From: Paenibacillus sp. GP183 | GTDB lineage: Bacteria; Bacillota; Bacilli; Paenibacillales; NBRC-103111 | Direction: 5' to 3' | Length of the DNA: 64,000 nt | NCBI RefSeq assembly: GCF_900104695.1 | Contig: NZ_FNSW01000001.1 | Span: forward strand, 2,976,001 to 3,040,000 | Shown: positions 1-64,000 of the stretch, piece by piece | Layout: each line of letters starts with the position of its first letter | How positions within the stretch are numbered: the stretch's first letter is position 1 | Notes under the pieces: model-generated | The model's input: the letters and a program-made list of their open reading frames with translations, nothing else | What the model was told of the DNA's origin: nothing | The model's database searches: none | Made by a program: the position numbers and the translations under genes

Positions 1-548
1 TCGTTCTTGTCCAAAAGCGTAGCGGCAGTAAGCTGACTGTGCCCATCTGTATAGGTGTGGCACATCTTGTTAATGCGAGAAAATTTCTGCTCCGCATCGA
101 TTCCTACCAAACCGGAAGCGCCGATACCGAAAAATGCAATACGTTTGCATTCGCGCAGCACTTTTACGGTACGGGCGATCTCGTTCTTATCGATGACACT
201 GAGGGTGTCCTCAATGGATTTGCTATTATTTCGGGAAACATTCGAGATGATGATAGACAGATCATCTCCCGGCTGAATATCGGTGTATTGATCCTTCTGC
301 CCATCGTCCATCGATCCAATTGAAGCAGAAATACTTACAATAAAGCTGCGATAGCCGCTATATCCTATTGTTTTGCAAAAGCGGAGTACAGACGCGTCAC
401 TCGTCTTCGTCAATTGAGCCAAGTTTTTAATCGATAGGTGAGGAATATCCTCTAAATGTTCGAGAATGTACTCTGCCACCAATTTTTCTACGGGCGTCAG
501 GCTGTCCTTCATATCGCGAATCTTAATTAAAATATTGTCATGAATCAT
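1..548 (-). CDS. RpiR/MurR-family transcriptional regulator (C-terminus beyond left edge)
   Basis: About 182 residues are visible and the frame stays open to position 1. The N-terminus is an RpiR-type helix-turn-helix: LSIKNLAQLTKTSDASVLRF around residues 38-57, then FCKTIGYSGYRSF. A SIS sugar-phosphate-binding domain begins near residue 128 (RIAFFGIGASGLVG). RpiR proteins sense phosphosugars and repress or activate sugar operons. Gene order (serine hydrolase, GNAT, RpiR, same strand) resembles the B. subtilis ybbE-ybbJ-murQ-murR region for N-acetylmuramic acid recycling, so a MurR-like role is inferred; murQ is not visible. The start is the ATG at 548, preceded by a weak GGGA-type ribosome site. 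Confidence 0.85.
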   Translation of the reverse strand, partial: MIHDNILIKIRDMKDSLTPVEKLVAEYILEHLEDIPHLSIKNLAQLTKTSDASVLRFCKTIGYSGYRSFIVSISASIGSMDDGQKDQYTDIQPGDDLSIIISNVSRNNSKSIEDTLSVIDKNEIARTVKVLRECKRIAFFGIGASGLVGIDAEQKFSRINKMCHTYTDGHSQLTAATLLDKN

Positions 549-645
549 ATACGTTCCCTACTTTATTAAAATTCTTCGAAATTTCTATATCATCATAAGT
601 GGAATTTTTCAAAAATACAAGATTGATATTGGTCGGCCAGATACA

Positions 646-1626
646 TCATAGAGAAGCATCGGCTTTCTTTACTACCTTTGAATAGGAATCGTACACTTTC
701 CATACCCGATAATTCAGCTTTTCATAGAAGGATACGAGTGTCGTCCAATCGATGACGATATGTCGAATACCGCGTTCCCTTAGGAAATGAACACCTGCTT
801 GAATAACCGCCAGCCCATAACCTCTGCCTTGGTACTCGCGGTCGACACCCAAAGGCCCAATCCCCCCTAGCTCATTATCGAATAACGGCGACCAATAAAC
901 GTTCTGGGCAATGGTTGGAGATAAACTATCGTTTATGCGGCAAAAACCGATAATTCGGCCTTCCTTCTCGATCACAACGAATTCACGGCCCGCTCCCCCA
1001 AGCTCAAAATAGCGAATGGCTTCATATTCCCATCGACCTGGAAAACAGCGGAGAAAAAAAGCAAGCAGCTCGCCTTTCTCGTGCTTCTCCAACAGCCGAT
1101 ACGAAACGCCCTCCTGTATGGGCAGCGTGCACTCCGAGTTTTCGTCATAAGTCGCCAGAAGATCATGTTCGACTCGATGATCATCTTGATATCCTTTGGT
1201 CTCGAGCCATGTGCGGACATGGGGGTACTCCTTGGGGATACCGGGGAAATAATGCCACGGATCGCGCCCGATTAAAATTTTATGAACCCCCCGTTCGTAG
1301 AGAGCCGTTTCAGCCCGGTTCAGCAGCTCGCTTCCGACTCCAAGCGCGCGGAAACCCCGATCTACCAACAATACCTGAATCCAACCCGTACCGGCCCCCA
1401 GTACGAAATCCCTTTGCTCCTGCCACAGCTTTGCAACGACGAAACCGACAACTTTCCCGCCTGTCTCTTCAATTGCAAGCCAAGAGCCCTCCTTCAGTAC
1501 GTTAACATCGAGAAAGCTGTTTTGCCTGAGCAGCTGTTCGCGCATCGGAAACTGATCGCCGAGCTCTCGATTCCAAAGACGGCACATTTCCGTCAGCCGA
1601 TCTTCCGATAATGATACGTATTTCAT
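646..1626 (-). CDS. Tandem GNAT-family N-acetyltransferase
   Basis: This 326-residue protein contains two acetyl-CoA-binding GNAT modules. The first has motif A around RGFRALGVGSELL (about residues 90-102); the second has GVDREYQGRGYG (about 260-271). GNAT enzymes transfer an acetyl group from acetyl-CoA to an amine; the substrate here cannot be told from sequence. The ATG at 1626 has a perfect AGGAGG site about seven bases upstream. It follows the serine hydrolase by 35 bases and precedes the RpiR regulator, so the three probably share a transcript. A ybbJ-like acetyltransferase accompanies the muropeptide-recycling genes of B. subtilis, which agrees with the context but does not prove function. 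Confidence 0.85.
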   Translation of the reverse strand: MKYVSLSEDRLTEMCRLWNRELGDQFPMREQLLRQNSFLDVNVLKEGSWLAIEETGGKVVGFVVAKLWQEQRDFVLGAGTGWIQVLLVDRGFRALGVGSELLNRAETALYERGVHKILIGRDPWHYFPGIPKEYPHVRTWLETKGYQDDHRVEHDLLATYDENSECTLPIQEGVSYRLLEKHEKGELLAFFLRCFPGRWEYEAIRYFELGGAGREFVVIEKEGRIIGFCRINDSLSPTIAQNVYWSPLFDNELGGIGPLGVDREYQGRGYGLAVIQAGVHFLRERGIRHIVIDWTTLVSFYEKLNYRVWKVYDSYSKVVKKADASL

Positions 1627-1661
1627 TTGAAAACCTCCTGAACTTTTTTGATTTCGGCAAA

Positions 1662-2729
1662 TTAGAAGTGAGAGAGAATGAGATTGTGCAGCCTTGGACG
1701 AATCCGCAAGATGTGCTCCGTTCGACCGAAATGAACCCGATTCGTGAGAAATATGATTTGCAGATCCATCTCCGGATCAAACAACAGGCTGGTGCCTGTA
1801 AAACCAGTATGTCCGAATGCTTGCTCGGATAAATAGTCGCCTCCGAAAGAGAAACTTTTCGGATTTTTCAGCAGCCAGCCGAGTCCGCGGTATTCTTGGT
1901 CTAAAGGCGTAAAGTTACGGTACGACAGCTCGATGGACGCCCTAGAAATAATTCGCCGGCCTTTAAAGAGACCTTTCTGCCGAATCATTAACGCATAATT
2001 CGCCAGGTCGTGGGCTGTAGAAAACAAACCCGCATGACCGCTTACTCCGCCCATCCGCTCCGCCTTCTCGTCGTGCACATTTCCTGACTTGTAGGCCTGA
2101 TGCGGTTCGGAAAACTCAGTAACGGCATAGCGCGTTTCTTCGAAGGCCGGACAAAAACCGGTTTCCAACATCTCGAGCGGCTCATAAATTCCCCTCTTCA
2201 GGTAGGTGTCGAAAGATTCGCCGGTTACGAATTCAATGATGAGATAGAGCATTATCATTCCAATATCGCTGTACACGACCTTTGTTCCCGGGGGATGAAG
2301 CGGCGGTTCGTTTACAATTCGGTCCAGAAGCTCTTCCCGGGATAGCCGCAGCAGCGCTTGCATGCCCAGCAAATCCGCCTTAAGACCCGATGTGTGCGTA
2401 AGCAGATGCAGGATCCGAATGGGTTCTTCCAGCTGCAGGCGAAAGCGAGGCAGAAATGCCCCGATTGGATCCGCTAAAGAAATTTTCCCTTGATCCATCA
2501 ATTGAAGCGCCGCCGGCAACGTTGCAACGACTTTGGTCAGCGAAGCCAGATCGAAAACCGTATCCGTTCTCATCGGAGCGGCTTCCGGGTAAACAACCCG
2601 ACTGCCATAGGCTTGCTTCAGCAGCTCCTTCCCTTTATGAGCAACATAAAGCACCGCACCGGGCAGATGTCCAGCAGCAATTTCCTGTTCGATGAAAAGG
2701 CTGATCTTAGGGATATCCAAGAAAGACAC
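1662..2729 (-). CDS. Serine hydrolase, class C beta-lactamase/PBP-like (YbbE/AmlB type)
   Basis: 355 residues of the beta-lactamase/transpeptidase fold. The nucleophile motif is S63-L-T-K66, the second motif Y153-S-D, and the third H307-T-G within GHTGFTG. The family contains esterases, D-aminopeptidases and penicillin-binding-like enzymes. No signal peptide or membrane anchor is obvious, so it may act in the cytoplasm or leave by a non-classical route. It is the first gene of a probable operon with the GNAT and RpiR genes; its B. subtilis counterpart by context would be ybbE (amlB) of the N-acetylmuramic acid recycling cluster. The start is a GTG at 2729 with GGAAGGGG about a dozen bases upstream. 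A perfect palindrome lies about 105 bases upstream. Confidence 0.85.
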   Translation of the reverse strand: MSFLDIPKISLFIEQEIAAGHLPGAVLYVAHKGKELLKQAYGSRVVYPEAAPMRTDTVFDLASLTKVVATLPAALQLMDQGKISLADPIGAFLPRFRLQLEEPIRILHLLTHTSGLKADLLGMQALLRLSREELLDRIVNEPPLHPPGTKVVYSDIGMIMLYLIIEFVTGESFDTYLKRGIYEPLEMLETGFCPAFEETRYAVTEFSEPHQAYKSGNVHDEKAERMGGVSGHAGLFSTAHDLANYALMIRQKGLFKGRRIISRASIELSYRNFTPLDQEYRGLGWLLKNPKSFSFGGDYLSEQAFGHTGFTGTSLLFDPEMDLQIIFLTNRVHFGRTEHILRIRPRLHNLILSHF

Positions 2730-2832
2730 GATGGCTGAGCCCCTTCCATTTTTACTTGTTGCTTCGAACCTCCAAAATACGATTCATGCCGTTCAAGGCA
2801 ACCGTTTTGAAATGAGCCCATTATACGGCTTG

Positions 2833-2847
2833 TGAAATTAAATTTCA
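2833..2847. promoter_or_regulatory. Perfect 15-bp palindrome, candidate RpiR-family operator
   Basis: TGAAATT-A-AATTTCA is a perfect 7+1+7 inverted repeat upstream of the serine hydrolase start. The same 15 bases, extended to 18 (TGAAATTAAATTTCAATT), recur at 62609 upstream of the FAH-family gene. Duplication of an exact palindrome before two minus-strand transcription units suggests a shared regulator. The RpiR-family protein at the left edge is the closest candidate, but this is an inference. Confidence 0.55.
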
Positions 2848-2925
2848 ATTTTTTTTTGCCCTAAAATTTTGTTCCGTCCATGACCATACTGTTACCCTCA
2901 ATGTGCATGCAGCCCGTTAGTGGAT

Positions 2926-2957
2926 CAAGGGGTTGCCTTTCGGCAACCCCTGTTGTG
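2926..2957. terminator. Strong hairpin (10-bp stem) in the intergenic gap 2730-3113
   Basis: AGGGGTTGCC (2928-2937) pairs with GGCAACCCCT (2942-2951) around a TTTC loop. Neither side has a long T-run, so intrinsic termination is uncertain. The rest of the gap between the serine hydrolase and the tRNA genes shows only the palindrome at 2833 and the tRNA terminator at 3083; no gene is seen. Confidence 0.4.
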
Positions 2958-3071
2958 ATTGTACTATCGTACTCTGTTAGTGGAATCGCTACCTTATTTT
3001 CAACCCATTTTTAACCCCATACCCCTAATATAATTACTCCAACAGTAATTAGATACAATCGAAACCTTTAG

Positions 3072-3105
3072 ACAAAAAGAAAAAAGCCTTAAATATCAAG
3101 GCTTT
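3072..3105 (-). terminator. Rho-independent terminator of the Glu-Leu tRNA transcript
   Basis: AAAGCCTT (3083-3090) pairs with AAGGCTTT (3098-3105). On the minus strand the stem is followed by a T-rich tract (3072-3085), directly downstream of tRNA-Leu. Confidence 0.8.
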
Positions 3106-3113
3106 CCTCTTTA

Positions 3114-3195
3114 TGCGGTCGGCGGGATTTGAACCCGCACGCCTTGTGAGCGCCACCCCCTCAAGATGGTGTGTCTGCCGTTCCACCACGACCGC
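3114..3195 (-). tRNA. tRNA-Leu (anticodon GAG)
   Basis: On the minus strand the sequence folds as a cloverleaf with acceptor GCGGTCG/CGACCGC, anticodon stem CCATC/GGTGG, loop TTGAGGG (anticodon GAG), a long class II variable arm and T arm GCGGGTTCAAATCCCGC. The discriminator base is A and CCA is not encoded. The long variable arm and GAG anticodon identify leucine. Confidence 0.93.
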
Positions 3196-3225
3196 GCGTT
3201 ATAATCCATTGAGCTTAAAATTCAA

Positions 3226-3300
3226 TGGTGACCCGTAGGGGACTCGAACCCCTGTTACCTCCGTGAAAGGGAGGTGTCTTAACCACTTGACCAACGGGCC
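3226..3300 (-). tRNA. tRNA-Glu (anticodon TTC), CCA encoded
   Basis: Minus-strand cloverleaf: acceptor GGCCCGT/ACGGGTC, anticodon stem CCTCC/GGAGG with loop CTTTCAC (anticodon TTC), T arm with GGTTCGAGTCC. Discriminator A is followed by a genomically encoded CCA (3226-3228). It lies about 30 bases upstream of tRNA-Leu and is presumably cotranscribed with it. Confidence 0.93.
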
Positions 3301-3451
3301 TTGCAAAAATTGAGGGATGCCGTTTTTCGCGACAAAGGTTATTATACTGGATTCCTTCGGCAAAAACAAGCAAAAACTCCATTGTATATTGATGGAAATG
3401 CTAAGTGCGGGTGTGATATGCTGAGAGCATTCCAAACCATCGAGGTGCAAG

Positions 3452-4387
3452 ATGAACATGCTGCTGTATCAAACATCCACTGGGACACTTACAGAGGAGC
3501 CTATTCGCGTTCCGACATCTGACGAGGATGCTTGGGTGAGGATGATTTCCCCAACGCCTGAAGAAGTGAATCAGGTGCTGGGTACCTTATTTAATTGCCA
3601 CCCGCTGCTTGTAGAAGATGCCATCAAACTCAATCAGCGTCCAAAAATGGATAAATATAAAAACAATTTCTTTGTCACCTTTTTTTGCCATACAAAAGGA
3701 TTTGAAGCCGATTGATCTCGGCACAGCTATTGGAGATAATTATGTGATCACCGTGAGTCACGAGTCCATTTCATTCGTCGATGAATTGTACGAGGAGTGT
3801 AAAGTCATTGAAGAAAGAATGAGCCACCCGGGTCTCATCCTGCATTCCCTGCTCGATCACTGTGTCGATGATTATGCGGAGATCGTGGATAATATCGAAA
3901 GCCGCGTGGAGAAAATGGAGCGGGGCATTTACCGGCACCCTCACATCCGGATCGCTCAAGAAATATTCCAGCTCAAACGGACCATGCATCAGCTGCGGCG
4001 GATCATCGCTGAGGAAAAAACCATACTCAGCACGCTCAGCCATCATGATTTTCCCTATACAGAGCAGGAAGACAAAGTGTATTTTATCGATATTTATGAT
4101 CACATCTCACGTGTCGTCGATTCACTCAATATTTTCCGCGAATCCCTTACATGCCTCCTGGAGCTGCAGATGAGCATGAATCGGATCGCATGAATGAGAT
4201 CATGAAAACTTTAACTCTGTTCATTACCATTTTCAAGCCGCTGACATTTATCGTTGGCTTGTATGGAATGAACTTCAGTATCATACCGGAGCTGCATTGG
4301 GAATACGGCTATGCGTACGTTTGGATTTTAATGATTGCCGTAGCGGTCGGCACCTTTCTGTATTTTAAGCGCAAGCGCTGGTTTTGA
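3452..4387 (+). pseudogene. corA: CorA-family magnesium transporter interrupted by two compensating frameshifts
   Basis: CorA is a pentameric Mg2+ channel of the inner membrane. The N-terminal part (3452 to about 3712) is in frame 2. The central helical part (about 3712-4180; DLGTAIGDNYVITVSHES through RESLTCLLELQMSMN) is in frame 3. The C-terminal part is again in frame 2 and carries the diagnostic YGMNF signature and the last two membrane helices. One extra base near 3708 (GAAGCCGATTGAT) and one missing base near 4182 (AATCGGATCGC, where AAT-TCG-GAT-CGC would keep frame) would restore a single protein of about 311 residues. The first frame stops at TGA 3713 and the second at TGA 4191. All parts remain recognisable, so the breaks are recent or are sequencing errors. 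GAGGTG precedes the ATG. Confidence 0.85.
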
Positions 4388-4390
4388 ACG

Positions 4391-4427
4391 GGCAAAAAAA
4401 GGAAGCCGCTTTATCAGCGACTTCCTT
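4391..4427 (-). terminator. Rho-independent terminator of the Asn-Ser tRNA transcript
   Basis: The arms 4399-4410 and 4415-4426 form a long stem. On the minus strand it is followed by TTTTTTT (complement of 4394-4400). It also lies just after the convergent corA reading frame. Confidence 0.75.
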
Positions 4428-4441
4428 GCTCGAGCATCCAA

Positions 4442-4530
4442 CGGAGAGAGAGGGATTCGAACCCTCGCACCGCTTACGCAGTCTAACCCCTTAGCAGAGG
4501 GTCCCCTTATAGCCACTTGGGTATCTCTCC
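4442..4530 (-). tRNA. tRNA-Ser (anticodon GCT)
   Basis: Minus-strand class II tRNA with acceptor GGAGAGA/TCTCTCC, anticodon stem ACCCT/GGGGT, loop CTGCTAA (anticodon GCT), long variable arm and T arm GAGGGTTCGAATCCCTC. Discriminator G fits serine. CCA is not encoded. Confidence 0.94.
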
Positions 4531-4548
4531 AAATATAAAAAGAAAATG

Positions 4549-4624
4549 TGGCTCCCCGAACAGGACTCGAACCTGTGACAACTCGATTAACAGTCGAGTG
4601 CTCTACCAACTGAGCTATCAGGGA
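4549..4624 (-). tRNA. tRNA-Asn (anticodon GTT), CCA encoded
   Basis: Minus-strand cloverleaf: acceptor TCCCTGA/TCGGGGA, D arm AGCTCAGTTGGTAGAGC, anticodon stem CTCGA with loop CTGTTAA (anticodon GTT), T arm with GGTTCGAGTCC. Discriminator G is followed by encoded CCA (4549-4551). An Asn-Ser pair beside sprT is also the order found in B. subtilis. Confidence 0.94.
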
Positions 4625-4642
4625 ACGGCAATCTCAAATTTA

Positions 4643-5116
4643 TCATGAAAGGGTATTCAAGTCAAGGACGTACAGTCTTAGCTTCCCTCTGCATTTTCCG
4701 CAAGCAAATTTACGCACATCAACCTGCCTTTTACGGAAATATTCCGTTTTGCAGCTTACGCATTCCAGCCTATACCGGTAGGGCTGTTTACTTGGCGCAC
4801 GAGGAGAAGATTGGCAATATCTGGATCCACCGACCTGCTTAAGCAGCAACTTGAAATCCTGATCGCGGTGCTTGTACCCTTTTTTGAGCAAATGAAGGTG
4901 GTAGTGGCAGAGCTCGTGCTTGATGATTTTTTCCACTTCCTCCTTGCCGAAGGTTTCCAGCTGTAACGTACTGATTTCTATGTCATGCGACTTGGTAAAA
5001 TATCTGCCGCCCGTAGACCTTAATCTTCGATTAAACCGTGCTTGATGGAGAAAAGGCCTGCCAAACGATGTCTGCGAAATGTGCTCTACCCAACTCTGCA
5101 GCTCCCGATCGTTCAT
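4643..5116 (-). CDS. sprT: SprT-like zinc metalloprotease-family protein
   Basis: 157 residues from the ATG at 5116; a TTG one codon upstream is possible, and AAGGGGTG serves either. The zinc-protease motif HELCH lies at residues 67-71 and is followed by a histidine-rich helix. The C-terminus is a zinc ribbon with CVSC and CGKC pairs (about residues 118-142). SprT-like proteins are related to the DNA-protein crosslink protease SPRTN, but the bacterial role is not settled. Position between the Asn/Ser tRNAs and cmpA/tex reproduces the B. subtilis order, which supports the assignment. No signal peptide, so cytoplasmic. Confidence 0.88.
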   Translation of the reverse strand: MNDRELQSWVEHISQTSFGRPFLHQARFNRRLRSTGGRYFTKSHDIEISTLQLETFGKEEVEKIIKHELCHYHLHLLKKGYKHRDQDFKLLLKQVGGSRYCQSSPRAPSKQPYRYRLECVSCKTEYFRKRQVDVRKFACGKCRGKLRLYVLDLNTLS

Positions 5117-5242
5117 CAAGAGAAAACACCCCTTAGGATTTTGTGAAGAAATAACTTACTTGAATTTGTACCCCATGTACCGCTATACTGTCAAGTAGAA
5201 ATGAAGTGTGCCGCTTTACGAAAGGGGACAAACGAAGCCAAT

Positions 5243-5596
5243 ATGCCGCAAATGAGATATGCCCTTCTTAAGCATGAAGATCAGCTGGAATTTGTCGAAA
5301 TGCCGAGCACTCATATGTACCAGCTCACAGCTTTAAACCGCCGGCTTCATAAGGAGCTGGATAAGCTAACTGCTGCAAATGTACCCAAACTGGCTCATGT
5401 GATTGCTGAATTCGATAATCTGGAGCTGATTGATCCGGGTTATCAACCCACACAGGGACTAGCTTATGTGAACCGATTGGAGCAAACCTTTGCTGCCATT
5501 CAGGAAAAAGCATACCCATTAATTTCGCTGCTCACGGAAATTCGCGCCCTAGAGGCGCAGCTGGAGCAATGGTACGAGGAAGAGTTGGAACCGTAA
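5243..5596 (+). CDS. Hypothetical protein, small and probably helical
   Basis: 117 residues from the ATG at 5243. The same frame opens at an ATG at 5201, but that lacks a ribosome site, while AAGGGGAC lies about 13 bases before 5243; the ATG at 5252 is a further option. I do not recognise the family. The protein is rich in Leu, Glu and Ala with a heptad-like C-terminal segment (LLTEIRALEAQLEQWYEEE), suggesting a coiled coil. It has no signal peptide, membrane segment or cysteines. It is transcribed divergently from sprT and in the same direction as cmpA about 90 bases downstream, so it could share a transcript with that sporulation gene. Confidence 0.55.
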   Translation: MPQMRYALLKHEDQLEFVEMPSTHMYQLTALNRRLHKELDKLTAANVPKLAHVIAEFDNLELIDPGYQPTQGLAYVNRLEQTFAAIQEKAYPLISLLTEIRALEAQLEQWYEEELEP

Positions 5597-5686
5597 TCTT
5601 CTGCTCCCTGAATCGACATGAGACCTGCACCCGTTATCCCTTTTCCCCATATGCTGATTATACATAGTCAGGAAGGGGATGGGCAC

Positions 5687-5851
5687 ATGCCGCAATGGCT
5701 TTTTAATCAGTTGATGCGGGCTTTTCAGAGCAAAAACCGAAGACAAATCAGGATACTTAACGATAGCTGGTTCTTTTATCGCACCCATCGAATTGATGGT
5801 AAATTGCCAAGCTCGCATCCAAACGAACCATTCAATAAGCAGAAGCATTAA
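5687..5851 (+). CDS. cmpA: Cortex morphogenetic protein CmpA
   Basis: CmpA is a very small sporulation protein that in B. subtilis takes part in quality control of spore envelope assembly, acting with SpoIVA and ClpXP. The ATG at 5687 has GAAGGGGATG directly upstream. The product, 54 residues, begins MPQWLFNQLMRAFQSK and continues RQIRILNDSWFFYR, the family pattern (MPxWLxxQMxRAF, IxxLNxxWFxY). B. subtilis CmpA is 37 residues; here there is a basic tail of about 17 extra residues. Placement between sprT and tex matches B. subtilis synteny. An upstream in-frame ATG at 5618 exists, but the ribosome site favours 5687. A strong terminator follows. Confidence 0.85.
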   Translation: MPQWLFNQLMRAFQSKNRRQIRILNDSWFFYRTHRIDGKLPSSHPNEPFNKQKH

Positions 5852-5854
5852 ATG

Positions 5855-5905
5855 AAAAGCAGACGAACAAGGAGTGATTCACTCCGTGGCTCATCTGCTT
5901 TTTTT
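5855..5905 (+). terminator. Rho-independent terminator after cmpA
   Basis: AAAAGCAGA (about 5856-5864) pairs with TCTGC-TTTT (5894-5903), with an inner GGAGTGATTCACTCC stem, and is followed by seven T residues on the plus strand. It separates cmpA from the convergent tex gene. Confidence 0.8.
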
Positions 5906-5928
5906 GTTGAGGAAGTAGGGTTCCCTGA

Positions 5929-8220
5929 TTATTGCGGCTTTTTCATCGTCAGACTGACGCGGCCTTTCTTTTCATCCACACCCAGCACCCACACTTTGAC
6001 GATGTCTCCGACGGAGACCACATCCATCGGGTGCTTCACGAAGCTGCTGCTGAGTTGGGAGATGTGGACAAGCCCATCGTTCTTGATCCCGATATCGACG
6101 AAGGCGCCGAAGTCGATGACGTTGCGCACCGTGCCGGTTAGCTCCATCCCCGGCGTCAGATCCTCAAGCTGCAGCACATCCGTGCGGAAGATCGGCGCGT
6201 CGACTTCCTCGCGCGGATCGCGGCCCGGCCGCTGCAGGCTGTCCAGGATGTCCCGAAGCGTCGGGACGCCTACGCCAAGCTTTGGAGCCAGCTCAGCAGG
6301 CTCCAGTCCCTGCAGCAGCTCCCGAAGCTGCTGCGAGCCCAGCTGCGCCAATTCGAGGCGCAGCTCCTGAAACAGCCGATCCACCACCTCGTAAGACTCA
6401 GGGTGGATCGGGGTGTTATCGAGCGGGTTCCCCCCGCTCGAGATGCGCAGGAAGCCGACGCATTGCTCGTACGTCTTCCCTCCGAGGCGAGGCACCTTCT
6501 GCAGCTCCTTGCGGCTGCTGAACCTGCCGTTCTGCTCGCGGTACTGGACGATGTTCTTTGCCAGAGTCCCGTTCACGCCTGAAACATAAGACAGCAGCGA
6601 GGGGGACGCTGTGTTCAGATCCACCCCGACGTGGTTGACCGCGGACTCCACGACGGCTTTCAAGTTCTCGTCGAGCCGCTTTTGCGAGACGTCGTGCTGG
6701 TATTGGCCGACGCCGATAGCCTTCGGCTCGATTTTCACGAGCTCGGCGAGCGGGTCCTGCAGCCGGCGCGCAATCGAGATCGCGCTGCGCTCCGCGACAT
6801 CGAGCTCGGGGAACTCGGTCTGCGCCAGCTTGGACGCAGAGTAGACGCTCGCGCCGGCTTCGTTCACGATCAAGTAGTGGAGCTTCCGCTCCTTGATCTC
6901 CGCGATCAGCTCGGCCACGAACTGCTCCGTCTCGCGCGATGCCGTGCCGTTGCCGATGACAATCAGATCCACGTTGTACTTGTGGATCAATTGCTTGAAC
7001 TTCGCCTTGGCTTCCGCCACCTTATGGTTGGGAGCGGTGGGGTAGGTGACGGCGATGTCGAGCATTTTTCCGGTGTCATCCACGACGGCCAGCTTACAGC
7101 CTGTCCGAAAAGCAGGATCGACACCCAGGACAACCCGCCCCTTCACAGGCGCCTGCAGCAGCAGATTTCGCAGATTTTCCGCGAAAATCTTGATCGCCTG
7201 CTCTTCTCCCTTCTCCGTCAGCTCGCCCCGCACCTCGCGTTCGATCGAAGGCGCAATCAACCGCTTGTACGCATCTTCGATAACCGCTGCAAGCACGTCC
7301 TTAACCACAGACGGCCCTTTCATCCATTGCCGTTCTATATATTCGCGCACACGGTCTACAGGCACATCCATGCCGACCTTCAGCACTTCCTCGCGCTCTC
7401 CGCGATTAATCGCGAGAATGCGATGAGGCGGAAGCTTGCGAATAGGCTCCTGATAGGCATAGTACATTTCATAGACCGATTCTTGAGCCTTATCCTTGGC
7501 TTCCGTTCTCAGGATGCCTTGGTCATGTGTGAACCTGCGCACCCATGCCCGAATCTTAGCATCGTCGGCAATGGTCTCTGCGATAATATCCATAGCCCCT
7601 TGTATCGCGTCTTCTGCGGAATGTACACCCTTTTCCGCATCCACATACTTAGCCGCTTCCTCCTGCAAAGAGCCTTGGCGGGGCTGCTTCCCAATCCAAT
7701 CGGCCAAAGGCTCAAGCCCCCGCTCCTTCGCAACACTTGCTCGAGTCTTGCGCTTCTGCCGGTAAGGACGGTAGAGATCCTCAACCTCCTGCAGCTTGGC
7801 TGCTTGCTCAATAGCGGCCCTCAGTTCACCCGTAAGCTTGCCTTGATCATCGATGAGCCGCAGCACTTCCAGCTTACGATCCTCGAGATTGCGGAGGTAC
7901 TGCAGGCGATCTTCGATATCTCGAAGCTGGTTCTCGTCCAGCTCGCCGGTCATTTCTTTCCGATACCGCGCTATAAAAGGGATGGTGTTTCCCTCATCGA
8001 GCAGTCCCATCGTAGTTTTCACTTTACCCGCAGGCAGCTTGAGCTCGGTAGCAATTTGCTTCAGGATGCGTTCCTGAATCTGCGACTTCTGCTCATCCGT
8101 AAGCTGTACATTAGCTTTGATGTCATCATCGTTCTCGAGCTTGACTCCTTGACTGCTCTCAGTTCCTTTGTCCGCTGTTGCGGAGTCATTCAATTTATCA
8201 TTGTTCAAGTCCTGCACCAT
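5929..8220 (-). CDS. tex: Tex-family RNA-binding transcription accessory protein
   Basis: 763 residues, close to the usual length plus an acidic N-terminal extension of about 45 residues. Domains in order: Tex N-terminal helical region (about 45-330), YqgF/RNase H-like fold (VVLGVDPAFRTGCKLAVVD near 365), paired helix-hairpin-helix motifs (VGVDLNTASPSLLSYVSGV near 530), and a C-terminal S1 RNA-binding domain (LTGTVRNVIDFGAFVDIGI near 700). Tex is a cytoplasmic nucleic-acid-binding factor associated with transcription and RNA metabolism. It corresponds to B. subtilis ydcI and keeps its position between the ndoA locus and cmpA. The start ATG at 8220 has GGGGAC about nine bases upstream. A long antisense open frame over it is a codon-bias shadow. 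Confidence 0.95.
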   Translation of the reverse strand: MVQDLNNDKLNDSATADKGTESSQGVKLENDDDIKANVQLTDEQKSQIQERILKQIATELKLPAGKVKTTMGLLDEGNTIPFIARYRKEMTGELDENQLRDIEDRLQYLRNLEDRKLEVLRLIDDQGKLTGELRAAIEQAAKLQEVEDLYRPYRQKRKTRASVAKERGLEPLADWIGKQPRQGSLQEEAAKYVDAEKGVHSAEDAIQGAMDIIAETIADDAKIRAWVRRFTHDQGILRTEAKDKAQESVYEMYYAYQEPIRKLPPHRILAINRGEREEVLKVGMDVPVDRVREYIERQWMKGPSVVKDVLAAVIEDAYKRLIAPSIEREVRGELTEKGEEQAIKIFAENLRNLLLQAPVKGRVVLGVDPAFRTGCKLAVVDDTGKMLDIAVTYPTAPNHKVAEAKAKFKQLIHKYNVDLIVIGNGTASRETEQFVAELIAEIKERKLHYLIVNEAGASVYSASKLAQTEFPELDVAERSAISIARRLQDPLAELVKIEPKAIGVGQYQHDVSQKRLDENLKAVVESAVNHVGVDLNTASPSLLSYVSGVNGTLAKNIVQYREQNGRFSSRKELQKVPRLGGKTYEQCVGFLRISSGGNPLDNTPIHPESYEVVDRLFQELRLELAQLGSQQLRELLQGLEPAELAPKLGVGVPTLRDILDSLQRPGRDPREEVDAPIFRTDVLQLEDLTPGMELTGTVRNVIDFGAFVDIGIKNDGLVHISQLSSSFVKHPMDVVSVGDIVKVWVLGVDEKKGRVSLTMKKPQ

Positions 8221-8302
8221 TCAATATGTCCCCAATTCCGATGTATTGTAAGCTAGTGATGTCTCTTTGTCGCCTGCCATTCAAGATCTCTCCCCAAACG
8301 AC

Positions 8303-8331
8303 TAAAAAAACGAGGCATCCAACACCCTCGT
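8303..8331 (-). terminator. Rho-independent terminator after ndoA
   Basis: ACGAGG (8310-8315) pairs with CCTCGT (8326-8331). On the minus strand the stem is followed by seven T residues, 17-45 bases beyond the ndoA stop. It implies that tex has its own promoter in 8221-8302. Confidence 0.75.
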
Positions 8332-8347
8332 CCGTTCCAGATCCTAT

Positions 8348-8698
8348 TTAAAATTCGATCAGCCCGACACTGATTTGCAAGGCTTCATCGACCTTCCGCA
8401 TCGTCTCGTCGTCCAGGTGCGTGATTTTATCCGTCAGCCTTTGCTTGTCGATCGTGCGCACCTGCTCCAGCAAAATGACTGAATCCCGGTCAAAGCCATG
8501 CGTTTCCGCGTCAATTTCAACATGCGTGGGCAGTTTCGCCTTTTGGATCTGCGCCGTAATGGCCGCAACGATGACCGTAGGGCTAAAACGATTGCCAATA
8601 TCATTCTGGATAATCAGAACCGGTCGCACTCCACCTTGCTCGGAGCCTACCACCGGTGAGAGGTCCGCGAAAAACACATCGCCACGTTTCACAATCAA
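8348..8698 (-). CDS. ndoA: EndoA (MazF-type) mRNA interferase toxin
   Basis: 116 residues, the same length as B. subtilis EndoA, with [19 protein letters not shown] at the N-terminus and [12 protein letters not shown] following it. The RNase acts by ribosome-independent cleavage of single-stranded mRNA (UACAU in B. subtilis) and is neutralised by the antitoxin encoded three bases upstream. The gene overlaps nothing and is followed by a terminator. In B. subtilis the sigB regulatory genes rsbRA onward follow ndoA; none is present here, so the toxin pair stands alone before tex. Confidence 0.95.
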
Positions 8699-8701
8699 CT
8701 T

Positions 8702-8983
8702 CTACACCCCGCTTACTAAGCGATCCAGCGTATCGTCCGCTTCTTCCTCCACATGAAAAGCTTCTGATGCCATGCTAAGATTAATCATTGCCATTTCCAT
8801 ATAACCGCGCTGCATCGATTCCCGCAAGTTGCGTTTTTTGCGATCCATCAGATAAAGCCTCATTGCCTGACGAATGAATTCACTGCGGTTGGAGTTTTCT
8901 TTTTCCACGATGCCGTCCACCTCCTGCAGTAAATGATCCGGTAAACTGATCATAATTCTTTTTGTGTTATGCGCATTACTCAC
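8702..8983 (-). CDS. ndoAI: EndoAI antitoxin (ribbon-helix-helix, CopG/MazE-like)
   Basis: 93 residues when started at the GTG at 8983, exactly the length of the B. subtilis antitoxin. The GGGGGTG at 8994-9000 then sits at proper ribosome-site distance; the in-frame GTG at 8995 overlaps that site and is less likely. The N-terminal ribbon-helix-helix (KRIMISLPDHLLQEVDGIV) binds operator DNA. The C-terminal acidic tail (EEEADDTLDRLVSGV) is the part that masks EndoA in the family. Toxin and antitoxin are separated by three bases and must be cotranslated. A 12-bp inverted repeat upstream (9053-9083) could be its regulatory site. Confidence 0.93.
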   Translation of the reverse strand: MSNAHNTKRIMISLPDHLLQEVDGIVEKENSNRSEFIRQAMRLYLMDRKKRNLRESMQRGYMEMAMINLSMASEAFHVEEEADDTLDRLVSGV

Positions 8984-9052
8984 TTCAATTCGCACCCCCA
9001 GAAACCTAACAAGACAATATTACCAGTATGGCGAGCCACAGCCAAAATATAC

Positions 9053-9083
9053 AACTGATATATATGCATTGTATATATCAGTT
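9053..9083. promoter_or_regulatory. Perfect 12-bp inverted repeat upstream of ndoAI
   Basis: AACTGATATATA (9053-9064) and TATATATCAGTT (9072-9083) form a perfect inverted repeat with a 7-base spacer, between alr and the antitoxin start. There is no T-run, so it looks less like a terminator than an operator, possibly for autoregulation by the ribbon-helix-helix antitoxin. Nothing else stands out in 9000-9194. Confidence 0.45.
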
Positions 9084-9194
9084 ATGTACTGCTTTTCGTC
9101 CACGGGTCAGCCCATCTCATAAGGTATTCGTGAGGTGCATGGAAATTCCTCTAATTTTCGAAAAAAATGTTTTCCAATTCTCAGCCTTATTGTC

Positions 9195-10370
9195 TTAATT
9201 TCGGTGCCTCGACAACGGATTGACGGCCTCTACCTGTCTGCCTTCACGCATATAAATTCTGGGGACTCTGTGCGAAATCATACAAGTTATCTCATAATTG
9301 ATGGTATTGAGCATTCGGGCTACATCCTCAACGGTAATCCTTTGTCCGCCTTGTTCGCCTATGAGCACAACCTCATCGCCCGTCTTCGCCTGCTGAACAT
9401 CCGACACGCGGATCATACATTGATCCATACAAATTCTGCCCACTACCGGGACTTTATGCCCGTGAATCAAAGCTTCGGCTTTTTGTGTCAGCATACGGGA
9501 ATATCCATCTGCATAACCAATGGGCAAGGTCGCAATTTGCTCTTCATCCTTAGTATGGTAGATCGTGCCATAACTGATACCTGAATCCGGAGGCAGTGTC
9601 TTCAAATGAACGACGCCTGTCTTCAGGGTCAGCACTGGTTTCAGCTCTAATGCATTCACATTCACTTCATTTGAAGGATATAAGCCATACATACTGATGC
9701 CCAGGCGCGCCATGTTATAGGTCAGTCCAGGCAGGTCGATGGCAGCAGCACTGTTTCCTGCATGCAGATAGGTGAATTCGACACCTTTTTCCTTAAAATA
9801 TTGGACGACCCGCTCCATTCGCCGGTATTGCTCTAATGTATAGCTTTTATCGATTTCGTCAGCGTTCGCATAATGCGTGAAAAGACCTTCGACTTCAACT
9901 CCAGGCAGCTGCAGAGCTTCTTCTATAAAAGCAATCGCATCCGGCCCCGTTTGCAGTCCCAAGCGCCCCATACCGGTGTCGAGCTTAATGTGAATTTTGA
10001 GATTTTTGGTATCCGATTTGAGTACCTTTAGGGCTTCCAGAACTTCCTGGCTGTACACATTAATTGTAATGTCATGCTGCAATGCAACGGAAAGCCCATC
10101 AGGCGGAGTATAGCCAAGAGCCAGAATCGGAGCCGTAATTCCGGCGCTTCTGAGTTCCAAAGCTTCATCCAGAAAGGCAACGGCCAAATAATCGACGCCG
10201 CAGCGTACCGCCTCTTTGGACACTTCAACCGCACCATGGCCATAAGCGTCTGCTTTAACAACAGCCATGATGCGGATGCTGTCCGGGAGCTTTTGTTGAA
10301 ATGCGTTTATGTTATGCTGCAAAGCATCAAGTGATATCTCGACCCGAGTTGGCCGGTAAAATGAATCCAA
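9195..10370 (-). CDS. alr: Alanine racemase, PLP-dependent
   Basis: 391 residues. Alr interconverts L- and D-alanine for peptidoglycan synthesis. The PLP-binding lysine is K39 in AVVKADAYGHG, and the second catalytic base is Y267 in GISYGTIY, both at family positions. Other signatures are HIKLDTGMGRLG (about 127-138) and HAGNSAAA (about 203-210). The start is a TTG at 10370; a stop lies four codons upstream in frame, and GGAAGGTGAAGG provides a ribosome site. It lies between the LolA-like lipoprotein and the ndoAI-ndoA pair on one strand, as in B. subtilis (ydcC-alr-ndoAI-ndoA). Confidence 0.96.
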   Translation of the reverse strand: MDSFYRPTRVEISLDALQHNINAFQQKLPDSIRIMAVVKADAYGHGAVEVSKEAVRCGVDYLAVAFLDEALELRSAGITAPILALGYTPPDGLSVALQHDITINVYSQEVLEALKVLKSDTKNLKIHIKLDTGMGRLGLQTGPDAIAFIEEALQLPGVEVEGLFTHYANADEIDKSYTLEQYRRMERVVQYFKEKGVEFTYLHAGNSAAAIDLPGLTYNMARLGISMYGLYPSNEVNVNALELKPVLTLKTGVVHLKTLPPDSGISYGTIYHTKDEEQIATLPIGYADGYSRMLTQKAEALIHGHKVPVVGRICMDQCMIRVSDVQQAKTGDEVVLIGEQGGQRITVEDVARMLNTINYEITCMISHRVPRIYMREGRQVEAVNPLSRHRN

Positions 10371-10467
10371 TCTCCTTCACCTTCCCGTGTATGCATTCCC
10401 CAAAAAGAGCGATAAATCTATGTTAATCCTAATCGGGAAAAGAAGTCAATATCAGGAAGGTGAATCC

Positions 10468-11484
10468 TTATTTACCCATTTGTCCTTGAACGGCGGTTGC
10501 GACCCTCATCATTTCCTTCATAGGCAAATCTGCAGTGGATAGCCGGTATTCAACCCCATCGTGAATCCACGTCAGCGTTTTTTTATCCAATCCCGTTAAT
10601 ACTCCAAGTGTATACCCCAAGTCGACTATACTCCCCGGCTGCAGCGAAACCGTCATCGCCTGCGGCCTCAACTCAACCAAGCTGTAGTTGTATTTGCCTT
10701 TGTACCGCAGCATCACCGCCTGATCCTCTCCAAGCTTCATATCTGTGGTATCCTGCTTAACGACTCCTTGCGGTGTATAGGAAGGCTCAATGATACCGAA
10801 TCCCTGCTGTTTGTTGGTTTGACCCGCCATAGTCGGCAGTGCTTGCAGGTTCCAGCTCGTCATGTTGCGCTCCATATCGAAGGAATCCTTATCAAACTTC
10901 TTACCCAATTCAAAGGATGTGAAATCTACCATGACCATTACTTTTTGATTCGTATCGAGAACCTCTACATGTTGAGGTGTTAAATTCTTTTTGCTGAGCC
11001 AGATTTTTTGGCGGGCCAGCATCTCATTCTGATAATTCGCGAGCACATCGAATACGTACGCGTTCTTGTCTGTTGCTAACACACGGTTCTTATCGTCCTT
11101 TATGCTTTGCACCAACGACTGATACAAGTACACCTGGCCTTGATTTTCCGGCCAATCGCTTTGGAAACGGAAGCTTTTTTTCAATTGCGGCGTCAAAACA
11201 AATACTCCCTGCTCGTTGCGCAGCACAATCTGCGTGATATCCTTCTCTGCATTTTTCAGCGAAATTCGGTAAAAGTTCGGATTCTTGTACCAAACCTCTA
11301 CTTGATACTCCTGGGGCTGCTCACCGGTATAAAGGACCATGCGTCCCGCTCCCTGATAGCTGTCCATTTTGTTTATCACATGATCCAAATCCTTAACAAT
11401 AGATCCTGCATCCCTTTTCCCGCAACCAACTGCAACTAGTACTAAGCACATTACGACAGCTACCATCCATGTGACCCGGCGCAT
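10468..11484 (-). CDS. LolA-like outer-membrane-lipoprotein-carrier-fold lipoprotein (YdcC-type)
   Basis: 338 residues from the ATG at 11484, which has GAGGGGAT about six bases upstream; upstream in-frame starts lack such a site. The N-terminus is a lipoprotein signal: a basic start, a hydrophobic stretch, then lipobox VAVGC with the acceptor cysteine about residue 20. The body has the LolA-like lipoprotein-binding fold seen in B. subtilis YdcC (DWYKNPNFYRI-type strands, QPQEYQVEVWYKNPN, MVDFTSFELGKKFDKDSF). YdcC-type proteins are extracytoplasmic and linked to sporulation, but the ligand is unknown. Position before alr matches B. subtilis. Confidence 0.85.
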   Translation of the reverse strand: MRRVTWMVAVVMCLVLVAVGCGKRDAGSIVKDLDHVINKMDSYQGAGRMVLYTGEQPQEYQVEVWYKNPNFYRISLKNAEKDITQIVLRNEQGVFVLTPQLKKSFRFQSDWPENQGQVYLYQSLVQSIKDDKNRVLATDKNAYVFDVLANYQNEMLARQKIWLSKKNLTPQHVEVLDTNQKVMVMVDFTSFELGKKFDKDSFDMERNMTSWNLQALPTMAGQTNKQQGFGIIEPSYTPQGVVKQDTTDMKLGEDQAVMLRYKGKYNYSLVELRPQAMTVSLQPGSIVDLGYTLGVLTGLDKKTLTWIHDGVEYRLSTADLPMKEMMRVATAVQGQMGK

Positions 11485-11633
11485 CCGATCATCCCCTCGT
11501 CCTTGATTAAAATGAATTAGTACATGCATATGAGGGGACTTGGCCGATTATGCAGACTAGCCTGGGCTTGGTCAAAACTTTGCTGATAAAAATAAAGCTG
11601 CCGAGCTGAATTGTGCAACCAAATAGCGACCAG

Positions 11634-12163
11634 CAGCATTTATGCACCTTGTTGCATGGACATCGGCAGATAACGTGAAATCAGGTGCATTTATGCACCT
11701 TGCATCGCGGATTACCGCGGGTCCCGTGAAACCAAGTGCATTTCTGCACTTGAACTACATCCTACCAGGCTCGACGCGCCTATGTGGTGCATTTCTGCAC
11801 CTTGTTGCATGGACATCGGCAGATACCGTGAAATCAGGTGCATTTATGCACCTTGCTTCGCGGATTACCGCGGGTCCCGTGAAACCAAGTGCATTTCTGC
11901 ACTTGAACTACATCCTACCAGGCTCGACGCGCCTATGTGGTGCATTTCTGCACCTTGTTGCATGGACATCGGCGGATACCGTGAAATCAGGTGCATTTAT
12001 GCACCTTGCTTCGCGAATTACCGCGGGTCCCGTGAAACCAAGTGGAGTTTCTGCACCTTATTACGTGGATATCGGTGGATACCGTGTAATCAAGTGCATT
12101 TCTGCACCTTGGGCTAATTCCTTCTGGGCCAGCAACTGTCTATGTGGTGCATTTCTGCTCCTT
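11634..12163. repeat. Tandem array phased at 51 bp, grouped into 153-bp higher-order units
   Basis: About eleven copies of a GTGCA-TTTA/C-TGCAC inverted repeat (often with AGG...CCT flanks, 7-bp arms) recur at a fixed 51-base step. The cores begin at 11685, 11736, 11787, 11838, 11889, 11940 and 11991, then a degenerate copy at 12042 and copies at 12094 and 12147; a degraded copy lies at 11634. The 31-37 bases between cores are of three alternating types, so three steps form a nearly identical 153-bp unit (11634-11786, 11787-11939, 11940-12092). Because 51 is divisible by three, a long open frame runs through the array; it is not treated as a gene. The array lies in the gap between the ydcC-like gene and the nuclease gene; 11485-11633 holds nothing else I can name. 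Confidence 0.9.
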
Positions 12164-12174
12164 AGCCCCCCACT

Positions 12175-12849
12175 TCACCAAACCCAATCATCCGTAAACG
12201 AGCGCACGAATTCGTACCGGTTCACTTTAGTTTCCTTACCCGACAAGATGGGCCGGAATTTCCCCTTCTTACAAAGGGATTTCAAGCAGAGTACGGCAGT
12301 CCGACGATTGATATCAAGTTCCTTGACTAAATCTACCGGTCGAACAGGTTTGCCCAGACGAAGAACTATAGACAGCGTTTCACGCTCCAAGCGTGTATAT
12401 CTCTGATCTCGCAAACTCGCAGCCATATAAGGTGATAATAATGACTTTAACAAATTAATCGACAGCATGGGTTTCGACTCCAAATTGTCATAAGGAATCG
12501 AAACGACACGAAATCCTAATATTTGTAAAAATGTCTCCCTGTCTAACTCATGACGGTAACGAATCCGGTCTGTTTGTTGAACATGGGGACCAAAACCTTT
12601 CACCTCCATCGCAAATTTACACATTCCTGGCAGCCACGCGAAGTCGATAAAATAGGGTCTTCCCCGCCAATCTGCAACTTCATATTCGGGATGCAAATCG
12701 TCCAAATTGCCAAATATGGACCACCAGACACGCTCTAAAAACAATCTTTCTCCATGACCATGCCCCCGCTCCAATCGGCTCCTGCGCTCCCCGGACCTGC
12801 GCTGAATATGGTACTCCAACCATTTTGTATGCTCTTCAGAAAAACCCAT
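12175..12849 (-). CDS. Stand-alone PD-(D/E)XK-like nuclease with C-terminal HTH
   Basis: 224 residues of no family I can name firmly. The central part reads like a restriction-endonuclease fold (DUF559-like): HPEYEVADWRGRPYFIDFAW supplies a strand with Asp, and AMEVKGFGPH supplies the E-x-K pair, followed by ILGFRVVSIPYDNL. The C-terminal third (about 150-205) resembles a winged helix-turn-helix: VDLVKELDINRRTAVLCLKSLCKKG. The N-terminus is highly basic (RRSGERRSRLERGHGHG). AGGAGGG lies about eight bases before the ATG. The gene ends about a dozen bases from the 51-bp repeat array, so array and nuclease may be functionally linked; that link is inference. Confidence 0.7.
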   Translation of the reverse strand: MGFSEEHTKWLEYHIQRRSGERRSRLERGHGHGERLFLERVWWSIFGNLDDLHPEYEVADWRGRPYFIDFAWLPGMCKFAMEVKGFGPHVQQTDRIRYRHELDRETFLQILGFRVVSIPYDNLESKPMLSINLLKSLLSPYMAASLRDQRYTRLERETLSIVLRLGKPVRPVDLVKELDINRRTAVLCLKSLCKKGKFRPILSGKETKVNRYEFVRSFTDDWVW

Positions 12850-12870
12850 ACCATTAACCCTCCTAAACGC

Positions 12871-12914
12871 AAAAACATCCCGAACTCCCTTTCAAAAAGG
12901 GGAGTTCAGGACGT
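12871..12914 (-). terminator. Rho-independent terminator after the SNF2 gene
   Basis: Arms 12875-12890 and 12899-12914 (GAACTCCC/GGGAGTTC core) form a long stem followed by five T residues on the minus strand. It separates the SNF2-family gene from the nuclease gene. Confidence 0.8.
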
Positions 12915-13035
12915 TCTTCGTCACTGCTTTTTATGATTTCTATTGTAACGGAGCCAGTGATGAGAAACAAGCGATTTATTGTGAAAAGATGACGGGTTGT
13001 ACCAACCCCACCTTTCTCACGTTATAGTTGTAACC

Positions 13036-16000
13036 TTATCCAATCATCAACAGCTCGCGAATTTCTTGTTCGGTCAGGGCGGACAACGCTTCTTGACCGG
13101 GCTGGATCACTTCATTGATAAGATCCTTTTTGCGCTGCTGCAGCTCGAACATTTTCTCTTCAATGGTGCCCTGAGTGACCAGGCGGATGACTTGGACGAC
13201 CTTCTTTTGCCCGATGCGGTGTGCGCGATCTGCGGCTTGCTCTTCTACGGCAGGATTCCACCACAGATCATAGAGGACGACAGTGTCAGCGCCTGTTAGG
13301 TTGAGCCCGGTTCCGCCAGCCTTCAGAGAGATCAAGAAGATATCCTGTTCTCCTTCATTATAGCGTCTGCACAGCTCTACCCGATCACTTGCCGGCGTTT
13401 TACCGTCTAAGTAGAAGGCCATTAGGCCGCGGCGACCCAGCTCACTGCGAATAATGCCTAGCATTTCTGTAAACTGCGAGAAGATGAGCATTCTTTTGCC
13501 CCCGCCCAAGCACTCCTCTATGATCTCCATCAGTTGGTCCAGCTTACCGGAGTCGCCGGTATAGTTGTCCACGAACAAGGACGGATGACAGCAAAGTTGG
13601 CGCAATCGGGTTATACCTGCCAATATCTTCATCCGGCTCTTCTGCAAGCCTTCCGTCTGTAACTGTTGGATGGTCTCCTCCTGAAGCTTCGCTAGATAAG
13701 CCAAGTACAGCTTCTTTTGTTCCGATGACAGCTCGGAGGGCTGAAGCGTCTCGATCTTATCTGGGAGTTCCTTCAGTACATCAGTTTTCATTCGGCGCAG
13801 CAGAAATGGGCGTATCTTCTTCGCAATTTGTTCGCGAGGGAGCTCTGTGAAAGCTTTTTTGCTGGCAAATAGTTCTGGAAATACAGCGTCGTAGATGGAC
13901 CACAGCTCCTCTAGCGAATTCTCTATAGGCGTCCCCGTTAACGCGAAGCGTTGCCCCGCCTCAATAGCTCTGACTGCCTGTGCAGTCTGAGTATTGTGAT
14001 TCTTGAACGCTTGGGCTTCATCGAGAATAAGCGCATAGAAGCGTTGTTTCGCATAAAGCTCAGCGTCCCTGCGAAGCAAAGGGTAAGACGTAATGACCAC
14101 ATCTACATCCGTTAGCTCGTCCAAAATGCCGCTTCTCTCCTGTCTGTCCCCAACGGCTATGACTGCATGGAGCTCTGGAGCGAATTTGGCGATTTCATTC
14201 TTCCAATTGTAAGTCAATGAAGCGGGGGAAACAATCAGCACGGGGTATCCAAGCGCTCGGCTTGCTTGTTGCTCGGATAAGATAAAGGCTATGCTCTGCA
14301 ATGTTTTGCCAAGACCCATATCGTCGGCCAATATACCTCCAAATTGGTAATAGCCCAGTGTCTTCATCCATTGGAAGCCATACTTCTGATAGTCTCGCAG
14401 TACGGTAGAAAGTTTCTCCGGCAGCTGGAAATCGAGATTGTCTGGATTTCTCACATTCTCAAGCAATTGACGAAGCGATTTACCCAACTTAATAGCAGCC
14501 GTCTGCTCCTTAGCGTCCATGAAGTGAAATCCGCGAACGACAGGAAGCTCCAAGCGAGTTCCCTTAATCTCCGTTTTACGAATGCCCATTTCAGTAAATA
14601 AATGATCGATTTCCTGGAAACCTTCCTCTTCAAAGGACAGAAAGGCTCCACTTGGTAAACGGTAATATTTCTTTTTCTCCACCAAACTGCGGAGTATACT
14701 CCGTATGTCTTGCTCGTCAATGCCCTCCATTTCGAAGCTGATGTCGAGCAAGTTGGTTCTCGCATTCATATCGACGCTCACCTTAGGTTGAATGAGGCTC
14801 TTCTCTGTCATTGGCTTAAGGGCAGGGGTTACAAGAACCTTAGCCCATTCTTCCAATTGAGGAAGCTGGCGATGTAGAAATTGATAGATTTCCTCCTCCT
14901 GGTCCATATAGAGCTCTTTACCGTTATACTTGAATAAAGCTTGCTCGAATAGACGCATGAAGCGATTCTCCTGATCAGCATCACGCATTAGTATGCGCTC
15001 CCCGCGATCTCGATGTTCAAGGTTCCCACGCATTGGATCTATAATGATATCCCCATACACATACTCCAGCTTGGCGAGCAGCCGATCGTCCTCAAGATCC
15101 AGAAACAGCTTGATCGTCAGTGGAAGTCTAACGATTCGATTCGCTATTTGCTCAGCGATACGCAGGCTTCCGATCTTAGTTAACCCTGGAATAACTTGCT
15201 CCATGAACGGTTCCATCTGGGATGGAGCGATCCGTAACTGATGCCCGTTTGTAGAAGAGAACATGCTCTTAAGTCCTGCCACCCGTCCTAAATTTAAGAG
15301 ATCCATGATGTGCAACTTATTATCCACAGCTACACATCCATAGCTGTCCATAACAGTCATATCAGTAAGACCGCTTATGTTCAACTGATAGCCCTCGGAA
15401 GCTGCCTGCTTCAGATCAAAATCAAGAGAAACGGGTTCACGGGTCAGTTCCAATCGATCAAAGGTTTGCTTGCCATGCTCTAATCTACATGTAGCTGCTG
15501 ACAAAAGTGGATGCAGTTGCTTCCAGGAAGAAGGAGGAATGATCAATATCCGTTCATTGTTGAAACCATATCCACTGGAATAGAAGCCGTAGGCTTCACG
15601 GTATATGCTTTCATTATTATAAATGTCCAATAATTGTTCGATGATCGCCCCATCGTCCTTCTTGAAGGCATACTCGGAGGGATCGAATGTGAAGCTCTTG
15701 GAGAAAGCATAGGGAGCATGCTTTTCTACTTTGGACAAAAAATCCTTCAGCTTCTGAACAATATACGTTCTTTTGGGCCCTACCTTGATCTCCATGGCAA
15801 GTCTTGGTTTATAACTTCCATAAGTCATCACTTTCACGATAAATTCAACTTCCAGCACTTGCCCATTACCCGCAAAGGAACCCTCCGATTCATGAATAGG
15901 AGCGGAGTGACTGTTGAAGAGCGAAATCAAGTTGTTTGTTGCTTGCATCTCGCGGTTGGAGATGACGGGCGCTTCTATTACAGCAGGCTTAGATGCTTGT

Positions 16001-16314
16001 GATAGCGGTGATGTTTTACTTCCTTCCAGATGTCCATAGATGTTGAAAAGAACAGCGGCAATATGTTTACAGTAGTAGTAAGAGCTGTCGTAGGCAGGAC
16101 AATTACATTCGGCCTCAATATCGCTGCTATGCTCGTCCAATATGACGCAAACCTTATAACGCTTGCTCCCCCGGACAACGGCATCATAGCGTGATTGATT
16201 CGGGTTATGCGTAAGTTCTGTTACTCGATGGGATCTATAATAAGCTTCTCCACGCTGGTAGGATGTCGACCCACATAACGATCGGATATCTCTCAAAGAT
16301 AGTATAGTATCCAT
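13036..16314 (-). CDS. SWI2/SNF2-family DNA translocase with SWIM zinc finger
   Basis: 1092 residues. The N-terminal SWIM zinc finger has the C-x-C...C-x-H pattern (CNCPAYDSSYYYCKHIAA, about residues 70-87). A long middle region precedes the ATPase. The SNF2 N-terminal domain has GILADDMGLGKTLQS (Walker A) and LDEAQAFKN (DEAQ box), and the C-terminal helicase domain ends with DRAHRIGQKKVVQVIR. Such proteins are ATP-driven double-stranded DNA translocases thought to remodel protein-DNA complexes; the bacterial function is poorly known. The start ATG at 16314 has AGAGAG/AGAAGG upstream. It is monocistronic, with its own terminator. Confidence 0.92.
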   Translation of the reverse strand: MDTILSLRDIRSLCGSTSYQRGEAYYRSHRVTELTHNPNQSRYDAVVRGSKRYKVCVILDEHSSDIEAECNCPAYDSSYYYCKHIAAVLFNIYGHLEGSKTSPLSQASKPAVIEAPVISNREMQATNNLISLFNSHSAPIHESEGSFAGNGQVLEVEFIVKVMTYGSYKPRLAMEIKVGPKRTYIVQKLKDFLSKVEKHAPYAFSKSFTFDPSEYAFKKDDGAIIEQLLDIYNNESIYREAYGFYSSGYGFNNERILIIPPSSWKQLHPLLSAATCRLEHGKQTFDRLELTREPVSLDFDLKQAASEGYQLNISGLTDMTVMDSYGCVAVDNKLHIMDLLNLGRVAGLKSMFSSTNGHQLRIAPSQMEPFMEQVIPGLTKIGSLRIAEQIANRIVRLPLTIKLFLDLEDDRLLAKLEYVYGDIIIDPMRGNLEHRDRGERILMRDADQENRFMRLFEQALFKYNGKELYMDQEEEIYQFLHRQLPQLEEWAKVLVTPALKPMTEKSLIQPKVSVDMNARTNLLDISFEMEGIDEQDIRSILRSLVEKKKYYRLPSGAFLSFEEEGFQEIDHLFTEMGIRKTEIKGTRLELPVVRGFHFMDAKEQTAAIKLGKSLRQLLENVRNPDNLDFQLPEKLSTVLRDYQKYGFQWMKTLGYYQFGGILADDMGLGKTLQSIAFILSEQQASRALGYPVLIVSPASLTYNWKNEIAKFAPELHAVIAVGDRQERSGILDELTDVDVVITSYPLLRRDAELYAKQRFYALILDEAQAFKNHNTQTAQAVRAIEAGQRFALTGTPIENSLEELWSIYDAVFPELFASKKAFTELPREQIAKKIRPFLLRRMKTDVLKELPDKIETLQPSELSSEQKKLYLAYLAKLQEETIQQLQTEGLQKSRMKILAGITRLRQLCCHPSLFVDNYTGDSGKLDQLMEIIEECLGGGKRMLIFSQFTEMLGIIRSELGRRGLMAFYLDGKTPASDRVELCRRYNEGEQDIFLISLKAGGTGLNLTGADTVVLYDLWWNPAVEEQAADRAHRIGQKKVVQVIRLVTQGTIEEKMFELQQRKKDLINEVIQPGQEALSALTEQEIRELLMIG

Positions 16315-16502
16315 TCTCTCTACCTTCTCTCATTATATCTATGATTAGCTTATCAAATATGACGTAACCCAACAACCGAAAAGTCCACTGGCATGAAGCC
16401 AGCGAAGAAAACGAAACAAGCCGCCCCCCGTTCCTTACAGTGATTTGCCATGATCCAACCAACAACAAACTCCTGTATTGATTAATGGGTATGTACGTCA
16501 AA

Positions 16503-16540
16503 AAAATCCCACCAGGGCTGCAACCTTTTGGCGGGATTTT
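16503..16540 (-). terminator. Rho-independent terminator after the CatE-like gene
   Basis: AAAATCCCACC (16503-16513) pairs with GGCGGGATTTT (16530-16540) with one mismatch, and the minus strand runs into a T tract. It overlaps the end of the dioxygenase transcript. Confidence 0.8.
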
Positions 16541-16547
16541 CACAGTG

Positions 16548-17426
16548 TCACTTTAGGTCACTCTTACCGCGCTCCACCAGTAAAATGTGATTTTTCGCAA
16601 AATCCTCGACGAGCCATCCTCCATCTTGCTGCACAGCATAAACACTGGCATCTTCAAGCCTGGAAAGAATAGCCTTCAACTCGGTCTCATCCGGAACAAC
16701 TATCGTATAATAGCGCAAACCCGTCGCATCAGCCGGTGCTGGAGGAGCTCCGACGCCTGCCCAAGTGTTCAACCCGATATGATGGTGATAGCCGCCAGCT
16801 GAAATGAACAGAGCCGAATCCGCCATCAACATCATCTCCCCAAACCCGAGCAGCCCGCAATAAAACTGCCTTGCACTGGGTATGTCATTGACATGGAGAT
16901 GCATATGCCCAAGCTTCGTGCCCTTTTGCAGGCCATTCCAAGGCTCTTCCCCCGCCTCATCAAGCAAGCCTTGCCAGTCGATAGGGTCTGTGGCCATTTG
17001 AATTTGACCTTGTCCGTTGTACTTCCACGTTTCCCGCGGACGGTCTACATAAATTTCAATCCCATTATTATCCGGATCAGCGATATAAAGCGCCTCACTT
17101 ACCAAGTGGTCCGCCTGCCCAATATGAATACCGGACTTAATCAGACTGCGCAGCGACAAACCCAAATCCTTACGAGTAGGTACTAGAATCGCATAATGGT
17201 ATAATCCAGTTGTTCTTCTCTTAGGCTGGACTTGAGCGTTCTCGATCTCCTCTAACACAACCAAGGGAGTGCTTTCCCCATTGGCAGCAAGCTGCGCGGT
17301 TTTTCCGTCTTGCCGCAGCACCTGAAAACCAACAACTTCTTGATAAAATTGCAGGGAACGCTCCAAGTCGCTGACTTTTAAATGAACCCGACCGATTTCG
17401 GTATCCGGATGAATTTGCGCTGTCAT
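16548..17426 (-). CDS. catE: Catechol-2,3-dioxygenase-family ring-cleavage enzyme (CatE-like, two VOC domains)
   Basis: 292 residues from the ATG at 17426, chosen because ATAGGAG lies eight bases upstream; a GTG 18 bases earlier is the alternative. Two vicinal-oxygen-chelate halves are visible: TEIGRVHLKVSDLERSLQFY at the N-terminus and LGHMHLHVNDIPSARQFYCG near residue 175. Candidate iron ligands in the second half are the His of GHMHLHV, a His in YHHHIGLN, and a Glu nearer the C-terminus. B. subtilis CatE is an extradiol dioxygenase of the catechol/quinone stress response. A 14-bp palindrome (TTAATATATATTAA at 17458-17471) just upstream could be the operator. No electron-transfer or pathway partner genes are adjacent, so detoxification rather than growth on aromatics is the likelier role. 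Confidence 0.8.
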   Translation of the reverse strand: MTAQIHPDTEIGRVHLKVSDLERSLQFYQEVVGFQVLRQDGKTAQLAANGESTPLVVLEEIENAQVQPKRRTTGLYHYAILVPTRKDLGLSLRSLIKSGIHIGQADHLVSEALYIADPDNNGIEIYVDRPRETWKYNGQGQIQMATDPIDWQGLLDEAGEEPWNGLQKGTKLGHMHLHVNDIPSARQFYCGLLGFGEMMLMADSALFISAGGYHHHIGLNTWAGVGAPPAPADATGLRYYTIVVPDETELKAILSRLEDASVYAVQQDGGWLVEDFAKNHILLVERGKSDLK

Positions 17427-17457
17427 CTGTGCAACTCCTATCACTTACTTTTTATTA

Positions 17458-17471
17458 GTTAATATATATTA
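17458..17471. promoter_or_regulatory. 14-bp AT palindrome upstream of catE
   Basis: TTAATATATATTAA is a perfect palindrome 32 bases before the dioxygenase start, overlapping the expected promoter or leader. It could be an operator for a stress repressor, but AT-rich palindromes also arise by chance. Confidence 0.35.
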
Positions 17472-17567
17472 ATAAAATTTCAATGTCAAGTGATGCTGTA
17501 GAAACACTGAAAAGAGCACTGACCTGAAGTCGGCGCTCTCTGCTGTTGCTGTGACTATTCATATTAT

Positions 17568-17696
17568 TTACCGGAGTAAGTACATAATGCCCATAATGAT
17601 TGCTACCCATAAAAGGGATCCCAGCACAACGCCAATCAACAAACCTTTACCTACAGCCGCATGTCCGTCATGGTAAGCGTCTTCATGGTCATTCAT
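17568..17696 (-). CDS. Small single-pass membrane protein, 42 residues
   Basis: This short gene has a good GGGGAGG ribosome site seven bases before its ATG at 17696. The product begins MNDHEDAYHDGHAAVGKG, which is polar and histidine/aspartate-rich, and continues with a hydrophobic helix (LLIGVVLGSLLWVAIIMGIM) ending YLLR and a stop. Such peptides with an acidic/histidine N-terminus and one helix often associate with larger membrane complexes, but I do not recognise a family. It lies alone between catE and the polysaccharide locus. A weak stem-loop (17514-17542) with a short T-run on the minus strand may terminate it. Confidence 0.65.
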   Translation of the reverse strand: MNDHEDAYHDGHAAVGKGLLIGVVLGSLLWVAIIMGIMYLLR

Positions 17697-17764
17697 ACAA
17701 AAACCTCCCCTGTTTCTAGTTTATTCACTAGTATGGGGAAGATGTTCGAGATTTATCCTTGGTT

Positions 17765-19171
17765 CTAATAAGCGTTTTTATTAAAAAATCCATTCAATAT
17801 GGTTTTCCAAATGATCTTGATATCAAAAAGAAAAGACCAATTTTCAATGTAGAAAATATCATGCTTAATCCGATCTTCGATGGATGTGTCACCGCGCAAG
17901 CCATTACTCTGAGCCCAGCCTGTGATGCCAGGACGGATGTGATGTTTAACCATGTATTTAGGAATTTCCTCTTTGAACTGTTCCACGAAATAAGGTCTCT
18001 CCGGACGAGGACCCACTACACTCATATGGCCAAAAAGAACGTTGAAAAATTGCGGTAATTCATCCAAACTTGTTTTGCGCAAAAATGTACCGAACTTCGT
18101 GCGCCGCGGATCGTTTTCTGTTGTCCATTTGGTATTTGAGGAGTCATCAGCTAAAACCTTCATGGTGCGGAATTTGTACATCATGAATTTTCTTCTACCC
18201 AGACCCACTCTCTCTTGCTTAAATATGATCGGACCGGATGATGTCATTTTTATTCCAATGGCGATAAGGATTAGTAGAGGGGAAGTAATCAACAAAGCGC
18301 AAAAAGAAAAAAGCAGATCAAAGCTTCTTTTTAAAGTCCGATTGGACATCTCATCCAGCGGAATATCACGAACATTGATCAAGGGCATTCCGGCAAAATT
18401 ATCAAAATGCGGTTTGGATGGAAGGATGTCGAAATAGTCCGGGATAATCAGGGTTCTTACGCCGGCTTTTTCGCAGACACTCACGATATGCCCGAATTTC
18501 AGATGCGCTTCGAGCGGTAAGGCGATAATAACTTCATCAATCAGAATCCTTTGCACAATATCTTCAAGCTCATCGATAGTGCCTATAATAGGCTTATAAT
18601 GCATATGTTTGCGCTCGTGATTAGCTGTGTAATCATCCAGAAAACCAACAACCTCAAATCCGAGCTCCGGATGATGATTCAGATTTTCATAAAATCTGCG
18701 TCCAAGTGTCCCAGCTCCCAATATGAGTACATATTGCTTATTAAAACCTTTTTCCCTAAGTCGTTTTAATGACCCTTTTACTATGTAACGATATATGGAG
18801 ATAAAGCAAATGCTGCCAACAAAGAAAATCATCAAATACGACCGAGAGATATGGACCGCTTTGAAAAAGAACAGCAAGCTAAGCAGCATGAAAATACTGA
18901 TCATATGAACTTGGACAACTTTAAAGGCTTCATCTGCAAATCTTTTTTTACGTTTTGGAGTGTATAGCCCGATGTTAAAGCCTACCCCAACAATAATAAC
19001 ACCATAAACAATACTCCAAATCGCATAATCACCAATAGGCAGAGTTTCTACATTGGGTATATAATTACTGACAAACTTCAACCACCAGGAAATAAGAAAA
19101 ACGACTTGGATCGTTAAGAAATCCAAGAATGCATATATTTGCGTTAGAAACCTTTCATTTTTGCGGATCAT
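17765..19171 (-). CDS. Undecaprenyl-phosphate sugar-1-phosphate transferase (initiating transferase, WbaP/WsaP type)
   Basis: 468 residues of the polyprenol-phosphate hexose-1-phosphate transferase family. The N-terminal half has about five membrane helices, then a Rossmann-like CoA-binding domain (VLILGAGTLGRRF, about 160-172; HERKHMHYKPIIG). The C-terminal catalytic domain has RSFDLLFSFCALLITSPLL, the MYKFRTM motif and TSLDELPQFFNVLFGHMSVVGPRP. It transfers hexose-1-phosphate from a UDP-sugar to undecaprenyl phosphate, starting glycan assembly on the inner membrane face. In S-layer glycan loci the equivalent is WsaP. It is the last gene of the minus-strand glycan locus, six bases beyond a GT2 gene. 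Confidence 0.92.
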   Translation of the reverse strand: MIRKNERFLTQIYAFLDFLTIQVVFLISWWLKFVSNYIPNVETLPIGDYAIWSIVYGVIIVGVGFNIGLYTPKRKKRFADEAFKVVQVHMISIFMLLSLLFFFKAVHISRSYLMIFFVGSICFISIYRYIVKGSLKRLREKGFNKQYVLILGAGTLGRRFYENLNHHPELGFEVVGFLDDYTANHERKHMHYKPIIGTIDELEDIVQRILIDEVIIALPLEAHLKFGHIVSVCEKAGVRTLIIPDYFDILPSKPHFDNFAGMPLINVRDIPLDEMSNRTLKRSFDLLFSFCALLITSPLLILIAIGIKMTSSGPIIFKQERVGLGRRKFMMYKFRTMKVLADDSSNTKWTTENDPRRTKFGTFLRKTSLDELPQFFNVLFGHMSVVGPRPERPYFVEQFKEEIPKYMVKHHIRPGITGWAQSNGLRGDTSIEDRIKHDIFYIENWSFLFDIKIIWKTILNGFFNKNAY

Positions 19172-19176
19172 TTACT

Positions 19177-20049
19177 TCACCTCAGACTGGAGAGCTTTAA
19201 TTTATTTCGGCTTACAGAAATAACAAACTTTATTGATATGCCCAGATAGACTAGAACATTCACGATCACGGGATATTTGTACCTGTAATGTTTTCGATGA
19301 AATAAGAACATGGCTCTATGGAATTCGTAAATGATTTTGAAGGGCTTCTTTCGGCTGCTCGCACCTTTGTAGTGAGTGATGGTTGTGCGAGGATAATAAT
19401 AAATCCCCCAGCCAGCTTGTTTGATTCGATAGCACCAATCAATGTCTTCTCCGTACATGAAGAACTCTTCATCCAGCATGCCTACCTGATCAATAGCTTC
19501 TCGTCTAACAAGCATAAAAGCACCTACAAGACAATCTATCGGATATTCCTGATCAGGATTTAAGTAACCAAGCTGATACTGATTGAATCGTGGATTATTT
19601 GGAAATAGTTTTGAGAAGCCAAACGCATAATAAAAAGATGCCGAAGGTGTTGGGAAGCCGCGCTTACAGGCTTTATCGAGCGAGCCGTCGGGAAGCAGAA
19701 TTTTGCAGCCGCTAGCACCTATACTGGAATGTTCTTCCATAAAGTCTAGCATAATTTGGATCGCATCAGGTTGAACGATCGTATCTGTGTTGAGAAGCAA
19801 TATGTATCTGCCTGCAGCTACTCGAATGGCTTGGTTGTTCGCTTTGGAGAAGCCTACATTTTGCTTATTTTCAATAAGTTGAATCGTGGGGAACTGCTTT
19901 CTAATCTCAAGAACTGAGTCGTCTCTAGAAGCATTGTCTACGACTAGAATTTCGTAATCGTAAGATATGCTCGACGATACAATCGAACGTAAACAGTCTA
20001 GCGTTAGCTGACACGTATTATAATTGACTATCACAATACTGAGATCCAT
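19177..20049 (-). CDS. Glycosyltransferase family 2 (rhamnosyltransferase-like)
   Basis: 290 residues with the GT-A fold: N-terminal nucleotide-binding strand MDLSIVIVNYNTCQLTLDCL, metal-binding LLLNTDTIVQPDA (the DxD position), then GCKILLPDGSLDKACKRGFPTP, typical of rhamnosyl-type GT2 enzymes, and a catalytic acidic motif in EEFFMYGEDIDWCYR. It would add a sugar from an NDP-sugar (dTDP-rhamnose is made in this locus) to the undecaprenyl-linked acceptor in the cytoplasm. The C-terminus has a hydrophobic segment (YPVIVNVLVYLGISIKFVIS) that could tether it to the membrane. It lies directly upstream of the initiating transferase. Confidence 0.88.
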   Translation of the reverse strand: MDLSIVIVNYNTCQLTLDCLRSIVSSSISYDYEILVVDNASRDDSVLEIRKQFPTIQLIENKQNVGFSKANNQAIRVAAGRYILLLNTDTIVQPDAIQIMLDFMEEHSSIGASGCKILLPDGSLDKACKRGFPTPSASFYYAFGFSKLFPNNPRFNQYQLGYLNPDQEYPIDCLVGAFMLVRREAIDQVGMLDEEFFMYGEDIDWCYRIKQAGWGIYYYPRTTITHYKGASSRKKPFKIIYEFHRAMFLFHRKHYRYKYPVIVNVLVYLGISIKFVISVSRNKLKLSSLR

Positions 20050-20147
20050 AAAGGAGTCACCATATTTCTATTATTCTCGACATTAATTATACCATTGAAT
20101 CTATGTAAAAAGTATGAATATCTTCTTTTAAAAACTAAACGAATATT

Positions 20148-21227
20148 TTAAGGAGTCTCTATCAACTCGCTTCTCTTTTGTGAATGTTGGACTCCTTTCA
20201 ATTTAACCACTAGAGGCTTTTCCACTAAAATGAAAACAAGATAACTTAATGGGAGAGTCAGTAAAACAATCATAATATCGTCAGACAAAAACCCAATTTT
20301 ATAAGCAAAATGAGTTGTTTTTGTTAATTTCATCATAATAGAAATGAACAACAGATGTGTAAGCAAAATGGTATAAGAAGCATCACCCAATTTGCTAAGA
20401 ATACGGAGCCAGTGTGAATAACTGCGGATTTTTGGCATGGAGATCAGCCCTAAAATAACAAGAACAGCCGGAATATCGTAGAGGAGAACGTCATAGTAGG
20501 GCACCAACGAATACTTATTATTGAGCCAGATCACAAGAAAGCCTAGCATACCAGCCCCTAGAGGTACAAAAGGCTTCCTGGCTCGGTGCTTCATCATCCA
20601 AAATGCAAGAAGGCATCCAACAGCAAATTCCAGATTAACCTCGTTGAAGAGGAAGCTTAAATAAACGTGATTTTGAATATCCGAACCAATAATTGGAACA
20701 TTCAGGACATTACATAAGGTCAATGCCAACCATAAAACAGCCAAGCCAAACGAAACTTTCCGGCCTAAAGCCATTAAAAGACTAAACAGCACATAAAACA
20801 AAACAAAATAGCTTAATGACCATGCAACCGATAAAACAGGACCATGTATCTGAGGAATCAGAAATAAAGATTTAACGATAGTATCCTTATGAGTCTCGTA
20901 CCCATATCCAAAGCTCGGCACCAGAAAATAAACTGGGAGAACAACAAGTGTAATGAGCCAATAAAACGGGTAAATCCTTAATAACCGATTCAATAAAAAG
21001 GGAAGAACATATTTCCTGGTTCCAATGTTTTTCCCGTAAATGGTGTAAAGCAAAAAACCCGTAAGAATGAAAAAATAATCCACTCCACCTGAACGGCCAA
21101 TATTACTAATCCCAAACAAATCGTAATGAAAGTACTTAAATGACATAGCCGAAACGTGGAACAAGAGTACCGTGAATGCTCCGACCCCGCGCGATGCTTG
21201 AAGAAGCATCTTTTGCTGATTATTCAT
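20148..21227 (-). CDS. Acyltransferase 3 family membrane protein (OafA/YrhL-like)
   Basis: 359 residues, about ten membrane helices. The N-terminal signature ASRGVGAFTVLLFHVSAM carries the conserved histidine of the acyltransferase 3 family, and RSGGVDYFFILTGFLLY follows in the second conserved block. Members transfer acetyl, or sometimes succinyl, groups to sugars at the membrane. Within this locus it probably decorates a glycan precursor. Two decayed copies or relatives occur at 22395-22571 and 22620-23045, so the family has been duplicated or exchanged here. Confidence 0.88.
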   Translation of the reverse strand: MNNQQKMLLQASRGVGAFTVLLFHVSAMSFKYFHYDLFGISNIGRSGGVDYFFILTGFLLYTIYGKNIGTRKYVLPFLLNRLLRIYPFYWLITLVVLPVYFLVPSFGYGYETHKDTIVKSLFLIPQIHGPVLSVAWSLSYFVLFYVLFSLLMALGRKVSFGLAVLWLALTLCNVLNVPIIGSDIQNHVYLSFLFNEVNLEFAVGCLLAFWMMKHRARKPFVPLGAGMLGFLVIWLNNKYSLVPYYDVLLYDIPAVLVILGLISMPKIRSYSHWLRILSKLGDASYTILLTHLLFISIMMKLTKTTHFAYKIGFLSDDIMIVLLTLPLSYLVFILVEKPLVVKLKGVQHSQKRSELIETP

Positions 21228-21316
21228 ATGAAAAATGCCCTACCTTCATTAAATTCATAAACCTTGGCAAAATCTACTATACATGACATTTGTGAAGAAA
21301 ATATGAACTTGAACTG

Positions 21317-21354
21317 AAAAAAATAGACCACCTAAACCGATTACCTCGGTCTAG
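21317..21354 (-). terminator. Rho-independent terminator after the second GT2 gene
   Basis: TAGACC (21324-21329) pairs with GGTCTA (21349-21354), with an inner ACCGA/TCGGT stem. The minus strand continues into seven T residues (complement of 21317-21323). It marks a transcript end between the GT2 gene and the acyltransferase. Confidence 0.8.
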
Positions 21355-21396
21355 TAGTCTTCTGACTCCTATGATTAAACACAAATATATTTTTCC

Positions 21397-22356
21397 TTAC
21401 TTTAAGAACCACCTATAAACATGCCGCAACAACACTTTCCGCTTTGCCTGAATCCACTTCCTCTTACGCATGAGACTTGGTAGTTTCCTGAAAAAATCTC
21501 CCCAAGCAGGCAAAAGCTCCGGCTCCCTGACTACCGTATACCCAAAGCTCATAATTTCATAAACAAGCAAAGGCAAACAATGCAAGAACACATAACCCAA
21601 ATGGTCATTCTTCAGCATCATCTTGTATCTGTTAATATAAGAGAGCTTCCGCACAAAAACTGGCTGTTCCTTGCGCCCGCCCGACTTCCAGCCTCGTTCA
21701 TGAAGTGCAAGGGCCTTTGGTTCATAATATGCACTCCATCCTAGAAGTTGAGCCCTCCAGGCCACATCCACATCTTCCTTATATGCAAAAAAATCCGCAT
21801 CAAAGAATTCGCCGTCGATACTGGTATCTTCAATCATCTTTCGAGAATAAAGTGCCGCGGCTCCGGAAACACCAAAAACTTCAGAAGTCCCGCTCCAATC
21901 CAGAGCAGGCTCATTAGCCCCACGATCAAAAGCCCTACGAGCTAGGTTTATAATCAGCCCCGTACTATCGATTGTTCCCTCTTGTGAACGCAGCAGCTTA
22001 CCCGTCGCGCTACCAACCTCAGGATGAGCTTCTATACCTTCTGCTAATTGAGTAACATAATCCTCATGAAGCCGAATATCTGGATTCAATACTAAAGCAT
22101 AGTCACTAGTCGACGCCCGAATGGCTTGATTATGTGCTGGCGCAAAACCAACATTAGATTCATTAAAGATAATATGAATTTTATCCTGATACTTTGAAAG
22201 AATAGCTCTCGTCCGATCCGCAGACGCATTATCAACAATAATAATCTGCTCGATAGGATACGTTTGCCTAAGAACTGATTCGAGACAAGCCTCGATATAT
22301 TTATCACTTTGATACGTAACAATATGAACATTCACCGTTTTTGGCACATTTACCAT
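21397..22356 (-). CDS. Glycosyltransferase family 2
   Basis: 319 residues of GT-A type: VNVHIVTYQSDKYIEACLES at the N-terminus, LVLNPDIRLHEDY as the DxD region, GATGKLLRSQEGTIDSTGL, and the catalytic acidic stretch FDADFFAYKEDVDVAWRA. The architecture is like the GT2 gene at 19177 (similar YKEDVDVAWR/YGEDIDWCYR motifs), so both probably act on the same glycan. The C-terminus is basic (RKRKWIQAKRKVLLRHVYRW), which fits peripheral membrane binding. Its own terminator follows at 21317. Confidence 0.87.
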   Translation of the reverse strand: MVNVPKTVNVHIVTYQSDKYIEACLESVLRQTYPIEQIIIVDNASADRTRAILSKYQDKIHIIFNESNVGFAPAHNQAIRASTSDYALVLNPDIRLHEDYVTQLAEGIEAHPEVGSATGKLLRSQEGTIDSTGLIINLARRAFDRGANEPALDWSGTSEVFGVSGAAALYSRKMIEDTSIDGEFFDADFFAYKEDVDVAWRAQLLGWSAYYEPKALALHERGWKSGGRKEQPVFVRKLSYINRYKMMLKNDHLGYVFLHCLPLLVYEIMSFGYTVVREPELLPAWGDFFRKLPSLMRKRKWIQAKRKVLLRHVYRWFLK

Positions 22357-22394
22357 TCTTTTCCTTGATATTGTTGGTAATATAGTAGTTCTCC

Positions 22395-22571
22395 TTATCT
22401 GTAACTGTTTAACATAATGGGTCCTTCGTAATTAATAATGTAAAGCAAATTTCCTTTTGGTTGTTCCAATATATAGTTTTCCAAAACTCCGGAATTATAG
22501 ATATGACAGATAACTACTGAAAAGGCAAGGAAGCCATGTAATCCTAATAAAACCTCATTTGAAACATTCAT
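22395..22571 (-). pseudogene. N-terminal fragment of an acyltransferase 3 protein (58 codons)
   Basis: A complete short frame with ATG at 22571, preceded by TAGGAG seven bases upstream. The product begins MNVSNEVLLGLHGFLAFSVV and continues ICHIYNSGVLENY, the N-terminal block of acyltransferase 3 proteins with the family histidine. After about 50 residues it stops. It has a healthy ribosome site but is far too short to function, so it is the 5' end of a truncated gene. It differs from the intact gene at 20148, so it stems from a different acyltransferase. Confidence 0.6.
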
Positions 22572-22619
22572 CTTTTTCTCCTAATATGATAACTTGATGT
22601 CTAATATTATAGCACACCG

Positions 22620-23045
22620 ATTAAGGATTCTCTATCAGTTCGCTTCTCGTTTGTGAATGTTGAACTCCTTTCAATTAACCATTAGAGGCTATTCCACTAA
22701 AATGAAAACAAGATAACTTAATGGGAGAGTCAGTAAATCAAATAATATCGTCCGACAAAAGCCCAAGCCCAATTTTATAAGCAAAATGAGTTGTTTTGAA
22801 GCTTTCCGTCCTAAAGCCATAAAAAGACTAAACAGCGCATAAAACAAAACAAGATAGCTTAAAGTCATGCAACCTGTAAACAGAACCATGTATCTGAGGA
22901 ATCAATAATAAAGATTTAACGATAGTATCCTTATAGGTCTCATACCTAAATCCAAAGCTCGGCACCAGAAAATAAACAGGGAGAACAAGTGTAACGAGCC
23001 AATAAAACGGGTAAATCCTTAATAACGGATTCGATAAAAACGATA
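22620..23045 (-). pseudogene. Decayed copy of the 20148-21227 acyltransferase with an internal deletion
   Basis: Bases 22620-22795 closely copy about 20150-20315, the 3' end of the intact acyltransferase gene. The sequence then jumps, after ATGAGTTGTTTT, to the equivalent of 20752 onward (TTTCCG-CCTAAAGCCAT), so roughly 440 bases are missing. The rest up to about 23045 follows 20752-21000. Frameshifts and the deletion leave only short open segments. This is a remnant of duplication or recombination within the locus, not a functional gene. Confidence 0.85.
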
Positions 23046-23074
23046 AATTAGTTTGAGTTACCAATGTTACTTTT

Positions 23075-23539
23075 TCATTTATCGCCACAATATATAACCT
23101 GATTTTTCAAGAATCTTTTGTGACATTTCATATTTTCTATGGGCTCTGCTAATGAAAAGAACTTTAATTCCGTCCCCTCGTCGTCATTTATATGGGGTTC
23201 TCCAATGAATTTTTTTGTCTCATATACTGAAATAACATTATATACTTCATCTCCATGTGGATATTTGTAATACATATCATTACCAGATAATAAGGTATTA
23301 AAATTCAATTCGTTCACCATTATTCCAGCTTCTTCATAGAGTTCCCTATGAGCGGCTTCTTCAAGAGACTCTCCTAATTCTAATGCCCCTCCAATGATTC
23401 CCCAGTCCTTGGTATCCGTTCTCATTTGAAATAGCACCTCATTTTTACCATTAAACACTACAACTACAACACCTGTAAATATAATCGGGCGTGTACCAAC
23501 TAATTTTCTTATATCATGAATGTAACCCAAAGGAATCAA
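23075..23539 (-). CDS. Nudix hydrolase
   Basis: 154 residues with a complete Nudix box: GGALELGESLEEAAHRELYE followed by EAGI (about residues 51-74), matching GX5EX7REUXEEXGU. The N-terminal GTRPIIFTGVVVVVFN and QMRTDTKDWGIIGG are typical of mutT/YjhB-like Nudix proteins. The family hydrolyses nucleoside diphosphates linked to another moiety; the substrate is unknown, though an NDP-sugar is plausible in this locus. It is directly downstream of high-turnover DNA, so it may be cargo rather than a pathway member. The N-terminal MIPLGYIHDIRKL also occurs in many Paenibacillus/Bacillus Nudix proteins. Confidence 0.85.
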   Translation of the reverse strand: MIPLGYIHDIRKLVGTRPIIFTGVVVVVFNGKNEVLFQMRTDTKDWGIIGGALELGESLEEAAHRELYEEAGIMVNELNFNTLLSGNDMYYKYPHGDEVYNVISVYETKKFIGEPHINDDEGTELKFFSLAEPIENMKCHKRFLKNQVIYCGDK

Positions 23540-23543
23540 CTCC

Positions 23544-23951
23544 TTAAATGTTGATGTGCGTTTGTAATTTACATTGTTTGTATTGAGTTCTTTGCAAAGC
23601 GCTATTGGTTAGACAAGACATACTATCGGGAACTAGGTTGTTGGATCGTCGAATTAGAAGGTCGGGAGCACTTTTCGATTGCTTCGATAAGCGATTTTCG
23701 GACTCGTTTTCTCTCCCAATGCTGAATGGGGCTTGTTTTGGTAACATCCGCTCAGTCATGCCTGAAACCAAGTCTTAAGATGATCCACGGTTTTAGTGTT
23801 TTCCATCGCCACTTCATTCAGTAATCCTTGAACTCACCATTTAGCCGCTAAACTTTACCCTTTGACTTGGGAGAGTAGGTTTAGCAAACAACAGACGGAT
23901 ACCTAGTTCGGAACAGGCTCGACCAAACCTTTTGATTATCGCAATGTACTG
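23544..23951. other. Gene-free gap with possible gene remnants
   Basis: No intact gene is visible. The base composition is less AT-rich than the following 18 kb. A plus-strand reading frame of about 43 codons from 23594 (AKRYWLDKTYYRELGCWIVE...) has a protein-like composition and could be the relic of a mobile-element or other gene, but I cannot name it. The block separates the Nudix gene from the AT-rich segment that starts at 23952. Confidence 0.4.
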
Positions 23952-25568
23952 TTAACTAAAACTGTTGCTTTCTCTCTTTTTCATGAGTTGTGAAATAATA
24001 AAAAACATTGCATAAGCATAACTAAATAAAAATATAGGAATATAATACATGAAATAAGGCGCAGGTGCGGTAAAAAATATCAATGGAAATGCCCCCAATA
24101 TCAATATCAAAAGAGACGCCATTCCCCATTCACGTTTAAAAAGGTAATAGATCATCATAAATAGAAGAAATATAACACAAGGAAAAACATTATAAAAAAA
24201 CGAATACAATGGTGTTGTCAAATGATAGTTATCTATTCGGCGAAGTTCCAATATTTTTACGACTTTTTCACGCAGTTCAACACTTACAGGCTGGTTAAAA
24301 GGAATTCTTATAAAGTCTCTATATAAAGGATTTTGATCATACGGAGAAACCAGTTTAAATAGCTCAGAAGAATTGAGAATCGTAGAGTTAGGAATTGTTT
24401 TAAATCCAGAAGCTTCTTTGAAATTACTGAGTCTGTTTTCGAGAACAGGTTTCATATTATTTAACGTAAGATATGCAAATGACTTCAACATATTATTATA
24501 ATCTTTCGGGGTATAGTTTGGTCTTACCCCACCTAGGTAAAATAAGGCTTCCATTCCACCATGGGTTTTTAGCAACTCAACATTAACCACCTTATCAATT
24601 TCAATAAGATGCTTGTTAACATTATTACCTTTAAGATCTACTTTAAGCAGAGAAGCCAATGGCTCAGATATAGCTGATAATTTATAATTACTATTCTGTT
24701 TTTGTAATCCGCGGTTTTGAATATTATTTAAAATACTAGTACTTATTATTACAATTAATAATAATAAAGCCAACTTTTTATTGTCGACATTTTTACGAAA
24801 CAATAACAAGATCACAACCGGTGCAAGCAAAACATAGTAAATCGCTTCGCTGCGCCAAACGGCAATAATTGAAATTAGAGCAGCCCAAAAAAACACATTA
24901 TGCCACGTAACCTTATTGTTATTCTTATATTTAAATATGACATGAAAAAAGAATAAAAGAACTAAAAATGCATAAAGACCTGACCTTAAGGGAAACAAAT
25001 TATTATCTATAATAGTTGGAAGAAGAAAGGGAATATACATTAGATCAACTAATTTCGATTTAAAAAACAAAATCTCACAGTTTGTAATGATATAAGCGAA
25101 TATTAAAGAAATAAATAGAACCTGCATAATTACGATACCTGCAGGTAAGGGAATAATCATCAAACAAAAGATATCAAATGCAGCTGTAACAAAGTGCTGC
25201 CAATATTCTAACTCCAAAAGTCTGGCATAACTGAAAACGACAATATCATCACTTCGCCAAACTCCTGGCCATACCAGTATTAGAAAACCAATCATGATAC
25301 CAAAATATATTAAGAAATGCTTTAAAAAAATTACACATACTTCATTTTTATTTCGTAACCCTTTATAAAATAAACCTACAGCCTGCCAAAACAGAAAAAT
25401 AAAAATAAAAACGAGAGGTTTAAAGACATAATATTCAACACTATTAAACACTTTTGAAGGATCAAATATTGTGGAGTCCGTAATGACAGTTATGACACAA
25501 TGTATAACAGCAACATAAATTAACCTCAAATCAATTAAACTGCTAACCGATCTGAACCATCTTACCAT
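23952..25568 (-). CDS. Polytopic membrane protein, GT-C-like (DUF6020 type)
   Basis: 538 residues with about 11-12 hydrophobic helices and a soluble C-terminal loop (about 300-460). The motif WPGVWRSDDIVVF with an acidic pair after the first helices, followed by YWQHFVTAAFDIFCL, resembles large multi-pass GT-C enzymes that use polyprenyl-phosphate sugars on the outer membrane face. With a GtrA-like and a GT2 gene nearby it would supply the transferase of a three-part extracytoplasmic glycosylation system. The assignment is by architecture and context; the catalytic residues are not proven. The coding sequence is AT-rich, like its neighbours. Confidence 0.6.
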   Translation of the reverse strand: MVRWFRSVSSLIDLRLIYVAVIHCVITVITDSTIFDPSKVFNSVEYYVFKPLVFIFIFLFWQAVGLFYKGLRNKNEVCVIFLKHFLIYFGIMIGFLILVWPGVWRSDDIVVFSYARLLELEYWQHFVTAAFDIFCLMIIPLPAGIVIMQVLFISLIFAYIITNCEILFFKSKLVDLMYIPFLLPTIIDNNLFPLRSGLYAFLVLLFFFHVIFKYKNNNKVTWHNVFFWAALISIIAVWRSEAIYYVLLAPVVILLLFRKNVDNKKLALLLLIVIISTSILNNIQNRGLQKQNSNYKLSAISEPLASLLKVDLKGNNVNKHLIEIDKVVNVELLKTHGGMEALFYLGGVRPNYTPKDYNNMLKSFAYLTLNNMKPVLENRLSNFKEASGFKTIPNSTILNSSELFKLVSPYDQNPLYRDFIRIPFNQPVSVELREKVVKILELRRIDNYHLTTPLYSFFYNVFPCVIFLLFMMIYYLFKREWGMASLLILILGAFPLIFFTAPAPYFMYYIPIFLFSYAYAMFFIISQLMKKRESNSFS

Positions 25569-25592
25569 TTTATTTTCTCCTCATTGAGTTGA

Positions 25593-26315
25593 TTATATAA
25601 TTTGATTCTTAAAAGTATCCAACTCTTCTGGAGTTCCCAATACATGGACTTTCTCAAAATCTATGATAGATATATATACATCCCCAGCCTTTTGTATAAG
25701 TAGGTTGTAAAGGGGCGCTACATATGCTTCGCCTTTTTCAAGGTTATTTCTTTCCTTATAATATTCAGTATAAAGATTTTCATAAAGTTCACATGAATTA
25801 AAATAATATGCACCCAAAGTACAATTATCCGAAATGGGCTGCTTTTCTCTAACTTCAACAGCTTTTCCGTTTTCCCCCAGTTTTACAAAGCTCCAATGGT
25901 CTCCCTGTGCTCTAAAACAAGGTATAAAACCATCCCCCTGTATTTGGCTGCTTTTCATCTCTCCAACTTCTACATAGGTGTCAATATTATATATCATCAA
26001 TGGCTCGTCTTTGTTCCAATACTTTGAGGCAAACATTGTTGTTGTGGCCTGACCATCAGTCAAATAATCAATCTCAACAATATTAAAATCCCTAATATTC
26101 AAATCAGAACATTTATCTGAAATGAACTGTGAGGCATTGTCTTCTTTTCTAACAATAAAAATATATTTGTTAGCAATATCACAAAATCCACTTAAGCTTA
26201 TCACCGACCATTCAAATAGGGTCTTACCGTGAACTTCGATCATATATTTAGGAATTGTATAACCCGCTTTTCTAAATCTAGACCCAAGTCCTGCCATCGT
26301 TATAACAATATTCAT
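25593..26315 (-). CDS. Nucleotidyltransferase (NTP-transferase family) for an NDP-activated sugar or alcohol
   Basis: 240 residues from the ATG at 26315, which has AGGAG about ten bases upstream. The frame stays open a further 33 codons, but those lack a family match. The nucleotide-binding N-terminus MNIVITMAGLGSRFRKAGY is diagnostic, followed by PKYMIEVHGKTLFEWS and the metal-site region LMIYNIDTYVEVG. The family makes NDP-sugars from NTP and a phosphosugar. With the adjacent HAD phosphatase and APH-like kinase it would form a salvage or activation module (kinase, phosphatase, nucleotidyltransferase) for an unusual residue of the glycan. The substrate is unknown. Confidence 0.82.
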   Translation of the reverse strand: MNIVITMAGLGSRFRKAGYTIPKYMIEVHGKTLFEWSVISLSGFCDIANKYIFIVRKEDNASQFISDKCSDLNIRDFNIVEIDYLTDGQATTTMFASKYWNKDEPLMIYNIDTYVEVGEMKSSQIQGDGFIPCFRAQGDHWSFVKLGENGKAVEVREKQPISDNCTLGAYYFNSCELYENLYTEYYKERNNLEKGEAYVAPLYNLLIQKAGDVYISIIDFEKVHVLGTPEELDTFKNQII

Positions 26316-26498
26316 AGAATTTTCAACTCCTGTCATAAAATTTCTTTGTAAGCGACTAATTACACTGCTGCACCATCTGAGTTGTGAAAGCCCTCGTATC
26401 ATAGATAATTCCAAGGAAAGAAAAAAACGAGTAGTGATAAAGGTTTATTCATGGCGAAATGGGTCGCAACCTCTTCACAATCGTCTCTTGGATACTTT

Positions 26499-26924
26499 TC
26501 AGTTTTTGGAGGATCTGCTTTCTTCAACTACAAAATCCTCTCTTGATTTTTTTAAGATTTCTTCTACTTGATTTAAATCATACTTTAAAAACTCATCAGG
26601 CCGTATGGTTCGATCATCAATATAAAAACCTTGATGACCCGGCCATGGCTTGCCATAGATGATTTCATCATAAGGTATGTCCCACTTGTCAAGCCATGCA
26701 AGTATAACTTTCGCCGTATTTGCGTTGATTAAACCTATGTTTCCGTTATAGGAATTAACATTTCTTGATGTGTTTAAAACAATCTTTGCCCCGTGTGCCT
26801 TATAATACCTGAGTTTTCCCACTATCTTTTCATATGGAACTAAATCTTCGTAATTCTCATCAGCTTGTTTGACTTTACATAACGTTCCATCAATATCAAC
26901 TACCAGAGTTAATTTTTCAAACAT
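26499..26924 (-). CDS. HAD-superfamily phosphatase (capsule biosynthesis type)
   Basis: 141 residues. The catalytic DxD loop is VVDIDGTLCKV (nucleophile Asp about residue 10), followed by a Thr/Ser motif LNTSRNVNSY and a lysine in IYGKPWPGHQ. The acidic motif YIDDRTIRPDEFL completes the HAD set. Similar small HAD proteins occur in capsule and O-antigen loci. It overlaps the kinase gene by eight bases (its start lies within the end of that gene), so the two are translationally coupled and probably act in one pathway. Confidence 0.85.
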   Translation of the reverse strand: MFEKLTLVVDIDGTLCKVKQADENYEDLVPYEKIVGKLRYYKAHGAKIVLNTSRNVNSYNGNIGLINANTAKVILAWLDKWDIPYDEIIYGKPWPGHQGFYIDDRTIRPDEFLKYDLNQVEEILKKSREDFVVEESRSSKN

Positions 26925-28386
26925 ACGTTTCCACCTCGTTCAATATATTAATCGCATTAAGCAGAAAACCAAATACCTTTTTCGGATTATCCATGTGAAG
27001 AGGCAGCATCGACAAAAAAAGTGAAGTCTCAAAAACCCTGACAACAGCATAATTAAATCCATTGTCAGCAAGGTGTTTTTTTAAAATTCTGACATATTCC
27101 GAATTATCAAAATCAATTGTAAGCTTAAATCTAAAATCATCTCCGAGAGTGATGTTATACAATCCGCTATTAAAAAAGTCATATAATCCGCATACAGAAT
27201 GTGATAATTTAGCAATATCGTAATAAGGATTAGTCCATAAATCTTCCTCTTCTAGTGCCCCTTTGGGATCAATTAATCTAAGCAAAGCTGTCTCATTATC
27301 ATATAGCATGTTAGAGAAACAAAGGTCACCGTGACCGATAACAGCTACATGCTCAAACTTATATTTTTTTACTACTAGATCATAAAGCCCTTTATATTTA
27401 TCCAATATTTCATCAATCGAGTTAAATGATGTGCCAGATGAAACGAAATTATCAAAATTCTTATACAGTTTATGAGCTTTCAATTGTTCCAATCTATCAT
27501 CTAACTTATCAATATAAAGTGAATTCGCTTTCTTGTTATAATCCCCATGAAGGACTTCCTTTTGGTTCCTGTTTTTTACAAAATAGAATACTTTTTTCAA
27601 AAAACGGTCAAAGGCATCAACACCTACCGAACCGTGAATCCACTTAATGGCCATATCGGACATATTGTAGCGTTCCATCGTATAGCTCGCTGTAGTGTCT
27701 GTCTCGTTATAATTGTATGGAAGTACGAACCACATCTTCATATTCTCAGGCAGTAGATGATAAAAATGATATTCGCTTGAAATTTTAGCTTTCATAGTTG
27801 ACGATTTAACTACCGTAATTTCATCGCCTTGAAGCGAGTTGAAAAATCTGGCATCAAAACTACCAGAAATAAAGTGCATAAAATTAGAATATATTGAAAT
27901 GTCCAACATAGATTTGGAGTTTATCTCTAAATATTCAATAGACTCTGGAAACTGATCAGTAGAAAGTACAGAGATCGCAAAATTTAAATACTTAATATAT
28001 TCCTTTGTATTAATGAACATAAAGATGGAATTGCTTTGATTATTTACGATTATATTTTGCTTAATAAATTTGGCTTTCTTTATTAGAATTTCGAATTCAT
28101 CAATATCATGGATAACACACTTCGAAAATACATGTATGATAGTTGAGTTTACTGGAAGGATTTCTATCTGGGAGATTAGCTCGTATAGTTCGCTGACTTC
28201 ATTAATCTCTTTAACCTTTTCCGCAAAAATATCATTTTTTAGAGAATCTAAAAATCTTATTTTTAAGCTCTTCCCTTTAAATATGACCTCATCAAAACGC
28301 TTATTGCCAATTATATTCGTTATATTTGTTTTTGGTCTAACCGTGTTATCGTAAATACAAACCAAATTATTTTCCATAGCCAACAC
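26917..28386 (-). CDS. Phosphotransferase-like protein with APH-type kinase C-terminal domain
   Basis: 489 residues. The C-terminal half has the aminoglycoside-phosphotransferase-like catalytic loop VIGHGDLCFSNMLYDN (His-Gly-Asp...Asn) and the metal-binding IDPKGALEEEDLWTNPYYDI. The N-terminal half (about 1-230) is an uncharacterised domain I cannot place; it may be a second enzymatic or regulatory domain. The APH fold phosphorylates small molecules; here, beside a HAD phosphatase and a nucleotidyltransferase, it is probably a sugar or sugar-alcohol kinase feeding the glycan. It overlaps the HAD gene, and the following flippase-like gene ends 20 bases inside it. Confidence 0.7.
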   Translation of the reverse strand: MLAMENNLVCIYDNTVRPKTNITNIIGNKRFDEVIFKGKSLKIRFLDSLKNDIFAEKVKEINEVSELYELISQIEILPVNSTIIHVFSKCVIHDIDEFEILIKKAKFIKQNIIVNNQSNSIFMFINTKEYIKYLNFAISVLSTDQFPESIEYLEINSKSMLDISIYSNFMHFISGSFDARFFNSLQGDEITVVKSSTMKAKISSEYHFYHLLPENMKMWFVLPYNYNETDTTASYTMERYNMSDMAIKWIHGSVGVDAFDRFLKKVFYFVKNRNQKEVLHGDYNKKANSLYIDKLDDRLEQLKAHKLYKNFDNFVSSGTSFNSIDEILDKYKGLYDLVVKKYKFEHVAVIGHGDLCFSNMLYDNETALLRLIDPKGALEEEDLWTNPYYDIAKLSHSVCGLYDFFNSGLYNITLGDDFRFKLTIDFDNSEYVRILKKHLADNGFNYAVVRVFETSLFLSMLPLHMDNPKKVFGFLLNAINILNEVETYV

Positions 28387-29242
28387 TTCCTTTTTTCAAA
28401 AACAAAATCGAGTATATAACCAGTATAATTAACCCAAATATTATTGCACCGATCAAAGTATACATAGTAAGATAATCATTTCCAGTTATAAAGAGAGCAC
28501 TATTTAAATAGTCTACCAGGTTGTTGGCACCGAATTGTAATCCCAATCCCTTACCTAAAGTAAATAACATCAAAAACTCAATTACCCAAGCCAATACCGA
28601 AAATAATATAATAGCTGAAGTCCGACCTTTTAAGAGTCTTTTCTCATGATCATAGATCATTTTGCATCGTTCAAGTAACTCTAATGTTTTGATGGCATGT
28701 TTCGAAGATTTATTAAGTATTATATACTCGTTAAGATATTGATATGTTGGAGAAAAAATAAGATATGCAAATGTAATAAGAATAATGAAGAACAGTAGTA
28801 AAATTGATGAAAGTGATAACGAATGATGCATTAGGTCAAATGGAATGATGATAAGAAGCAGTATACAAGTGTCGAAATACCTATCGGTTAATACACTCAA
28901 AAAACCTGTTTTGTAACTGTTGGCATCCTTTCCGAACGTATATATTCTAAATATTTCACCCAATTTTAGTGGCAACAGAATATTTACAAACGTAGTTTTT
29001 ATATATAACTTGACAAAACGCTTAATTTCAATTCTTGATTCAAACAAAATAAGGTAAAAACGGGAACACTTAAAAATGTGAGCCACCATAAACAATAACG
29101 CAGCAGAAAAAAATAACAGCATAACATTTGATGAAAAGGTTATATGAAGCATCTCAATATTTAGTATAGTTCTAAGTAGAAGAAACAAATATAAAGCAAT
29201 AAAAAAAGAGTTTAGGACAGTATAATGACGTTTATTTATCAT
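28367..29242 (-). CDS. Membrane protein of the lysylphosphatidylglycerol-synthetase TM/UPF0104 (AglD-like) family
   Basis: 291 residues from the ATG at 29242, chosen because GGGAAG lies about 11 bases upstream and the preceding GT2 gene ends at 29232; ATGs at 29251, 29260 and 29356 are in frame too. The protein has about eight helices, and LLPLKLGEIFRIY near residue 90 is the family motif (a GE-containing turn between helices). Such proteins translocate or modify lipid-linked saccharides or lipids. The overlap with the GT2 gene suggests coupled translation. It is probably part of the lipid-linked sugar system. Confidence 0.7.
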   Translation of the reverse strand: MINKRHYTVLNSFFIALYLFLLLRTILNIEMLHITFSSNVMLLFFSAALLFMVAHIFKCSRFYLILFESRIEIKRFVKLYIKTTFVNILLPLKLGEIFRIYTFGKDANSYKTGFLSVLTDRYFDTCILLLIIIPFDLMHHSLSLSSILLLFFIILITFAYLIFSPTYQYLNEYIILNKSSKHAIKTLELLERCKMIYDHEKRLLKGRTSAIILFSVLAWVIEFLMLFTLGKGLGLQFGANNLVDYLNSALFITGNDYLTMYTLIGAIIFGLIILVIYSILFLKKGSVGYGK

Positions 29243-30041
29243 ATGTAACATTCTTCCCATTAATAATTTGTGCTGTGTAACACTCTCTCGGCTGATCACG
29301 AAGTTCAGAAGTAATGAACTTTCCCCTTTGAAGAAAATAGTTAGCAAGAAAACCAAGGACTCTAGTGGCCTGACTGAACAGCTTTACATTAGAGATCTGA
29401 TCATCCTCTTTCCAAGTTATGGGGAAAAACATGATTTTCTGTTTGTAAAAATTTGAAGCTAGAATCATACAGTAATTAAAAATCAGATTGTCCGGGAATT
29501 TTTTGTAGAACTCATGTTTTAGCATATTAACATTATAGATATTGAGTCCGGATCCTAAATCATAAATTTGTTTAGCTACCACCAATGAAAAAAGAAAATT
29601 ATATACCCTGTTGCCAAAAGTTCTAAAACTGGAATATCCTTTCAGCCGGGACCCTTTTTGAAACCGCGCTCCTAGACAACAATCATATTCTCTATGATCT
29701 CCATTTCGAAGCACCTGTAACATATCATTGATATCACCTTGGTCGTCACCATGAAGTACGATGACAAAATCAAATCCATTCTTTATTGCATATGAAAAGG
29801 CAACTTTGTGAGAACCGCCTAATCCATAATTTTCGTCATTTCTTAACAGGTTCAACTTGATTTCAGGATGTTCTACAATAAATTGAGACACAACCAGTTC
29901 TGTGTTATCTTTGCTACGATTGTTAACTACAATGACTTCTTCTATATACTCAAGAACATCTGAAATCAACGAATTTAATACCCTATAAATCTGCTTTTCA
30001 CAGTTGTATCCTGGGATAAACAGTAATATCTTTTCTTTCAT
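29232..30041 (-). CDS. Glycosyltransferase family 2, DPM1/GtrB-like
   Basis: 269 residues. N-terminal KILLFIPGYNCEKQIYRVLN and VVNNRSKDNTELV are GT-A strands; the metal site is VIVLHGDDQGDINDM, and LGARFQKGSRLKGYSSFRTFGNRVYNFL is the polyprenyl-phosphate-binding part seen in dolichol-phosphate-mannose-like enzymes. It lacks the two C-terminal helices of classical GtrB, so it is a soluble or peripheral form. It would load a sugar onto undecaprenyl phosphate in the cytoplasm. Neighbours are a GtrA-like protein (30102) and a UPF0104-like membrane protein overlapping its 3' end. Confidence 0.82.
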   Translation of the reverse strand: MKEKILLFIPGYNCEKQIYRVLNSLISDVLEYIEEVIVVNNRSKDNTELVVSQFIVEHPEIKLNLLRNDENYGLGGSHKVAFSYAIKNGFDFVIVLHGDDQGDINDMLQVLRNGDHREYDCCLGARFQKGSRLKGYSSFRTFGNRVYNFLFSLVVAKQIYDLGSGLNIYNVNMLKHEFYKKFPDNLIFNYCMILASNFYKQKIMFFPITWKEDDQISNVKLFSQATRVLGFLANYFLQRGKFITSELRDQPRECYTAQIINGKNVTYDK

Positions 30042-30101
30042 TAGGTCCTCCCTTCGTCTGTATGCTCATTGAAATGATTTAAAAATTCCTCTCTAAACAG
30101 A

Positions 30102-30533
30102 TCAAACTTTTTCAATCAACATCTTCATCACAAGAAAATTCATCAGCATACTTATAGGCGTAATCATGAATTTAACTATGATCTTTAGATTATTTAAAAT
30201 CACACCTATTTCTATCAGATTTGACTTAGTAACAATATCATAGATCCATTGACCGAACCATGAGACAAGAATAAGTAGTATTAATTGATATAAGAAATAA
30301 ATTAAATATTTATACACTGTCTTGATGGAGCTTTTCTTTTCGTCAAACGTCTTTTTGGTTGACACCCAAAAAACATAGGTTATCGCTGGTATAGGGCTGA
30401 TCATGTTTGCGTGAAAAATACTTAATCCAAACAATGTCGTTATGACGATAAATCCCGATATATCTATTAACCAGCCTATACCCGAGATGATAATAAATGA
30501 AAAAAACTGTCTGTAATAATTTGACAAAAGCAT
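30102..30533 (-). CDS. GtrA-family membrane protein (putative Und-P-sugar flippase)
   Basis: 143 residues from the ATG at 30533, which has AAAAGG at 30539-30544; a TTG start at 30563 is less likely. Four membrane helices are evident, and FFSFIIISGIGWLIDISGFIV is the N-terminal GtrA signature. GtrA proteins are thought to flip undecaprenyl-phosphate-linked sugars across the membrane for transfer by a GT-C enzyme. With the GT2 at 29232 and the polytopic protein at 23952, this completes the usual three components, though the components are several genes apart. Confidence 0.8.
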   Translation of the reverse strand: MLLSNYYRQFFSFIIISGIGWLIDISGFIVITTLFGLSIFHANMISPIPAITYVFWVSTKKTFDEKKSSIKTVYKYLIYFLYQLILLILVSWFGQWIYDIVTKSNLIEIGVILNNLKIIVKFMITPISMLMNFLVMKMLIEKV

Positions 30534-30952
30534 CTGCATCCTTTTTATTACAAGAATCAACAATCTTCTACATGTTATAACAATTTAGCAGCGTTTGTCC
30601 ATAATAAATGTCATGGCATATAGATATACAATTGACGCGAAAACTGAAAGCGTACATGAGTAATGCACTTGATATAGGTTGATGTAAAATTGGTGTAAAA
30701 TATCATGGGTAGAGATGCGGAGCCCTCTTTCCATCGGAATTAGGGGCTCTGCTGTATTGAAATTAGGGGTGTAATATATTTTATATAAACTCCTAAACCG
30801 AGTTACTATATTCATAGATCAGAATAGTCGGGTGAACACATAGCGATTACCCAGTTCGAATTGCAGTGGAACGAAGACCTTCTTCAGCCCTTTCTTACAC
30901 TCACGAAACACCAGATGAACGTTCGAATCCGATCCGCGAACTCATTATTAAA
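30534..30952. other. Intergenic gap with a short 3' gene remnant (30829 to about 30950)
   Basis: The minus strand holds an open 40-codon tail ending at TGA 30829 (GSDSNVHLVFRECKKGLK, then VFVPLQFELGNRYVFTRLF). It has no start and is clearly less AT-rich than its surroundings, so it is likely the tail of a lost gene. A stem GCGGAGCCC/GGGCTCTGC lies at about 30716-30753 with no T-run. Otherwise no gene is seen. Confidence 0.4.
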
Positions 30953-32494
30953 CTATTTGATTTCAACTTGATATTCGACAGGTGCATATTGAAAAGTTTT
31001 ATCCTTTGATATGATAATTAGACTAAATTTACCTGAATTAATCAATTCTGGGACATTTACATTAAAAACGAATCCGCTTTTCAGAAGTTCAGGGTTATTA
31101 AAGAAAGTTGATACACCTGTATGTGGTATGTTGTAAATACTTGGATAGTAGTTATCACCAACTTTCAAATAAATATCACCTGCTGTTGTATTTAAATTTG
31201 AATCCAATGCCCAACCTCTTAAATTAACAACTTTCTTTGAATTATCTATAACAATTTTAGTCTGCTGCTGCTCAACTGGTTTGTTATTACTGTAGTCCAA
31301 CCACAACAGTGGTTTATTATTTACTATTGGTAAATCTTTATAAACTTTATAATTTGTATAGTTTTCAGTTGTATTCTGCAAAACTTGCATAGTATGATCA
31401 AGCATTCTTTCAGCATTTTCATAAATGACAATATCAGGATTTACTAGACTAATGAAGCTTTCAATTTTGTCAATATTATCTGTATGAATAAAGGTCAATT
31501 CAGAAAAAGACTCTGCCAAATCCGGTATAAGAAACCCATAAAAATAACTATCACCTAGAATTAGAGCTTTAGGCAATTTTTTATTTTTGTTTTCAAATCT
31601 ATAGGATAAATTACTATATGTTAGATTAAGATCATCAAATATACCTTCGATTTTAGTAACGTTGCTGGTTTTCTTAAACTTAAAAGAATAGTCAGATTCT
31701 GTAAATGACACTGCATTATAAATCTTCGTTTCTCTGTCATACCTTGAAATATCAAAGTCCTCCCATGTTAATAAATTAACATTAGGAAGATAATTTTTTA
31801 CTTTCTTCATAAGTTCTTGATAACCAATAAATGCACCATAATTATTCCAATGACCATTATCATATCTGGGTGAATATACAGTTGCTTCAGGTTTGGCATT
31901 TATTAACGCATTTTTAGGTGTGAAAAAATCTATTGTTGTATTTTGGGTGATGTATTTTTCAAGAATATCAGTTCTTGAAATATCCCCTATTTTCAAAATT
32001 GAATCTGGATAATGTTCTGGATATATTGTTTTCTTATCCAAATTAATCATAGTAATGAAAGGGATGTGTTTATCACCCAAATACTTATTAATTCGATCTA
32101 ACGCATTTGTCCATTGATTTAGCTGAGAGTTTGATGGTAGATTCAAATGTTGATAGTCTTTAATAATATCTGGAGTAACGTAATATAGCCATTGATCCTT
32201 ACCAATCAACGTATCGCTTTTTGTCAATTTTCCAAATAATTTGTATTGAATTATTGTATTCCATTTAACAAAATTATCTCTAAAACCTAAGTTATCATTA
32301 AACCAACTTTCAAATTCTTTATTGAAGTGGGTATTTAGTTTGTTACTAACAGTAAAATTAGGAAATCCTGATAAAACTCTATTTTCAGCAATTGATACTT
32401 TTCCTGTAGTTTTATTGATAAATATAAGAGGTGTTGAAATTAATAAAGCAAATAGTATGACCATAATAATGTTAAAAACTCTATGTGCTTTCAT
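30953..32494 (-). CDS. AlgJ/AlgX-like SGNH-type O-acetyltransferase
   Basis: 513 residues with one N-terminal helix (VFNIIMVILFALLISTPLIF). The extracytoplasmic body has the AlgX/AlgJ signature: SWFNDNLGFRDNFVKWN, LIGKDQWLYYV, the catalytic DNGHWNNYGA (Asp-His) region near residue 215 and LILGDSYFYGF with the nucleophilic serine near residue 315. The C-terminal 100 residues form an added beta-rich domain. In AlgI/AlgJ systems the MBOAT moves an acetyl group across the membrane and this protein adds it to the polysaccharide. It lies 15 bases downstream of the MBOAT gene and is surely cotranscribed. Confidence 0.88.
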   Translation of the reverse strand: MKAHRVFNIIMVILFALLISTPLIFINKTTGKVSIAENRVLSGFPNFTVSNKLNTHFNKEFESWFNDNLGFRDNFVKWNTIIQYKLFGKLTKSDTLIGKDQWLYYVTPDIIKDYQHLNLPSNSQLNQWTNALDRINKYLGDKHIPFITMINLDKKTIYPEHYPDSILKIGDISRTDILEKYITQNTTIDFFTPKNALINAKPEATVYSPRYDNGHWNNYGAFIGYQELMKKVKNYLPNVNLLTWEDFDISRYDRETKIYNAVSFTESDYSFKFKKTSNVTKIEGIFDDLNLTYSNLSYRFENKNKKLPKALILGDSYFYGFLIPDLAESFSELTFIHTDNIDKIESFISLVNPDIVIYENAERMLDHTMQVLQNTTENYTNYKVYKDLPIVNNKPLLWLDYSNNKPVEQQQTKIVIDNSKKVVNLRGWALDSNLNTTAGDIYLKVGDNYYPSIYNIPHTGVSTFFNNPELLKSGFVFNVNVPELINSGKFSLIIISKDKTFQYAPVEYQVEIK

Positions 32495-32509
32495 TATAAG
32501 CTCCTCTTC

Positions 32510-33928
32510 TTAAAACCTAAAGTAAATAAATGGATTGTAGGTTGAAGTTGCGAGAAAAATAATACTAATTATTAATACAACAACTACATAAATATTCTGA
32601 GCAAATATACTAAAATTACTGTGTTCTTCATAAGTCCCGACAATACTAGATATATATTTAGATATGGGTAAAGAACTAACACTCGCAATTATCAACATAA
32701 CAATTGTCATAGTATCTAGATAATACCAAATACTAAAACCAACATTTTTAGCCTTTATAATATTGAACATTATTCCTAAGTAATCAATGGCATAATTTAA
32801 ATCAGGTGAACGAAAAAGGACCCAGCCTATTATGATAATAATTGTGGTATACAACCAAGAAACAAACTTTGGGACATTAATTTTTGTATTACGCTTTTTC
32901 ATCAATCGTTCAATAATTAAAAATAAGCCATGCCATAATCCCCAAATAACAAAGTTCCAAGCAGCACCGTGCCATAATCCTGTAACAATAAATACAATAA
33001 GCAAATTTACATATACGTTTCCTGCTCTATTTCCTCCTAAAGGAATATAAAGATAATCTCTGAACCATGATGACAATGAAATATGCCACCTTCTCCAAAA
33101 TTCTGTTATTGTCTTTGATATATACGGGTAATCGAAATTTTCTTTGAAATCAAAACCGAACATTTTCGCTAATCCTATTGCCATATCGGAGTACCCAGAG
33201 AAATCAAAGTAAATTTGAAAAGTATAACAGATTGCACCGATCCAAGCTATCGCAATAGTATTTTCATCAGCAGGTAATCCAAAAATATTGTTAGCAACTG
33301 CACCAAGAGTGTTAGCGATAATCAATTTTTTACCAAGTCCCATTATAAAACGCCTTATTCCATAGGCAAATTTATCTACAGTACTTTTTCTTGAATCAAT
33401 TTGCTCATGAATATCAACATATCTCACAATCGGTCCAGCAATAAGCTGTGGAAAGAATGCTTTAAACAAAGCAAATTTAAAGAAATTCTTCTGGACATCT
33501 ACTCGTTTCAAGTAAATGTCAATTAAGTATGATAATCCTTGAAAAGTAAAGAATGAAATTCCTATAGGTAAAATTACATGATGTAATGAAAAATTGAATC
33601 CAGTAACTTTGTTTACACTATTAATAAAAAAATCGAAATACTTGAAATAAAAAAGAAGACTGCAATTTGCAACTAAACCGATTAGTAAGATAATTTTAGT
33701 CACATAAAGTTCAAATTTTTGTTGGGTAAAACTCATAATAATACCAATTAAGTAATTAATTGTCATCGATAAAACAATAACAAATACAAACTTAGGCTCA
33801 CCCCAAGCATAGAACAAAAGGCTAACAATTAGCAGAAAAGCGTTTCTATACTCAATTTTAAGAAGGTAATAAATGAGTAACACTAGAGGAAGAAAACAAA
33901 ATAAGAAGATTGAAGAACTAAATACCAT
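32510..33928 (-). CDS. MBOAT-family O-acyltransferase (AlgI/DltB-like)
   Basis: 472 residues, about eleven helices. The MBOAT catalytic histidine lies in VTGLWHGAAWNFVIWGLWHG (about residues 300-320), and QLIAGPIVRY and PYISKTITEFWRRWHISLSSW are typical AlgI-type blocks. The enzyme passes acetyl groups across the membrane. It pairs with the AlgJ-like gene downstream (15 bases apart), so the glycan made here is very probably O-acetylated on the outside. It is the sole MBOAT in the window, and its AT-rich composition matches the rest of the glycan operon. Confidence 0.92.
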   Translation of the reverse strand: MVFSSSIFLFCFLPLVLLIYYLLKIEYRNAFLLIVSLLFYAWGEPKFVFVIVLSMTINYLIGIIMSFTQQKFELYVTKIILLIGLVANCSLLFYFKYFDFFINSVNKVTGFNFSLHHVILPIGISFFTFQGLSYLIDIYLKRVDVQKNFFKFALFKAFFPQLIAGPIVRYVDIHEQIDSRKSTVDKFAYGIRRFIMGLGKKLIIANTLGAVANNIFGLPADENTIAIAWIGAICYTFQIYFDFSGYSDMAIGLAKMFGFDFKENFDYPYISKTITEFWRRWHISLSSWFRDYLYIPLGGNRAGNVYVNLLIVFIVTGLWHGAAWNFVIWGLWHGLFLIIERLMKKRNTKINVPKFVSWLYTTIIIIIGWVLFRSPDLNYAIDYLGIMFNIIKAKNVGFSIWYYLDTMTIVMLIIASVSSLPISKYISSIVGTYEEHSNFSIFAQNIYVVVVLIISIIFLATSTYNPFIYFRF

Positions 33929-33947
33929 TTATGTAACCTCTTTTATA

Positions 33948-35852
33948 TTATCTTTTTTTGTATAGCTTTCTTAAATATTTCAAGCTATTAATCACAGGAC
34001 GTGGCAAATATTTCTTTAATTTAACTTTAATTTGATCTTTCCAGGATACATCTAGCAAAAAATTACTTTGTAAATTTTGAACCATATGATAATGATAGGT
34101 TGGGCCATATTTATTAAAATATTGGACATTAATTTCTCGCAACATATAGTAAAGATTAGTAATTTCTATTTTTGCAAAAGAATCGGATAGAACCCAGGCA
34201 GGATAATAACCTTCGTGTTGTGCCACATAAGGGTAGATTCGTTCAATAGCATGTAAAATTGTTCCATCCGTTTTATTGGGTTCTTTTGGAAAATCATCAA
34301 ATTTCCAATCATAGAGAATCAATGTCTTTAAAGCCTTTGGTCTAAACCAAAACATAGTTCCTAATGGAGCTATAGGCTCTTTATAACTATTAATATCAAC
34401 ATCTAATTTCAGTTTCCTAGCTAAATCTCTTGTTATCTCAAAATTAATTGTCCATTCAAGACCGATTGTCATATAAAATTCTCCATGATAAGGCGGTGGT
34501 GGAGATAACATACCAAGACGCGGATTTTCTTCGAAAGTATTAATAATATTCTCTACAAATACTCTATTTTTCAGAATATTCTCAAAGCACTTATAAGAAA
34601 ATGACTCTCCTTTGATATGTGGATCTAATTGATTTGTTTTTTTATCATGTGCAAAGCAAACATAATCGTAGTCAAGTATAAAATCCTTACAAGCAACTAA
34701 TAGAGCACTTATATCTCTTCCTCGATTTGGGACTAAACGTACTTCAATTTTAGCACATTCCATATCTTCAAATGCTCTTTCAATCAGAAGCTTCTTTTGC
34801 TCAGAATTTGTCGTAATATAAACATCAGTTTCTGGAGGCATTGCCCTTGCATAATTAAGGCAATATTCAATTAAATCTTCGAAATAGATATGCATAATCA
34901 GCGCAATTTTATTTCTTTTGATAGGAAGCTTATCTTTTATATCAGAAGATGATGTTGATAATACATAATTATGATGCAATGCACGTTTTATATCTGTCTG
35001 ATTACAAGTACGGAGTATATTATCCCATATTAGATTAAAATCATATAATGATTGATTCACCAAATAATTGTAAATCTCAACGGATTGCTCACCAGTTGAA
35101 TTATTGAGAAAATCAGCAATATGATGAAAGAAACTTCTTCTTTTCAAAATTGGGCATTTTCTATTTTTCACCATTTCCAAGGGCATCATTAGTAAAGGAT
35201 GATACACATGTTTAACTAAATCATCAGTGTTGATATAAACATCCCACGAATAACCTTTATCATTAAAATCTTTAGTGAAAATAGCTTCATGATAACCTAT
35301 TGCACCTTCATAGGATTTAATTTCAGGCATGTTTTCCCAGTAAAATTTAAATTCATAACTACTTAACATATTTTTTCGAATTGCGATAAAATGTGATTGA
35401 ATATGTTCAGGAATATATTTATACTTTATTGTACCAAACGGGTCCCCTTTTTCGTACTTGTGATATTTTGTAATTCCCCAAAAATCAACATCTCGTTTAT
35501 CCATTTCGTCAAACATATCTTTAAAAGGGAAAAACGGTCCGAATATAGTGAAGTTAAATAATATTACTTCATCAAAATCAGCTAACTTTTCCCAGCCATA
35601 TAGTTCCATGCCTTGTTTGTAAGCCCAAACATCAAAACCAACGTTATCTCTAACAAAAATATTATTTGTACTTTTGTTCAGTTTCACTCTGCCTTCTGGA
35701 GTCAATTTCCCATTACATACAACTAACAAATCACTGACATTTTTCTTCATATCATCTAAAAGGATCGTAATATAATCATCCACAATTCCTTGCTCATCAT
35801 AAAAAAAGAAAATTCCCAATCTTTTAACGTTTATTTTTCCAGATAATAACAT
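33948..35852 (-). CDS. RgpF-family rhamnan synthesis glycosyltransferase
   Basis: 634 residues from the ATG at 35852, with TAGGAG eight bases upstream. The Rhamnan synthesis protein F family has a repeating pattern: RLGIFFFYDEQGIVDDYI and DNVGFDVWAYKQGM in the N-terminal half, then a second half with RGRDISALLVACKDF and YVCFAHDKKTN. In streptococcal RgpF and related proteins it extends or modifies the rhamnan backbone. WsaF of the S-layer glycan locus is a different rhamnosyltransferase, so this points to rhamnan-type chemistry. It starts one base after the epimerase stop codon and is translationally coupled. An upstream start inside the epimerase (35885) is possible. Confidence 0.87.
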   Translation of the reverse strand: MLLSGKINVKRLGIFFFYDEQGIVDDYITILLDDMKKNVSDLLVVCNGKLTPEGRVKLNKSTNNIFVRDNVGFDVWAYKQGMELYGWEKLADFDEVILFNFTIFGPFFPFKDMFDEMDKRDVDFWGITKYHKYEKGDPFGTIKYKYIPEHIQSHFIAIRKNMLSSYEFKFYWENMPEIKSYEGAIGYHEAIFTKDFNDKGYSWDVYINTDDLVKHVYHPLLMMPLEMVKNRKCPILKRRSFFHHIADFLNNSTGEQSVEIYNYLVNQSLYDFNLIWDNILRTCNQTDIKRALHHNYVLSTSSSDIKDKLPIKRNKIALIMHIYFEDLIEYCLNYARAMPPETDVYITTNSEQKKLLIERAFEDMECAKIEVRLVPNRGRDISALLVACKDFILDYDYVCFAHDKKTNQLDPHIKGESFSYKCFENILKNRVFVENIINTFEENPRLGMLSPPPPYHGEFYMTIGLEWTINFEITRDLARKLKLDVDINSYKEPIAPLGTMFWFRPKALKTLILYDWKFDDFPKEPNKTDGTILHAIERIYPYVAQHEGYYPAWVLSDSFAKIEITNLYYMLREINVQYFNKYGPTYHYHMVQNLQSNFLLDVSWKDQIKVKLKKYLPRPVINSLKYLRKLYKKR

Positions 35853-35853
35853 T

Positions 35854-36753
35854 CTATTTGCTCCTAATTCCTGATTGGGATTCACTACTATAAATCGTAT
35901 CCTTAGAATAATTACTATTTTTTATTATTTTTTTAATTTTCTCATTACTCCCCCATATTGCAGGAGAATCATAAGGTCGATCGGGAAAAGCGCCGTACTG
36001 AAGTTTAATTTTGAATTCATTTTTAATCAGAAAGTTTTCTACCATTTCCCTCAACGCTACAGGAACACCGGAACAACAATTAATAATTCCGTTTATCTCG
36101 GTTTGTAGGCTACTCATTGCTATTTGATTAGATAACTCTTCAACCGAAATAAAATCGTACATGTTTTTTCCAGTCGTGAATGGAAATATCTCTTTCCCTT
36201 CATCTTCTGCTTGAATTATTTTAGCAAAAATCGAATTATTCTTTGTATCATCACCATATATGTAATATGCACGTAACCATTGGAATACTACATCTTTATC
36301 TTTTAATAACACATTTAATGATTGACGTAAGGTATTTTTTGCAATGCCATAATACGAGTAAGGATTTGTTGGAGTATCTTCATTAATTTCTCCTATATAG
36401 TATCCTACCTCGTGCATAGTTCCCATAACTGTTATATGCTTAAGCCCACCATTAACCATATTCTTAATGAATTTATAATGAGCATGAAGATTTTGCATAT
36501 GAGATTCTGCATTATGAACAAAACCATCTTTCCATGCCATATGCAAACAAACATCAGGTTTCCCAAGATCTTCATAGATCGTTTCATTATTTGCGAAGAT
36601 ATCAACTTCTAATGTTTCCGCTCGATTATCAATTTCCTTTTTAGATGAATCAATTGTTCGAACAACAATACCTAGGTCTAATAAAGTTTTGACTACATGA
36701 CGCCCGATATACCCTCCGGCTCCAGTTACTACTACCGATTTGATGTTGGACAT
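35854..36753 (-). CDS. NAD-dependent epimerase/dehydratase (extended SDR)
   Basis: 299 residues. The N-terminal Rossmann motif VVVTGAGGYIGRHV binds NAD(P). The catalytic pair is in YSYYGIAKN (Tyr-x-x-x-Lys, about residues 141-149), and HITVMGTMHEVG supplies the Ser/Thr position. The extended-SDR family makes nucleotide-sugar epimers, reductases or dehydratases. With rmlABCD already complete, this protein could modify the rhamnose-type sugar (for example 6-deoxytalose or similar), but the product is not determined. It directly precedes the rhamnan transferase gene and follows the ABC transporter. Confidence 0.85.
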   Translation of the reverse strand: MSNIKSVVVTGAGGYIGRHVVKTLLDLGIVVRTIDSSKKEIDNRAETLEVDIFANNETIYEDLGKPDVCLHMAWKDGFVHNAESHMQNLHAHYKFIKNMVNGGLKHITVMGTMHEVGYYIGEINEDTPTNPYSYYGIAKNTLRQSLNVLLKDKDVVFQWLRAYYIYGDDTKNNSIFAKIIQAEDEGKEIFPFTTGKNMYDFISVEELSNQIAMSSLQTEINGIINCCSGVPVALREMVENFLIKNEFKIKLQYGAFPDRPYDSPAIWGSNEKIKKIIKNSNYSKDTIYSSESQSGIRSK

Positions 36754-36786
36754 ATATTACACTCTCCTGGTAAATGAGTTATAAAC

Positions 36787-37524
36787 TTAATTCCAATTGT
36801 TCGTGTATGCTTCACAAACGTCATCTATCGTGCCTGCTGCTACAACTTTCCCTTTATTTATCCATACACCATTTTTACAAACTTTCTTTACTTGATCGAG
36901 TGAGTGGGAAACAAGGATCAGAGTCGTTCCATTCGAAGTCATTTCGCTCATTCTTTTCTCACACTTCTCCTGAAATTCCATATCTCCAACTGATAATATT
37001 TCATCAACAATTAGTACATCAGGTTTCACTATAGTCGCTATCGAAAAGCCCAACCTAGCAATCATCCCAGAAGAATAGTTTTTCAGTGGTACATCCACAA
37101 AATCATAAAGCTCAGAAAAATCAATAATTTCATTGAATTTCTCTAGTAGGAACTTCTTTGAATATCCAAGTACAGCGCCATTGAGAAATACATTTTCTCG
37201 TGCAGTAAGCTCCATATCGAACCCAGCACCCAGTTCTAATAATGGAGCTATATTACCACGAGTAACTACTTTGCCTAATGTTGGTTTGAATATGCCAGAT
37301 ATAATTTTTAACACAGTACTTTTACCAGAACCATTACCACCTAATATTGCAAAAGAATCTCCCATTTCAACATTAAAGGAGACGTTTTTTAAAGCATAAA
37401 ATTCATCATGTTTCAAATCTTTTTTTAACAATTTTATTAAGTATTCTTTGAGTGAATCAATCTTTTCTTTACCAAGATAAAACCGCATTGAAACATCTGT
37501 AACCTCAACTGCATATTGCTTCAT
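36787..37524 (-). CDS. ABC transporter ATP-binding protein, polysaccharide export (Wzt-like)
   Basis: 245 residues. Walker A GGNGSGKST (about residue 61), signature YSSGM, Walker B VLIVDEILSVGD and the H-loop SHS are present. The N-terminus MKQYAVEVTDVSMRFYLGKEK and FYALKNVSF match RfbE/Wzt/TagH. It lacks the extra C-terminal carbohydrate-binding domain of long Wzt proteins, so chain-length recognition must use another component or none. It forms an exporter with the permease encoded 28 bases upstream and moves the undecaprenyl-linked glycan from the cytoplasm to the outside. Confidence 0.92.
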   Translation of the reverse strand: MKQYAVEVTDVSMRFYLGKEKIDSLKEYLIKLLKKDLKHDEFYALKNVSFNVEMGDSFAILGGNGSGKSTVLKIISGIFKPTLGKVVTRGNIAPLLELGAGFDMELTARENVFLNGAVLGYSKKFLLEKFNEIIDFSELYDFVDVPLKNYSSGMIARLGFSIATIVKPDVLIVDEILSVGDMEFQEKCEKRMSEMTSNGTTLILVSHSLDQVKKVCKNGVWINKGKVVAAGTIDDVCEAYTNNWN

Positions 37525-37552
37525 AGACTTAACCCTTCCATAAGGAGTTTAT

Positions 37553-38326
37553 TTAAATATAGAGAACAAATTTATTTTGATTTCTATAGAAAATGAAAAG
37601 TCCTACCGCCATTGATAACAATGAGTAGATGATACATATAATGTTGTTTTGGAATGTCGGTAATTGATCGTACAAAACTATATCACGAAATGCTTCAACA
37701 AAATAATACATTGGATTGGAATAAATAATTGATCTTACATATTCAGGAACTGCATTTACAGGATAGATAATAGGAGTTAGGTACATCCAAGCTGAAAGTA
37801 ATACACTATAAAGATGAAGCATATCTCTAAAATACACGGCCAAAACCGACAATATTAGGCCAATTCCTATTGAGAAGATAAGAATATAGAATAGTGGCAA
37901 TGGAAACAGAAGAATTATTGGTGAAACTTTAACTCCCGTAACAACAATGACGATCAGTAATGCAATTAGTGAGAAAACTAATGTTATGAAAGAAGAAAGC
38001 ACTCTTGAAATAGGGAACATATATTTAGGAATATATACTTTTCTAATAAGTGCCCCACCACTCAATATAGAACTCATTGACATGGATGTGGCTTCAGAAA
38101 AGAAATTAAAAATAATTTGTCCAGACAGAAGATAGACTGGAAAATTAGGTATATCAAATTTAAAAATATTTGAGAAAACTGCGGATAAAACAATCATCAT
38201 CAAAAGTGGATTTAGCAAACTCCATAAATATCCCAAAAATGAACGACGATACTTTATCTTTAAATCCCGAATAACAAATTCTCTCAATAATCCTTTATAC
38301 CGCCAAAAATTATGAATATACCTCAT
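37553..38326 (-). CDS. ABC-2 type polysaccharide export permease (Wzm-like)
   Basis: 257 residues, six helices with the ABC-2 topology. REFVIRDLKIKYRRSFLGY and LWSLLNPLLMMIVLSAVFSN are the N-terminal Wzm/RfbD/TagG block, and MYLTPIIYPVNAVPEYVR is the hallmark of the polysaccharide-export subfamily. It pairs with the ATPase immediately downstream on the same strand. Together they make this an ABC-transporter-dependent pathway, not a Wzx/Wzy one. Confidence 0.92.
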   Translation of the reverse strand: MRYIHNFWRYKGLLREFVIRDLKIKYRRSFLGYLWSLLNPLLMMIVLSAVFSNIFKFDIPNFPVYLLSGQIIFNFFSEATSMSMSSILSGGALIRKVYIPKYMFPISRVLSSFITLVFSLIALLIVIVVTGVKVSPIILLFPLPLFYILIFSIGIGLILSVLAVYFRDMLHLYSVLLSAWMYLTPIIYPVNAVPEYVRSIIYSNPMYYFVEAFRDIVLYDQLPTFQNNIICIIYSLLSMAVGLFIFYRNQNKFVLYI

Positions 38327-38358
38327 ATCATTATCTTTCCTTAATATTTATTTTTAGC

Positions 38359-39207
38359 TTATAGTGCAGATATTTTTCTTAAGTATCTTGTCAATGCATT
38401 TTTCCAATCTGGCAAGTGATCAAAACCAGCAATATCTAGACTTTTCTTTGAAAGTCTTGAATTTCGAGGTCTGACTGCGATTGTTGGAAATTGTTCCGAA
38501 GTAATGAAATTTACTTTAGTTGTTATTCCTGCTTGACGAAATATTTCTACTGCAAATTCTGCCCAACTGCAATATCCTTCGTTTGTAGCATGATATATGC
38601 CATATTTTTCAGTACTAATCATATTAACTATAAGAGAAGCTAAATCTTCTGTAAATGTCGGTGAACCTATCTGGTCTGCTACAACATTAATAGAATGCTT
38701 CTCTTTACTCAACTCTAGCATTCTATTCACAAAGTTATTACCGTTTGTCCCATATGCCCAAGAAGTTCTAATAATAAAATGTTTTTGCACTTTATTTACG
38801 ATTGCTCTTTCTCCTTCAAGCTTTGATTGTCCATATATAGACATCGGTTTCGTTTGTGAATCAATTTCATATGGCTCTGATTCTTTACCCGAAAAGACAT
38901 AATCAGTGCTAATATAAACCAGCTTTGCATCAATTTCTTTACAGATTATTGCAATAGTAGCAGTAACACCGACATTAATTTCACGACATTTTTCTATTTC
39001 ATTTTCAGCTAAATCTACTTCAGTGTATGCAGCGCAATGGACCACAACATCCGGTAGATATTCGTGTAAATATTTTACTGTAAACTCGATATCAGCTAAA
39101 TCAAAATCTTCTCTACTAACACCACAACATTCTATTCCTTGTGATTTTAAACTCTTTATCACATCATGGCCAAGCTGTCCATTTGCACCGGTAACTAAGA
39201 TTCTCAT
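38359..39207 (-). CDS. rmlD: dTDP-4-dehydrorhamnose reductase
   Basis: 282 residues. N-terminal NADPH site MRILVTGANGQLGHDVI, catalytic YGQSKLEGE (Tyr-x-x-x-Lys, about 130), and FIIRTSWAYGTNGNNFV and ARPRNSRLSK, all typical of RmlD. It catalyses the last step to dTDP-L-rhamnose. It is the fourth gene of the rmlA-rmlC-rmlB-rmlD set, all on the minus strand and close together. The product should feed the rhamnan transferases of this locus. The permease gene follows 32 bases beyond it. Confidence 0.95.
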   Translation of the reverse strand: MRILVTGANGQLGHDVIKSLKSQGIECCGVSREDFDLADIEFTVKYLHEYLPDVVVHCAAYTEVDLAENEIEKCREINVGVTATIAIICKEIDAKLVYISTDYVFSGKESEPYEIDSQTKPMSIYGQSKLEGERAIVNKVQKHFIIRTSWAYGTNGNNFVNRMLELSKEKHSINVVADQIGSPTFTEDLASLIVNMISTEKYGIYHATNEGYCSWAEFAVEIFRQAGITTKVNFITSEQFPTIAVRPRNSRLSKKSLDIAGFDHLPDWKNALTRYLRKISAL

Positions 39208-39233
39208 TTTTAGATATCTCCTATGGAAGACTT

Positions 39234-40298
39234 CTACTCTTTTAAAATTTCGGTGTATAGTTTCTCATATTCACCACTCTTCACTTTATCTAGCCATTCT
39301 TTATGTTCTATATACCACCGGATTGTTTTTCGGATACCCTCTTCGAACATTATGACAGGTTCCCATCCTAATTCATTTTTTATCTTACTTGCATCTATGG
39401 CATACCTACGATCATGTCCAAGTCTATCCTCAACATATTTTATCAAGCTTGAAGGTTTATTAAGTTCTTCAAGTATTAACTTTACGATTTCAATATTTGC
39501 ATGTTCATTATGACCACCAATATTATAGACTTCACCAGGTTTTGCCTGATGCAGTACTAAATCTATAGCTCTACAGTGATCCTCCACATAAAGCCAATCT
39601 CTGATGTTCATACCATCTCCATATACTGGAAGGTGTTTATCTTCTAGTGCATTAGAAATCATCAAAGGTATTAATTTTTCCGGAAATTGATAAGGACCAT
39701 AATTATTGGAACAACGAGTAATATTCACATTTAAACCGTAAGTCTCATGATAAGCTCTTACGAACATATCTGCAGAAGCCTTGCTTGCTGAATATGGACT
39801 ATTAGGTGCTAAAGGTGTTGATTCAGTAAAATATCCTTTCGGACCTAACGATCCATATACCTCATCTGTCGAAACTTGAAGAAATTTAAAGCGTATTTGT
39901 TCATCCGTTATCTCCCAGTGCTTTTTGCAGGCATCCAACAATACCTGAGTTCCTTCGATATTTGTTTTTAGAAATACTTGTGGATTGGAAATACTTCGGT
40001 CTACGTGGGATTCTGCCGCGAAATTAATTACAAATGTAGGATTATGCTCAACAAAGATTGAATGTATAAGAACACTGTCACAAATATCACCTTTTATAAA
40101 CATATACTGCTTATGATTAACAATTGATTTAAGCGTATCCAGATTACCAGCATAAGTTAAGGAATCAACATTAATAATACGATAACTAGGATATTTATTA
40201 AGCATATAATAAATAAAGTTACTACCAATAAAGCCAGCTCCACCTGTTACTAACAAAGTCATATTTTCTGTCTCTTTATAATCAACAATTTCCGACAT
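39234..40298 (-). CDS. rmlB: dTDP-glucose 4,6-dehydratase
   Basis: 354 residues. The NAD site is LLVTGGAGFIGSNFIYYML; catalytic residues lie in STDEVYGSLG (Thr/Asp/Glu) and PYSASKASAD (Tyr-x-x-x-Lys). RmlB makes dTDP-4-keto-6-deoxyglucose from dTDP-glucose. The ATG at 40298 has GGAGG nine bases upstream, so the 12 extra N-terminal residues are plausible. It lies between rmlC and rmlD, with 26- to 30-base gaps, and is certainly cotranscribed with them. Confidence 0.95.
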   Translation of the reverse strand: MSEIVDYKETENMTLLVTGGAGFIGSNFIYYMLNKYPSYRIINVDSLTYAGNLDTLKSIVNHKQYMFIKGDICDSVLIHSIFVEHNPTFVINFAAESHVDRSISNPQVFLKTNIEGTQVLLDACKKHWEITDEQIRFKFLQVSTDEVYGSLGPKGYFTESTPLAPNSPYSASKASADMFVRAYHETYGLNVNITRCSNNYGPYQFPEKLIPLMISNALEDKHLPVYGDGMNIRDWLYVEDHCRAIDLVLHQAKPGEVYNIGGHNEHANIEIVKLILEELNKPSSLIKYVEDRLGHDRRYAIDASKIKNELGWEPVIMFEEGIRKTIRWYIEHKEWLDKVKSGEYEKLYTEILKE

Positions 40299-40328
40299 AT
40301 GTTTTTTCCTCCAGTTTTTACAAAAAAA

Positions 40329-40889
40329 TTATAGATTTTGTTCAGCAAGCGTTTTTAGACTCATATCCTTATCTGATAAGAGTACTTCTTGCAAATGATG
40401 AATTGGCCATTCAACATTAATTTCCGGGTCATTCCAAAGAACGCCACCCTCATATTCTGGATGATAAAAATCTGTGCATTTATAAGCAAAGACAGCTTCT
40501 TTAGATAACACTAGAAATCCATGCGCAAATCCCTCAGGAACATAAAATTGTTTATTATTTTCGCCTGTCAAAATAACCCCGTGCCATTTCTTATATGTTG
40601 GTGAATCTTTTCTTAAATCAACGGCAACATCAAATACCTCTCCTGATAGCACGCGCACCAATTTACCTTGAGGATACTTTTTCTGAAAATGGAGCCCCCT
40701 AAGTACACCCTCCCGCGATTTCGATTGGTTATCTTGAACATATGATGTAGGTACTCCTGCAGCTTTGAAATTATTCTCATTATAAGTCTCCATAAAATAT
40801 CCACGATGATCACCGAAAACTTTCGGCTCTATAATAACCAATCCATTTATATCTGTTTTTGTAATTTGAAATTGCCCCACTTGAACCAT
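40329..40889 (-). CDS. rmlC: dTDP-4-dehydrorhamnose 3,5-epimerase
   Basis: 186 residues, standard length. GVLRGLHFQKKYPQGKLVRV carries the catalytic histidine, and VPEGFAHGFLVLS and YKCTDFYHPEYEGGVLWND are the conserved cupin strands. It epimerises C3 and C5 of the RmlB product. It begins 13 bases after rmlA and precedes rmlB by about 30 bases. Confidence 0.95.
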   Translation of the reverse strand: MVQVGQFQITKTDINGLVIIEPKVFGDHRGYFMETYNENNFKAAGVPTSYVQDNQSKSREGVLRGLHFQKKYPQGKLVRVLSGEVFDVAVDLRKDSPTYKKWHGVILTGENNKQFYVPEGFAHGFLVLSKEAVFAYKCTDFYHPEYEGGVLWNDPEINVEWPIHHLQEVLLSDKDMSLKTLAEQNL

Positions 40890-40902
40890 CCTTTTATTTG
40901 TA

Positions 40903-41775
40903 TTAATTAAAACCTTCTGCTACTTGAATCAAATATTGTCCATATTCCGTTTTTAATAAAGGTTGAGCTAATTGAATTAAGTGATCCTTAGAAATATATT
41001 TTTTCTTAAATGCTATCTCTTCAATACAAGCGATATATAAACCTTGTCGTTTCTGTACTGCTTCAACAAAGTTACTTGCTTCAAGCATGGTATCGTGAGT
41101 TCCTGTATCCATCCATGCCATACCTCTACCGAGAAGTTTTACATTTAACATCCCTTTTTGTAGATAAGTATTGTTGACTTCAGTAATCTCTAATTCATTA
41201 CGAGCCGAAGGTTTGATACTTTTTGCAATCTCAACAACTTGATTATCATAAAAATAAAGACCAGGCACAGCATAGTGTGATTTTGGTTCCAGAGGTTTTT
41301 CTTCTATCGATAATACTTTGCCATTCTCATCATATTCAATTACACCATACGCTTGAGGATTTTTCACAAAATAACCGAATATCGTAGCTCCTTCATCCAT
41401 ATGGGCTGCTTCTTCTAAAATCCGTCCAAAACTTTGACCATAAAATATATTATCTCCTAAAATTAAAGCAACTGAATCTTTTCCAATAAATTTCTCACCA
41501 ATAATAAAAGCCTCAGCAAGTCCATTAGGAAGCTCTTGAACTTCATAAGATAAACTTAATCCTAAATCAGATCCATCTCCAAACAACTCTTCAAAAATTT
41601 TAATATCTCTTGGTGTTGAAATGATTAAAATTTCCTGAATGCCTGCTAGCATTAATACTGACAGAGGGTAATAGATCATTGGCTTATCATATACCGGAAC
41701 AATTTGTTTAGAAATAGCTTTTGTTATTGGGTATAATCTTGTTCCAGATCCTCCCGCCAAAATAATTCCTTTCAT
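40903..41775 (-). CDS. rmlA: Glucose-1-phosphate thymidylyltransferase
   Basis: 290 residues. [20 protein letters not shown] is the dTTP-binding signature, [21 protein letters not shown] and [12 protein letters not shown] the sugar-binding and metal sites. It makes dTDP-glucose from glucose-1-phosphate and dTTP. It is the first gene of the long minus-strand glycan operon (rmlA-C-B-D, wzm, wzt, epimerase, rgpF, MBOAT, AlgJ), so the promoter should lie in 41776-42191. The C-terminal helix ending in AEGFN is normal for RmlA. Confidence 0.95.
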
Positions 41776-42191
41776 GTAAAAACTCCTTTTAATAATCTTT
41801 TAAGAACTCCCTTAATGAACCTTAAGAACAACTTCATCTATTTTAAATTCTATAGTTAAGTAAGAACCATACATAAAATTGGGAGGCAAGTTAACAATTA
41901 TTTGGCCCCCTTCCAGTTGTAAAACCAACTCTACTGAAATGGTATGGTATCTCTCCGTTCAAAAGGTCCTCTTTTGAATATACAATAACCATGCTCTGAT
42001 AGTATCATTATTTATTGAATCGTTATAATAGGGATTATTGTCTTATAAAATCTAGTTTCATTAGTAATTTACAATTCGACAAATACCGCCACTATTCCTC
42101 CTTTATCCACCACATCAAAATCACTAATTGGCACAATCCCCCGTATATGATAAGATATTGTCGTAATTCGGGAAGGAAGGGAACCATACAA
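41776..42191. other. Divergent promoter region between rmlA and the ligase-like gene, with an 8-bp inverted repeat
   Basis: The 416-base gap must contain promoters for both strands. TTCAAAAG (41958-41965) and CTTTTGAA (41971-41978) form a perfect inverted repeat around GTCCT, a candidate operator or hairpin. On the plus strand, TATAAT at 42024-42029 is a perfect -10 hexamer, with no clear -35 box. A frame upstream of 42192 stays open from 42015 but lacks a ribosome site and is not included in the ligase gene. Confidence 0.45.
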
Positions 42192-44663
42192 ATGGCAAAA
42201 AAACAAAAGCTGGACCCCTCGGTTCAAGCGGAGAAGTCGTCTATTATTTATTGGCTGCTTATAAGCTTCGTAGTTGTCTTCATGTTTTGGTCACCTTTTA
42301 AAAAAGCATTGTTTAATGGAAATTCGTATTCGTTTGAACGTCCAATTTATTCTTCTTTCATATGGTCTTCGCTCATTTTACTTTTGGTAGGTATCTTTTT
42401 CTTTTTTGTTTGGAAATGGCAATCCCAGAGAGATGCTCTGGCCGTTGCCGTTTGGTTAATCCCCATCACATATATCATATCACTAATCCCTGCCGCATCC
42501 CATTATTACTCGACCAACATGGTATATATCCAGATCATGTACGCTATCTTTTTTATTGCTGGAACTTACTTGGCCCGAAACAAACTCGGCAATTCCATCC
42601 TGTCCACTGCTTTAATGGGATCCGGCTATGTCCTTGTCTTGTTTGGACTCTTGAACTGGCTCGGAAACGGTAAATTTGCTGGAAGCTTGGTCGGCTGGTT
42701 TGTAGAATTGGACAAAGGAATCTATCGCGATGCTGTCATGACGGACTCGAACGGTTTGCGGCTTACATCCGTATTCCAATATGCAAACTCGTACGCAGCC
42801 TATTTAATAGCTATACTATTTGCTTCTCTATTTCTAGTGTCCAAATCTCGTAAATGGTACATAATTGGTATCCATGCTTTTATGTTAGTGCCTGTCATTA
42901 TTTCGTTTTTCCTGACTCTCTCTCGAGGTGCAATTGTAGTTGTTCCTTTCATTTTGCTGATCATCTTATTCTTCCAAAAATTAAACCGGCAGATCCTGAT
43001 CCTGGTTCATATGGTTCTAGCTTTTATAGCCTCATTTGTAATTCTCCAGAAGATTACGAATGCAGGCATTGAATTAAACAAGCAGTTCAATTCTTCTTTA
43101 TCGAGAAACAGTTGGCTGATCGTTATTGGAGTTTCTCTAGCCGTCACTCTTCTTAGCATACTAATCCAAAAATTTGCCGCTCCTTACATCGAAAGAAAAC
43201 TGGAGCGCTTCAACGACCGTAAGCTCACAAATATTATCGTACCTATTGCTGCTACTGTGATCGGTATTGTAGGTGCCTTGCTTATTTTTGCCGATACGGG
43301 TGCTTCCAAGCTTTTGCCGGAGAATGTGCGAACTCGCATAGCGAACATTAACTTCGCCCAGCATAGTGTTCTTGAGCGGGGAACTTTTTATAGAGATGCC
43401 ATTAAGGTATTCAAAGATTATCCTTTACTCGGGGCTGGCGGTGGGGCTTGGTCTGCACTGTTTGAGAAGTATCAAAGTAACCCCTACATAAGCCGTCAGG
43501 CTCACAACTTCTTTCTGCAGTATTTGGTGGAGGTTGGCATTGTTGGATTGCTTATTTTCTTGCTGTTTCTTGGAGCTGTGTTTTACCTGTTTATCCGAAA
43601 ACACTTTAATAGCCAATCCGAGACTAAGGACTCTCATTTTCTTTTTTTCATAGTGGCTGTTTCCCTGCTTATTCATAGTCTTATTGACTTCGATTTAAGT
43701 TATGTCTACTTGGGGATTGTGCTCTTTCTCAGCTTAGGCGCTATGATCTCCAATGCTGGGGACGTACCATTCAGATGGAATTTGGACCGGCCACTCATCA
43801 ACAAAGGCTATCCTGCTCTGCTTTTCATATTATCACTTACTCTATTTTTCATCTCAGTAAGACTGCTAAGCGCGAATGGATCCTACAATGAATCGATTAA
43901 GGTCATTCAAACCAGCAAGGATTATAATCAGATCATAGCTCCACTAAACAAAGCTTTGAGCCTGCATCCAACTCAGCCGGACTACCTACTGCCCAACGAT
44001 GTATTTCCAGGTAAAATAGGATTACTGCTACAAGTGTACAATCAGACGAAAAAAGAAGAATTTTTCAATGAGTCCGACCAGTATTTAAAGGATTTGCGCA
44101 AGAAAGAGCCATTCAACCGTTCTGTTCTTTACCAGCAGTTAGCAGCCTACAAGCTTAAAAATCAATTAGACGAAGCTGAAAAGCTCGTGGATGCCAAACT
44201 CGGCAATTATCCATGGATCATCTCCATGTATGAAGAAAGTATCGCTTTGAATACAGATTTAGGCAATCAGGCGATGACAGCCAAGAATAACCAAAGCCGT
44301 GACCAACATTGGAATAAAGCTATGGAAGTTTATAATCTGGTTCTGACCAAAATGAAAGAGCTGGAAAGTCTGCCTAAAGATCAAGCGCAAGGACAGCCCT
44401 TCAACATCACCAACAAAATAGCATTAAGTATTGGCCAGATTAAATATTTTCATGGTGATTATGCTACATCTTCTGGTTTATTAAAACCCTTTGTTTCTGA
44501 TCAACTGGATGACCCGGCTAACAGGATGATTGCCAGATGGTACTACGCAACAACGAGTAAGCAAAATACCCCGGATAAAGCGTTATATGATAAGCTGATT
44601 GCAAAAGATCCAAACGAGAAGCAGCAGATTGAGGCGTTATTAAACGCTGAGGTTGTAAAATAA
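42192..44663 (+). CDS. O-antigen ligase/polymerase family protein (Wzy_C) with TPR-like tail
   Basis: 823 residues from the ATG at 42192, which has GGAAGGAAGGG about ten bases upstream. The first 560 residues hold about twelve helices with the Wzy/WaaL core (HAFMLVPVIISFFLTLSRGA, and the extracytoplasmic loop with ARQAHNFFLQYLVEVGIVG). The C-terminal 260 residues are soluble, with TPR-like helix pairs (FNESDQYLKDLRKKEPFNRS; HWNKAMEVYNLVLTKMKELE). In S-layer glycan loci a WsfB-type relative is the proposed oligosaccharyl-protein transferase. It faces away from rmlA and towards the SLH-protein gene; a strong terminator follows. The acceptor is not proven; polymerase activity is an alternative. 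Confidence 0.85.
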   Translation: MAKKQKLDPSVQAEKSSIIYWLLISFVVVFMFWSPFKKALFNGNSYSFERPIYSSFIWSSLILLLVGIFFFFVWKWQSQRDALAVAVWLIPITYIISLIPAASHYYSTNMVYIQIMYAIFFIAGTYLARNKLGNSILSTALMGSGYVLVLFGLLNWLGNGKFAGSLVGWFVELDKGIYRDAVMTDSNGLRLTSVFQYANSYAAYLIAILFASLFLVSKSRKWYIIGIHAFMLVPVIISFFLTLSRGAIVVVPFILLIILFFQKLNRQILILVHMVLAFIASFVILQKITNAGIELNKQFNSSLSRNSWLIVIGVSLAVTLLSILIQKFAAPYIERKLERFNDRKLTNIIVPIAATVIGIVGALLIFADTGASKLLPENVRTRIANINFAQHSVLERGTFYRDAIKVFKDYPLLGAGGGAWSALFEKYQSNPYISRQAHNFFLQYLVEVGIVGLLIFLLFLGAVFYLFIRKHFNSQSETKDSHFLFFIVAVSLLIHSLIDFDLSYVYLGIVLFLSLGAMISNAGDVPFRWNLDRPLINKGYPALLFILSLTLFFISVRLLSANGSYNESIKVIQTSKDYNQIIAPLNKALSLHPTQPDYLLPNDVFPGKIGLLLQVYNQTKKEEFFNESDQYLKDLRKKEPFNRSVLYQQLAAYKLKNQLDEAEKLVDAKLGNYPWIISMYEESIALNTDLGNQAMTAKNNQSRDQHWNKAMEVYNLVLTKMKELESLPKDQAQGQPFNITNKIALSIGQIKYFHGDYATSSGLLKPFVSDQLDDPANRMIARWYYATTSKQNTPDKALYDKLIAKDPNEKQQIEALLNAEVVK

Positions 44664-44694
44664 CACTCAAGTCACAAATATATTTAATTCCTTG

Positions 44695-44735
44695 AACACA
44701 TGTAACTCTATCTTAAAAGAGTGCATGTGTTTTTT
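44695..44735 (+). terminator. Rho-independent terminator after the ligase-like gene
   Basis: AACACATG...ACTCT (44695-44709) pairs with AGAGT-GCATGTGTT (44718-44731), followed by a T tract (44730-44735). It ends the transcript of the ligase-like gene before the SLH gene. Confidence 0.88.
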
Positions 44736-44840
44736 GTTTCTGTACTCCACCCAATGGGTAATAACCTCTAGGAAAATGTTTCCTTATTTAGGTGCGACTT
44801 AATAATTGATCTTATATCAAGAAGGAGGTGAAATCAATTG

Positions 44841-46526
44841 ATGAAATTACCTAATCTTAAAGATGAACACGCAACAAACACAAATGAATGGGGTGGTTCC
44901 AGAGTGAAAACTATCGCAAAGAAGAAAATTGCTCAAGTCGTTGCCTTTTTAATGCTAGTATCTATTCTTTTACCCGTAATCGCTTATGGAGCTACTGGAA
45001 CTGGAATTATGACTGGCAGCTATAGCTATAACAAAACAACCGGAGCTGTTACAGCAACTGTGTACAGTGACGTGTACGACAGCACTTATGGAAATGTGAA
45101 ACTTAATGTCATTGCTCCAAATGGTACAACTGTTTTAAAAACTATATCAGTGCCTGCTAATTACACAGTCACCGCTAATGTGTATTATTTCAATATAACC
45201 GGATATATCGCACAGACTAACGTATACGACGCAGTATATCTTGAGGGTGACTATCACAGCTCTGTCTCTGCAAGAGTATACGCATCAGACTCTAGCAGTA
45301 CTGGAGGCACTGGCAGTCCTGGAGGTACAATTCCACCACAAACACCAGATAATAGCGTCACAGTGGATGTCCCTTCCAATGGAGATGTCAATGGCGACAA
45401 CCTGAAGAAAGCCTTGGCAGACAAATTGTATGTAACCTTGGCTTTAAACGGAAGCTCGGTTGCCATTCCAGCCACAGCGCTAATTGATGCGGTTAAAAAA
45501 CCTGGCGCTACGATTATCGTACTTTCCCAAAGTGGATCCATCACAATTCCGCTTTCAACTTTGGATCTAAATGCTCTAGCATTATTTCTCGGGGTCGATC
45601 TGAAAGATCTCAAGATTGTGGTTACCATATCGGGTGTTAGTGTGGAAACCGCCCTTGCTGTTAATAAGGCGGCTCAAGGTGTTGGCGGGACTATTTTAGG
45701 TGGTCCACTAGATTTTAAAATCGAAGCTGTTGGAGCTAATGGCAAAAAGACGGCAATCAACTTTGGCAATACTTATATTTCAAGAACAATGAATTACAAT
45801 GGTCCAGTGGATCCCAAGAAAGTAACAGTTGTACTTTTCAATGAATCGTTGAACAAGGTTACTTTTGTACCGTCTACTTTCAGTGTGGCGGATGGTAAGA
45901 CTGTCGCCACGGCTAAACGTACAGGCACTAGCATTTACGCCCTGATGGAACTGAATAAAGGCTTCACAGACATTGTGAACCACTGGTCGCGAGAGGATGT
46001 TCAGCTTTTAGCTAATAAGATCGTCATAGATGGGATGACAGATACTACCTTTGCTCCGGATCGCAACATTACACGTGCAGAATTCGCTGCCCTTGTCGTT
46101 CGTTCTCTGGGAATTGATCCGAGTGGAGCAGCATCTGAAAAGTTCAGTGATGTAAAATCATCAGATTGGTTTGTCAATGTGGTTGGAGCTGCGGCTAAGG
46201 CGAACCTTATCGATGGCTATGAAGACGGCACCTTCCGTCCAGATGCACAGATCAATCGGGAAGAACTGGCGACTATGGTCATTCGAGCCATGCGTTATGC
46301 TGGTATGAGTCCAGCTGTTTCAGCTTCACAGCAAGATTCTCTGCTTAGCAGTTTCACCGATGCCGGTCAAATCGTCTTTGCAAAAGCTGAAATTGCTGCT
46401 GCAATCAATGCGGGTGTCATCAATGGGATGACGGATTCAACGATCGGGCCTAGACAGCAAGCAACACGGGCTCAATCGGCTGTGATGCTCAAACGCTATT
46501 TATCTAAAGCAGCCTTTATCAACTAA
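44841..46526 (+). CDS. SLH-domain cell-surface protein
   Basis: 561 residues from the ATG at 44841; AAGGAGGTG at 44822-44829 serves this or the TTG at 44838, while a GTG at 44904 would give a conventional signal peptide start. The signal sequence is KKKIAQVVAFLMLVSILLP followed by AYGA. The middle (about 35-370) is a Ser/Thr/Gly-rich secreted region with an Ig-like start (YSYNKTTGAVTATVYSDVYD). The C-terminus has three SLH repeats: FTDIVNHWSREDVQLLANK, FSDVKSSDWFVNVVGAAA and FTDAGQIVFAKAEIAAAI. SLH domains anchor proteins to secondary cell-wall polymer. It may be the acceptor of the locus glycan. A terminator follows. Confidence 0.9.
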   Translation: MKLPNLKDEHATNTNEWGGSRVKTIAKKKIAQVVAFLMLVSILLPVIAYGATGTGIMTGSYSYNKTTGAVTATVYSDVYDSTYGNVKLNVIAPNGTTVLKTISVPANYTVTANVYYFNITGYIAQTNVYDAVYLEGDYHSSVSARVYASDSSSTGGTGSPGGTIPPQTPDNSVTVDVPSNGDVNGDNLKKALADKLYVTLALNGSSVAIPATALIDAVKKPGATIIVLSQSGSITIPLSTLDLNALALFLGVDLKDLKIVVTISGVSVETALAVNKAAQGVGGTILGGPLDFKIEAVGANGKKTAINFGNTYISRTMNYNGPVDPKKVTVVLFNESLNKVTFVPSTFSVADGKTVATAKRTGTSIYALMELNKGFTDIVNHWSREDVQLLANKIVIDGMTDTTFAPDRNITRAEFAALVVRSLGIDPSGAASEKFSDVKSSDWFVNVVGAAAKANLIDGYEDGTFRPDAQINREELATMVIRAMRYAGMSPAVSASQQDSLLSSFTDAGQIVFAKAEIAAAINAGVINGMTDSTIGPRQQATRAQSAVMLKRYLSKAAFIN

Positions 46527-46546
46527 TTCGTATGAGAAAAAGAAAT

Positions 46547-46584
46547 GGGACCTCCTACCTGAGCGGTAAGGGGTCCCTTTTTTT
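46547..46584 (+). terminator. Rho-independent terminator after the SLH-protein gene
   Basis: GGGACC (46547-46552) pairs with GGTCCC (46572-46577), with an inner CTCCTACC/GGTAAGG pairing, followed by seven T residues. Confidence 0.88.
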
Positions 46585-46619
46585 ATGATGGCAGGGGAAT
46601 TTCTCGATTTCTCAAACAA

Positions 46620-46877
46620 TCATTCCGAGTAATCGAAGCTGCTTCCGAGGATCAGGTCATAATGCTCTTTGCACAAATAATTATTCATTTCTGGTTGATT
46701 GCATCCCATGATGCGGCAAATGGAGCGAGGAATTTGGAGTGATGGCTCTTTAGTCAATCCTTCTTTATTATTCTTTTTTTGCTTGTAATACCAAGTTGCG
46801 TAATGATTTCTGCACAGCCCTCTGGAAGCAGCTGGTTTGGTGCATCCCGGTTCCTGGCATTCTTGCGTGTGTTTCAT
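46620..46877 (-). CDS. Small double zinc-finger-like protein (two C-x4-C...C-x2-H motifs)
   Basis: 85 residues. Two similar modules are visible: CQEPGCTKPAASRGLCRNHY (about residues 7-26) and CRIMGCNQPEMNNYLCKEHY (about 54-73). Each has the CxxxxC...CxxH arrangement of a treble-clef-type zinc site found in HNH-like and phage-linked small proteins. The linker is lysine-rich (YKQKKNNKEGLTK), so DNA or RNA binding is plausible. No catalytic H-N-H triad is evident. It is transcribed towards the terminator of the SLH gene and is probably monocistronic. Function unknown. Confidence 0.75.
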   Translation of the reverse strand: MKHTQECQEPGCTKPAASRGLCRNHYATWYYKQKKNNKEGLTKEPSLQIPRSICRIMGCNQPEMNNYLCKEHYDLILGSSFDYSE

Positions 46878-46987
46878 AGTTACCTCCGTTAGTAGATGAT
46901 AATGTGTATAATTCTCAAAAAGGTACTACAGGATTACTATAAGATTATCTTTAATGCGTTAATGAGTCAATAAACTGTAATAAATTA

Positions 46988-47410
46988 TCATATTGAGAAG
47001 CCTCGCATTAGCGGCATGATGAAGGAAAGCACACCCTTTCCTATCTTAAACCATCCGCCCAAATTGCCCAAGAAGCCTCCACCTCCGCCAGCACCTCCCA
47101 GCCCTCGAAAACCTCCCAATCCAGCTCCTCTACTGCCAAACAAGCTTCCTAAACCTCCTAAACCTCCAGATCCTCCCAACTTGCCCAATCCACCCAATCC
47201 GCCAAACTTACCCAACATACTGCCTAATCCGCCTAGCGCTGCGATCTGAGCCTTTGCTCTTTTTTTATTCTTTGAGAGTTTTTTCTTTCCTTTAAACCCC
47301 TGCATCACGATTTGGTTGCCTTGAATCTCTCGGATAATGCCATATCGATAAGTACCGTCTTTCAAAACCGCGCACACTGGCACTCCGATCCAGGCATGTG
47401 CATCTATCAT
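46988..47410 (-). CDS. Hypothetical protein with glycine-rich low-complexity tail
   Basis: 140 residues. The N-terminal 50 residues (IGVPVCAVLKDGTYRYGIIREIQGNQIVMQGF) look like a small beta-barrel and resemble a Bacillus/Paenibacillus spore- or envelope-linked domain that I cannot name. A lysine-rich linker (KGKKKLSKNKKRAKAQ) follows, then a GGLG-repeat region (about 58-118) and a hydrophobic C-terminus (LSFIMPLMRGF). GGLG repeats are typical of low-complexity structural or disordered segments. The gene sits alone between the zinc-finger gene and the nucleobase permease. A role in surface or spore structures is guesswork. Confidence 0.65.
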   Translation of the reverse strand: MIDAHAWIGVPVCAVLKDGTYRYGIIREIQGNQIVMQGFKGKKKLSKNKKRAKAQIAALGGLGSMLGKFGGLGGLGKLGGSGGLGGLGSLFGSRGAGLGGFRGLGGAGGGGGFLGNLGGWFKIGKGVLSFIMPLMRGFSI

Positions 47411-47588
47411 TTCCTCACTACCTCTCCAAAATCATTTCTCGTCCAATTATTATATGTGCTTGGCTCGCTGCCCGTTTATGTTCTTGTGGAAAATATCAAA
47501 AAGAAGCCTCGCCCAAGTTCAATGAACTTAAGAGATGCTTCCATTAAACAACAGCATATCTAGCCACGTCCAACACGCCTCACAACTT

Positions 47589-48881
47589 TCAATTTGTAAC
47601 CTCATAGCTTTGCCAATTCACGAAAGATTCCAGGAACACCGAAAAGATCACTCCCATTATCAATCCGTTGCTAACAAGGGGACGTATTAACACCGGCAAT
47701 TCGACGAATGCCTCCGGAGAAATATTCATAATCGAGATGCCCAGCAGTGTCGGTGCTGCAATCCGATAAATCGTTCTGGAATTAAAGAGGACTTCATTAA
47801 TATTGCGTAACGCTGCCCCGAACAATTGAAGATAGGCTACCAATAAAACGGCATTCCCGACCGTCACCGGCATGGTTGAGAGAAAGACTCCCCAAGATGG
47901 TACTAGGCCGAGCAGCATGACAAGCCCGCCGCCTATTATAAAAACGGCTCTATTCAAAATCCTCGTACTCTCAAGGAATCCTATGGAGGAGCTGTATGGC
48001 CCGTAAGGAACCAGACCCAGCAACGCTGACACAACTGAATAGATACCCGTTAACATAAAAGAAACTTTATAATGGCCATCCGAGGTTTTCATCTTGTAAA
48101 GAATCTCGGCGGTGCTCACAGCGGTAATCGTATTTGACATGTTAATTAATCCAGCGATGAAGGAAATAAGAATGATTCCATATTCCAGATTTGGTGTTCC
48201 CCATGGAAACAGAGTCAGCGTTGAGGCGTTAGCCTCCGGGACTGGTACATGCCCAGGGAAAAGCGAGTCATACGCGACCCATCCAACAATCATGCCGATC
48301 AAAATGGAGAAATTACTGACAGCTCCGCACCCCTTCAAATTAACCCATCCTACCAGAAAAGCTATACAAATGGATAACAGCGATACACGAAAATCAAGAT
48401 GCTTACCGTCCGAAATCCCCATCATGCCTTTAAAGAAAATGATAATGAGCTGGCTGGACAAAAGAAACAGGTATACACTCATCACCATAGGGGTAAAAAT
48501 TCGTTTCAAAACACTCCCAAAATTCAAAGCGCCTAAAATAATAGTAACTGCACCGGCCAGCAAGATGCCGGTGGCAAAACCGCCGCCAACCGCAGTCAAG
48601 CTCATTCCAGCAGAAGGAGCGGAAGCGCATATGCTTAACATCAGCCCCCACCACAGTCCCGAGTGGCCTTCCATTAAAGAGTAGCGGTGACCGATCGCTG
48701 CCTGCAGAACACTGGCAGCGCCGGTAATGATAAAGGAACGCTGGAGGGAAGCTGCAACTTCTTCCGGAGGCAAATGAAAAGCTGCACCGATAGATATAGG
48801 TACAACGACGATATTGGCAAAAATAAAAAAGAACCATTGCACTCCAGCAAGCCCTATCGTGTAAGTTGAAAGTTTAGACAT
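47589..48881 (-). CDS. NCS2-family nucleobase permease (xanthine/uracil type)
   Basis: 430 residues, about 12-14 helices. FANIVVVPISIGAAF is the N-terminal NCS2 half-helix, and NLEYGIILISFIAGLINMSNT and YGPYSSSIGFLESTR are the substrate-binding segments, the latter a variant of the NCS2 motif. NCS2 carriers import purine or pyrimidine bases with protons or sodium. It is the last gene of the nucleoside operon, 47 bases after the adenine deaminase, so hypoxanthine, xanthine or adenine exchange is the likely role. The specificity cannot be read from sequence. Confidence 0.88.
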   Translation of the reverse strand: MSKLSTYTIGLAGVQWFFFIFANIVVVPISIGAAFHLPPEEVAASLQRSFIITGAASVLQAAIGHRYSLMEGHSGLWWGLMLSICASAPSAGMSLTAVGGGFATGILLAGAVTIILGALNFGSVLKRIFTPMVMSVYLFLLSSQLIIIFFKGMMGISDGKHLDFRVSLLSICIAFLVGWVNLKGCGAVSNFSILIGMIVGWVAYDSLFPGHVPVPEANASTLTLFPWGTPNLEYGIILISFIAGLINMSNTITAVSTAEILYKMKTSDGHYKVSFMLTGIYSVVSALLGLVPYGPYSSSIGFLESTRILNRAVFIIGGGLVMLLGLVPSWGVFLSTMPVTVGNAVLLVAYLQLFGAALRNINEVLFNSRTIYRIAAPTLLGISIMNISPEAFVELPVLIRPLVSNGLIMGVIFSVFLESFVNWQSYEVTN

Positions 48882-48927
48882 TGCTGTGTTCCTTTCTGTA
48901 AGAAAAAACCACTTTCTATTTCTAAAT

Positions 48928-50634
48928 TTAAATGAATAAGCTTACCAGTTTACCTTCATTGACCCGAACAAGACCAAGGTCCGTGATCTTAAGCTCCGGG
49001 CTTACAGGCAATGAATGAGTACTAATTGACATAATTGGGTTGTAATGCACGTAACCCAAATCAAGCATCGATTGTCGCAAATGCTTCATCTGATCCGCCA
49101 CCTCACCAAGCGGTGCTTCCGTCAAAATGCCCCCGACCGGCAAGCTTAAAAACGAGATCACTTTTCCATTTTCCACGACACAAAAACCGCCCTGATGTTC
49201 GATAACGGTATTGGCAGCAAGAAGCATATCGTCTTTATTTTTCCCGACCACTAAAAGGTTGTGATTATCGTGGGAATAAGTCGTTGCAATTGCCCCTCTT
49301 TTTATCGTGTCGCCTCCGAGCAGCCCGAACGCACGGTTCCCGTTTTTACCGTAACGTTCGAAAATGCCGATGCAGCAATAAGGGCTTTCTTCCCACTGCA
49401 GCTCATTTTGTCTTACTTCCACGTTCTCCGTTTGTTCTTTTGTGAAAGTTGTCTTCCGTGAGACCATCATGACACGGCATGTTTGCGTGCCCGCCTCGAT
49501 CGGCGCAGGGATGGAGAAATCATCTTTTTGGAGCAACTTAAGCTGTACGCTTTGATAAAAATCATCCGGGAATTGTCTGGTCGGTTTTTCTTGTTCATAG
49601 GTTTCGTTAGCATCGTATACTTTGATGCCGTTTTTATAAACTTGGCCAATGGAAAACTCGGTAATATCGTCGAGCAGAATAAAATCGGCAATTTTATCAG
49701 GCGCAATGCGTCCCCTATCGTTTAAATTCATGCGTCTGGCCGGCGTGAAAGTTCCTGCATAGATCGCCGCTTCCGGCTTCATTCCCATCCGTACCGCTTT
49801 TCGCAGCAAATGGTTCAGGTGCCCGTAATCCTTAAATGTATCCGGCATAACATCATCGGTCACAAAGCAAAAATGCTCGCTTCTTTCGTTCGCGACCAAA
49901 TGATTGATAATATCCTCGGTCATAGACTTTTCCTGAATCTCGATAAACATACCTGCCTTGATTCTCTCTTCCATACCCTGCACGGTTTGCTCTGTATGGT
50001 CCGAGTCGATCCCGGCAAACACAAACCGGCTTAAATCAAGATCCATCAGTCTGGGGCAGTGTCCTTCTATAGGAACCTTGGGATAATTGGTTCTCATATG
50101 CATTAGCAGACGGTTCGTTTTACCTTCGGGATTCGTGATCAAATCTGCGAAATTCATAATTTCCCCTAGGCAGATAACCTTCTCATCCAGCAGTAATGCG
50201 TCGATTTCCGCAACGTCAATTGTACCGCCTGTTGTCTCCAAGTCTGTCGCAGGAACAGAGCTCGGAATGGCATACCAAATATCTGCCTTACAATCCTCGC
50301 TGGCCGCGATCATTTCCTGGATTCCGCGCAACCCGAATACATTGGCCATTTCATGCGGATCCGCCACGATGGTCGTTACGCCGTTTTTAATCAGCCCGTA
50401 CGAGAAGGTGCGCGGCGTAACCATCGTGCTCTCGATATGCAGATGAATATCGATGAGACCGGGTATCATGAACCTTTTATTACCTTGCAGCACTTCCTTA
50501 GCCTGAAAGCTTTCCGTTGCTTTATCTCCTATGTAAAAGAATCTACCGTCAATAACGGCCACATTACCCAGATAAAACTTTTTTAAAGCGCTGTTAAATA
50601 CCTGCACGTCCAGGATCAGCGTGTCGACATACAT
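48928..50634 (-). CDS. ade: Adenine deaminase
   Basis: 568 residues, standard for the family. The metal-binding motif GLIDIHLHIESTMV is diagnostic, with VADPHEMANVFG, GHCPRLMDLDLSRFVFAGIDSD and a C-terminal domain containing FGLLGGDTIKRGAIATTYSHD and LPVGGILTEAPLGEVAD. It converts adenine to hypoxanthine plus ammonia with Mn/Fe in the cytoplasm. In this operon it follows the nucleoside hydrolase step that releases adenine, and precedes a base permease. The start ATG at 50634 lies just after the ABC ATPase gene (20 bases). Confidence 0.93.
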   Translation of the reverse strand: MYVDTLILDVQVFNSALKKFYLGNVAVIDGRFFYIGDKATESFQAKEVLQGNKRFMIPGLIDIHLHIESTMVTPRTFSYGLIKNGVTTIVADPHEMANVFGLRGIQEMIAASEDCKADIWYAIPSSVPATDLETTGGTIDVAEIDALLLDEKVICLGEIMNFADLITNPEGKTNRLLMHMRTNYPKVPIEGHCPRLMDLDLSRFVFAGIDSDHTEQTVQGMEERIKAGMFIEIQEKSMTEDIINHLVANERSEHFCFVTDDVMPDTFKDYGHLNHLLRKAVRMGMKPEAAIYAGTFTPARRMNLNDRGRIAPDKIADFILLDDITEFSIGQVYKNGIKVYDANETYEQEKPTRQFPDDFYQSVQLKLLQKDDFSIPAPIEAGTQTCRVMMVSRKTTFTKEQTENVEVRQNELQWEESPYCCIGIFERYGKNGNRAFGLLGGDTIKRGAIATTYSHDNHNLLVVGKNKDDMLLAANTVIEHQGGFCVVENGKVISFLSLPVGGILTEAPLGEVADQMKHLRQSMLDLGYVHYNPIMSISTHSLPVSPELKITDLGLVRVNEGKLVSLFI

Positions 50635-50653
50635 GCTAAGTCCCCCTGACCAT

Positions 50654-51718
50654 CTATTTTACCGGAACTAATTTCTCTTTTGGGAAGCTGAGGGTTACGT
50701 TATCCCCATGCTCGTACGGGACCTCGTCCGGACTGTTCACAATAAAATTACCTAAGACCGTCTTCACAACATACTGATATCTCTGCCCCAAAAATGTCGA
50801 AACTTGAATGATCCCGTTAATCGTGTTTATTGCGGAACGGTCGCCAAGCTGTATGATATGGATATCATCAGGACGGATCGCGCAGGAGACCTTGTCCTCA
50901 CCCACACTATTCGAAGTGCTATTGATCGTAAATACGCTGCCGTCTGGCGCTTTAAGGCTGAGCATGTCTTCATTTCTTTCTACAACATCGAAACGAAGGA
51001 AATTATCGAAGCCGATAAACCGCGCTACAAACTCGGTTTGCGGGTTTTTATAAATAACGGATGGCTTATCCAGCTGCTCAATAACACCCTTATTCATAAT
51101 TGCCACTTTGTCGGATATGGAGAAGCATTCTTCCTGATCGTGGGAGACGTAAACGGTTGTAATGCCCAGCTCTTTTTGAATACGGCGGATTTCCACACGC
51201 ATATGCACTCTCAGGTTGGCATCCAGGTTGCTCAGCGGCTCATCGAACAGCAACAGATCCGGCTTGATCACCAGACCACGGGCAATGGCTACTCGTTGTC
51301 TTTGGCCCCCGGAAAGCTCGGCGGGATACCTTTTTTCAAAACCGGTCAGGTTGACGATTTCCATAATCTCTGAGACACGCTTCTTGATTTCGCTTTCGCT
51401 GATGGACCGCTGCTTCAAACCGAAAGCAATGTTGTCAAAAATATTGAGATGCGGGAAAAGCGCATAGTTCTGAAAAACAAAGCCGAAATTCCGTTTGTGT
51501 ACCGGAACTTTAGTATAGTCGGTCCCGTTAAACAAAAAATGGCCCTCCTTGGCTTCGTTAAAACCGGCAATTAGCCGCAATGTAGTGGTTTTACCGCATC
51601 CGCTCGGCCCCAAGAGAGAAATGAATTCACCTTTACTCACCTCCAAATTAAAGTTTTGGAGAATAAAATTTTTATTATCATATGCTACCGAAATATTTTT
51701 TAGCTGAATAAGGGACAT
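50654..51718 (-). CDS. ABC importer ATPase, PotA-like with TOBE domain
   Basis: 354 residues from the ATG at 51718, chosen because GGAGG lies seven bases upstream; the ATG six bases earlier is too close. Walker A GPSGCGKTT, signature LSGGQRQR and Walker B LLLFDEPLSNLD are present, and the C-terminal part (about 245-354) is a TOBE regulatory/substrate domain. The subfamily serves spermidine/putrescine, iron or similar importers. The gene follows two permeases and precedes adenine deaminase, so nucleosides or a modified base are the likely substrates of this system. Confidence 0.9.
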   Translation of the reverse strand: MSLIQLKNISVAYDNKNFILQNFNLEVSKGEFISLLGPSGCGKTTTLRLIAGFNEAKEGHFLFNGTDYTKVPVHKRNFGFVFQNYALFPHLNIFDNIAFGLKQRSISESEIKKRVSEIMEIVNLTGFEKRYPAELSGGQRQRVAIARGLVIKPDLLLFDEPLSNLDANLRVHMRVEIRRIQKELGITTVYVSHDQEECFSISDKVAIMNKGVIEQLDKPSVIYKNPQTEFVARFIGFDNFLRFDVVERNEDMLSLKAPDGSVFTINSTSNSVGEDKVSCAIRPDDIHIIQLGDRSAINTINGIIQVSTFLGQRYQYVVKTVLGNFIVNSPDEVPYEHGDNVTLSFPKEKLVPVK

Positions 51719-51733
51719 TGCCATACCTCCGGA

Positions 51734-52522
51734 TTACTTTTTGGTGAAGAAATTCAAGCCCAGCGTCCGCTCAATAGCGATCATTAACAAACCAGTTAAT
51801 ATCATGAGTAGTACGGACATCGAAGCCACTGTCGGATCAAAGTAATATTCCACATAACTTAACATGCTGATCGGCAGTGTGCTGATCCCCGGACCCGTCA
51901 TAAATACGGATACGTCCACATTATTGAACGACTCGAGAAAGGCCAGCAAAATCCCGGCGATAATACCCGAACGTATATTAGGCAGCACGACAACAAAGAA
52001 GGCCTTTACCCGGCTGCAACCCAGACTCATGGCCGCTTCTTCAATCGTGTAATCGACGTTCATCAAGCTGGAGGAAATGACCCGGATCACATAAGGCAGC
52101 ATAATGACAATATGACCGATCAATAACCCCGGATAAATTGGAATTTTATAAGCCACGACCAAGTATTTTAAAAGTGAAAAGCCAAATACGATCCCCGGTA
52201 TGATAATCGGAGAGATGAACATTAAGCTAAGCTGGCCTTTTCCTTTGAATTCAAACCGGCTTAATGCATAGGCGGCTGGAATGCCCAATAAAAAGGAAAG
52301 CAAAATCCCGGCTAGCGCTACCCCGATACTTACTTTAAAAGAAGTCCAAAACATCGCTATATGAAAAATATTTTCATACCATTTCAATGAGAAGCCGTGG
52401 GGTGGAAAAGCTAAAAATTTATCAGGTCCAAACGAAGCGCCGACAATAATAACAAGAGGCCCCAAAAGGAATATATACACCAGAAGCGCATACAGACCCA
52501 AGATCCGGTTAGTTTCCTTCAT
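51734..52522 (-). CDS. ABC importer permease, PotC-like
   Basis: 262 residues, six helices. The binding-protein-dependent transport signature (EAA loop) is EEAAMSLGCSRVKAFFVVVLPNIR (about residues 165-188), which contacts the ATPase. MISPIIIPGIVFGFSLL and MLSYVEYYFDPTVASMS are typical of PotC. It forms the membrane channel with the PotB-like protein encoded four bases upstream and works with the binding protein at 56427. The start lies four bases after that gene's stop. Confidence 0.9.
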   Translation of the reverse strand: MKETNRILGLYALLVYIFLLGPLVIIVGASFGPDKFLAFPPHGFSLKWYENIFHIAMFWTSFKVSIGVALAGILLSFLLGIPAAYALSRFEFKGKGQLSLMFISPIIIPGIVFGFSLLKYLVVAYKIPIYPGLLIGHIVIMLPYVIRVISSSLMNVDYTIEEAAMSLGCSRVKAFFVVVLPNIRSGIIAGILLAFLESFNNVDVSVFMTGPGISTLPISMLSYVEYYFDPTVASMSVLLMILTGLLMIAIERTLGLNFFTKK

Positions 52523-52526
52523 ATTG

Positions 52527-53351
52527 CTACCCCTTCGGATTTAATTTCTTGGCAAGAACATTCATGATGCTCATCATCAGGAACGTTATGATGATCATAA
52601 TGGTTGCGATTATCGAAGCCATGTTCCAATCGCTTAACGTAATCGCATTTTGAAATAATAGAGTAGCAATGACCCGTTTCGTTCCACCCAGCAGCTGCGG
52701 CGTTGCATAAGCTGTTAAGCTGCCGACCAGCACCAAGGTACTGCCGACTACGAGACCGGGTATACTAAGGGGCAGAACGATTTTTGCAAAGGCCTTAAAA
52801 CGGGAGGCGCCCAGGCTTTCCGCAGCCTTCACCAAATCCTCATCAATATTTTCCATGACGCCGATAAGAGAAATAATCATCATAGGAAGGAATAGATGGA
52901 CTAATCCGATGACGATGGACGTTTCCGTGTATAAAATTTTCAAAGGCTGATCAACTATATGTAAACTCGTTAATACGTTGTTAACAAAACCGTTTTTCCC
53001 TAAAATAACAAGCCAGCTGAACGATCTGACGACAGGGCCTGTCAACAGGGGAAAAATAGCCAAAGCCAGGTAAATCCCTCTCCGGCTTACCTTGGTCTTC
53101 GAAATATAGTAAGCAGTTGGAAACCCTAATACGATACAGATTAAAGTTGTCACCATACTCGTCTTTAAAGTTGTCAATACAATGCCGACCGTGTAGGGAT
53201 CGGTAAAGAAACCAATATATCCTTGAAATGTAACGCCGCCGCCTTTTGCTTGAAAAGTAGACAAAATAATGGAGGCAATCGGTATGATCATAAATATCAG
53301 CAGGAATAAAACTCCAGGTAATACAAGGAAGTAAGCGGCCTTTTTATTCAC
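52527..53351 (-). CDS. ABC importer permease, PotB-like
   Basis: 274 residues with six helices. The EAA loop is KAAESLGASRFKAFAKIVLP (about residues 175-194). The N-terminal KKAAYFLVLPGVLFLLIFMI and central ATPQLLGGTKRVIATLLFQN are typical of PotB/HisM-type permeases. The start at 53351 overlaps the 3' end of the ribokinase gene by eight bases, so translation is coupled. It partners the PotC-like protein. Confidence 0.9.
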   Translation of the reverse strand: MNKKAAYFLVLPGVLFLLIFMIIPIASIILSTFQAKGGGVTFQGYIGFFTDPYTVGIVLTTLKTSMVTTLICIVLGFPTAYYISKTKVSRRGIYLALAIFPLLTGPVVRSFSWLVILGKNGFVNNVLTSLHIVDQPLKILYTETSIVIGLVHLFLPMMIISLIGVMENIDEDLVKAAESLGASRFKAFAKIVLPLSIPGLVVGSTLVLVGSLTAYATPQLLGGTKRVIATLLFQNAITLSDWNMASIIATIMIIITFLMMSIMNVLAKKLNPKG

Positions 53352-54270
53352 CTGATTCCCCCCATTGTTGTTTAAAGTTTTGCACTTCCTCGAACGTAGG
53401 CAGCGAAGACTGCGCTCCCAGCTTGGTTACAGTTACCGCGGATACTTTGACCGCATAACGAATAGCATCTTCCACATCAGTGCGACGAGTAATTTGCCCA
53501 GCCAACGCACCGATAAACGAATCGCCCGCCCCTGTCGTATCTACTGCTTTTATTTTGTAGCTGTCGAATTTGACGCTCCGGCCTTGGTTAATATAGACGG
53601 CGCCTTTATCACCCAGCGTCCAGATGACGTGTTCGCAGCCCAATTGGGAAAGCCCCTTTTCAAGTTGCTCGAACTGGCTGAATGGAATATGCAGCAGCTC
53701 TTCCGCTTCAATTTCGTTTAGCACTAAAAAATTAATGTCTTTAAAAATTTCATGAGGCAATTTTTGCATAGGCGCTACATTTAAGATGATTTGTTTGCCA
53801 AACTTTCTGCCAATGCTGATGCAATACTGAACGACCGCAAGCGGGATTTCCAGCTGCAGCACGATCACATCACAATCTTGAAACAAGTTTATATGACGGT
53901 CAATATCTTCGTTGGTCAGCTCATAATTCGCGCCGGATATAACCGTAATCGAATTGTTGCCATGCTGGTCGACGGTTATCAGTGCCGTCCCGGAAGCAGA
54001 TTCCCCTCTGCGAATACCGGTTACATTAATTTTTTCTTGTGTAAGCGAGGCAACCATTTGGTCACCGAAAGCGTCGTTTCCGACACAGCCGATCATCGAA
54101 ACACGCGATCCAAGCCTGGCAGCTGCCACAGCCTGGTTGGACCCTTTTCCACCGATAATCATATCAAAGTGATTTCCGACAATGGTCTCACCCACTCTCG
54201 GCATCTCATTGACTTGGGCCACCAAATCCATATTTAAACTTCCAATTACGAGTACATCTCCATCTGCCAT
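53344..54270 (-). CDS. rbsK: Ribokinase-like PfkB-family sugar kinase
   Basis: 308 residues, usual ribokinase length. Both PfkB signatures are clear: the N-terminal GGKGSNQAVAAARLGSRV and the C-terminal DTTGAGDSFIGALAGQI with the catalytic Asp. The sequence VLVIGSLNMDLVAQVNEMPR is typical of RbsK. It phosphorylates ribose at C5, feeding ribose from nucleoside hydrolysis into the pentose phosphate route. It follows the nucleoside hydrolase directly and overlaps the PotB-like gene. Confidence 0.9.
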   Translation of the reverse strand: MADGDVLVIGSLNMDLVAQVNEMPRVGETIVGNHFDMIIGGKGSNQAVAAARLGSRVSMIGCVGNDAFGDQMVASLTQEKINVTGIRRGESASGTALITVDQHGNNSITVISGANYELTNEDIDRHINLFQDCDVIVLQLEIPLAVVQYCISIGRKFGKQIILNVAPMQKLPHEIFKDINFLVLNEIEAEELLHIPFSQFEQLEKGLSQLGCEHVIWTLGDKGAVYINQGRSVKFDSYKIKAVDTTGAGDSFIGALAGQITRRTDVEDAIRYAVKVSAVTVTKLGAQSSLPTFEEVQNFKQQWGESGE

Positions 54271-54295
54271 CCTGAAAATCTCCTGTTATCATAGG

Positions 54296-55219
54296 TTATT
54301 TCTTTAAGTACTCCACAAACATGTCAAGGAACTTCTCCTGATCCACTTCCAAACAAACATTTACATTTGGCTCTCTGTTTAACCGATTTTGGAAGTCGCA
54401 TACGGTTTGTCCGTCGCAAAGCTCGCTTTTTGTTTCCACATCGACAAATAGCTTCCTGGTGCGGACCAGATTCTTATCCAGAGCTACGCCGACGGCCAGC
54501 GGATCATGCAGGGCACACGCCTTTATGCCGTGAACCTGGACATATCGGTTAATGTAATGCCTTGTACTAGTTTCCACAAAATTTCCAACCTCAGTGTCTC
54601 TCAGTTGGTCGATATGGCTCTCGGTAAGCAGAGCCTTTCTTGTCACATCCAAGCCCACCATTGTGATAGGTATACCGGAATGCAGAACTATTTTAGCCGC
54701 TTCCGGGTCAATAAACATGTTATATTCCGCTACAGGCGAGATATTGCCGATCCCATTCACGACACCGCCCATAATGACCAATTCTTTTACCCATTTTGTA
54801 ATTTCCGGCTGCTTCTTAATCGCTAACGCCATATTTGTTAAAGGTGCTAGCAGAATAAGTGTAATTTCTCCTTGGTATTGCTGCGCCTGTTCAATGATGA
54901 AATCGGCGGCAAAGCCTTGGGACGGGGCGGTTACCTCCATATCCTGGAGCGCTCCTCCTAAGCCGTCTTCCCCATGTACGCTAGTCTCATAGGAAGGTGA
55001 TCTCAAAAGGGGCCCATTGGCCCCTTTGATGACCTTTACCGTTTCTTCCGCACCTAACAATTTTAATACCTTTTTCGTGTTGATCGTTGCCTGTTCGAGT
55101 GAGATGTTGCCGGAGGTCGTTGTGATACCCAGCAAATCGAACTGCCTGCTTTTTACCGCAAGCAATATGGCAAGCGCATCATCGATTCCCGTATCGACGT
55201 CCATGATCACTTTTTGCAT
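54296..55219 (-). CDS. Nucleoside hydrolase (inosine-uridine preferring type)
   Basis: 307 residues from the ATG at 55219, with GCAGGAG six bases upstream and the M20 stop overlapping the spacer. The calcium-binding aspartate cluster DVDTGIDDALAI (about residues 8-19) is diagnostic, with the second acidic site MFIDPEAAKIVLHSG, and HDPLAVGVALD contributing the catalytic His. It cleaves purine and pyrimidine nucleosides to base plus ribose. Here it lies between the amidohydrolase and ribokinase genes; the base would go to adenine deaminase and the sugar to ribokinase. Confidence 0.93.
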   Translation of the reverse strand: MQKVIMDVDTGIDDALAILLAVKSRQFDLLGITTTSGNISLEQATINTKKVLKLLGAEETVKVIKGANGPLLRSPSYETSVHGEDGLGGALQDMEVTAPSQGFAADFIIEQAQQYQGEITLILLAPLTNMALAIKKQPEITKWVKELVIMGGVVNGIGNISPVAEYNMFIDPEAAKIVLHSGIPITMVGLDVTRKALLTESHIDQLRDTEVGNFVETSTRHYINRYVQVHGIKACALHDPLAVGVALDKNLVRTRKLFVDVETKSELCDGQTVCDFQNRLNREPNVNVCLEVDQEKFLDMFVEYLKK

Positions 55220-55220
55220 G

Positions 55221-56414
55221 CTATACTCCTGCTTCCTCATTTAAAAAATGAACTATGCTTTGCGTTACTACGGCCACGCCATATTTTAAAGAAGAAAGGT
55301 TCACGTGAAATTTCGGATGGTGCCATGCAAAATTTTCCTTACCCTCCGTTGCAGTACCCCACTCAATAAAGACCGAAGGAACGGCTTGGGCCAAGTAAGT
55401 GAAGTCATCACCGCTCATGTACGGATTATCCAATTCAATAATGCTTTCAGCCCCAAGGCATTCCGCCGTGGCTCTGCGCACTAAATCTACCATGCGTTTG
55501 TCATTCCAGGTGGCAGGATGGCCTTTTCGGTACTCATACTTATAAGTGCCGCCCCAAAAGCCAGTGACAGACTGCAAAAGCCTTGCAATTTGGTTTTCGA
55601 TATGGCTCTGAGTTTCCGCTTTAATTGTGCGAACAGTCCCCGCCAGCTCCACCTGGTCTGCAATTGAATTCGGCGTATAGCCTCCGCTGATTTTACCGAG
55701 TGTGATTACGGCACGATCAAGCGGCGACACTTGACGGGCTACGATATTTTGAATTCCTGCGATGAATTGACCTGCCATCGCTATCGCATCAATGCCTTCT
55801 TGAGGTGCCGCCGCATGACCACCCTTGCCAATCAGAGAAATAAAGATACGGTCCGTATTGGCTAAAATGTAGCCGTCCTTTAATCCGATCTGACCGGCAA
55901 GCAGATACGGATTCGTATGAATACCGATTGCGGCGTCCACCTTGGGATTTTCCAAAATCCCCTCTTCAATCATGAATTTTGCTCCACCCGGCGGCATTTC
56001 TTCCGAAGGCTGGAACATAATTTTGATATTCCCTTTCAGATCCTGAGCCCGTTCTTGGAGCAGAGCGGCAACACCCAATCCGACCGTTGTATGCGCATCA
56101 TGGCCGCACGCGTGCATAATGCCTTCTTTTTTAGAGGCGTATTCGAGACCCGTTTGCTCATGAATCGCCAAAGCATCGATATCTGCACGCAGCAGGACAG
56201 TCTTGCCGGGCTGGCCACCGCGTATTTCAGCGCACAGCCCGGTTTTCGCCATGATCTTATATGGAATATTAAGCTTATCCAATTCAGTCTTGATGAAAGC
56301 TTGAGTTTCAAACTCCTGAGTACTTAGTTCAGGATTCTGATGAAGATCTCGATACACGTTCTGAAGATAATCCCCAAGCTTCGCCTCTATTGTATCAACT
56401 GTTAATTCTGCCAC
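55221..56414 (-). CDS. M20-family metal-dependent amidohydrolase
   Basis: 397 residues from the GTG at 56414; GTG codons at 56417 and 56423 are in frame, but the first overlaps the AAGGAG site. Metal ligands are evident in HACGHDAHTTVGLGVA (about residue 100), MFQPSEEMPPGGAKFM (Glu-Glu pair), and GIHTNPYLLAGQ. The family removes acyl groups from amines (aminoacylase, N-acetyl-amino-acid deacetylase, carbamoylase-like). The substrate is unknown: its operon otherwise holds only nucleoside genes, so it may act on an acylated or amide-bearing nucleoside or base. It follows the binding-protein gene directly. Confidence 0.9.
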   Translation of the reverse strand: MAELTVDTIEAKLGDYLQNVYRDLHQNPELSTQEFETQAFIKTELDKLNIPYKIMAKTGLCAEIRGGQPGKTVLLRADIDALAIHEQTGLEYASKKEGIMHACGHDAHTTVGLGVAALLQERAQDLKGNIKIMFQPSEEMPPGGAKFMIEEGILENPKVDAAIGIHTNPYLLAGQIGLKDGYILANTDRIFISLIGKGGHAAAPQEGIDAIAMAGQFIAGIQNIVARQVSPLDRAVITLGKISGGYTPNSIADQVELAGTVRTIKAETQSHIENQIARLLQSVTGFWGGTYKYEYRKGHPATWNDKRMVDLVRRATAECLGAESIIELDNPYMSGDDFTYLAQAVPSVFIEWGTATEGKENFAWHHPKFHVNLSSLKYGVAVVTQSIVHFLNEEAGV

Positions 56415-56426
56415 CACTAACACTCC

Positions 56427-57512
56427 TTACTTGGCTACAACTTCACGGTTCCAACGATCGATCCATGTCTTCATACTTTGATTGACCATTTTCCAATCCA
56501 GAGATTTTAAATTATTGATAACATCGGAACCGTAGGTTAATCCGGAAGCTTCTTCTGCTGTCAGTTTTACATTTTTGTTAACAGGGGAATCCACTTTAGC
56601 TAGCGCGTTGGCTTTTTGAACCTGTTCACTAAGCCACCAGTCAATAAACTTCTCCCCAAGCTCCTTATTCTTGGTACCCTTCACCACATTCATCGTGTTA
56701 ACAACGGCATACGATCCCTCCTTCGGAGTCACCCAAACCGCATTAGGATTTGCTTTTTTAATAGTTTCGAACGAAAAGTTTTGTGTGGTTGCTATGGATA
56801 CTTCACGCTGGCTGAACATGTTCGCCAGATCGGCAGCCTTGGTGTAGAACTTCACTACATTAGGTTTAAGCTTCGTTAATTGTTCAAAAGCTTTATCCGC
56901 ATCAAACTTTTGGGCTCCGCCAACCTTGGAAGCATAATCAAGCACCATAGGTCCTTCGGTATTCGTAATATCCGGCAAGGAAATTTTCCCCTTGAACTCG
57001 TCGCGCCACAAATCGGCGTAAGACTCAACCGGCGCTTTCGCAGTCGACTTGTCATAAACGATACCCGAGCTGCCGATTGTATATGCCGGGCCATATTCTT
57101 CTCCAAGAGGAGCTTTAGCGATATCAAACAGGTTGTTAATATTCGGGATTTTCGAGCGGTCGATTTTCTCGATCAGCCCTTCGTCAATAGCTTGCTGCGC
57201 AAAGCTTTGGGATAAAAGCACAACGTCAATTTGGTTTGCCTTCAGACGGATTTTGTTCAATCTTTCTGCGTTGTTGCCGGATTCCACCGTAATTTTCACG
57301 TTATTATTCTGCTCAAACGGGGTATACACATTTTTCTTCAGCAAATCTTCGTTAAATCCAAACGTCGAAATAATGAGTTCCTTTGGCGTATTGTCTTTGG
57401 CGACGTCTACGCTTCCATTGTCAGAAGCTGTTTTTACTCCTGACGAGCACGCGGCGAGTGATAAACTTAAAACCATAGATAATGCAAGTGTGACCATTCC
57501 TTTTTTATTCAT
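56427..57512 (-). CDS. Extracellular substrate-binding lipoprotein, PotD-like
   Basis: 361 residues. The N-terminus MNKKGMVTLALSMVLSLSLA ends in lipobox LAAC with the lipid-modified cysteine near residue 22, followed by a Ser/Gly-rich linker. The mature part is a PotD/SBP type 1 fold (STFGFNEDLLKKNVYTPFE; LPDITNTEGPMVLDYASKVGG; TPKEGSYAVVNTMNVVKGTKN). Such proteins deliver polyamines, iron or similar ligands. Here the context predicts a nucleoside or purine derivative. It sits between the LacI regulator and the M20 gene and is the first structural gene. Confidence 0.88.
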   Translation of the reverse strand: MNKKGMVTLALSMVLSLSLAACSSGVKTASDNGSVDVAKDNTPKELIISTFGFNEDLLKKNVYTPFEQNNNVKITVESGNNAERLNKIRLKANQIDVVLLSQSFAQQAIDEGLIEKIDRSKIPNINNLFDIAKAPLGEEYGPAYTIGSSGIVYDKSTAKAPVESYADLWRDEFKGKISLPDITNTEGPMVLDYASKVGGAQKFDADKAFEQLTKLKPNVVKFYTKAADLANMFSQREVSIATTQNFSFETIKKANPNAVWVTPKEGSYAVVNTMNVVKGTKNKELGEKFIDWWLSEQVQKANALAKVDSPVNKNVKLTAEEASGLTYGSDVINNLKSLDWKMVNQSMKTWIDRWNREVVAK

Positions 57513-57553
57513 CCTAGACCCTCCGAAAAATTTTTTTTGTACAAAATTATGAA

Positions 57554-58552
57554 TTACTCGGAGTCAGCAGTCGATTGCCGTACCACGAGTTCAACATCAA
57601 GTTCATAGGCTTTCTTAATTACGCTCTCACCCGTAATCAGGCGAATTAAATTTTCCATTGCAAGCTTACCTATCCCATAAATAGGCTGCTTAACCGAGGA
57701 TAGTTCTGGTATGACCATTCTGGCGAGAACAATATCGTCGAAACCGATTACTTTAACGTCTTTAGGAACTTTTTTGCCCAATTCATTAAGCGATTTCATT
57801 ACACCAACAGCCATTAAATCATTTCCGGCAAAGACTCCATCGATATCAGGATGACGGGTAAATAATTCCTTTGTAGAATCGTAGCCTCCGTCAATATGAA
57901 AATCGCTTTGAACAATTAAACTGGGTACAAACCATGGTTGCTCTCTACATAAATCTTCATAACCTAATGCCCGTTCCTTCACATCGTGAACGTGCAGCGG
58001 CCCTGAAATATGAGCGATCTTCCTGCAGCCTTGATCCAGTAAGTGCTTTACCGCCAGACGGGCGCCTTCACGATTTTTAGATGTCAAGCACAATATGGGA
58101 TGTGATGGAAACGATCGGTCGATTACGACAACAGGTATGGAATCCTTTTCAAGCTGCAGTATTTGCTCCGGTTGAATCGTATAGGAAGCGATCACAATGC
58201 CATCGATTCGTTTTCTTTTGAGCATCTGAATATAGTTCATTTCTTTTTCCGGATTATTATCGAAATTACACAAAATCACCGTGTACCCGTAAGAATGGGC
58301 AACATCTTCAATTGCGCGTGCAACCTCTGGGAAAAATGGATTGATGATGTCCGGAACCATTAAAGCGATGGTAGATGTACTCTTCCCGGCAAGTCCACGT
58401 GCCATCTCGCTCGGTATGTAATCCAGTGTTTTCATTACCCCCAGGACCGTCTCTTCCGTTTCCTTGTTAACGTAACCGCTTTTGTTCAGTACTCTTGAAA
58501 CTGTAGCCACGGATACTCCTGCTAATTTGCTTACATCCCGGATCGTTGCCAT
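57554..58552 (-). CDS. LacI-family transcriptional repressor of the nucleoside operon
   Basis: 332 residues from the ATG at 58552, with AAGGTGGAG immediately upstream; a GTG at 58561 is possible. The LacI HTH MATIRDVSKLAGVSVATVSR (with VLNKSGYVN) binds DNA, and a periplasmic-binding-like effector domain follows (ALMVPDIINPFFPEVAR; FDDIVLARMVIPELSSVKQP). It precedes the binding-protein gene by 42 bases and is probably the first gene of its own operon. Two LacI-type boxes overlap or follow its promoter at 58595 and 58651, so autoregulation is expected. PurR- or RbsR-like effectors would be guanine, hypoxanthine or ribose, not proven here. Confidence 0.9.
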   Translation of the reverse strand: MATIRDVSKLAGVSVATVSRVLNKSGYVNKETEETVLGVMKTLDYIPSEMARGLAGKSTSTIALMVPDIINPFFPEVARAIEDVAHSYGYTVILCNFDNNPEKEMNYIQMLKRKRIDGIVIASYTIQPEQILQLEKDSIPVVVIDRSFPSHPILCLTSKNREGARLAVKHLLDQGCRKIAHISGPLHVHDVKERALGYEDLCREQPWFVPSLIVQSDFHIDGGYDSTKELFTRHPDIDGVFAGNDLMAVGVMKSLNELGKKVPKDVKVIGFDDIVLARMVIPELSSVKQPIYGIGKLAMENLIRLITGESVIKKAYELDVELVVRQSTADSE

Positions 58553-58594
58553 TAACTCCACCTTTAGTCCCTCATATGGATCTGAAATACGATA

Positions 58595-58608
58595 GGAAAC
58601 CAGTTACA
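58595..58608 (-). promoter_or_regulatory. LacI-type operator, downstream copy
   Basis: On the minus strand the sequence is TGTAACTGGTTTCC, close to the LacI-family consensus TGNAANCGNTNNCA with a T at the central C. It lies about 45 bases upstream of the repressor start codon. Confidence 0.55.
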
Positions 58609-58650
58609 CAAAATTCATGAAACTCTTTTATTTGTGCGACTATTCTTATA

Positions 58651-58696
58651 TGTAACCGATTCCTATAGAATACTTTTCAACATAATAATTTGTCAA
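58651..58696 (-). promoter_or_regulatory. SigA promoter with overlapping LacI-type operator for the nucleoside operon
   Basis: On the minus strand a perfect -35 TTGACA (58696-58691) is followed after 18 bases by -10 TATTCT (58672-58667). Just downstream the plus strand carries TGTAACCGATTCCT (58651-58664), which matches the LacI consensus TGNAANCGNTNNCA at all but the last base. A promoter directly overlapped by the repressor box is the expected arrangement for negative autoregulation. Confidence 0.75.
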
Positions 58697-58710
58697 TATA
58701 TAATGCAGGA

Positions 58711-59902
58711 TTAACGCAACTCAATGGCCAATCGGTGAAACTCATATTTAGCTTCCGGATCCGAAGTAGATCCATGAGCAGTTGCTAAGAATCCAAGACT
58801 ATGAGCATGAAAAAGGAGGCCTCTCACAAGTTTGGTGAACTCATGAAAAACCTCCGTTAACAAAGCGTTAACATTTGATGCACTCCAACCACTCAAACCC
58901 CACTGTATAAGGGCTCAAAGGCTGTCATTACATCATGCCGCCCATGCTACTACACTGTTTTTATGTGTTTTTTGAGTCCAAATGACTCAAATCTATCCCG
59001 CTACAGCGAAGATCTAGTCCATTATGTACTAGGATATAAAAATGCGTTTGAAGGGTTGGTGGTCAAAATGTGGTCACATGGTGATCAAGTACCCTAAAAG
59101 ACACGTGTGTCGTATGCGGATTCGTCACCGAGTCTGATCGAATCTGTTATAGTCGGCTGGAGCATTGATTTTACTGGGGTTTTGGCGTTCGTATTTTGTT
59201 CTGATAAGGTGCTTTTGGGTAGTTGGTGTTACAGTTTATCACCAGTTTATCACCAACTTAACACCAATAGTTGTTGCTGCCTAAACAACTCTTGGATGAT
59301 AAGTAGATTGAAATACTGTTTTTTGCTAAGCAGCGATAATGGTTGGTACTGAGCTTGCTGTGCGATGTTGCGCAAATATGGGAGAGACATATTGGAAGTG
59401 TAGGAGTAGGTCCCCCCAACAGCTTTTCCCCATAAATAGAAAACGAATTTCTGTGGTAATAACATTATTGATATTTAGAATTTAAATACTCGATAAAAAC
59501 TTTCTCTTAAGCAGCAATCATTTTATCTTTTGCATTAAGCATTTTATCTACAGTTTGCAGTTCAGGATGTTCTTCGAATTAGACAATGGATTGCCGTATC
59601 CCGGGCTCGAAGCTGTTGTTGATGTATATCCAGAGACATTTTTTTTATTTTGCTGTATTACTGAAAAAGCCGGTCGGAACCTTTAAACAGGTTCGGCCAG
59701 CTTTTGCGTTTTGCGGGTGTTGTGCCCTGCCCGGCAGGATTCGCGCGGAAGGTGTGGAATTGATAGATCGAAGACATCTTGAGGGTAAAAGGGGACGCTA
59801 ATGACGTCTCGTTACATATCGAAAATGGTGATGCTTACCTCGTTAGTCGTATTTTTAGATTTACAAAATGTATGCATAAGCGTGGAAAAGGAGTGATATA
59901 AC
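58711..59902. other. Long gene-poor gap with inverted and tandem repeats
   Basis: No convincing gene is seen. A minus-strand frame of 61 codons (58711-58896) has a protein-like composition but no known family and no clear ribosome site. Structures include TTTGAGTC/GACTCAAA (58971-58991), a tandem AGTTTATCACC (59233-59254) with a third degenerate copy, and a long stem at 59664-59705 (AAAAGC...GCTTTT) without a downstream gene. The block separates the nucleoside operon from the GC-rich reductase gene. Confidence 0.45.
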
Positions 59903-60910
59903 GTGACGGACACGACACAAATGACGACACAGTCGACGCAAAAGCGGACGCTGCGGGCGTTTGGCGCGACCGGGCTGCGGCTATCGCCGCTTGGGCTCGG
60001 TTGCTGGCAGTTCAGCAAAGGACGCGGCCTGGTCGGCGGCTTTTGGCCGGATTTGAGCGAGTCGGCTATCCTCGAAATCGTACGGATTTCGCTGGAGGGC
60101 GGAATCAACTGGTTCGATACGGCGGAGGTGTACGGCGGCGGGCAGTCGGAGCAAATGCTGGCTGCGGCACTAGATAAGCTCGGACCGGCTGCGGCGGATG
60201 TATACATTGCCACCAAGTGGTGGCCGGCGATGCGGACGGCGGCAAACATCGCGAGGACGATCGACGAACGGCTGCGCTGTCTCGGTGGCCGGAGTATCGC
60301 GCTGTATCAGGTGCACCAGCCGTTCTCGCTCTCCTCGGTGCGCAGCGAAATGACGGCGATGGCGGAGCTCGTACAGAAGGGGCATATTGCGAACGTCGGC
60401 GTCAGCAACTACTCCGCGCGCCAGATGCGCGATGCGGATCGCGCCCTGCGGGATTACGGCCTACGGCTCGCATCGAATCAAGTGAAGTACAGCATGCTGG
60501 ACCGCCGCATTGAGCGCAACGGCATCCTCGAAACTGCGCAGGAGCTCGGCATCGCAATCATCGCCTACTCACCGCTCGAGCAGGGCATCCTCAGCGGCAA
60601 GTTCCACAAGCAACCGGAGCTCGTCCGCAGCATCAAGGGTCCCCGCAAGTGGATGTCCGGCTTCCGCGCCGAAGGCCTGCACCGTACGCAGCCACTGATC
60701 GAGGCGCTGGACCGGCTGGCGGAGCGCTACGCCGCGTCTCCGACACAAATCGCACTCAACTGGCTGATCCATGCCCACGGCGACAACGTGTTCGCCATCC
60801 CCGGCGCGTCGAAGCCGCACCACGCCGAAGAAAACGTGAAGGCGATGTGCTTTCGCCTGTCCGACAGTGAAATCGGAGAGCTAAGCGACATCGCCAAGGT
60901 TAGGCGCTAG
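59903..60910 (+). CDS. Aldo/keto reductase
   Basis: 335 residues, TIM-barrel NADPH reductase. The catalytic tetrad is visible: Asp and Tyr in NWFDTAEVYGGGQSE (about residues 72-86), Lys in IATKWW, and His in YQVHQPFSL. C-terminal SPTQIALNWLI and IPGASKPHHAEENV bind the cofactor. The start is a GTG with AAAGGAGTG about eight bases upstream. The gene is visibly far GC-richer than either flank and is isolated between gene-free stretches, with GC-biased third positions; it was probably acquired from a GC-rich donor. Substrate unknown. Confidence 0.9.
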   Translation: MTDTTQMTTQSTQKRTLRAFGATGLRLSPLGLGCWQFSKGRGLVGGFWPDLSESAILEIVRISLEGGINWFDTAEVYGGGQSEQMLAAALDKLGPAAADVYIATKWWPAMRTAANIARTIDERLRCLGGRSIALYQVHQPFSLSSVRSEMTAMAELVQKGHIANVGVSNYSARQMRDADRALRDYGLRLASNQVKYSMLDRRIERNGILETAQELGIAIIAYSPLEQGILSGKFHKQPELVRSIKGPRKWMSGFRAEGLHRTQPLIEALDRLAERYAASPTQIALNWLIHAHGDNVFAIPGASKPHHAEENVKAMCFRLSDSEIGELSDIAKVRR

Positions 60911-61648
60911 CCTAGGCTACGGCATTTATTTCCAAATTCTATAATTAAAAGTTCTTTAAGATTCAATATGGTCTCTCCTTATGAAGATGCCGCCGTATGT
61001 GGAATGTGTAAAAGAGAGGGAGTCAAAACATAGTTTTGGCTCTTACATTTGTTCAAGAACACTTATTTTATGAACATGTCCATGACCTGTTTTGGTTAGG
61101 TTGGGTATCTATTATTTTGAGAAAATCGAAGAAAAACGAAGAACACCTCTTTCGCCAACCAACAATGCGAACAGAACCGTTTTTTTCCTTTGTTCCACGG
61201 AAGAAAAATCGGCTACCACGGCGAAATTTGAGGGAATATCAGGATTGAAAATGGCGTATCCAGCACGAATAATTGCTTCAAAATAAAAAACACAGTTTTT
61301 GTATGCATGTCTGCGGCAGCTCTCTGTATCGGAGGCACCTACAACAGGTGCCTTTCAGGAAGGGAGTTTGGGGAGGTGAACCCTGGCTATCAAAGCCACA
61401 ATTCGTTGTATTTGTTCTACAATAATAAAAAAGTTGCTGTTAGGGTGATACTCTTCTCATACCACCAATAACGGCAACTAACTTATGAGGCTCTTCACCG
61501 TAACGGGTCTAACGGCGAAAAAGCTGCTGTATTGAAGATTTGAATACGACAGTTTTTTGTACTTATTTTGAATTGTTCACACCAATTTTCCTTGTCGGGT
61601 GGAAAAGTATGACAATGATGTTTTTCGGTATGCAAGTATTTGTTACCT
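60911..61648. other. Gap of about 740 bases with hairpins, no gene
   Basis: Short overlapping frames exist at 61036-61286, but none has a family match or ribosome site. Hairpins: AGGCACCT (61333-61340)/AGGTGCCT (61346-61353), a clean 8-bp stem, and CTG-CTGTATT...AATAC-GACAG (about 61523-61552) followed by six T residues, which looks like a plus-strand terminator. They may mark the end of the reductase transcript or a small RNA. Confidence 0.4.
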
Positions 61649-62527
61649 TTATGTAGCTTTTAAATCCTTTACACGATTCACCAGACTCTCAAACCCATCG
61701 ATATTGCATGCCACCACATCGCCGTCCCGAATGACGACAGCACCCGGAGTCCCGGTAGAAATAATATCTCCCGGCAGCAGCGTCATGACTTTGGAGTGGA
61801 ATGAAACCAGATACCAGGGACGAAATGTCATGTTAGAAATGACATTTCTTCGGTGAATGCTGCCGTTAATTACAGTCGACACGTTTAAATTCAGCACATC
61901 GTCCACTTCATCTGGCGTCACCAGTTGCGGGCCGAAACTAAAAAATGTATTGAAGCTTTTGGAGCGGGTAAGATACCTCGGATTAATTTCCAATATATCC
62001 TCAGCGGTCATATCGATGATCGTTGTAAATCCAGCAATGACGCTTTGGGCATCCTCTTCCGATACATCTTTGCATTCCTTCCCGATAATGATGCCGAGTT
62101 CAGATTCGGCTGTTGTGCGTTTGGACTGCACGGGAATCTGGATCTCATCGCCCGGGCCTATAATCGTAGTGTCCGGTTTCATAAAGCTTGCGGGTTCGGT
62201 ACTTGGTGCTTTTTCATGAAGGTCTGCAGCGTGCTCGACATAATTAAGACCGATGCCCCATATTTTTCGCGGATGGCGGTAAAGCGGTCCGTAGTTCACT
62301 TGAACAAGTGGAATCATCTCATCTGCTATTGATTTAATATCCTTCTTCCCACCGTTTTGAAACCAGATTTTCATTTCTTCCAGCTGCCCTGTCATTAACA
62401 GTTTCAACAGCTCTGTCGACCAGGATTTATTAAACTTTGCATTTAATGTCTCCACGGGAATGACTCCATTTTCTGTCACGACTGCGGTGGCTTCCGAACC
62501 ATTAAGCTTGATAGTGGCAAGGCGCAT
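61649..62527 (-). CDS. Fumarylacetoacetate-hydrolase-family protein
   Basis: 292 residues. The C-terminal catalytic domain has FMKPDTTIIGPGDEI, AESELGIIIGKECKDV (metal-binding Glu), DMTAEDILEINPRYLTRSKS and GDIISTGTPGAV. The family cleaves C-C bonds of 2,4-diketo acids or hydrates/decarboxylates oxo-acids. An SDR-family gene downstream of the same strand (C-terminus visible at 63838) and an extended-SDR epimerase suggest sugar-acid catabolism, such as non-phosphorylated L-fucose or L-rhamnose routes, where a 2,4-diketo-3-deoxy-sugar-acid hydrolase is an FAH protein. That is inference. A promoter and palindrome lie upstream. Confidence 0.88.
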   Translation of the reverse strand: MRLATIKLNGSEATAVVTENGVIPVETLNAKFNKSWSTELLKLLMTGQLEEMKIWFQNGGKKDIKSIADEMIPLVQVNYGPLYRHPRKIWGIGLNYVEHAADLHEKAPSTEPASFMKPDTTIIGPGDEIQIPVQSKRTTAESELGIIIGKECKDVSEEDAQSVIAGFTTIIDMTAEDILEINPRYLTRSKSFNTFFSFGPQLVTPDEVDDVLNLNVSTVINGSIHRRNVISNMTFRPWYLVSFHSKVMTLLPGDIISTGTPGAVVIRDGDVVACNIDGFESLVNRVKDLKAT

Positions 62528-62608
62528 AATTTAACCCTCTCCTTAGATAAAGTTTGACTTCTTCTTCTGAATTCCTGGCTTTTTCGTATACGTACACGGC
62601 TGCTTCAA

Positions 62609-62641
62609 TGAAATTAAATTTCAATTACAAGTGGCTCTCAA
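62609..62641 (-). promoter_or_regulatory. SigA promoter overlapped by the same palindrome as at 2833
   Basis: On the minus strand TTGAGA (62641-62636), 17 bases, then TTTAAT (62618-62613) gives a good promoter. The -10 box lies inside the perfect palindrome TGAAATT-A-AATTTCA (62609-62623), which is identical over 18 bases to the site before the serine hydrolase. A protein bound there would block transcription of the FAH gene. Confidence 0.7.
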
Positions 62642-62659
62642 GGTCTATGAATTATCCAT

Positions 62660-62687
62660 AAAAAAAGAGGTCCTATTTTAAAGGCCC
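62660..62687 (-). terminator. Rho-independent terminator overlapping the epimerase stop codon
   Basis: GGTCCT (62669-62674) pairs with AGGCCC (62682-62687) with one mismatch, and seven T residues follow on the minus strand. It separates the epimerase transcript from the FAH promoter. Confidence 0.6.
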
Positions 62688-63682
62688 AATGAATGACTAC
62701 TTTCAGTCCAAAATCCAGAGGTGTCCCGAATCCACTGCATATAATCGCTAAATGATTCTTCCAATCCATACTGAGGCGCATATCCTACGTCTTCTTTTAT
62801 TCTGTTGATCGCAAGCGGAGAACGATCTCCGCTGTATGGAATATTTGCCATTTCATTACTATTTACTAATTTATAATTGAATTCCGGAAATTCTTTTGCT
62901 AGTTTTTCACACCAATCTAACACAGACCAAATAACACCTGAACTTAAATGATAGACATCATGTTTTAAATTTTTGCAAAACAATAAAGAGGTAAGTGCCC
63001 GCGCAATATCCTTGCTATAGACCCAATCCTTGTGAAATGGATTTGAAAGGATCGCTTCTTTCCCAAGGACCGCCAATCTTGTCGTTAAAAAAAGTGGACT
63101 TAACGTATCTCTGACGCCGGTATAACGTTCCCAAGGTCCAAAAACCGTTCCGACTCTCGCAACAGTAAGATTCATATCAAAAAGTTCTTTATACCTTAAA
63201 ACAGTTCTTTCACCAGCGAATTTACTAATTGCGTATAAAGTCGTTGGTCGAGGGTACGTTTTCTCTTCGCTAAGCCAATCATCATCAAGTGCTGCTTCTC
63301 CATAGACCGAACCCGAACTTAAATAGATGAGTTTTTCAATGTTATTTCGTTTTGCGGCCTCCAATATTTCTACAGTTCCCATAAAATTGACTTGCATAAT
63401 ATTTCTGCTTTCGCTTCGTTCTCTTTCTAAATCCGGCGTAATTACTGCAGCATGCACTATACTCGTCACACCATATTTTTTTATAATATGATCTAAGTCA
63501 TTTCCGTTTAATATATCTGAATGAACAAATGAGTAATTTCCTTTTCTACGGTCTAAAGTGGTTTTCGCTTCCTCAGGCAGTGAAGCCCGTGCAAATAAGA
63601 CGACATCCGTGCCCATATCGGTTAGTTCATCAGATAAATTAATACCTATAAAACCTGTTCCTCCGGTGATTAGTACCGTCAT
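62678..63682 (-). CDS. NAD-dependent epimerase/dehydratase (extended SDR)
   Basis: 334 residues from the ATG at 63682; the ATG 24 bases upstream would place the GGGGAGG ribosome site inside the coding region, so the later start is chosen. The NAD site is VLITGGTGFIGINL, the catalytic motif LYAISKFAGER (Tyr-x-x-x-Lys), and IYLSSGSVYGEAAL supplies the Ser position. UDP-glucose-4-epimerase-like proteins of this type act on nucleotide sugars or on sugar-acid lactones. The substrate is unknown; the next genes are an FAH-family gene and an SDR, so sugar metabolism is likely. An intrinsic terminator overlaps its stop codon. Confidence 0.87.
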   Translation of the reverse strand: MTVLITGGTGFIGINLSDELTDMGTDVVLFARASLPEEAKTTLDRRKGNYSFVHSDILNGNDLDHIIKKYGVTSIVHAAVITPDLERERSESRNIMQVNFMGTVEILEAAKRNNIEKLIYLSSGSVYGEAALDDDWLSEEKTYPRPTTLYAISKFAGERTVLRYKELFDMNLTVARVGTVFGPWERYTGVRDTLSPLFLTTRLAVLGKEAILSNPFHKDWVYSKDIARALTSLLFCKNLKHDVYHLSSGVIWSVLDWCEKLAKEFPEFNYKLVNSNEMANIPYSGDRSPLAINRIKEDVGYAPQYGLEESFSDYMQWIRDTSGFWTESSHSLGL

Positions 63683-63837
63683 TTCTTTCGCTTCCTCCCC
63701 GGCCATTCGGCGTTCATGTTATTTATGCCAGATATGCTTCATTCACGTGATCGTTGGAAAGCAGTAGCTTGGCGTCGTCATCCAGATTATTATGATTTTT
63801 GTCCTTCCGTATTTCTGTTTATCAACCGATGCCTGGT

Positions 63838-64000
<163 letters not shown>

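Follow-up and report, generated by a model that had tools for sequence, protein, structure and literature searches.

Regularly spaced palindromes beside a putative DUF559-winged-helix nuclease gene in Paenibacillus sp. GP183

What is the role of eleven evenly spaced palindromes in an intergenic region of Paenibacillus sp. GP183? In the window, by which we mean the whole 64,000-nucleotide stretch of DNA that was analysed, GTGCA-TTTM-TGCAC sites follow one another between a gene for a GerS-like lipoprotein (10468-11529) and a gene referred to here as nuc1 (12175-12849), both on the minus strand; the array lies 105 bp from the gene ending at 11529 and 12 bp from the nuc1 stop codon. The reading that we favour, with a probability of a little over three quarters, is that nuc1 and its cognate, helically phased palindromes form a stand-alone system of two parts, of which the array is the element at the home locus. 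The relevant features are:

11634-12163, no strand: palindrome array, 11 sites GTGCA-TTTM-TGCAC, 51-bp steps, the final two 52 and 53 bp
11636-12056, no strand: higher-order repeat with a 153-bp unit of three alternating spacer types, present in 2.7 copies at 97% match (Tandem Repeats Finder)
11634-11647, plus: site 1, degenerate, two mismatches, CAGCATTTATGCAC
11685-11698, plus: site 2, exact
11736-11749, plus: site 3, exact
11787-11800, plus: site 4, exact
11838-11851, plus: site 5, exact
11889-11902, plus: site 6, exact
11940-11953, plus: site 7, exact
11991-12004, plus: site 8, exact
12042-12056, plus: site 9, degenerate, one inserted base and one mismatch, GTGGAGTTTCTGCAC (read directly)
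12094-12107, plus: site 10, exact
12147-12160, plus: site 11, one mismatch
12175-12849, minus: nuc1, 224 aa, DUF559/MTES_1575-like PD-(D/E)XK nuclease and MarR-like winged-helix family
12262-12318, minus: nuc1 residues 178-196, putative recognition helix; of all parts of the protein, its identity is the best predictor of how similar palindromes are within the family

A sequence-only reading of this DNA had announced eleven copies of the motif. There are indeed eleven sites, but not eleven identical copies, eight being exact and three imperfect. The regular step that later drifts by one or two bases was recovered (eight steps of 51 bp, then 52 and 53 bp). The unit of three alternating spacers is likewise real, since Tandem Repeats Finder returned a period of 153 (2.7 copies, 97% match) along with a period of 51 (9.3 copies, 63% match, 11636-12056). 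The 153-bp organisation, however, looks less like a functional plan than like a secondary local amplification, the basic plan at other loci being a four-site 51-62-51 element. With up to three mismatches allowed, the window contains 24 matches to the motif against 10.2 expected, a number reached by none of 100 shuffles. An open frame of 254 codons runs through the array on the plus strand (11642-12406) and would be a false gene call, an artefact of 51 being 17 codons. Rfam gave no match at E<=1 over positions 9000-16000 of the window.

The neighbouring gene product is best understood through its relatives. Since nuc1 alone has no significant Pfam match, its domain assignment rests on homologues: DUF559 is matched by 32 of 47 family members (best 1.1e-5), MTES_1575 REase by 12 of the 47, and a MarR-type winged helix (MarR_2) in many of them. 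The residues that are invariant in the aligned family include H14, R18, D60, D69, E82, H89, R95 and R104. A search of solved structures matched the winged helix only, to MarR-type structures, and the AlphaFold model of nuc1, built from a three-sequence input, reached a pLDDT of 55. With a poor model and no significant profile match for nuc1 itself, we infer the nuclease activity of the family from sequence. A Y1 transposase is not among the families shown for the 47 members in Pfam, NCBIfam and PHROGs scans. PADLOC had no match for nuc1 and only a few weak stray ones for the 47 members (SoFic in 3, CARF in 1); a known anti-phage defence system was accordingly rejected, no PADLOC model fitting nuc1.

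Of 120 relatives, 85 have the family, often with several divergent paralogues in one genome. A 300-genome sample of the phylum yielded it in three members of this order and in one distant genome. It is found almost only in Paenibacillales, with a distribution that is patchy even inside the order. The distant genome (G250, locus L164) carries a single homologue, possibly received by horizontal transfer. There was no match in the phage set, and among plasmids the family occurs on one replicon only, of 2.7 Mb, in P. cellulosilyticus; phage or plasmid cargo was rejected on these grounds. No partner family recurs beside nuc genes across paralogues, and orthologous nuc genes share housekeeping neighbours.

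Do the array and the gene belong together? Homologues of nuc1 with 72% and 65% identity directly adjoin arrays in P. psychroresistens and P. cellulosilyticus, and in the flanks of about 90 homologues (32-100% identity) tandem palindromes start just past the stop codon. The sequences of these palindromes differ while the 51-bp step is common to them, and homologues down to 33% identity have different palindromes in the same geometry. Comparing the presence or absence of nuc with that of GTGCA arrays is uninformative because every nuc type has its own palindrome. Once palindromes are centred, the common plan consists of two sites 51 bp apart, a 62-bp gap, and two sites of opposite orientation that are again 51 bp apart. 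Centred steps between pairs of the same orientation are 51 bp (59 times) and 52 bp (14 times); for inverted pairs the steps concentrate around 61-64 and 50-52 bp. A sequence-blind scan within 420 bp found the 51-62-51 geometry 3′ of the nuc gene in 45 of 90 loci and on the 5′ side in 10 of 90, compared with zero in shuffles and 1-5 when the outer spacings were set wrong; these statistics come from modest samples selected via nuc1 homology, and half of the 90 loci fail the four-site scan. The value of 62 bp for the middle spacing derives from the centring, which turned most of the initial spacings of 46-72 bp into 62, and the blind scan also accepts 57 and 67 (off-centre windows). At several loci (L089, L097, L118, L119, L131 and L132) a four-site element lies 5′ of the nuc gene instead of, or besides, 3′.

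A partnership of this kind raises the question of which part of the protein would read the palindrome. Across 29 loci, palindrome similarity rises with protein identity, with a Spearman coefficient of 0.51 for the recognition helix and 0.39 for the nuclease domain. In partial Mantel tests the recognition helix retained a correlation given the nuclease domain (r=0.38, 0 of 1000 permutations), and the nuclease domain given the winged helix had r=0.05 (222 of 1000); the 29 loci share ancestry and their site sets come from a motif finder of our own making. Because the helix predicts the palindrome with the nuclease domain held constant, the analysis supports direct reading of the palindrome by the winged helix. 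The proposal that a cognate protein is encoded next door is well supported in this way, the neighbouring family co-varying with the palindrome through the recognition helix. The sequence-only reading had also held that a unit scattered at random spacing without a conserved neighbour would mark a passive expansion. The opposite was found for spacing, which is kept across genomes with unrelated spacers; a conserved neighbour exists at the home locus, namely the nuclease gene, but not at dispersed copies.

The exact motif occurs 12 times in the 5.8-Mb genome, compared with 0 for a reversed-pattern control. Apart from the window array it is present at two other places, as three sites between fmt and rsmB and as a set downstream of an ABC-F gene, and a looser pattern adds one pair at 3738214 in the same genome. 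Scans of public genomes revealed arrays of the same motif in P. psychroresistens, P. cellulosilyticus, P. harenae, P. terricola and Thermobacillus xylanilyticus, with 13 to 162 palindromes per genome against 0 in the control. Nearly all of these arrays keep the 51-bp step, each with spacers of its own; among arrays, the window's included, deviating steps (50, 52 and 53 bp) are common. None of 29 relatives (0/29) has the sites at the positions between fmt and rsmB or near rlmH, and by this comparison element positions are lineage-specific. Four-site elements of other sequences were seen at the fmt or rlmH loci of relatives (L212 in G006, L253 in G084, L255 in G076), and these intergenic positions are possibly favoured by elements. 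Pairs of GTGCATTTATGCAC at about 55-57 bp on Sulfurospirillum, Arcobacter and Sulfurimonas contigs (L043, L044, L048, L065, L067) were set aside as apparently unrelated, their flanks being different and most of them lying at contig ends.

The genome of the window has two further paralogues, nuc2 and nuc3, each with its own dispersed intergenic elements. A search for the nuc2 palindrome, AGATGYANNNNNTRCATCT, gave 26 matches here, compared with 0-1 in each of nine other genomes that carry nuc genes. Fifteen nuc2 loci, one of them beside nuc2 itself, have four sites at 51/52, 61-63 and 51/52 bp, and a total length of 183-185 bp (n=15); their sites are 72-81% identical in pairwise comparison and their spacers 36-40%, a near-random level, versus 28-30% when shuffled. 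A sixteenth element, found by a blind geometry scan of 464 kb, entered the later phasing and hairpin tests and stands outside these n=15 identity figures. The elements occupy intergenic regions whose flanking genes are unrelated housekeeping genes in every relative orientation, often convergent, and small open frames overlapping some of them are taken as spurious. Two sites from different elements resemble each other as much as two from one element, and there is no element-wide homogenisation. Spacers are never shared between nuc2 elements of this genome; any spread of the elements must therefore be old. For the nuc3 palindrome there are 23 dispersed matches, against 4 in the control, some of them at 51/52 and 62 bp. 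Similarly, the nuc palindrome of an unrelated genome (G058) occurs only in that genome, in runs of 51 and 62 bp. This palindrome, AACACGGANNNTCCGTGTT, is also arranged in higher-order units of about 113 bp (51 + 62) at four loci of contig C1 of G058 (L202, L203, L206, L207), a counterpart of the 153-bp unit. Dispersal is not universal, since not one element turned up in a 400-kb sample of G021, whose genome has eight nuc genes. Geometry matches in G004, the sole nuc-negative sample, were discarded, being runs of N only.

The two spacings are compatible with a single helical repeat: 51.5/5 gives 10.30 and 62/6 gives 10.33 bp per turn. In the nuc2 spacers the A/T content oscillates with a period near 9-10.5 bp, which 0 of 300 shuffles reach, and over the whole nuc2 element the strongest A/T period is 10.3 bp. 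A similar series of A/T maxima is seen in the consensus units derived from 27 GGTGCA arrays, almost all of them from other species. A 10.3-bp A/T pattern is as expected for DNA that is bent or wrapped with its sites on one face, and is indirect evidence for this picture of the element. The placement of the palindromes on the same face of the helix, suggested from the window sequence, is thus well supported, mostly by data from outside the window (51.5 bp for five turns, 62 bp for six, A/T at 10.3 bp). A hairpin of the whole element is not supported, spacers 1 and 3 having no within-element complementarity: spacer 1 scores 0.37 against the complement of spacer 3 from the same nuc2 element, and 0.40 against that from other nuc2 elements.

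Our model for the nuc system combines these data as follows. nuc1 would recognise GGTGCATTTCTGCACC, its putative palindrome, with one dimer bound per palindrome by way of its MarR-like winged helices. These dimers, five or six turns apart on the same helical face, would contact each other, bend or wrap the element of about 185 bp and set the nuclease domains in a defined complex. At the window locus the 51-bp half would have been amplified, single units first and the 153-bp block later, probably by unequal recombination. The part of the model that we favour with least certainty is that the system is a REPIN/RAYT-like genomic resident whose nuclease may once have helped the elements to spread or amplify, and whose surviving elements would now be held at their places by selection. 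The window array is one expanded member of a wider and apparently undescribed class of elements. It seems to us rather probable that this class is one of nucleoprotein elements: paralogous DUF559-winged-helix nucleases with private palindromes, on wrapped and dispersed elements of 5-6-5 turns that are under selection and amplify locally.

The elements might instead be mobile at present, copied or moved by the nuclease much as REPINs are thought to be moved by RAYTs, in which case conservation of the sites would be selfish. We place the chances of this not far below even. It would fit elements that are intergenic, genome-specific and dispersed, with a copy beside the cognate gene, as well as their lineage-specific positions (0/29 relatives at fmt-rsmB or near rlmH) and the obvious local amplification. 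However, no recent copy is visible, as the nuc2 elements share no spacers, neither target duplications nor transposon ends were found, and the phage set lacks the family, which among plasmids is confined to the one 2.7-Mb replicon. A more tentative idea, to which we give clearly less than an even chance, is that the elements serve as architectural or regulatory sites of the host, the former nuclease having become a regulatory or nucleoid-like protein, or one that wraps DNA. Every dispersed position has retained its sites and its length despite drift of the spacers, the 10.3-bp A/T phasing points to wrapping, and the lack of element-wide homogenisation, with sites as similar between elements as within, speaks in the same direction. 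Yet the invariance of the catalytic-type residues D69, E82, H89 and R104 argues for an active enzyme, flanking genes that are unrelated and often convergent argue against promoter control, and the distribution is patchy even within the order.

Readings that do without a cognate protein fare much worse. A passive tandem or hairpin repeat (a VNTR, or RNA or single-stranded DNA hairpins) is very unlikely in our view, even though tandem amplification is seen in the window, the palindromes are able to fold as hairpins and GNRA-like loops (e.g. GAAA) are frequent on the complementary strand: spacings of 51 and 62 bp recur with unrelated sequences, palindrome similarity tracks the winged helix, whole-element hairpins are not favoured (0.37 within, 0.40 between), C-A mismatches are common in stems and Rfam has no match. 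Short palindromic repeats with spacers of constant length bring to mind a CRISPR-like or guide-RNA array, an idea that is hardly credible given that spacers repeat within arrays, that four-site elements alternate site orientation, and that no recurrent cas-like neighbour was present in the examined flanks and PADLOC yielded weak stray matches only. That the array encodes a protein repeat of 17 codons is the least credible of all; 51 is 17 × 3 and the 254-codon frame spans 11642-12406, but steps of 50, 52 and 53 bp break the frame, which runs antisense over nuc1.

For the two-part system that we prefer, REP/REPIN sequences with their RAYT (TnpA-REP) enzymes are the closest working analogue. Both consist of short intergenic palindromes that are dispersed in one genome and match those beside the gene of the cognate enzyme, and both display inverted pairs, clusters, local amplification and a fixed distance with a variable spacer, the latter being a described property of REPINs (PMC3116915). 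The RAYT enzyme is a Y1 HUH (IS200/IS605-like) transposase, in contrast to the DUF559/PD-(D/E)XK-like domain and winged helix of nuc, and REPINs have two sites at about 71 or 110 bp where nuc elements have four at 51-62-51 bp. Furthermore, the REPIN unit is an inverted doublet that pairs into one hairpin; since the left and right halves of nuc2 elements are not complementary, no such hairpin is expected in nuc elements, and their 10.3-bp A/T phasing rather suggests a double-stranded wrapped complex.

With DUF559/Vsr-like and EDxHD nucleases (e.g. I-Bth0305I), nuc shares the DUF559/MTES_1575 profiles as well as invariant D, E and H residues at the equivalent place. It differs from them by the winged-helix fusion, by not residing inside an intron and by its genetic tie to multi-site palindromic elements. 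TnsA of Tn7 has a PD-(D/E)XK nuclease domain followed by a winged helix and acts at multi-site transposon ends; nuc resembles it, by description only, in domain order and multi-site DNA, but no TnsB-like partner recurs in the nuc flanks. The MarR-type winged helix and palindromic sites of 16-19 bp are shared with MarR-family regulators, from which nuc is set apart by the additional nuclease domain and by phased sets of four sites, convergent intergenic regions included. A literature search, conducted largely outside the subscription journals, found nothing that links DUF559 to such elements, nor reports on such repeats, on DUF559 combined with a winged helix, or on a 51-bp palindrome array in Paenibacillus.

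If correct, the model would describe a nuclease-based counterpart to REP/RAYT in which dispersed repeats are read by a resident enzyme within a double-stranded, helically phased architecture. The occurrence of the same spacing with unrelated sequences in different genera leads to a direct physical prediction: shifting a site by half a turn should destroy the complex, and shifting it by a full turn should not. As each paralogue has its own palindrome, the family also supplies a natural series of winged-helix specificities and a testing ground for the co-evolution of nucleases with their dispersed sites.

A few further observations concern the surroundings of nuc genes. The lipoprotein gene on the other side of the window array (10468-11529, minus strand) has a weak, below cut-off match to GerS (NF041286), and a relative of it lies near nuc1 in P. 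psychroresistens. Further away on the minus strand, 8348-8698 and 8702-8995 hold a putative toxin gene adjoining a ribbon-helix-helix antitoxin gene, which together resemble a type II toxin-antitoxin pair, the toxin being assigned by eye. Finally, tandem repeats of 37-42 bp, or about four helical turns, occur near nuc at L073 (on the 5′ side), L085, L099, L103, L115, L134 and L149.

Follow-up and report, generated by a model that had tools for sequence, protein, structure and literature searches.

A family of predicted PD-(D/E)XK nucleases encoded beside private, regularly spaced inverted DNA repeats in Paenibacillus and its relatives

In REPtrons, which pair REP/REPIN repeats with RAYT (TnpA-REP) transposases, a dedicated enzyme gene lies beside palindromic repeats whose copies are dispersed between genes, and enzyme and repeat co-evolve (PMC3733652, PMC8266576). 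RAYTs are HUH tyrosine transposases that act on folded single-stranded REPs, which they are thought to disperse. Regularly spaced palindromes are found in other settings as well: E. coli BIMEs contain palindromes in alternating orientation (PMC2817692), although these palindromes are REPs and to our knowledge have no PD-(D/E)XK partner, and CRISPR arrays place regularly spaced palindromic repeats beside a nuclease gene. MITEs such as bcr1 or RUP (PMC3733652) appear likewise to be short, non-coding, dispersed and intergenic. Here, we describe a family of predicted nucleases whose genes lie directly beside a precisely spaced set of inverted repeats that differs for each enzyme and is also scattered through the same genome. 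We found no published description of this pairing in the open-access literature, a search that did not extend to most subscription journals or to bioRxiv preprints.

We analyzed a 64,000-nucleotide stretch of the Paenibacillus sp. GP183 genome (GCF_900104695.1, contig NZ_FNSW01000001.1, positions 2976001-3040000), hereafter the window. A sequence-only reading had proposed that a stand-alone nuclease gene and an adjacent palindrome array form a linked system with a fixed binding site rather than an adaptive array, and had called the link pure inference. We confirmed the gene and the array, which comprise the following features (window coordinates).

12175-12849, minus strand: gene of the 224-aa predicted PD-(D/E)XK and winged-helix nuclease
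12424-12849, minus strand: N-terminal helices and predicted PD-(D/E)XK core (residues 1-142), with D69 at 12643-12645, E82 at 12604-12606, K84 at 12598-12600 and H89 at 12583-12585
12208-12402, minus strand: predicted C-terminal MarR-like winged-helix domain (residues 150-214)
11634-12163, no strand: array of 11 palindromic sites at 51-bp pitch (9 good, 2 degenerate), directly 3' of the nuclease gene
11634-11647, no strand: degenerate terminal half-site (CAGCATTTATGCAC region), read by eye
11683-11700, no strand: good site 1, AGGTGCATTTATGCACCT
11734-11751, no strand: good site 2, AAGTGCATTTCTGCACTT
11785-11802, no strand: good site 3, TGGTGCATTTCTGCACCT
11836-11853, no strand: good site 4
11887-11904, no strand: good site 5
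11938-11955, no strand: good site 6
11989-12006, no strand: good site 7
12042-12056, no strand: degenerate site GTGGAGTTTCTGCAC, read by eye
12092-12109, no strand: good site 8
12145-12162, no strand: good site 9 (one mismatch, GTGCATTTCTGCTCC), nearest to the stop codon
11636-12056, no strand: 153-bp higher-order repeat (2.7 copies)

The good sites share the core GTGCA-TTT[C/A]-TGCAC and the array follows a strict 51-bp pitch, with one 52- and one 53-bp step; the last site ends about 11 bp from the stop codon. Three different 37-bp spacers recur in fixed order, giving the 153-bp unit (TRF score 791). Because 51 bp is 17 codons, a 254-codon open frame (11642-12406, plus strand) runs through the array and ends antisense to the nuclease gene; it is probably a by-product of the period.

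Searches of Pfam, NCBIfam and PADLOC returned no match above cut-off for the window protein, and in Pfam it has no hit even at E 1. Its relatives give weak DUF559, MTES_1575, RAP and wHTH hits, with 8 and 7 of 15 relatives matching DUF559 and MTES_1575, respectively (best E 1.2e-4 and 1.6e-5). AlphaFold2 modeling on an alignment of 103 homologues yielded a confident prediction (pLDDT 87.9) consisting of three helices, three strands, a helix and a strand, with an alpha-beta-beta-beta-alpha-beta core of the PD-(D/E)XK (Vsr/I-Bth0305I-like) type, and then a C-terminal winged helix. Foldseek searches returned the R2 retrotransposon endonuclease, the I-Bth0305I catalytic domain (3r3p; TM normalised to target 0.63, E 0.018), NGO0050 (3hrl, 0.69), DUF559-type nucleases and, for the C-terminus, MarR-type regulators, although these are fold resemblances of modest E-value (best 1.9e-3). 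D69 and H89 are invariant in 103 of 103 homologues, as are W42, E55, D60, R104 and D121; E82 is kept in 102, and residue 84 is K in 78 and D in 16. The catalytic centre therefore looks intact. Vsr-like/EDxHD homing endonucleases such as I-Bth0305I share this catalytic fold; the proteins studied here are chromosomal and have a MarR-like winged helix and a cognate repeat, and no intron or homing site was seen. Proteins with open frames of about 755-780 codons in other Bacillota (loci L276-L282) match the nuclease core at E about 1e-11 to 1e-6 and are possibly distant domain relatives.

We next asked whether the linkage of gene and repeat extends beyond the window. Homologues occur in 41 of 60 relatives, with up to 11 per genome, and at least 590 stretches in a species-level genome collection encode one. 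Tandem-repeat searching of their 3' flanks returned 50-53-bp periods at 33 of 146 genes, against 5 in 5' flanks, with many different palindromes. Similarly, the centres of hairpins with stems of 7 or more fall 50-53 bp apart 55 times in 3' flanks, once in 5' flanks and never in distal control flanks. Tandem repeats of other kinds, with 41-, 371- and 36-bp units, also lie beside some of these genes (locus L003, 378-745; L052, 4056-5466; L047, 2002-2383), and one 51-bp-period array (locus L005, 2158-2451) contains only a weak palindrome (GAGCAATTGTGCAGG), perhaps a decaying or shifted site.

Inspection of the 3' flanks of paralogues revealed that the widespread form is an element of four imperfect palindromes spaced 51-62-51 bp, sometimes with the stop codon inside the first. 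A scored search found this form, or the uniform-51 form, at 73 of 133 3' flanks, 9 of 140 5' flanks, 1 of 127 distal flanks and 0 of 133 shuffles; although the threshold was chosen after seeing the data, the controls used the same one. About 49 of 134 homologues have no element detectable at our threshold, so the link is family-wide but not universal. A scan of other spacings gave a clear maximum at 51/62 (47 flanks) and 51/51 (32), with all others at 15 or fewer. The centres of sites 1-2 are A-rich (AAACC) and those of sites 3-4 T-rich (GGTTT), so the two halves are inverted relative to one another, and 51 and 62 bp are close to 5 and 6 turns of B-DNA. A homologue from another class of the phylum (locus L275) obeys the same rule, with spacings of 52-63-51. 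In the protein tree, uniform-51 arrays fall mainly in one clade that contains the window gene (27 of 39 rows, support 100/99), while the 51-62-51 form is spread over the deeper branches, which makes the window array a derived expansion. These results support the linked system and fixed site proposed from sequence alone, with two corrections: the GTGCA-TTTM-TGCAC sequence is not what is conserved, since each nuclease has its own palindrome and the spacing is the conserved part, and the canonical form is the four-site element. A self-marking function, also raised in that reading, was not supported.

Half-site similarity tracks protein similarity (Mantel r 0.466, 0 of 2000 permutations), and the three paralogues in this genome have three different half-sites: AAGTGCA/AGGTGCA, AGATGYA and ACAGTGTA. 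Each half-site also marks dispersed copies. AGATGYA-N5-TRCATCT occurs 26 times in this genome and 0-1 times in each of 60 relatives, and the third type (AACANTGYA) occurs 6 times versus 0. The window type (GTGCA) occurs 21 times here and 75 times in P. psychroresistens, the only other genome of the set in which we saw a nuclease carrying that palindrome; other genomes are near background, except one (G016) that has its own phased elements and another (G059) whose 15 sites are unspaced chance matches. All 15 AGATGYA loci examined, 14 dispersed and one beside its nuclease gene, are complete four-site elements (51/52-61/63-51/52), essentially all intergenic and most of them downstream of a gene, based on mechanically called ORFs. 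In one intergenic region (locus L034, 3105-3490; contig positions 3063404-3063789), a window-type array and an AGATGYA-type element lie back to back, so two nuclease types share an insertion place.

Several properties of these sites indicate that the site is most likely double-stranded DNA. In the 15 AGATGYA elements the arms are 82% identical but the spacers only 38-42% (shuffled 32-33%), while spacer lengths are fixed at 32-33, 42-44 and 32-33 bp; weak shared AT-rich segments (AATTTT, GATTTTC) near the sites, within otherwise random spacers, are possible bending tracts. The two arms of a site vary independently, with 339 standard pairs against 344.7 expected, and at the variable sixth pair C-G is if anything avoided (Fisher p 0.02). 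Over 44 four-site elements, own-site pairing is below the dealt expectation (1160 vs 1187 +- 10.6), although detection favoured pairing. Mismatch types show no strand bias (68 G-T vs 81 A-C), albeit in a set that includes noisy arrays; the relaxed search that produced it picks up chance chains of four and was not used to count loci.

We also found evidence of movement. Between fmt and rsmB this genome has a three-site window-type array where most relatives have a short or unrelated gap, and in one other genome (G021, locus L212) a different palindromic element, apparently of another half-site type, sits at the same junction. In P. plantarum, 12 copies of a block of roughly 300-400 bp, joining terminator-like hairpins to a four-site element (loci L252-L263), are about 90% identical with unrelated flanks, indicating recent dispersal. 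In the sister species P. qinlingensis, one of six tested places lacks the block altogether, two carry it and one carries a shorter, strongly diverged element, with two others not resolved. The P. plantarum block is longer than the four-site element, so something else could be moving it. Element ends are not sharp, and no convincing target-site duplication was found, with repeats of only up to 4 bp in the 15 AGATGYA elements (mean 1.9 vs control 1.2) and an empty site that is locally diverged.

Taken together, these data lead us to favour, with moderate confidence and in the absence of binding or cleavage data, a nuclease-repeat pair that propagates its repeat. In this model, the protein binds double-stranded inverted half-sites, most likely as a dimer through its winged helix. 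In the ancestral form, four such sites on one face of the DNA, with sites 1-2 facing sites 3-4, would allow four dimers to assemble into one symmetric complex that positions or activates the PD-(D/E)XK domains. Cleavage at or near the element, followed by repair from another copy, would spread the element to new intergenic places in trans and expand arrays, which in the window's clade gave long tandem 51-bp arrays. Binding is strongly suggested by the specificity data and cutting by the conserved catalytic residues, whereas the proposal that cutting drives dispersal is inference. It is about as likely as not that these proteins represent an undescribed class of enzyme-repeat system, in which winged-helix PD-(D/E)XK nucleases, each with a private duplex half-site arranged as a four-dimer, helically phased element, copy that element across the chromosome in trans.

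In logic this system resembles a REPtron, in that a cognate repeat lies beside the gene and is dispersed between genes. It differs in the two defining molecular features we tested: fold and sequence are those of a PD-(D/E)XK plus winged-helix protein rather than an HUH tyrosine transposase, and the arms show no hairpin co-variation. It further differs in its four phased sites and in the presence of several private pairs in one genome. In contrast to a transposon or MITE, the gene is not enclosed by element ends, as the element lies only on the 3' side and 5' flanks are near background, and its internal structure is four inverted sites in helical phase. A CRISPR array is rejected, since spacers recur within the array, copies are dispersed, and no Cas-like ORF was recognized by eye among the neighbours.

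The main rival, which we consider unlikely but not excluded, is a domesticated host function in which the protein and its dispersed phased sites organise or insulate the chromosome or protect gene 3' ends, cutting is conditional or vestigial, and copies are kept by selection on the host. Consistent with this, copies are intergenic and mostly downstream of genes, and spacers have diverged to near random while arms and spacing persist, meaning that most copies are old. The window locus itself also seems vertically inherited across families: L001, L006 and L045 lie beside the same lipoprotein gene and branch in nested order, with the nuclease genes in two other families branching just outside the window clade. 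However, element numbers and positions turn over between species, half-sites change between relatives, and up to 11 paralogues occur per genome, with private sites where compared. Autoregulation alone, with dispersed copies forming a small regulon or hitchhiking, is improbable: the MarR-type winged helix and immediately adjacent sites are compatible with it, but the sites are 3' of the gene rather than at the promoter, the 14 dispersed complete elements lie mostly at gene 3' ends, and the nuclease residues are invariant. We regard an RNA or single-stranded DNA hairpin system, RAYT-like or CRISPR-like, as very unlikely; the sites are palindromic and lie where the mRNA 3' end would be, and there is weak profile resemblance to RAP domains, but the pairing data largely refute this reading and the spacing is fixed although spacer sequences are near random. 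A defence module using the elements as decoys or self-marks is equally doubtful, as the stand-alone, patchy and multi-copy nature of the nuclease is offset by only weak PADLOC hits in a few relatives, no homologue in 50,697 phage records, and no defence-like partner among the neighbouring ORFs. Coincidence of a common gene family with common repeats is refuted by the flank, shuffle, spacing and cross-genome controls.

With up to 11 copies per genome across the Paenibacillales and private repeats that obey a near base-pair-exact ruler, this system would provide a non-HUH route to bacterial repeat families, a natural series of nuclease-specificity pairs inside single genomes, and a way to ask directly whether such repeat populations are selfish or serve the host.
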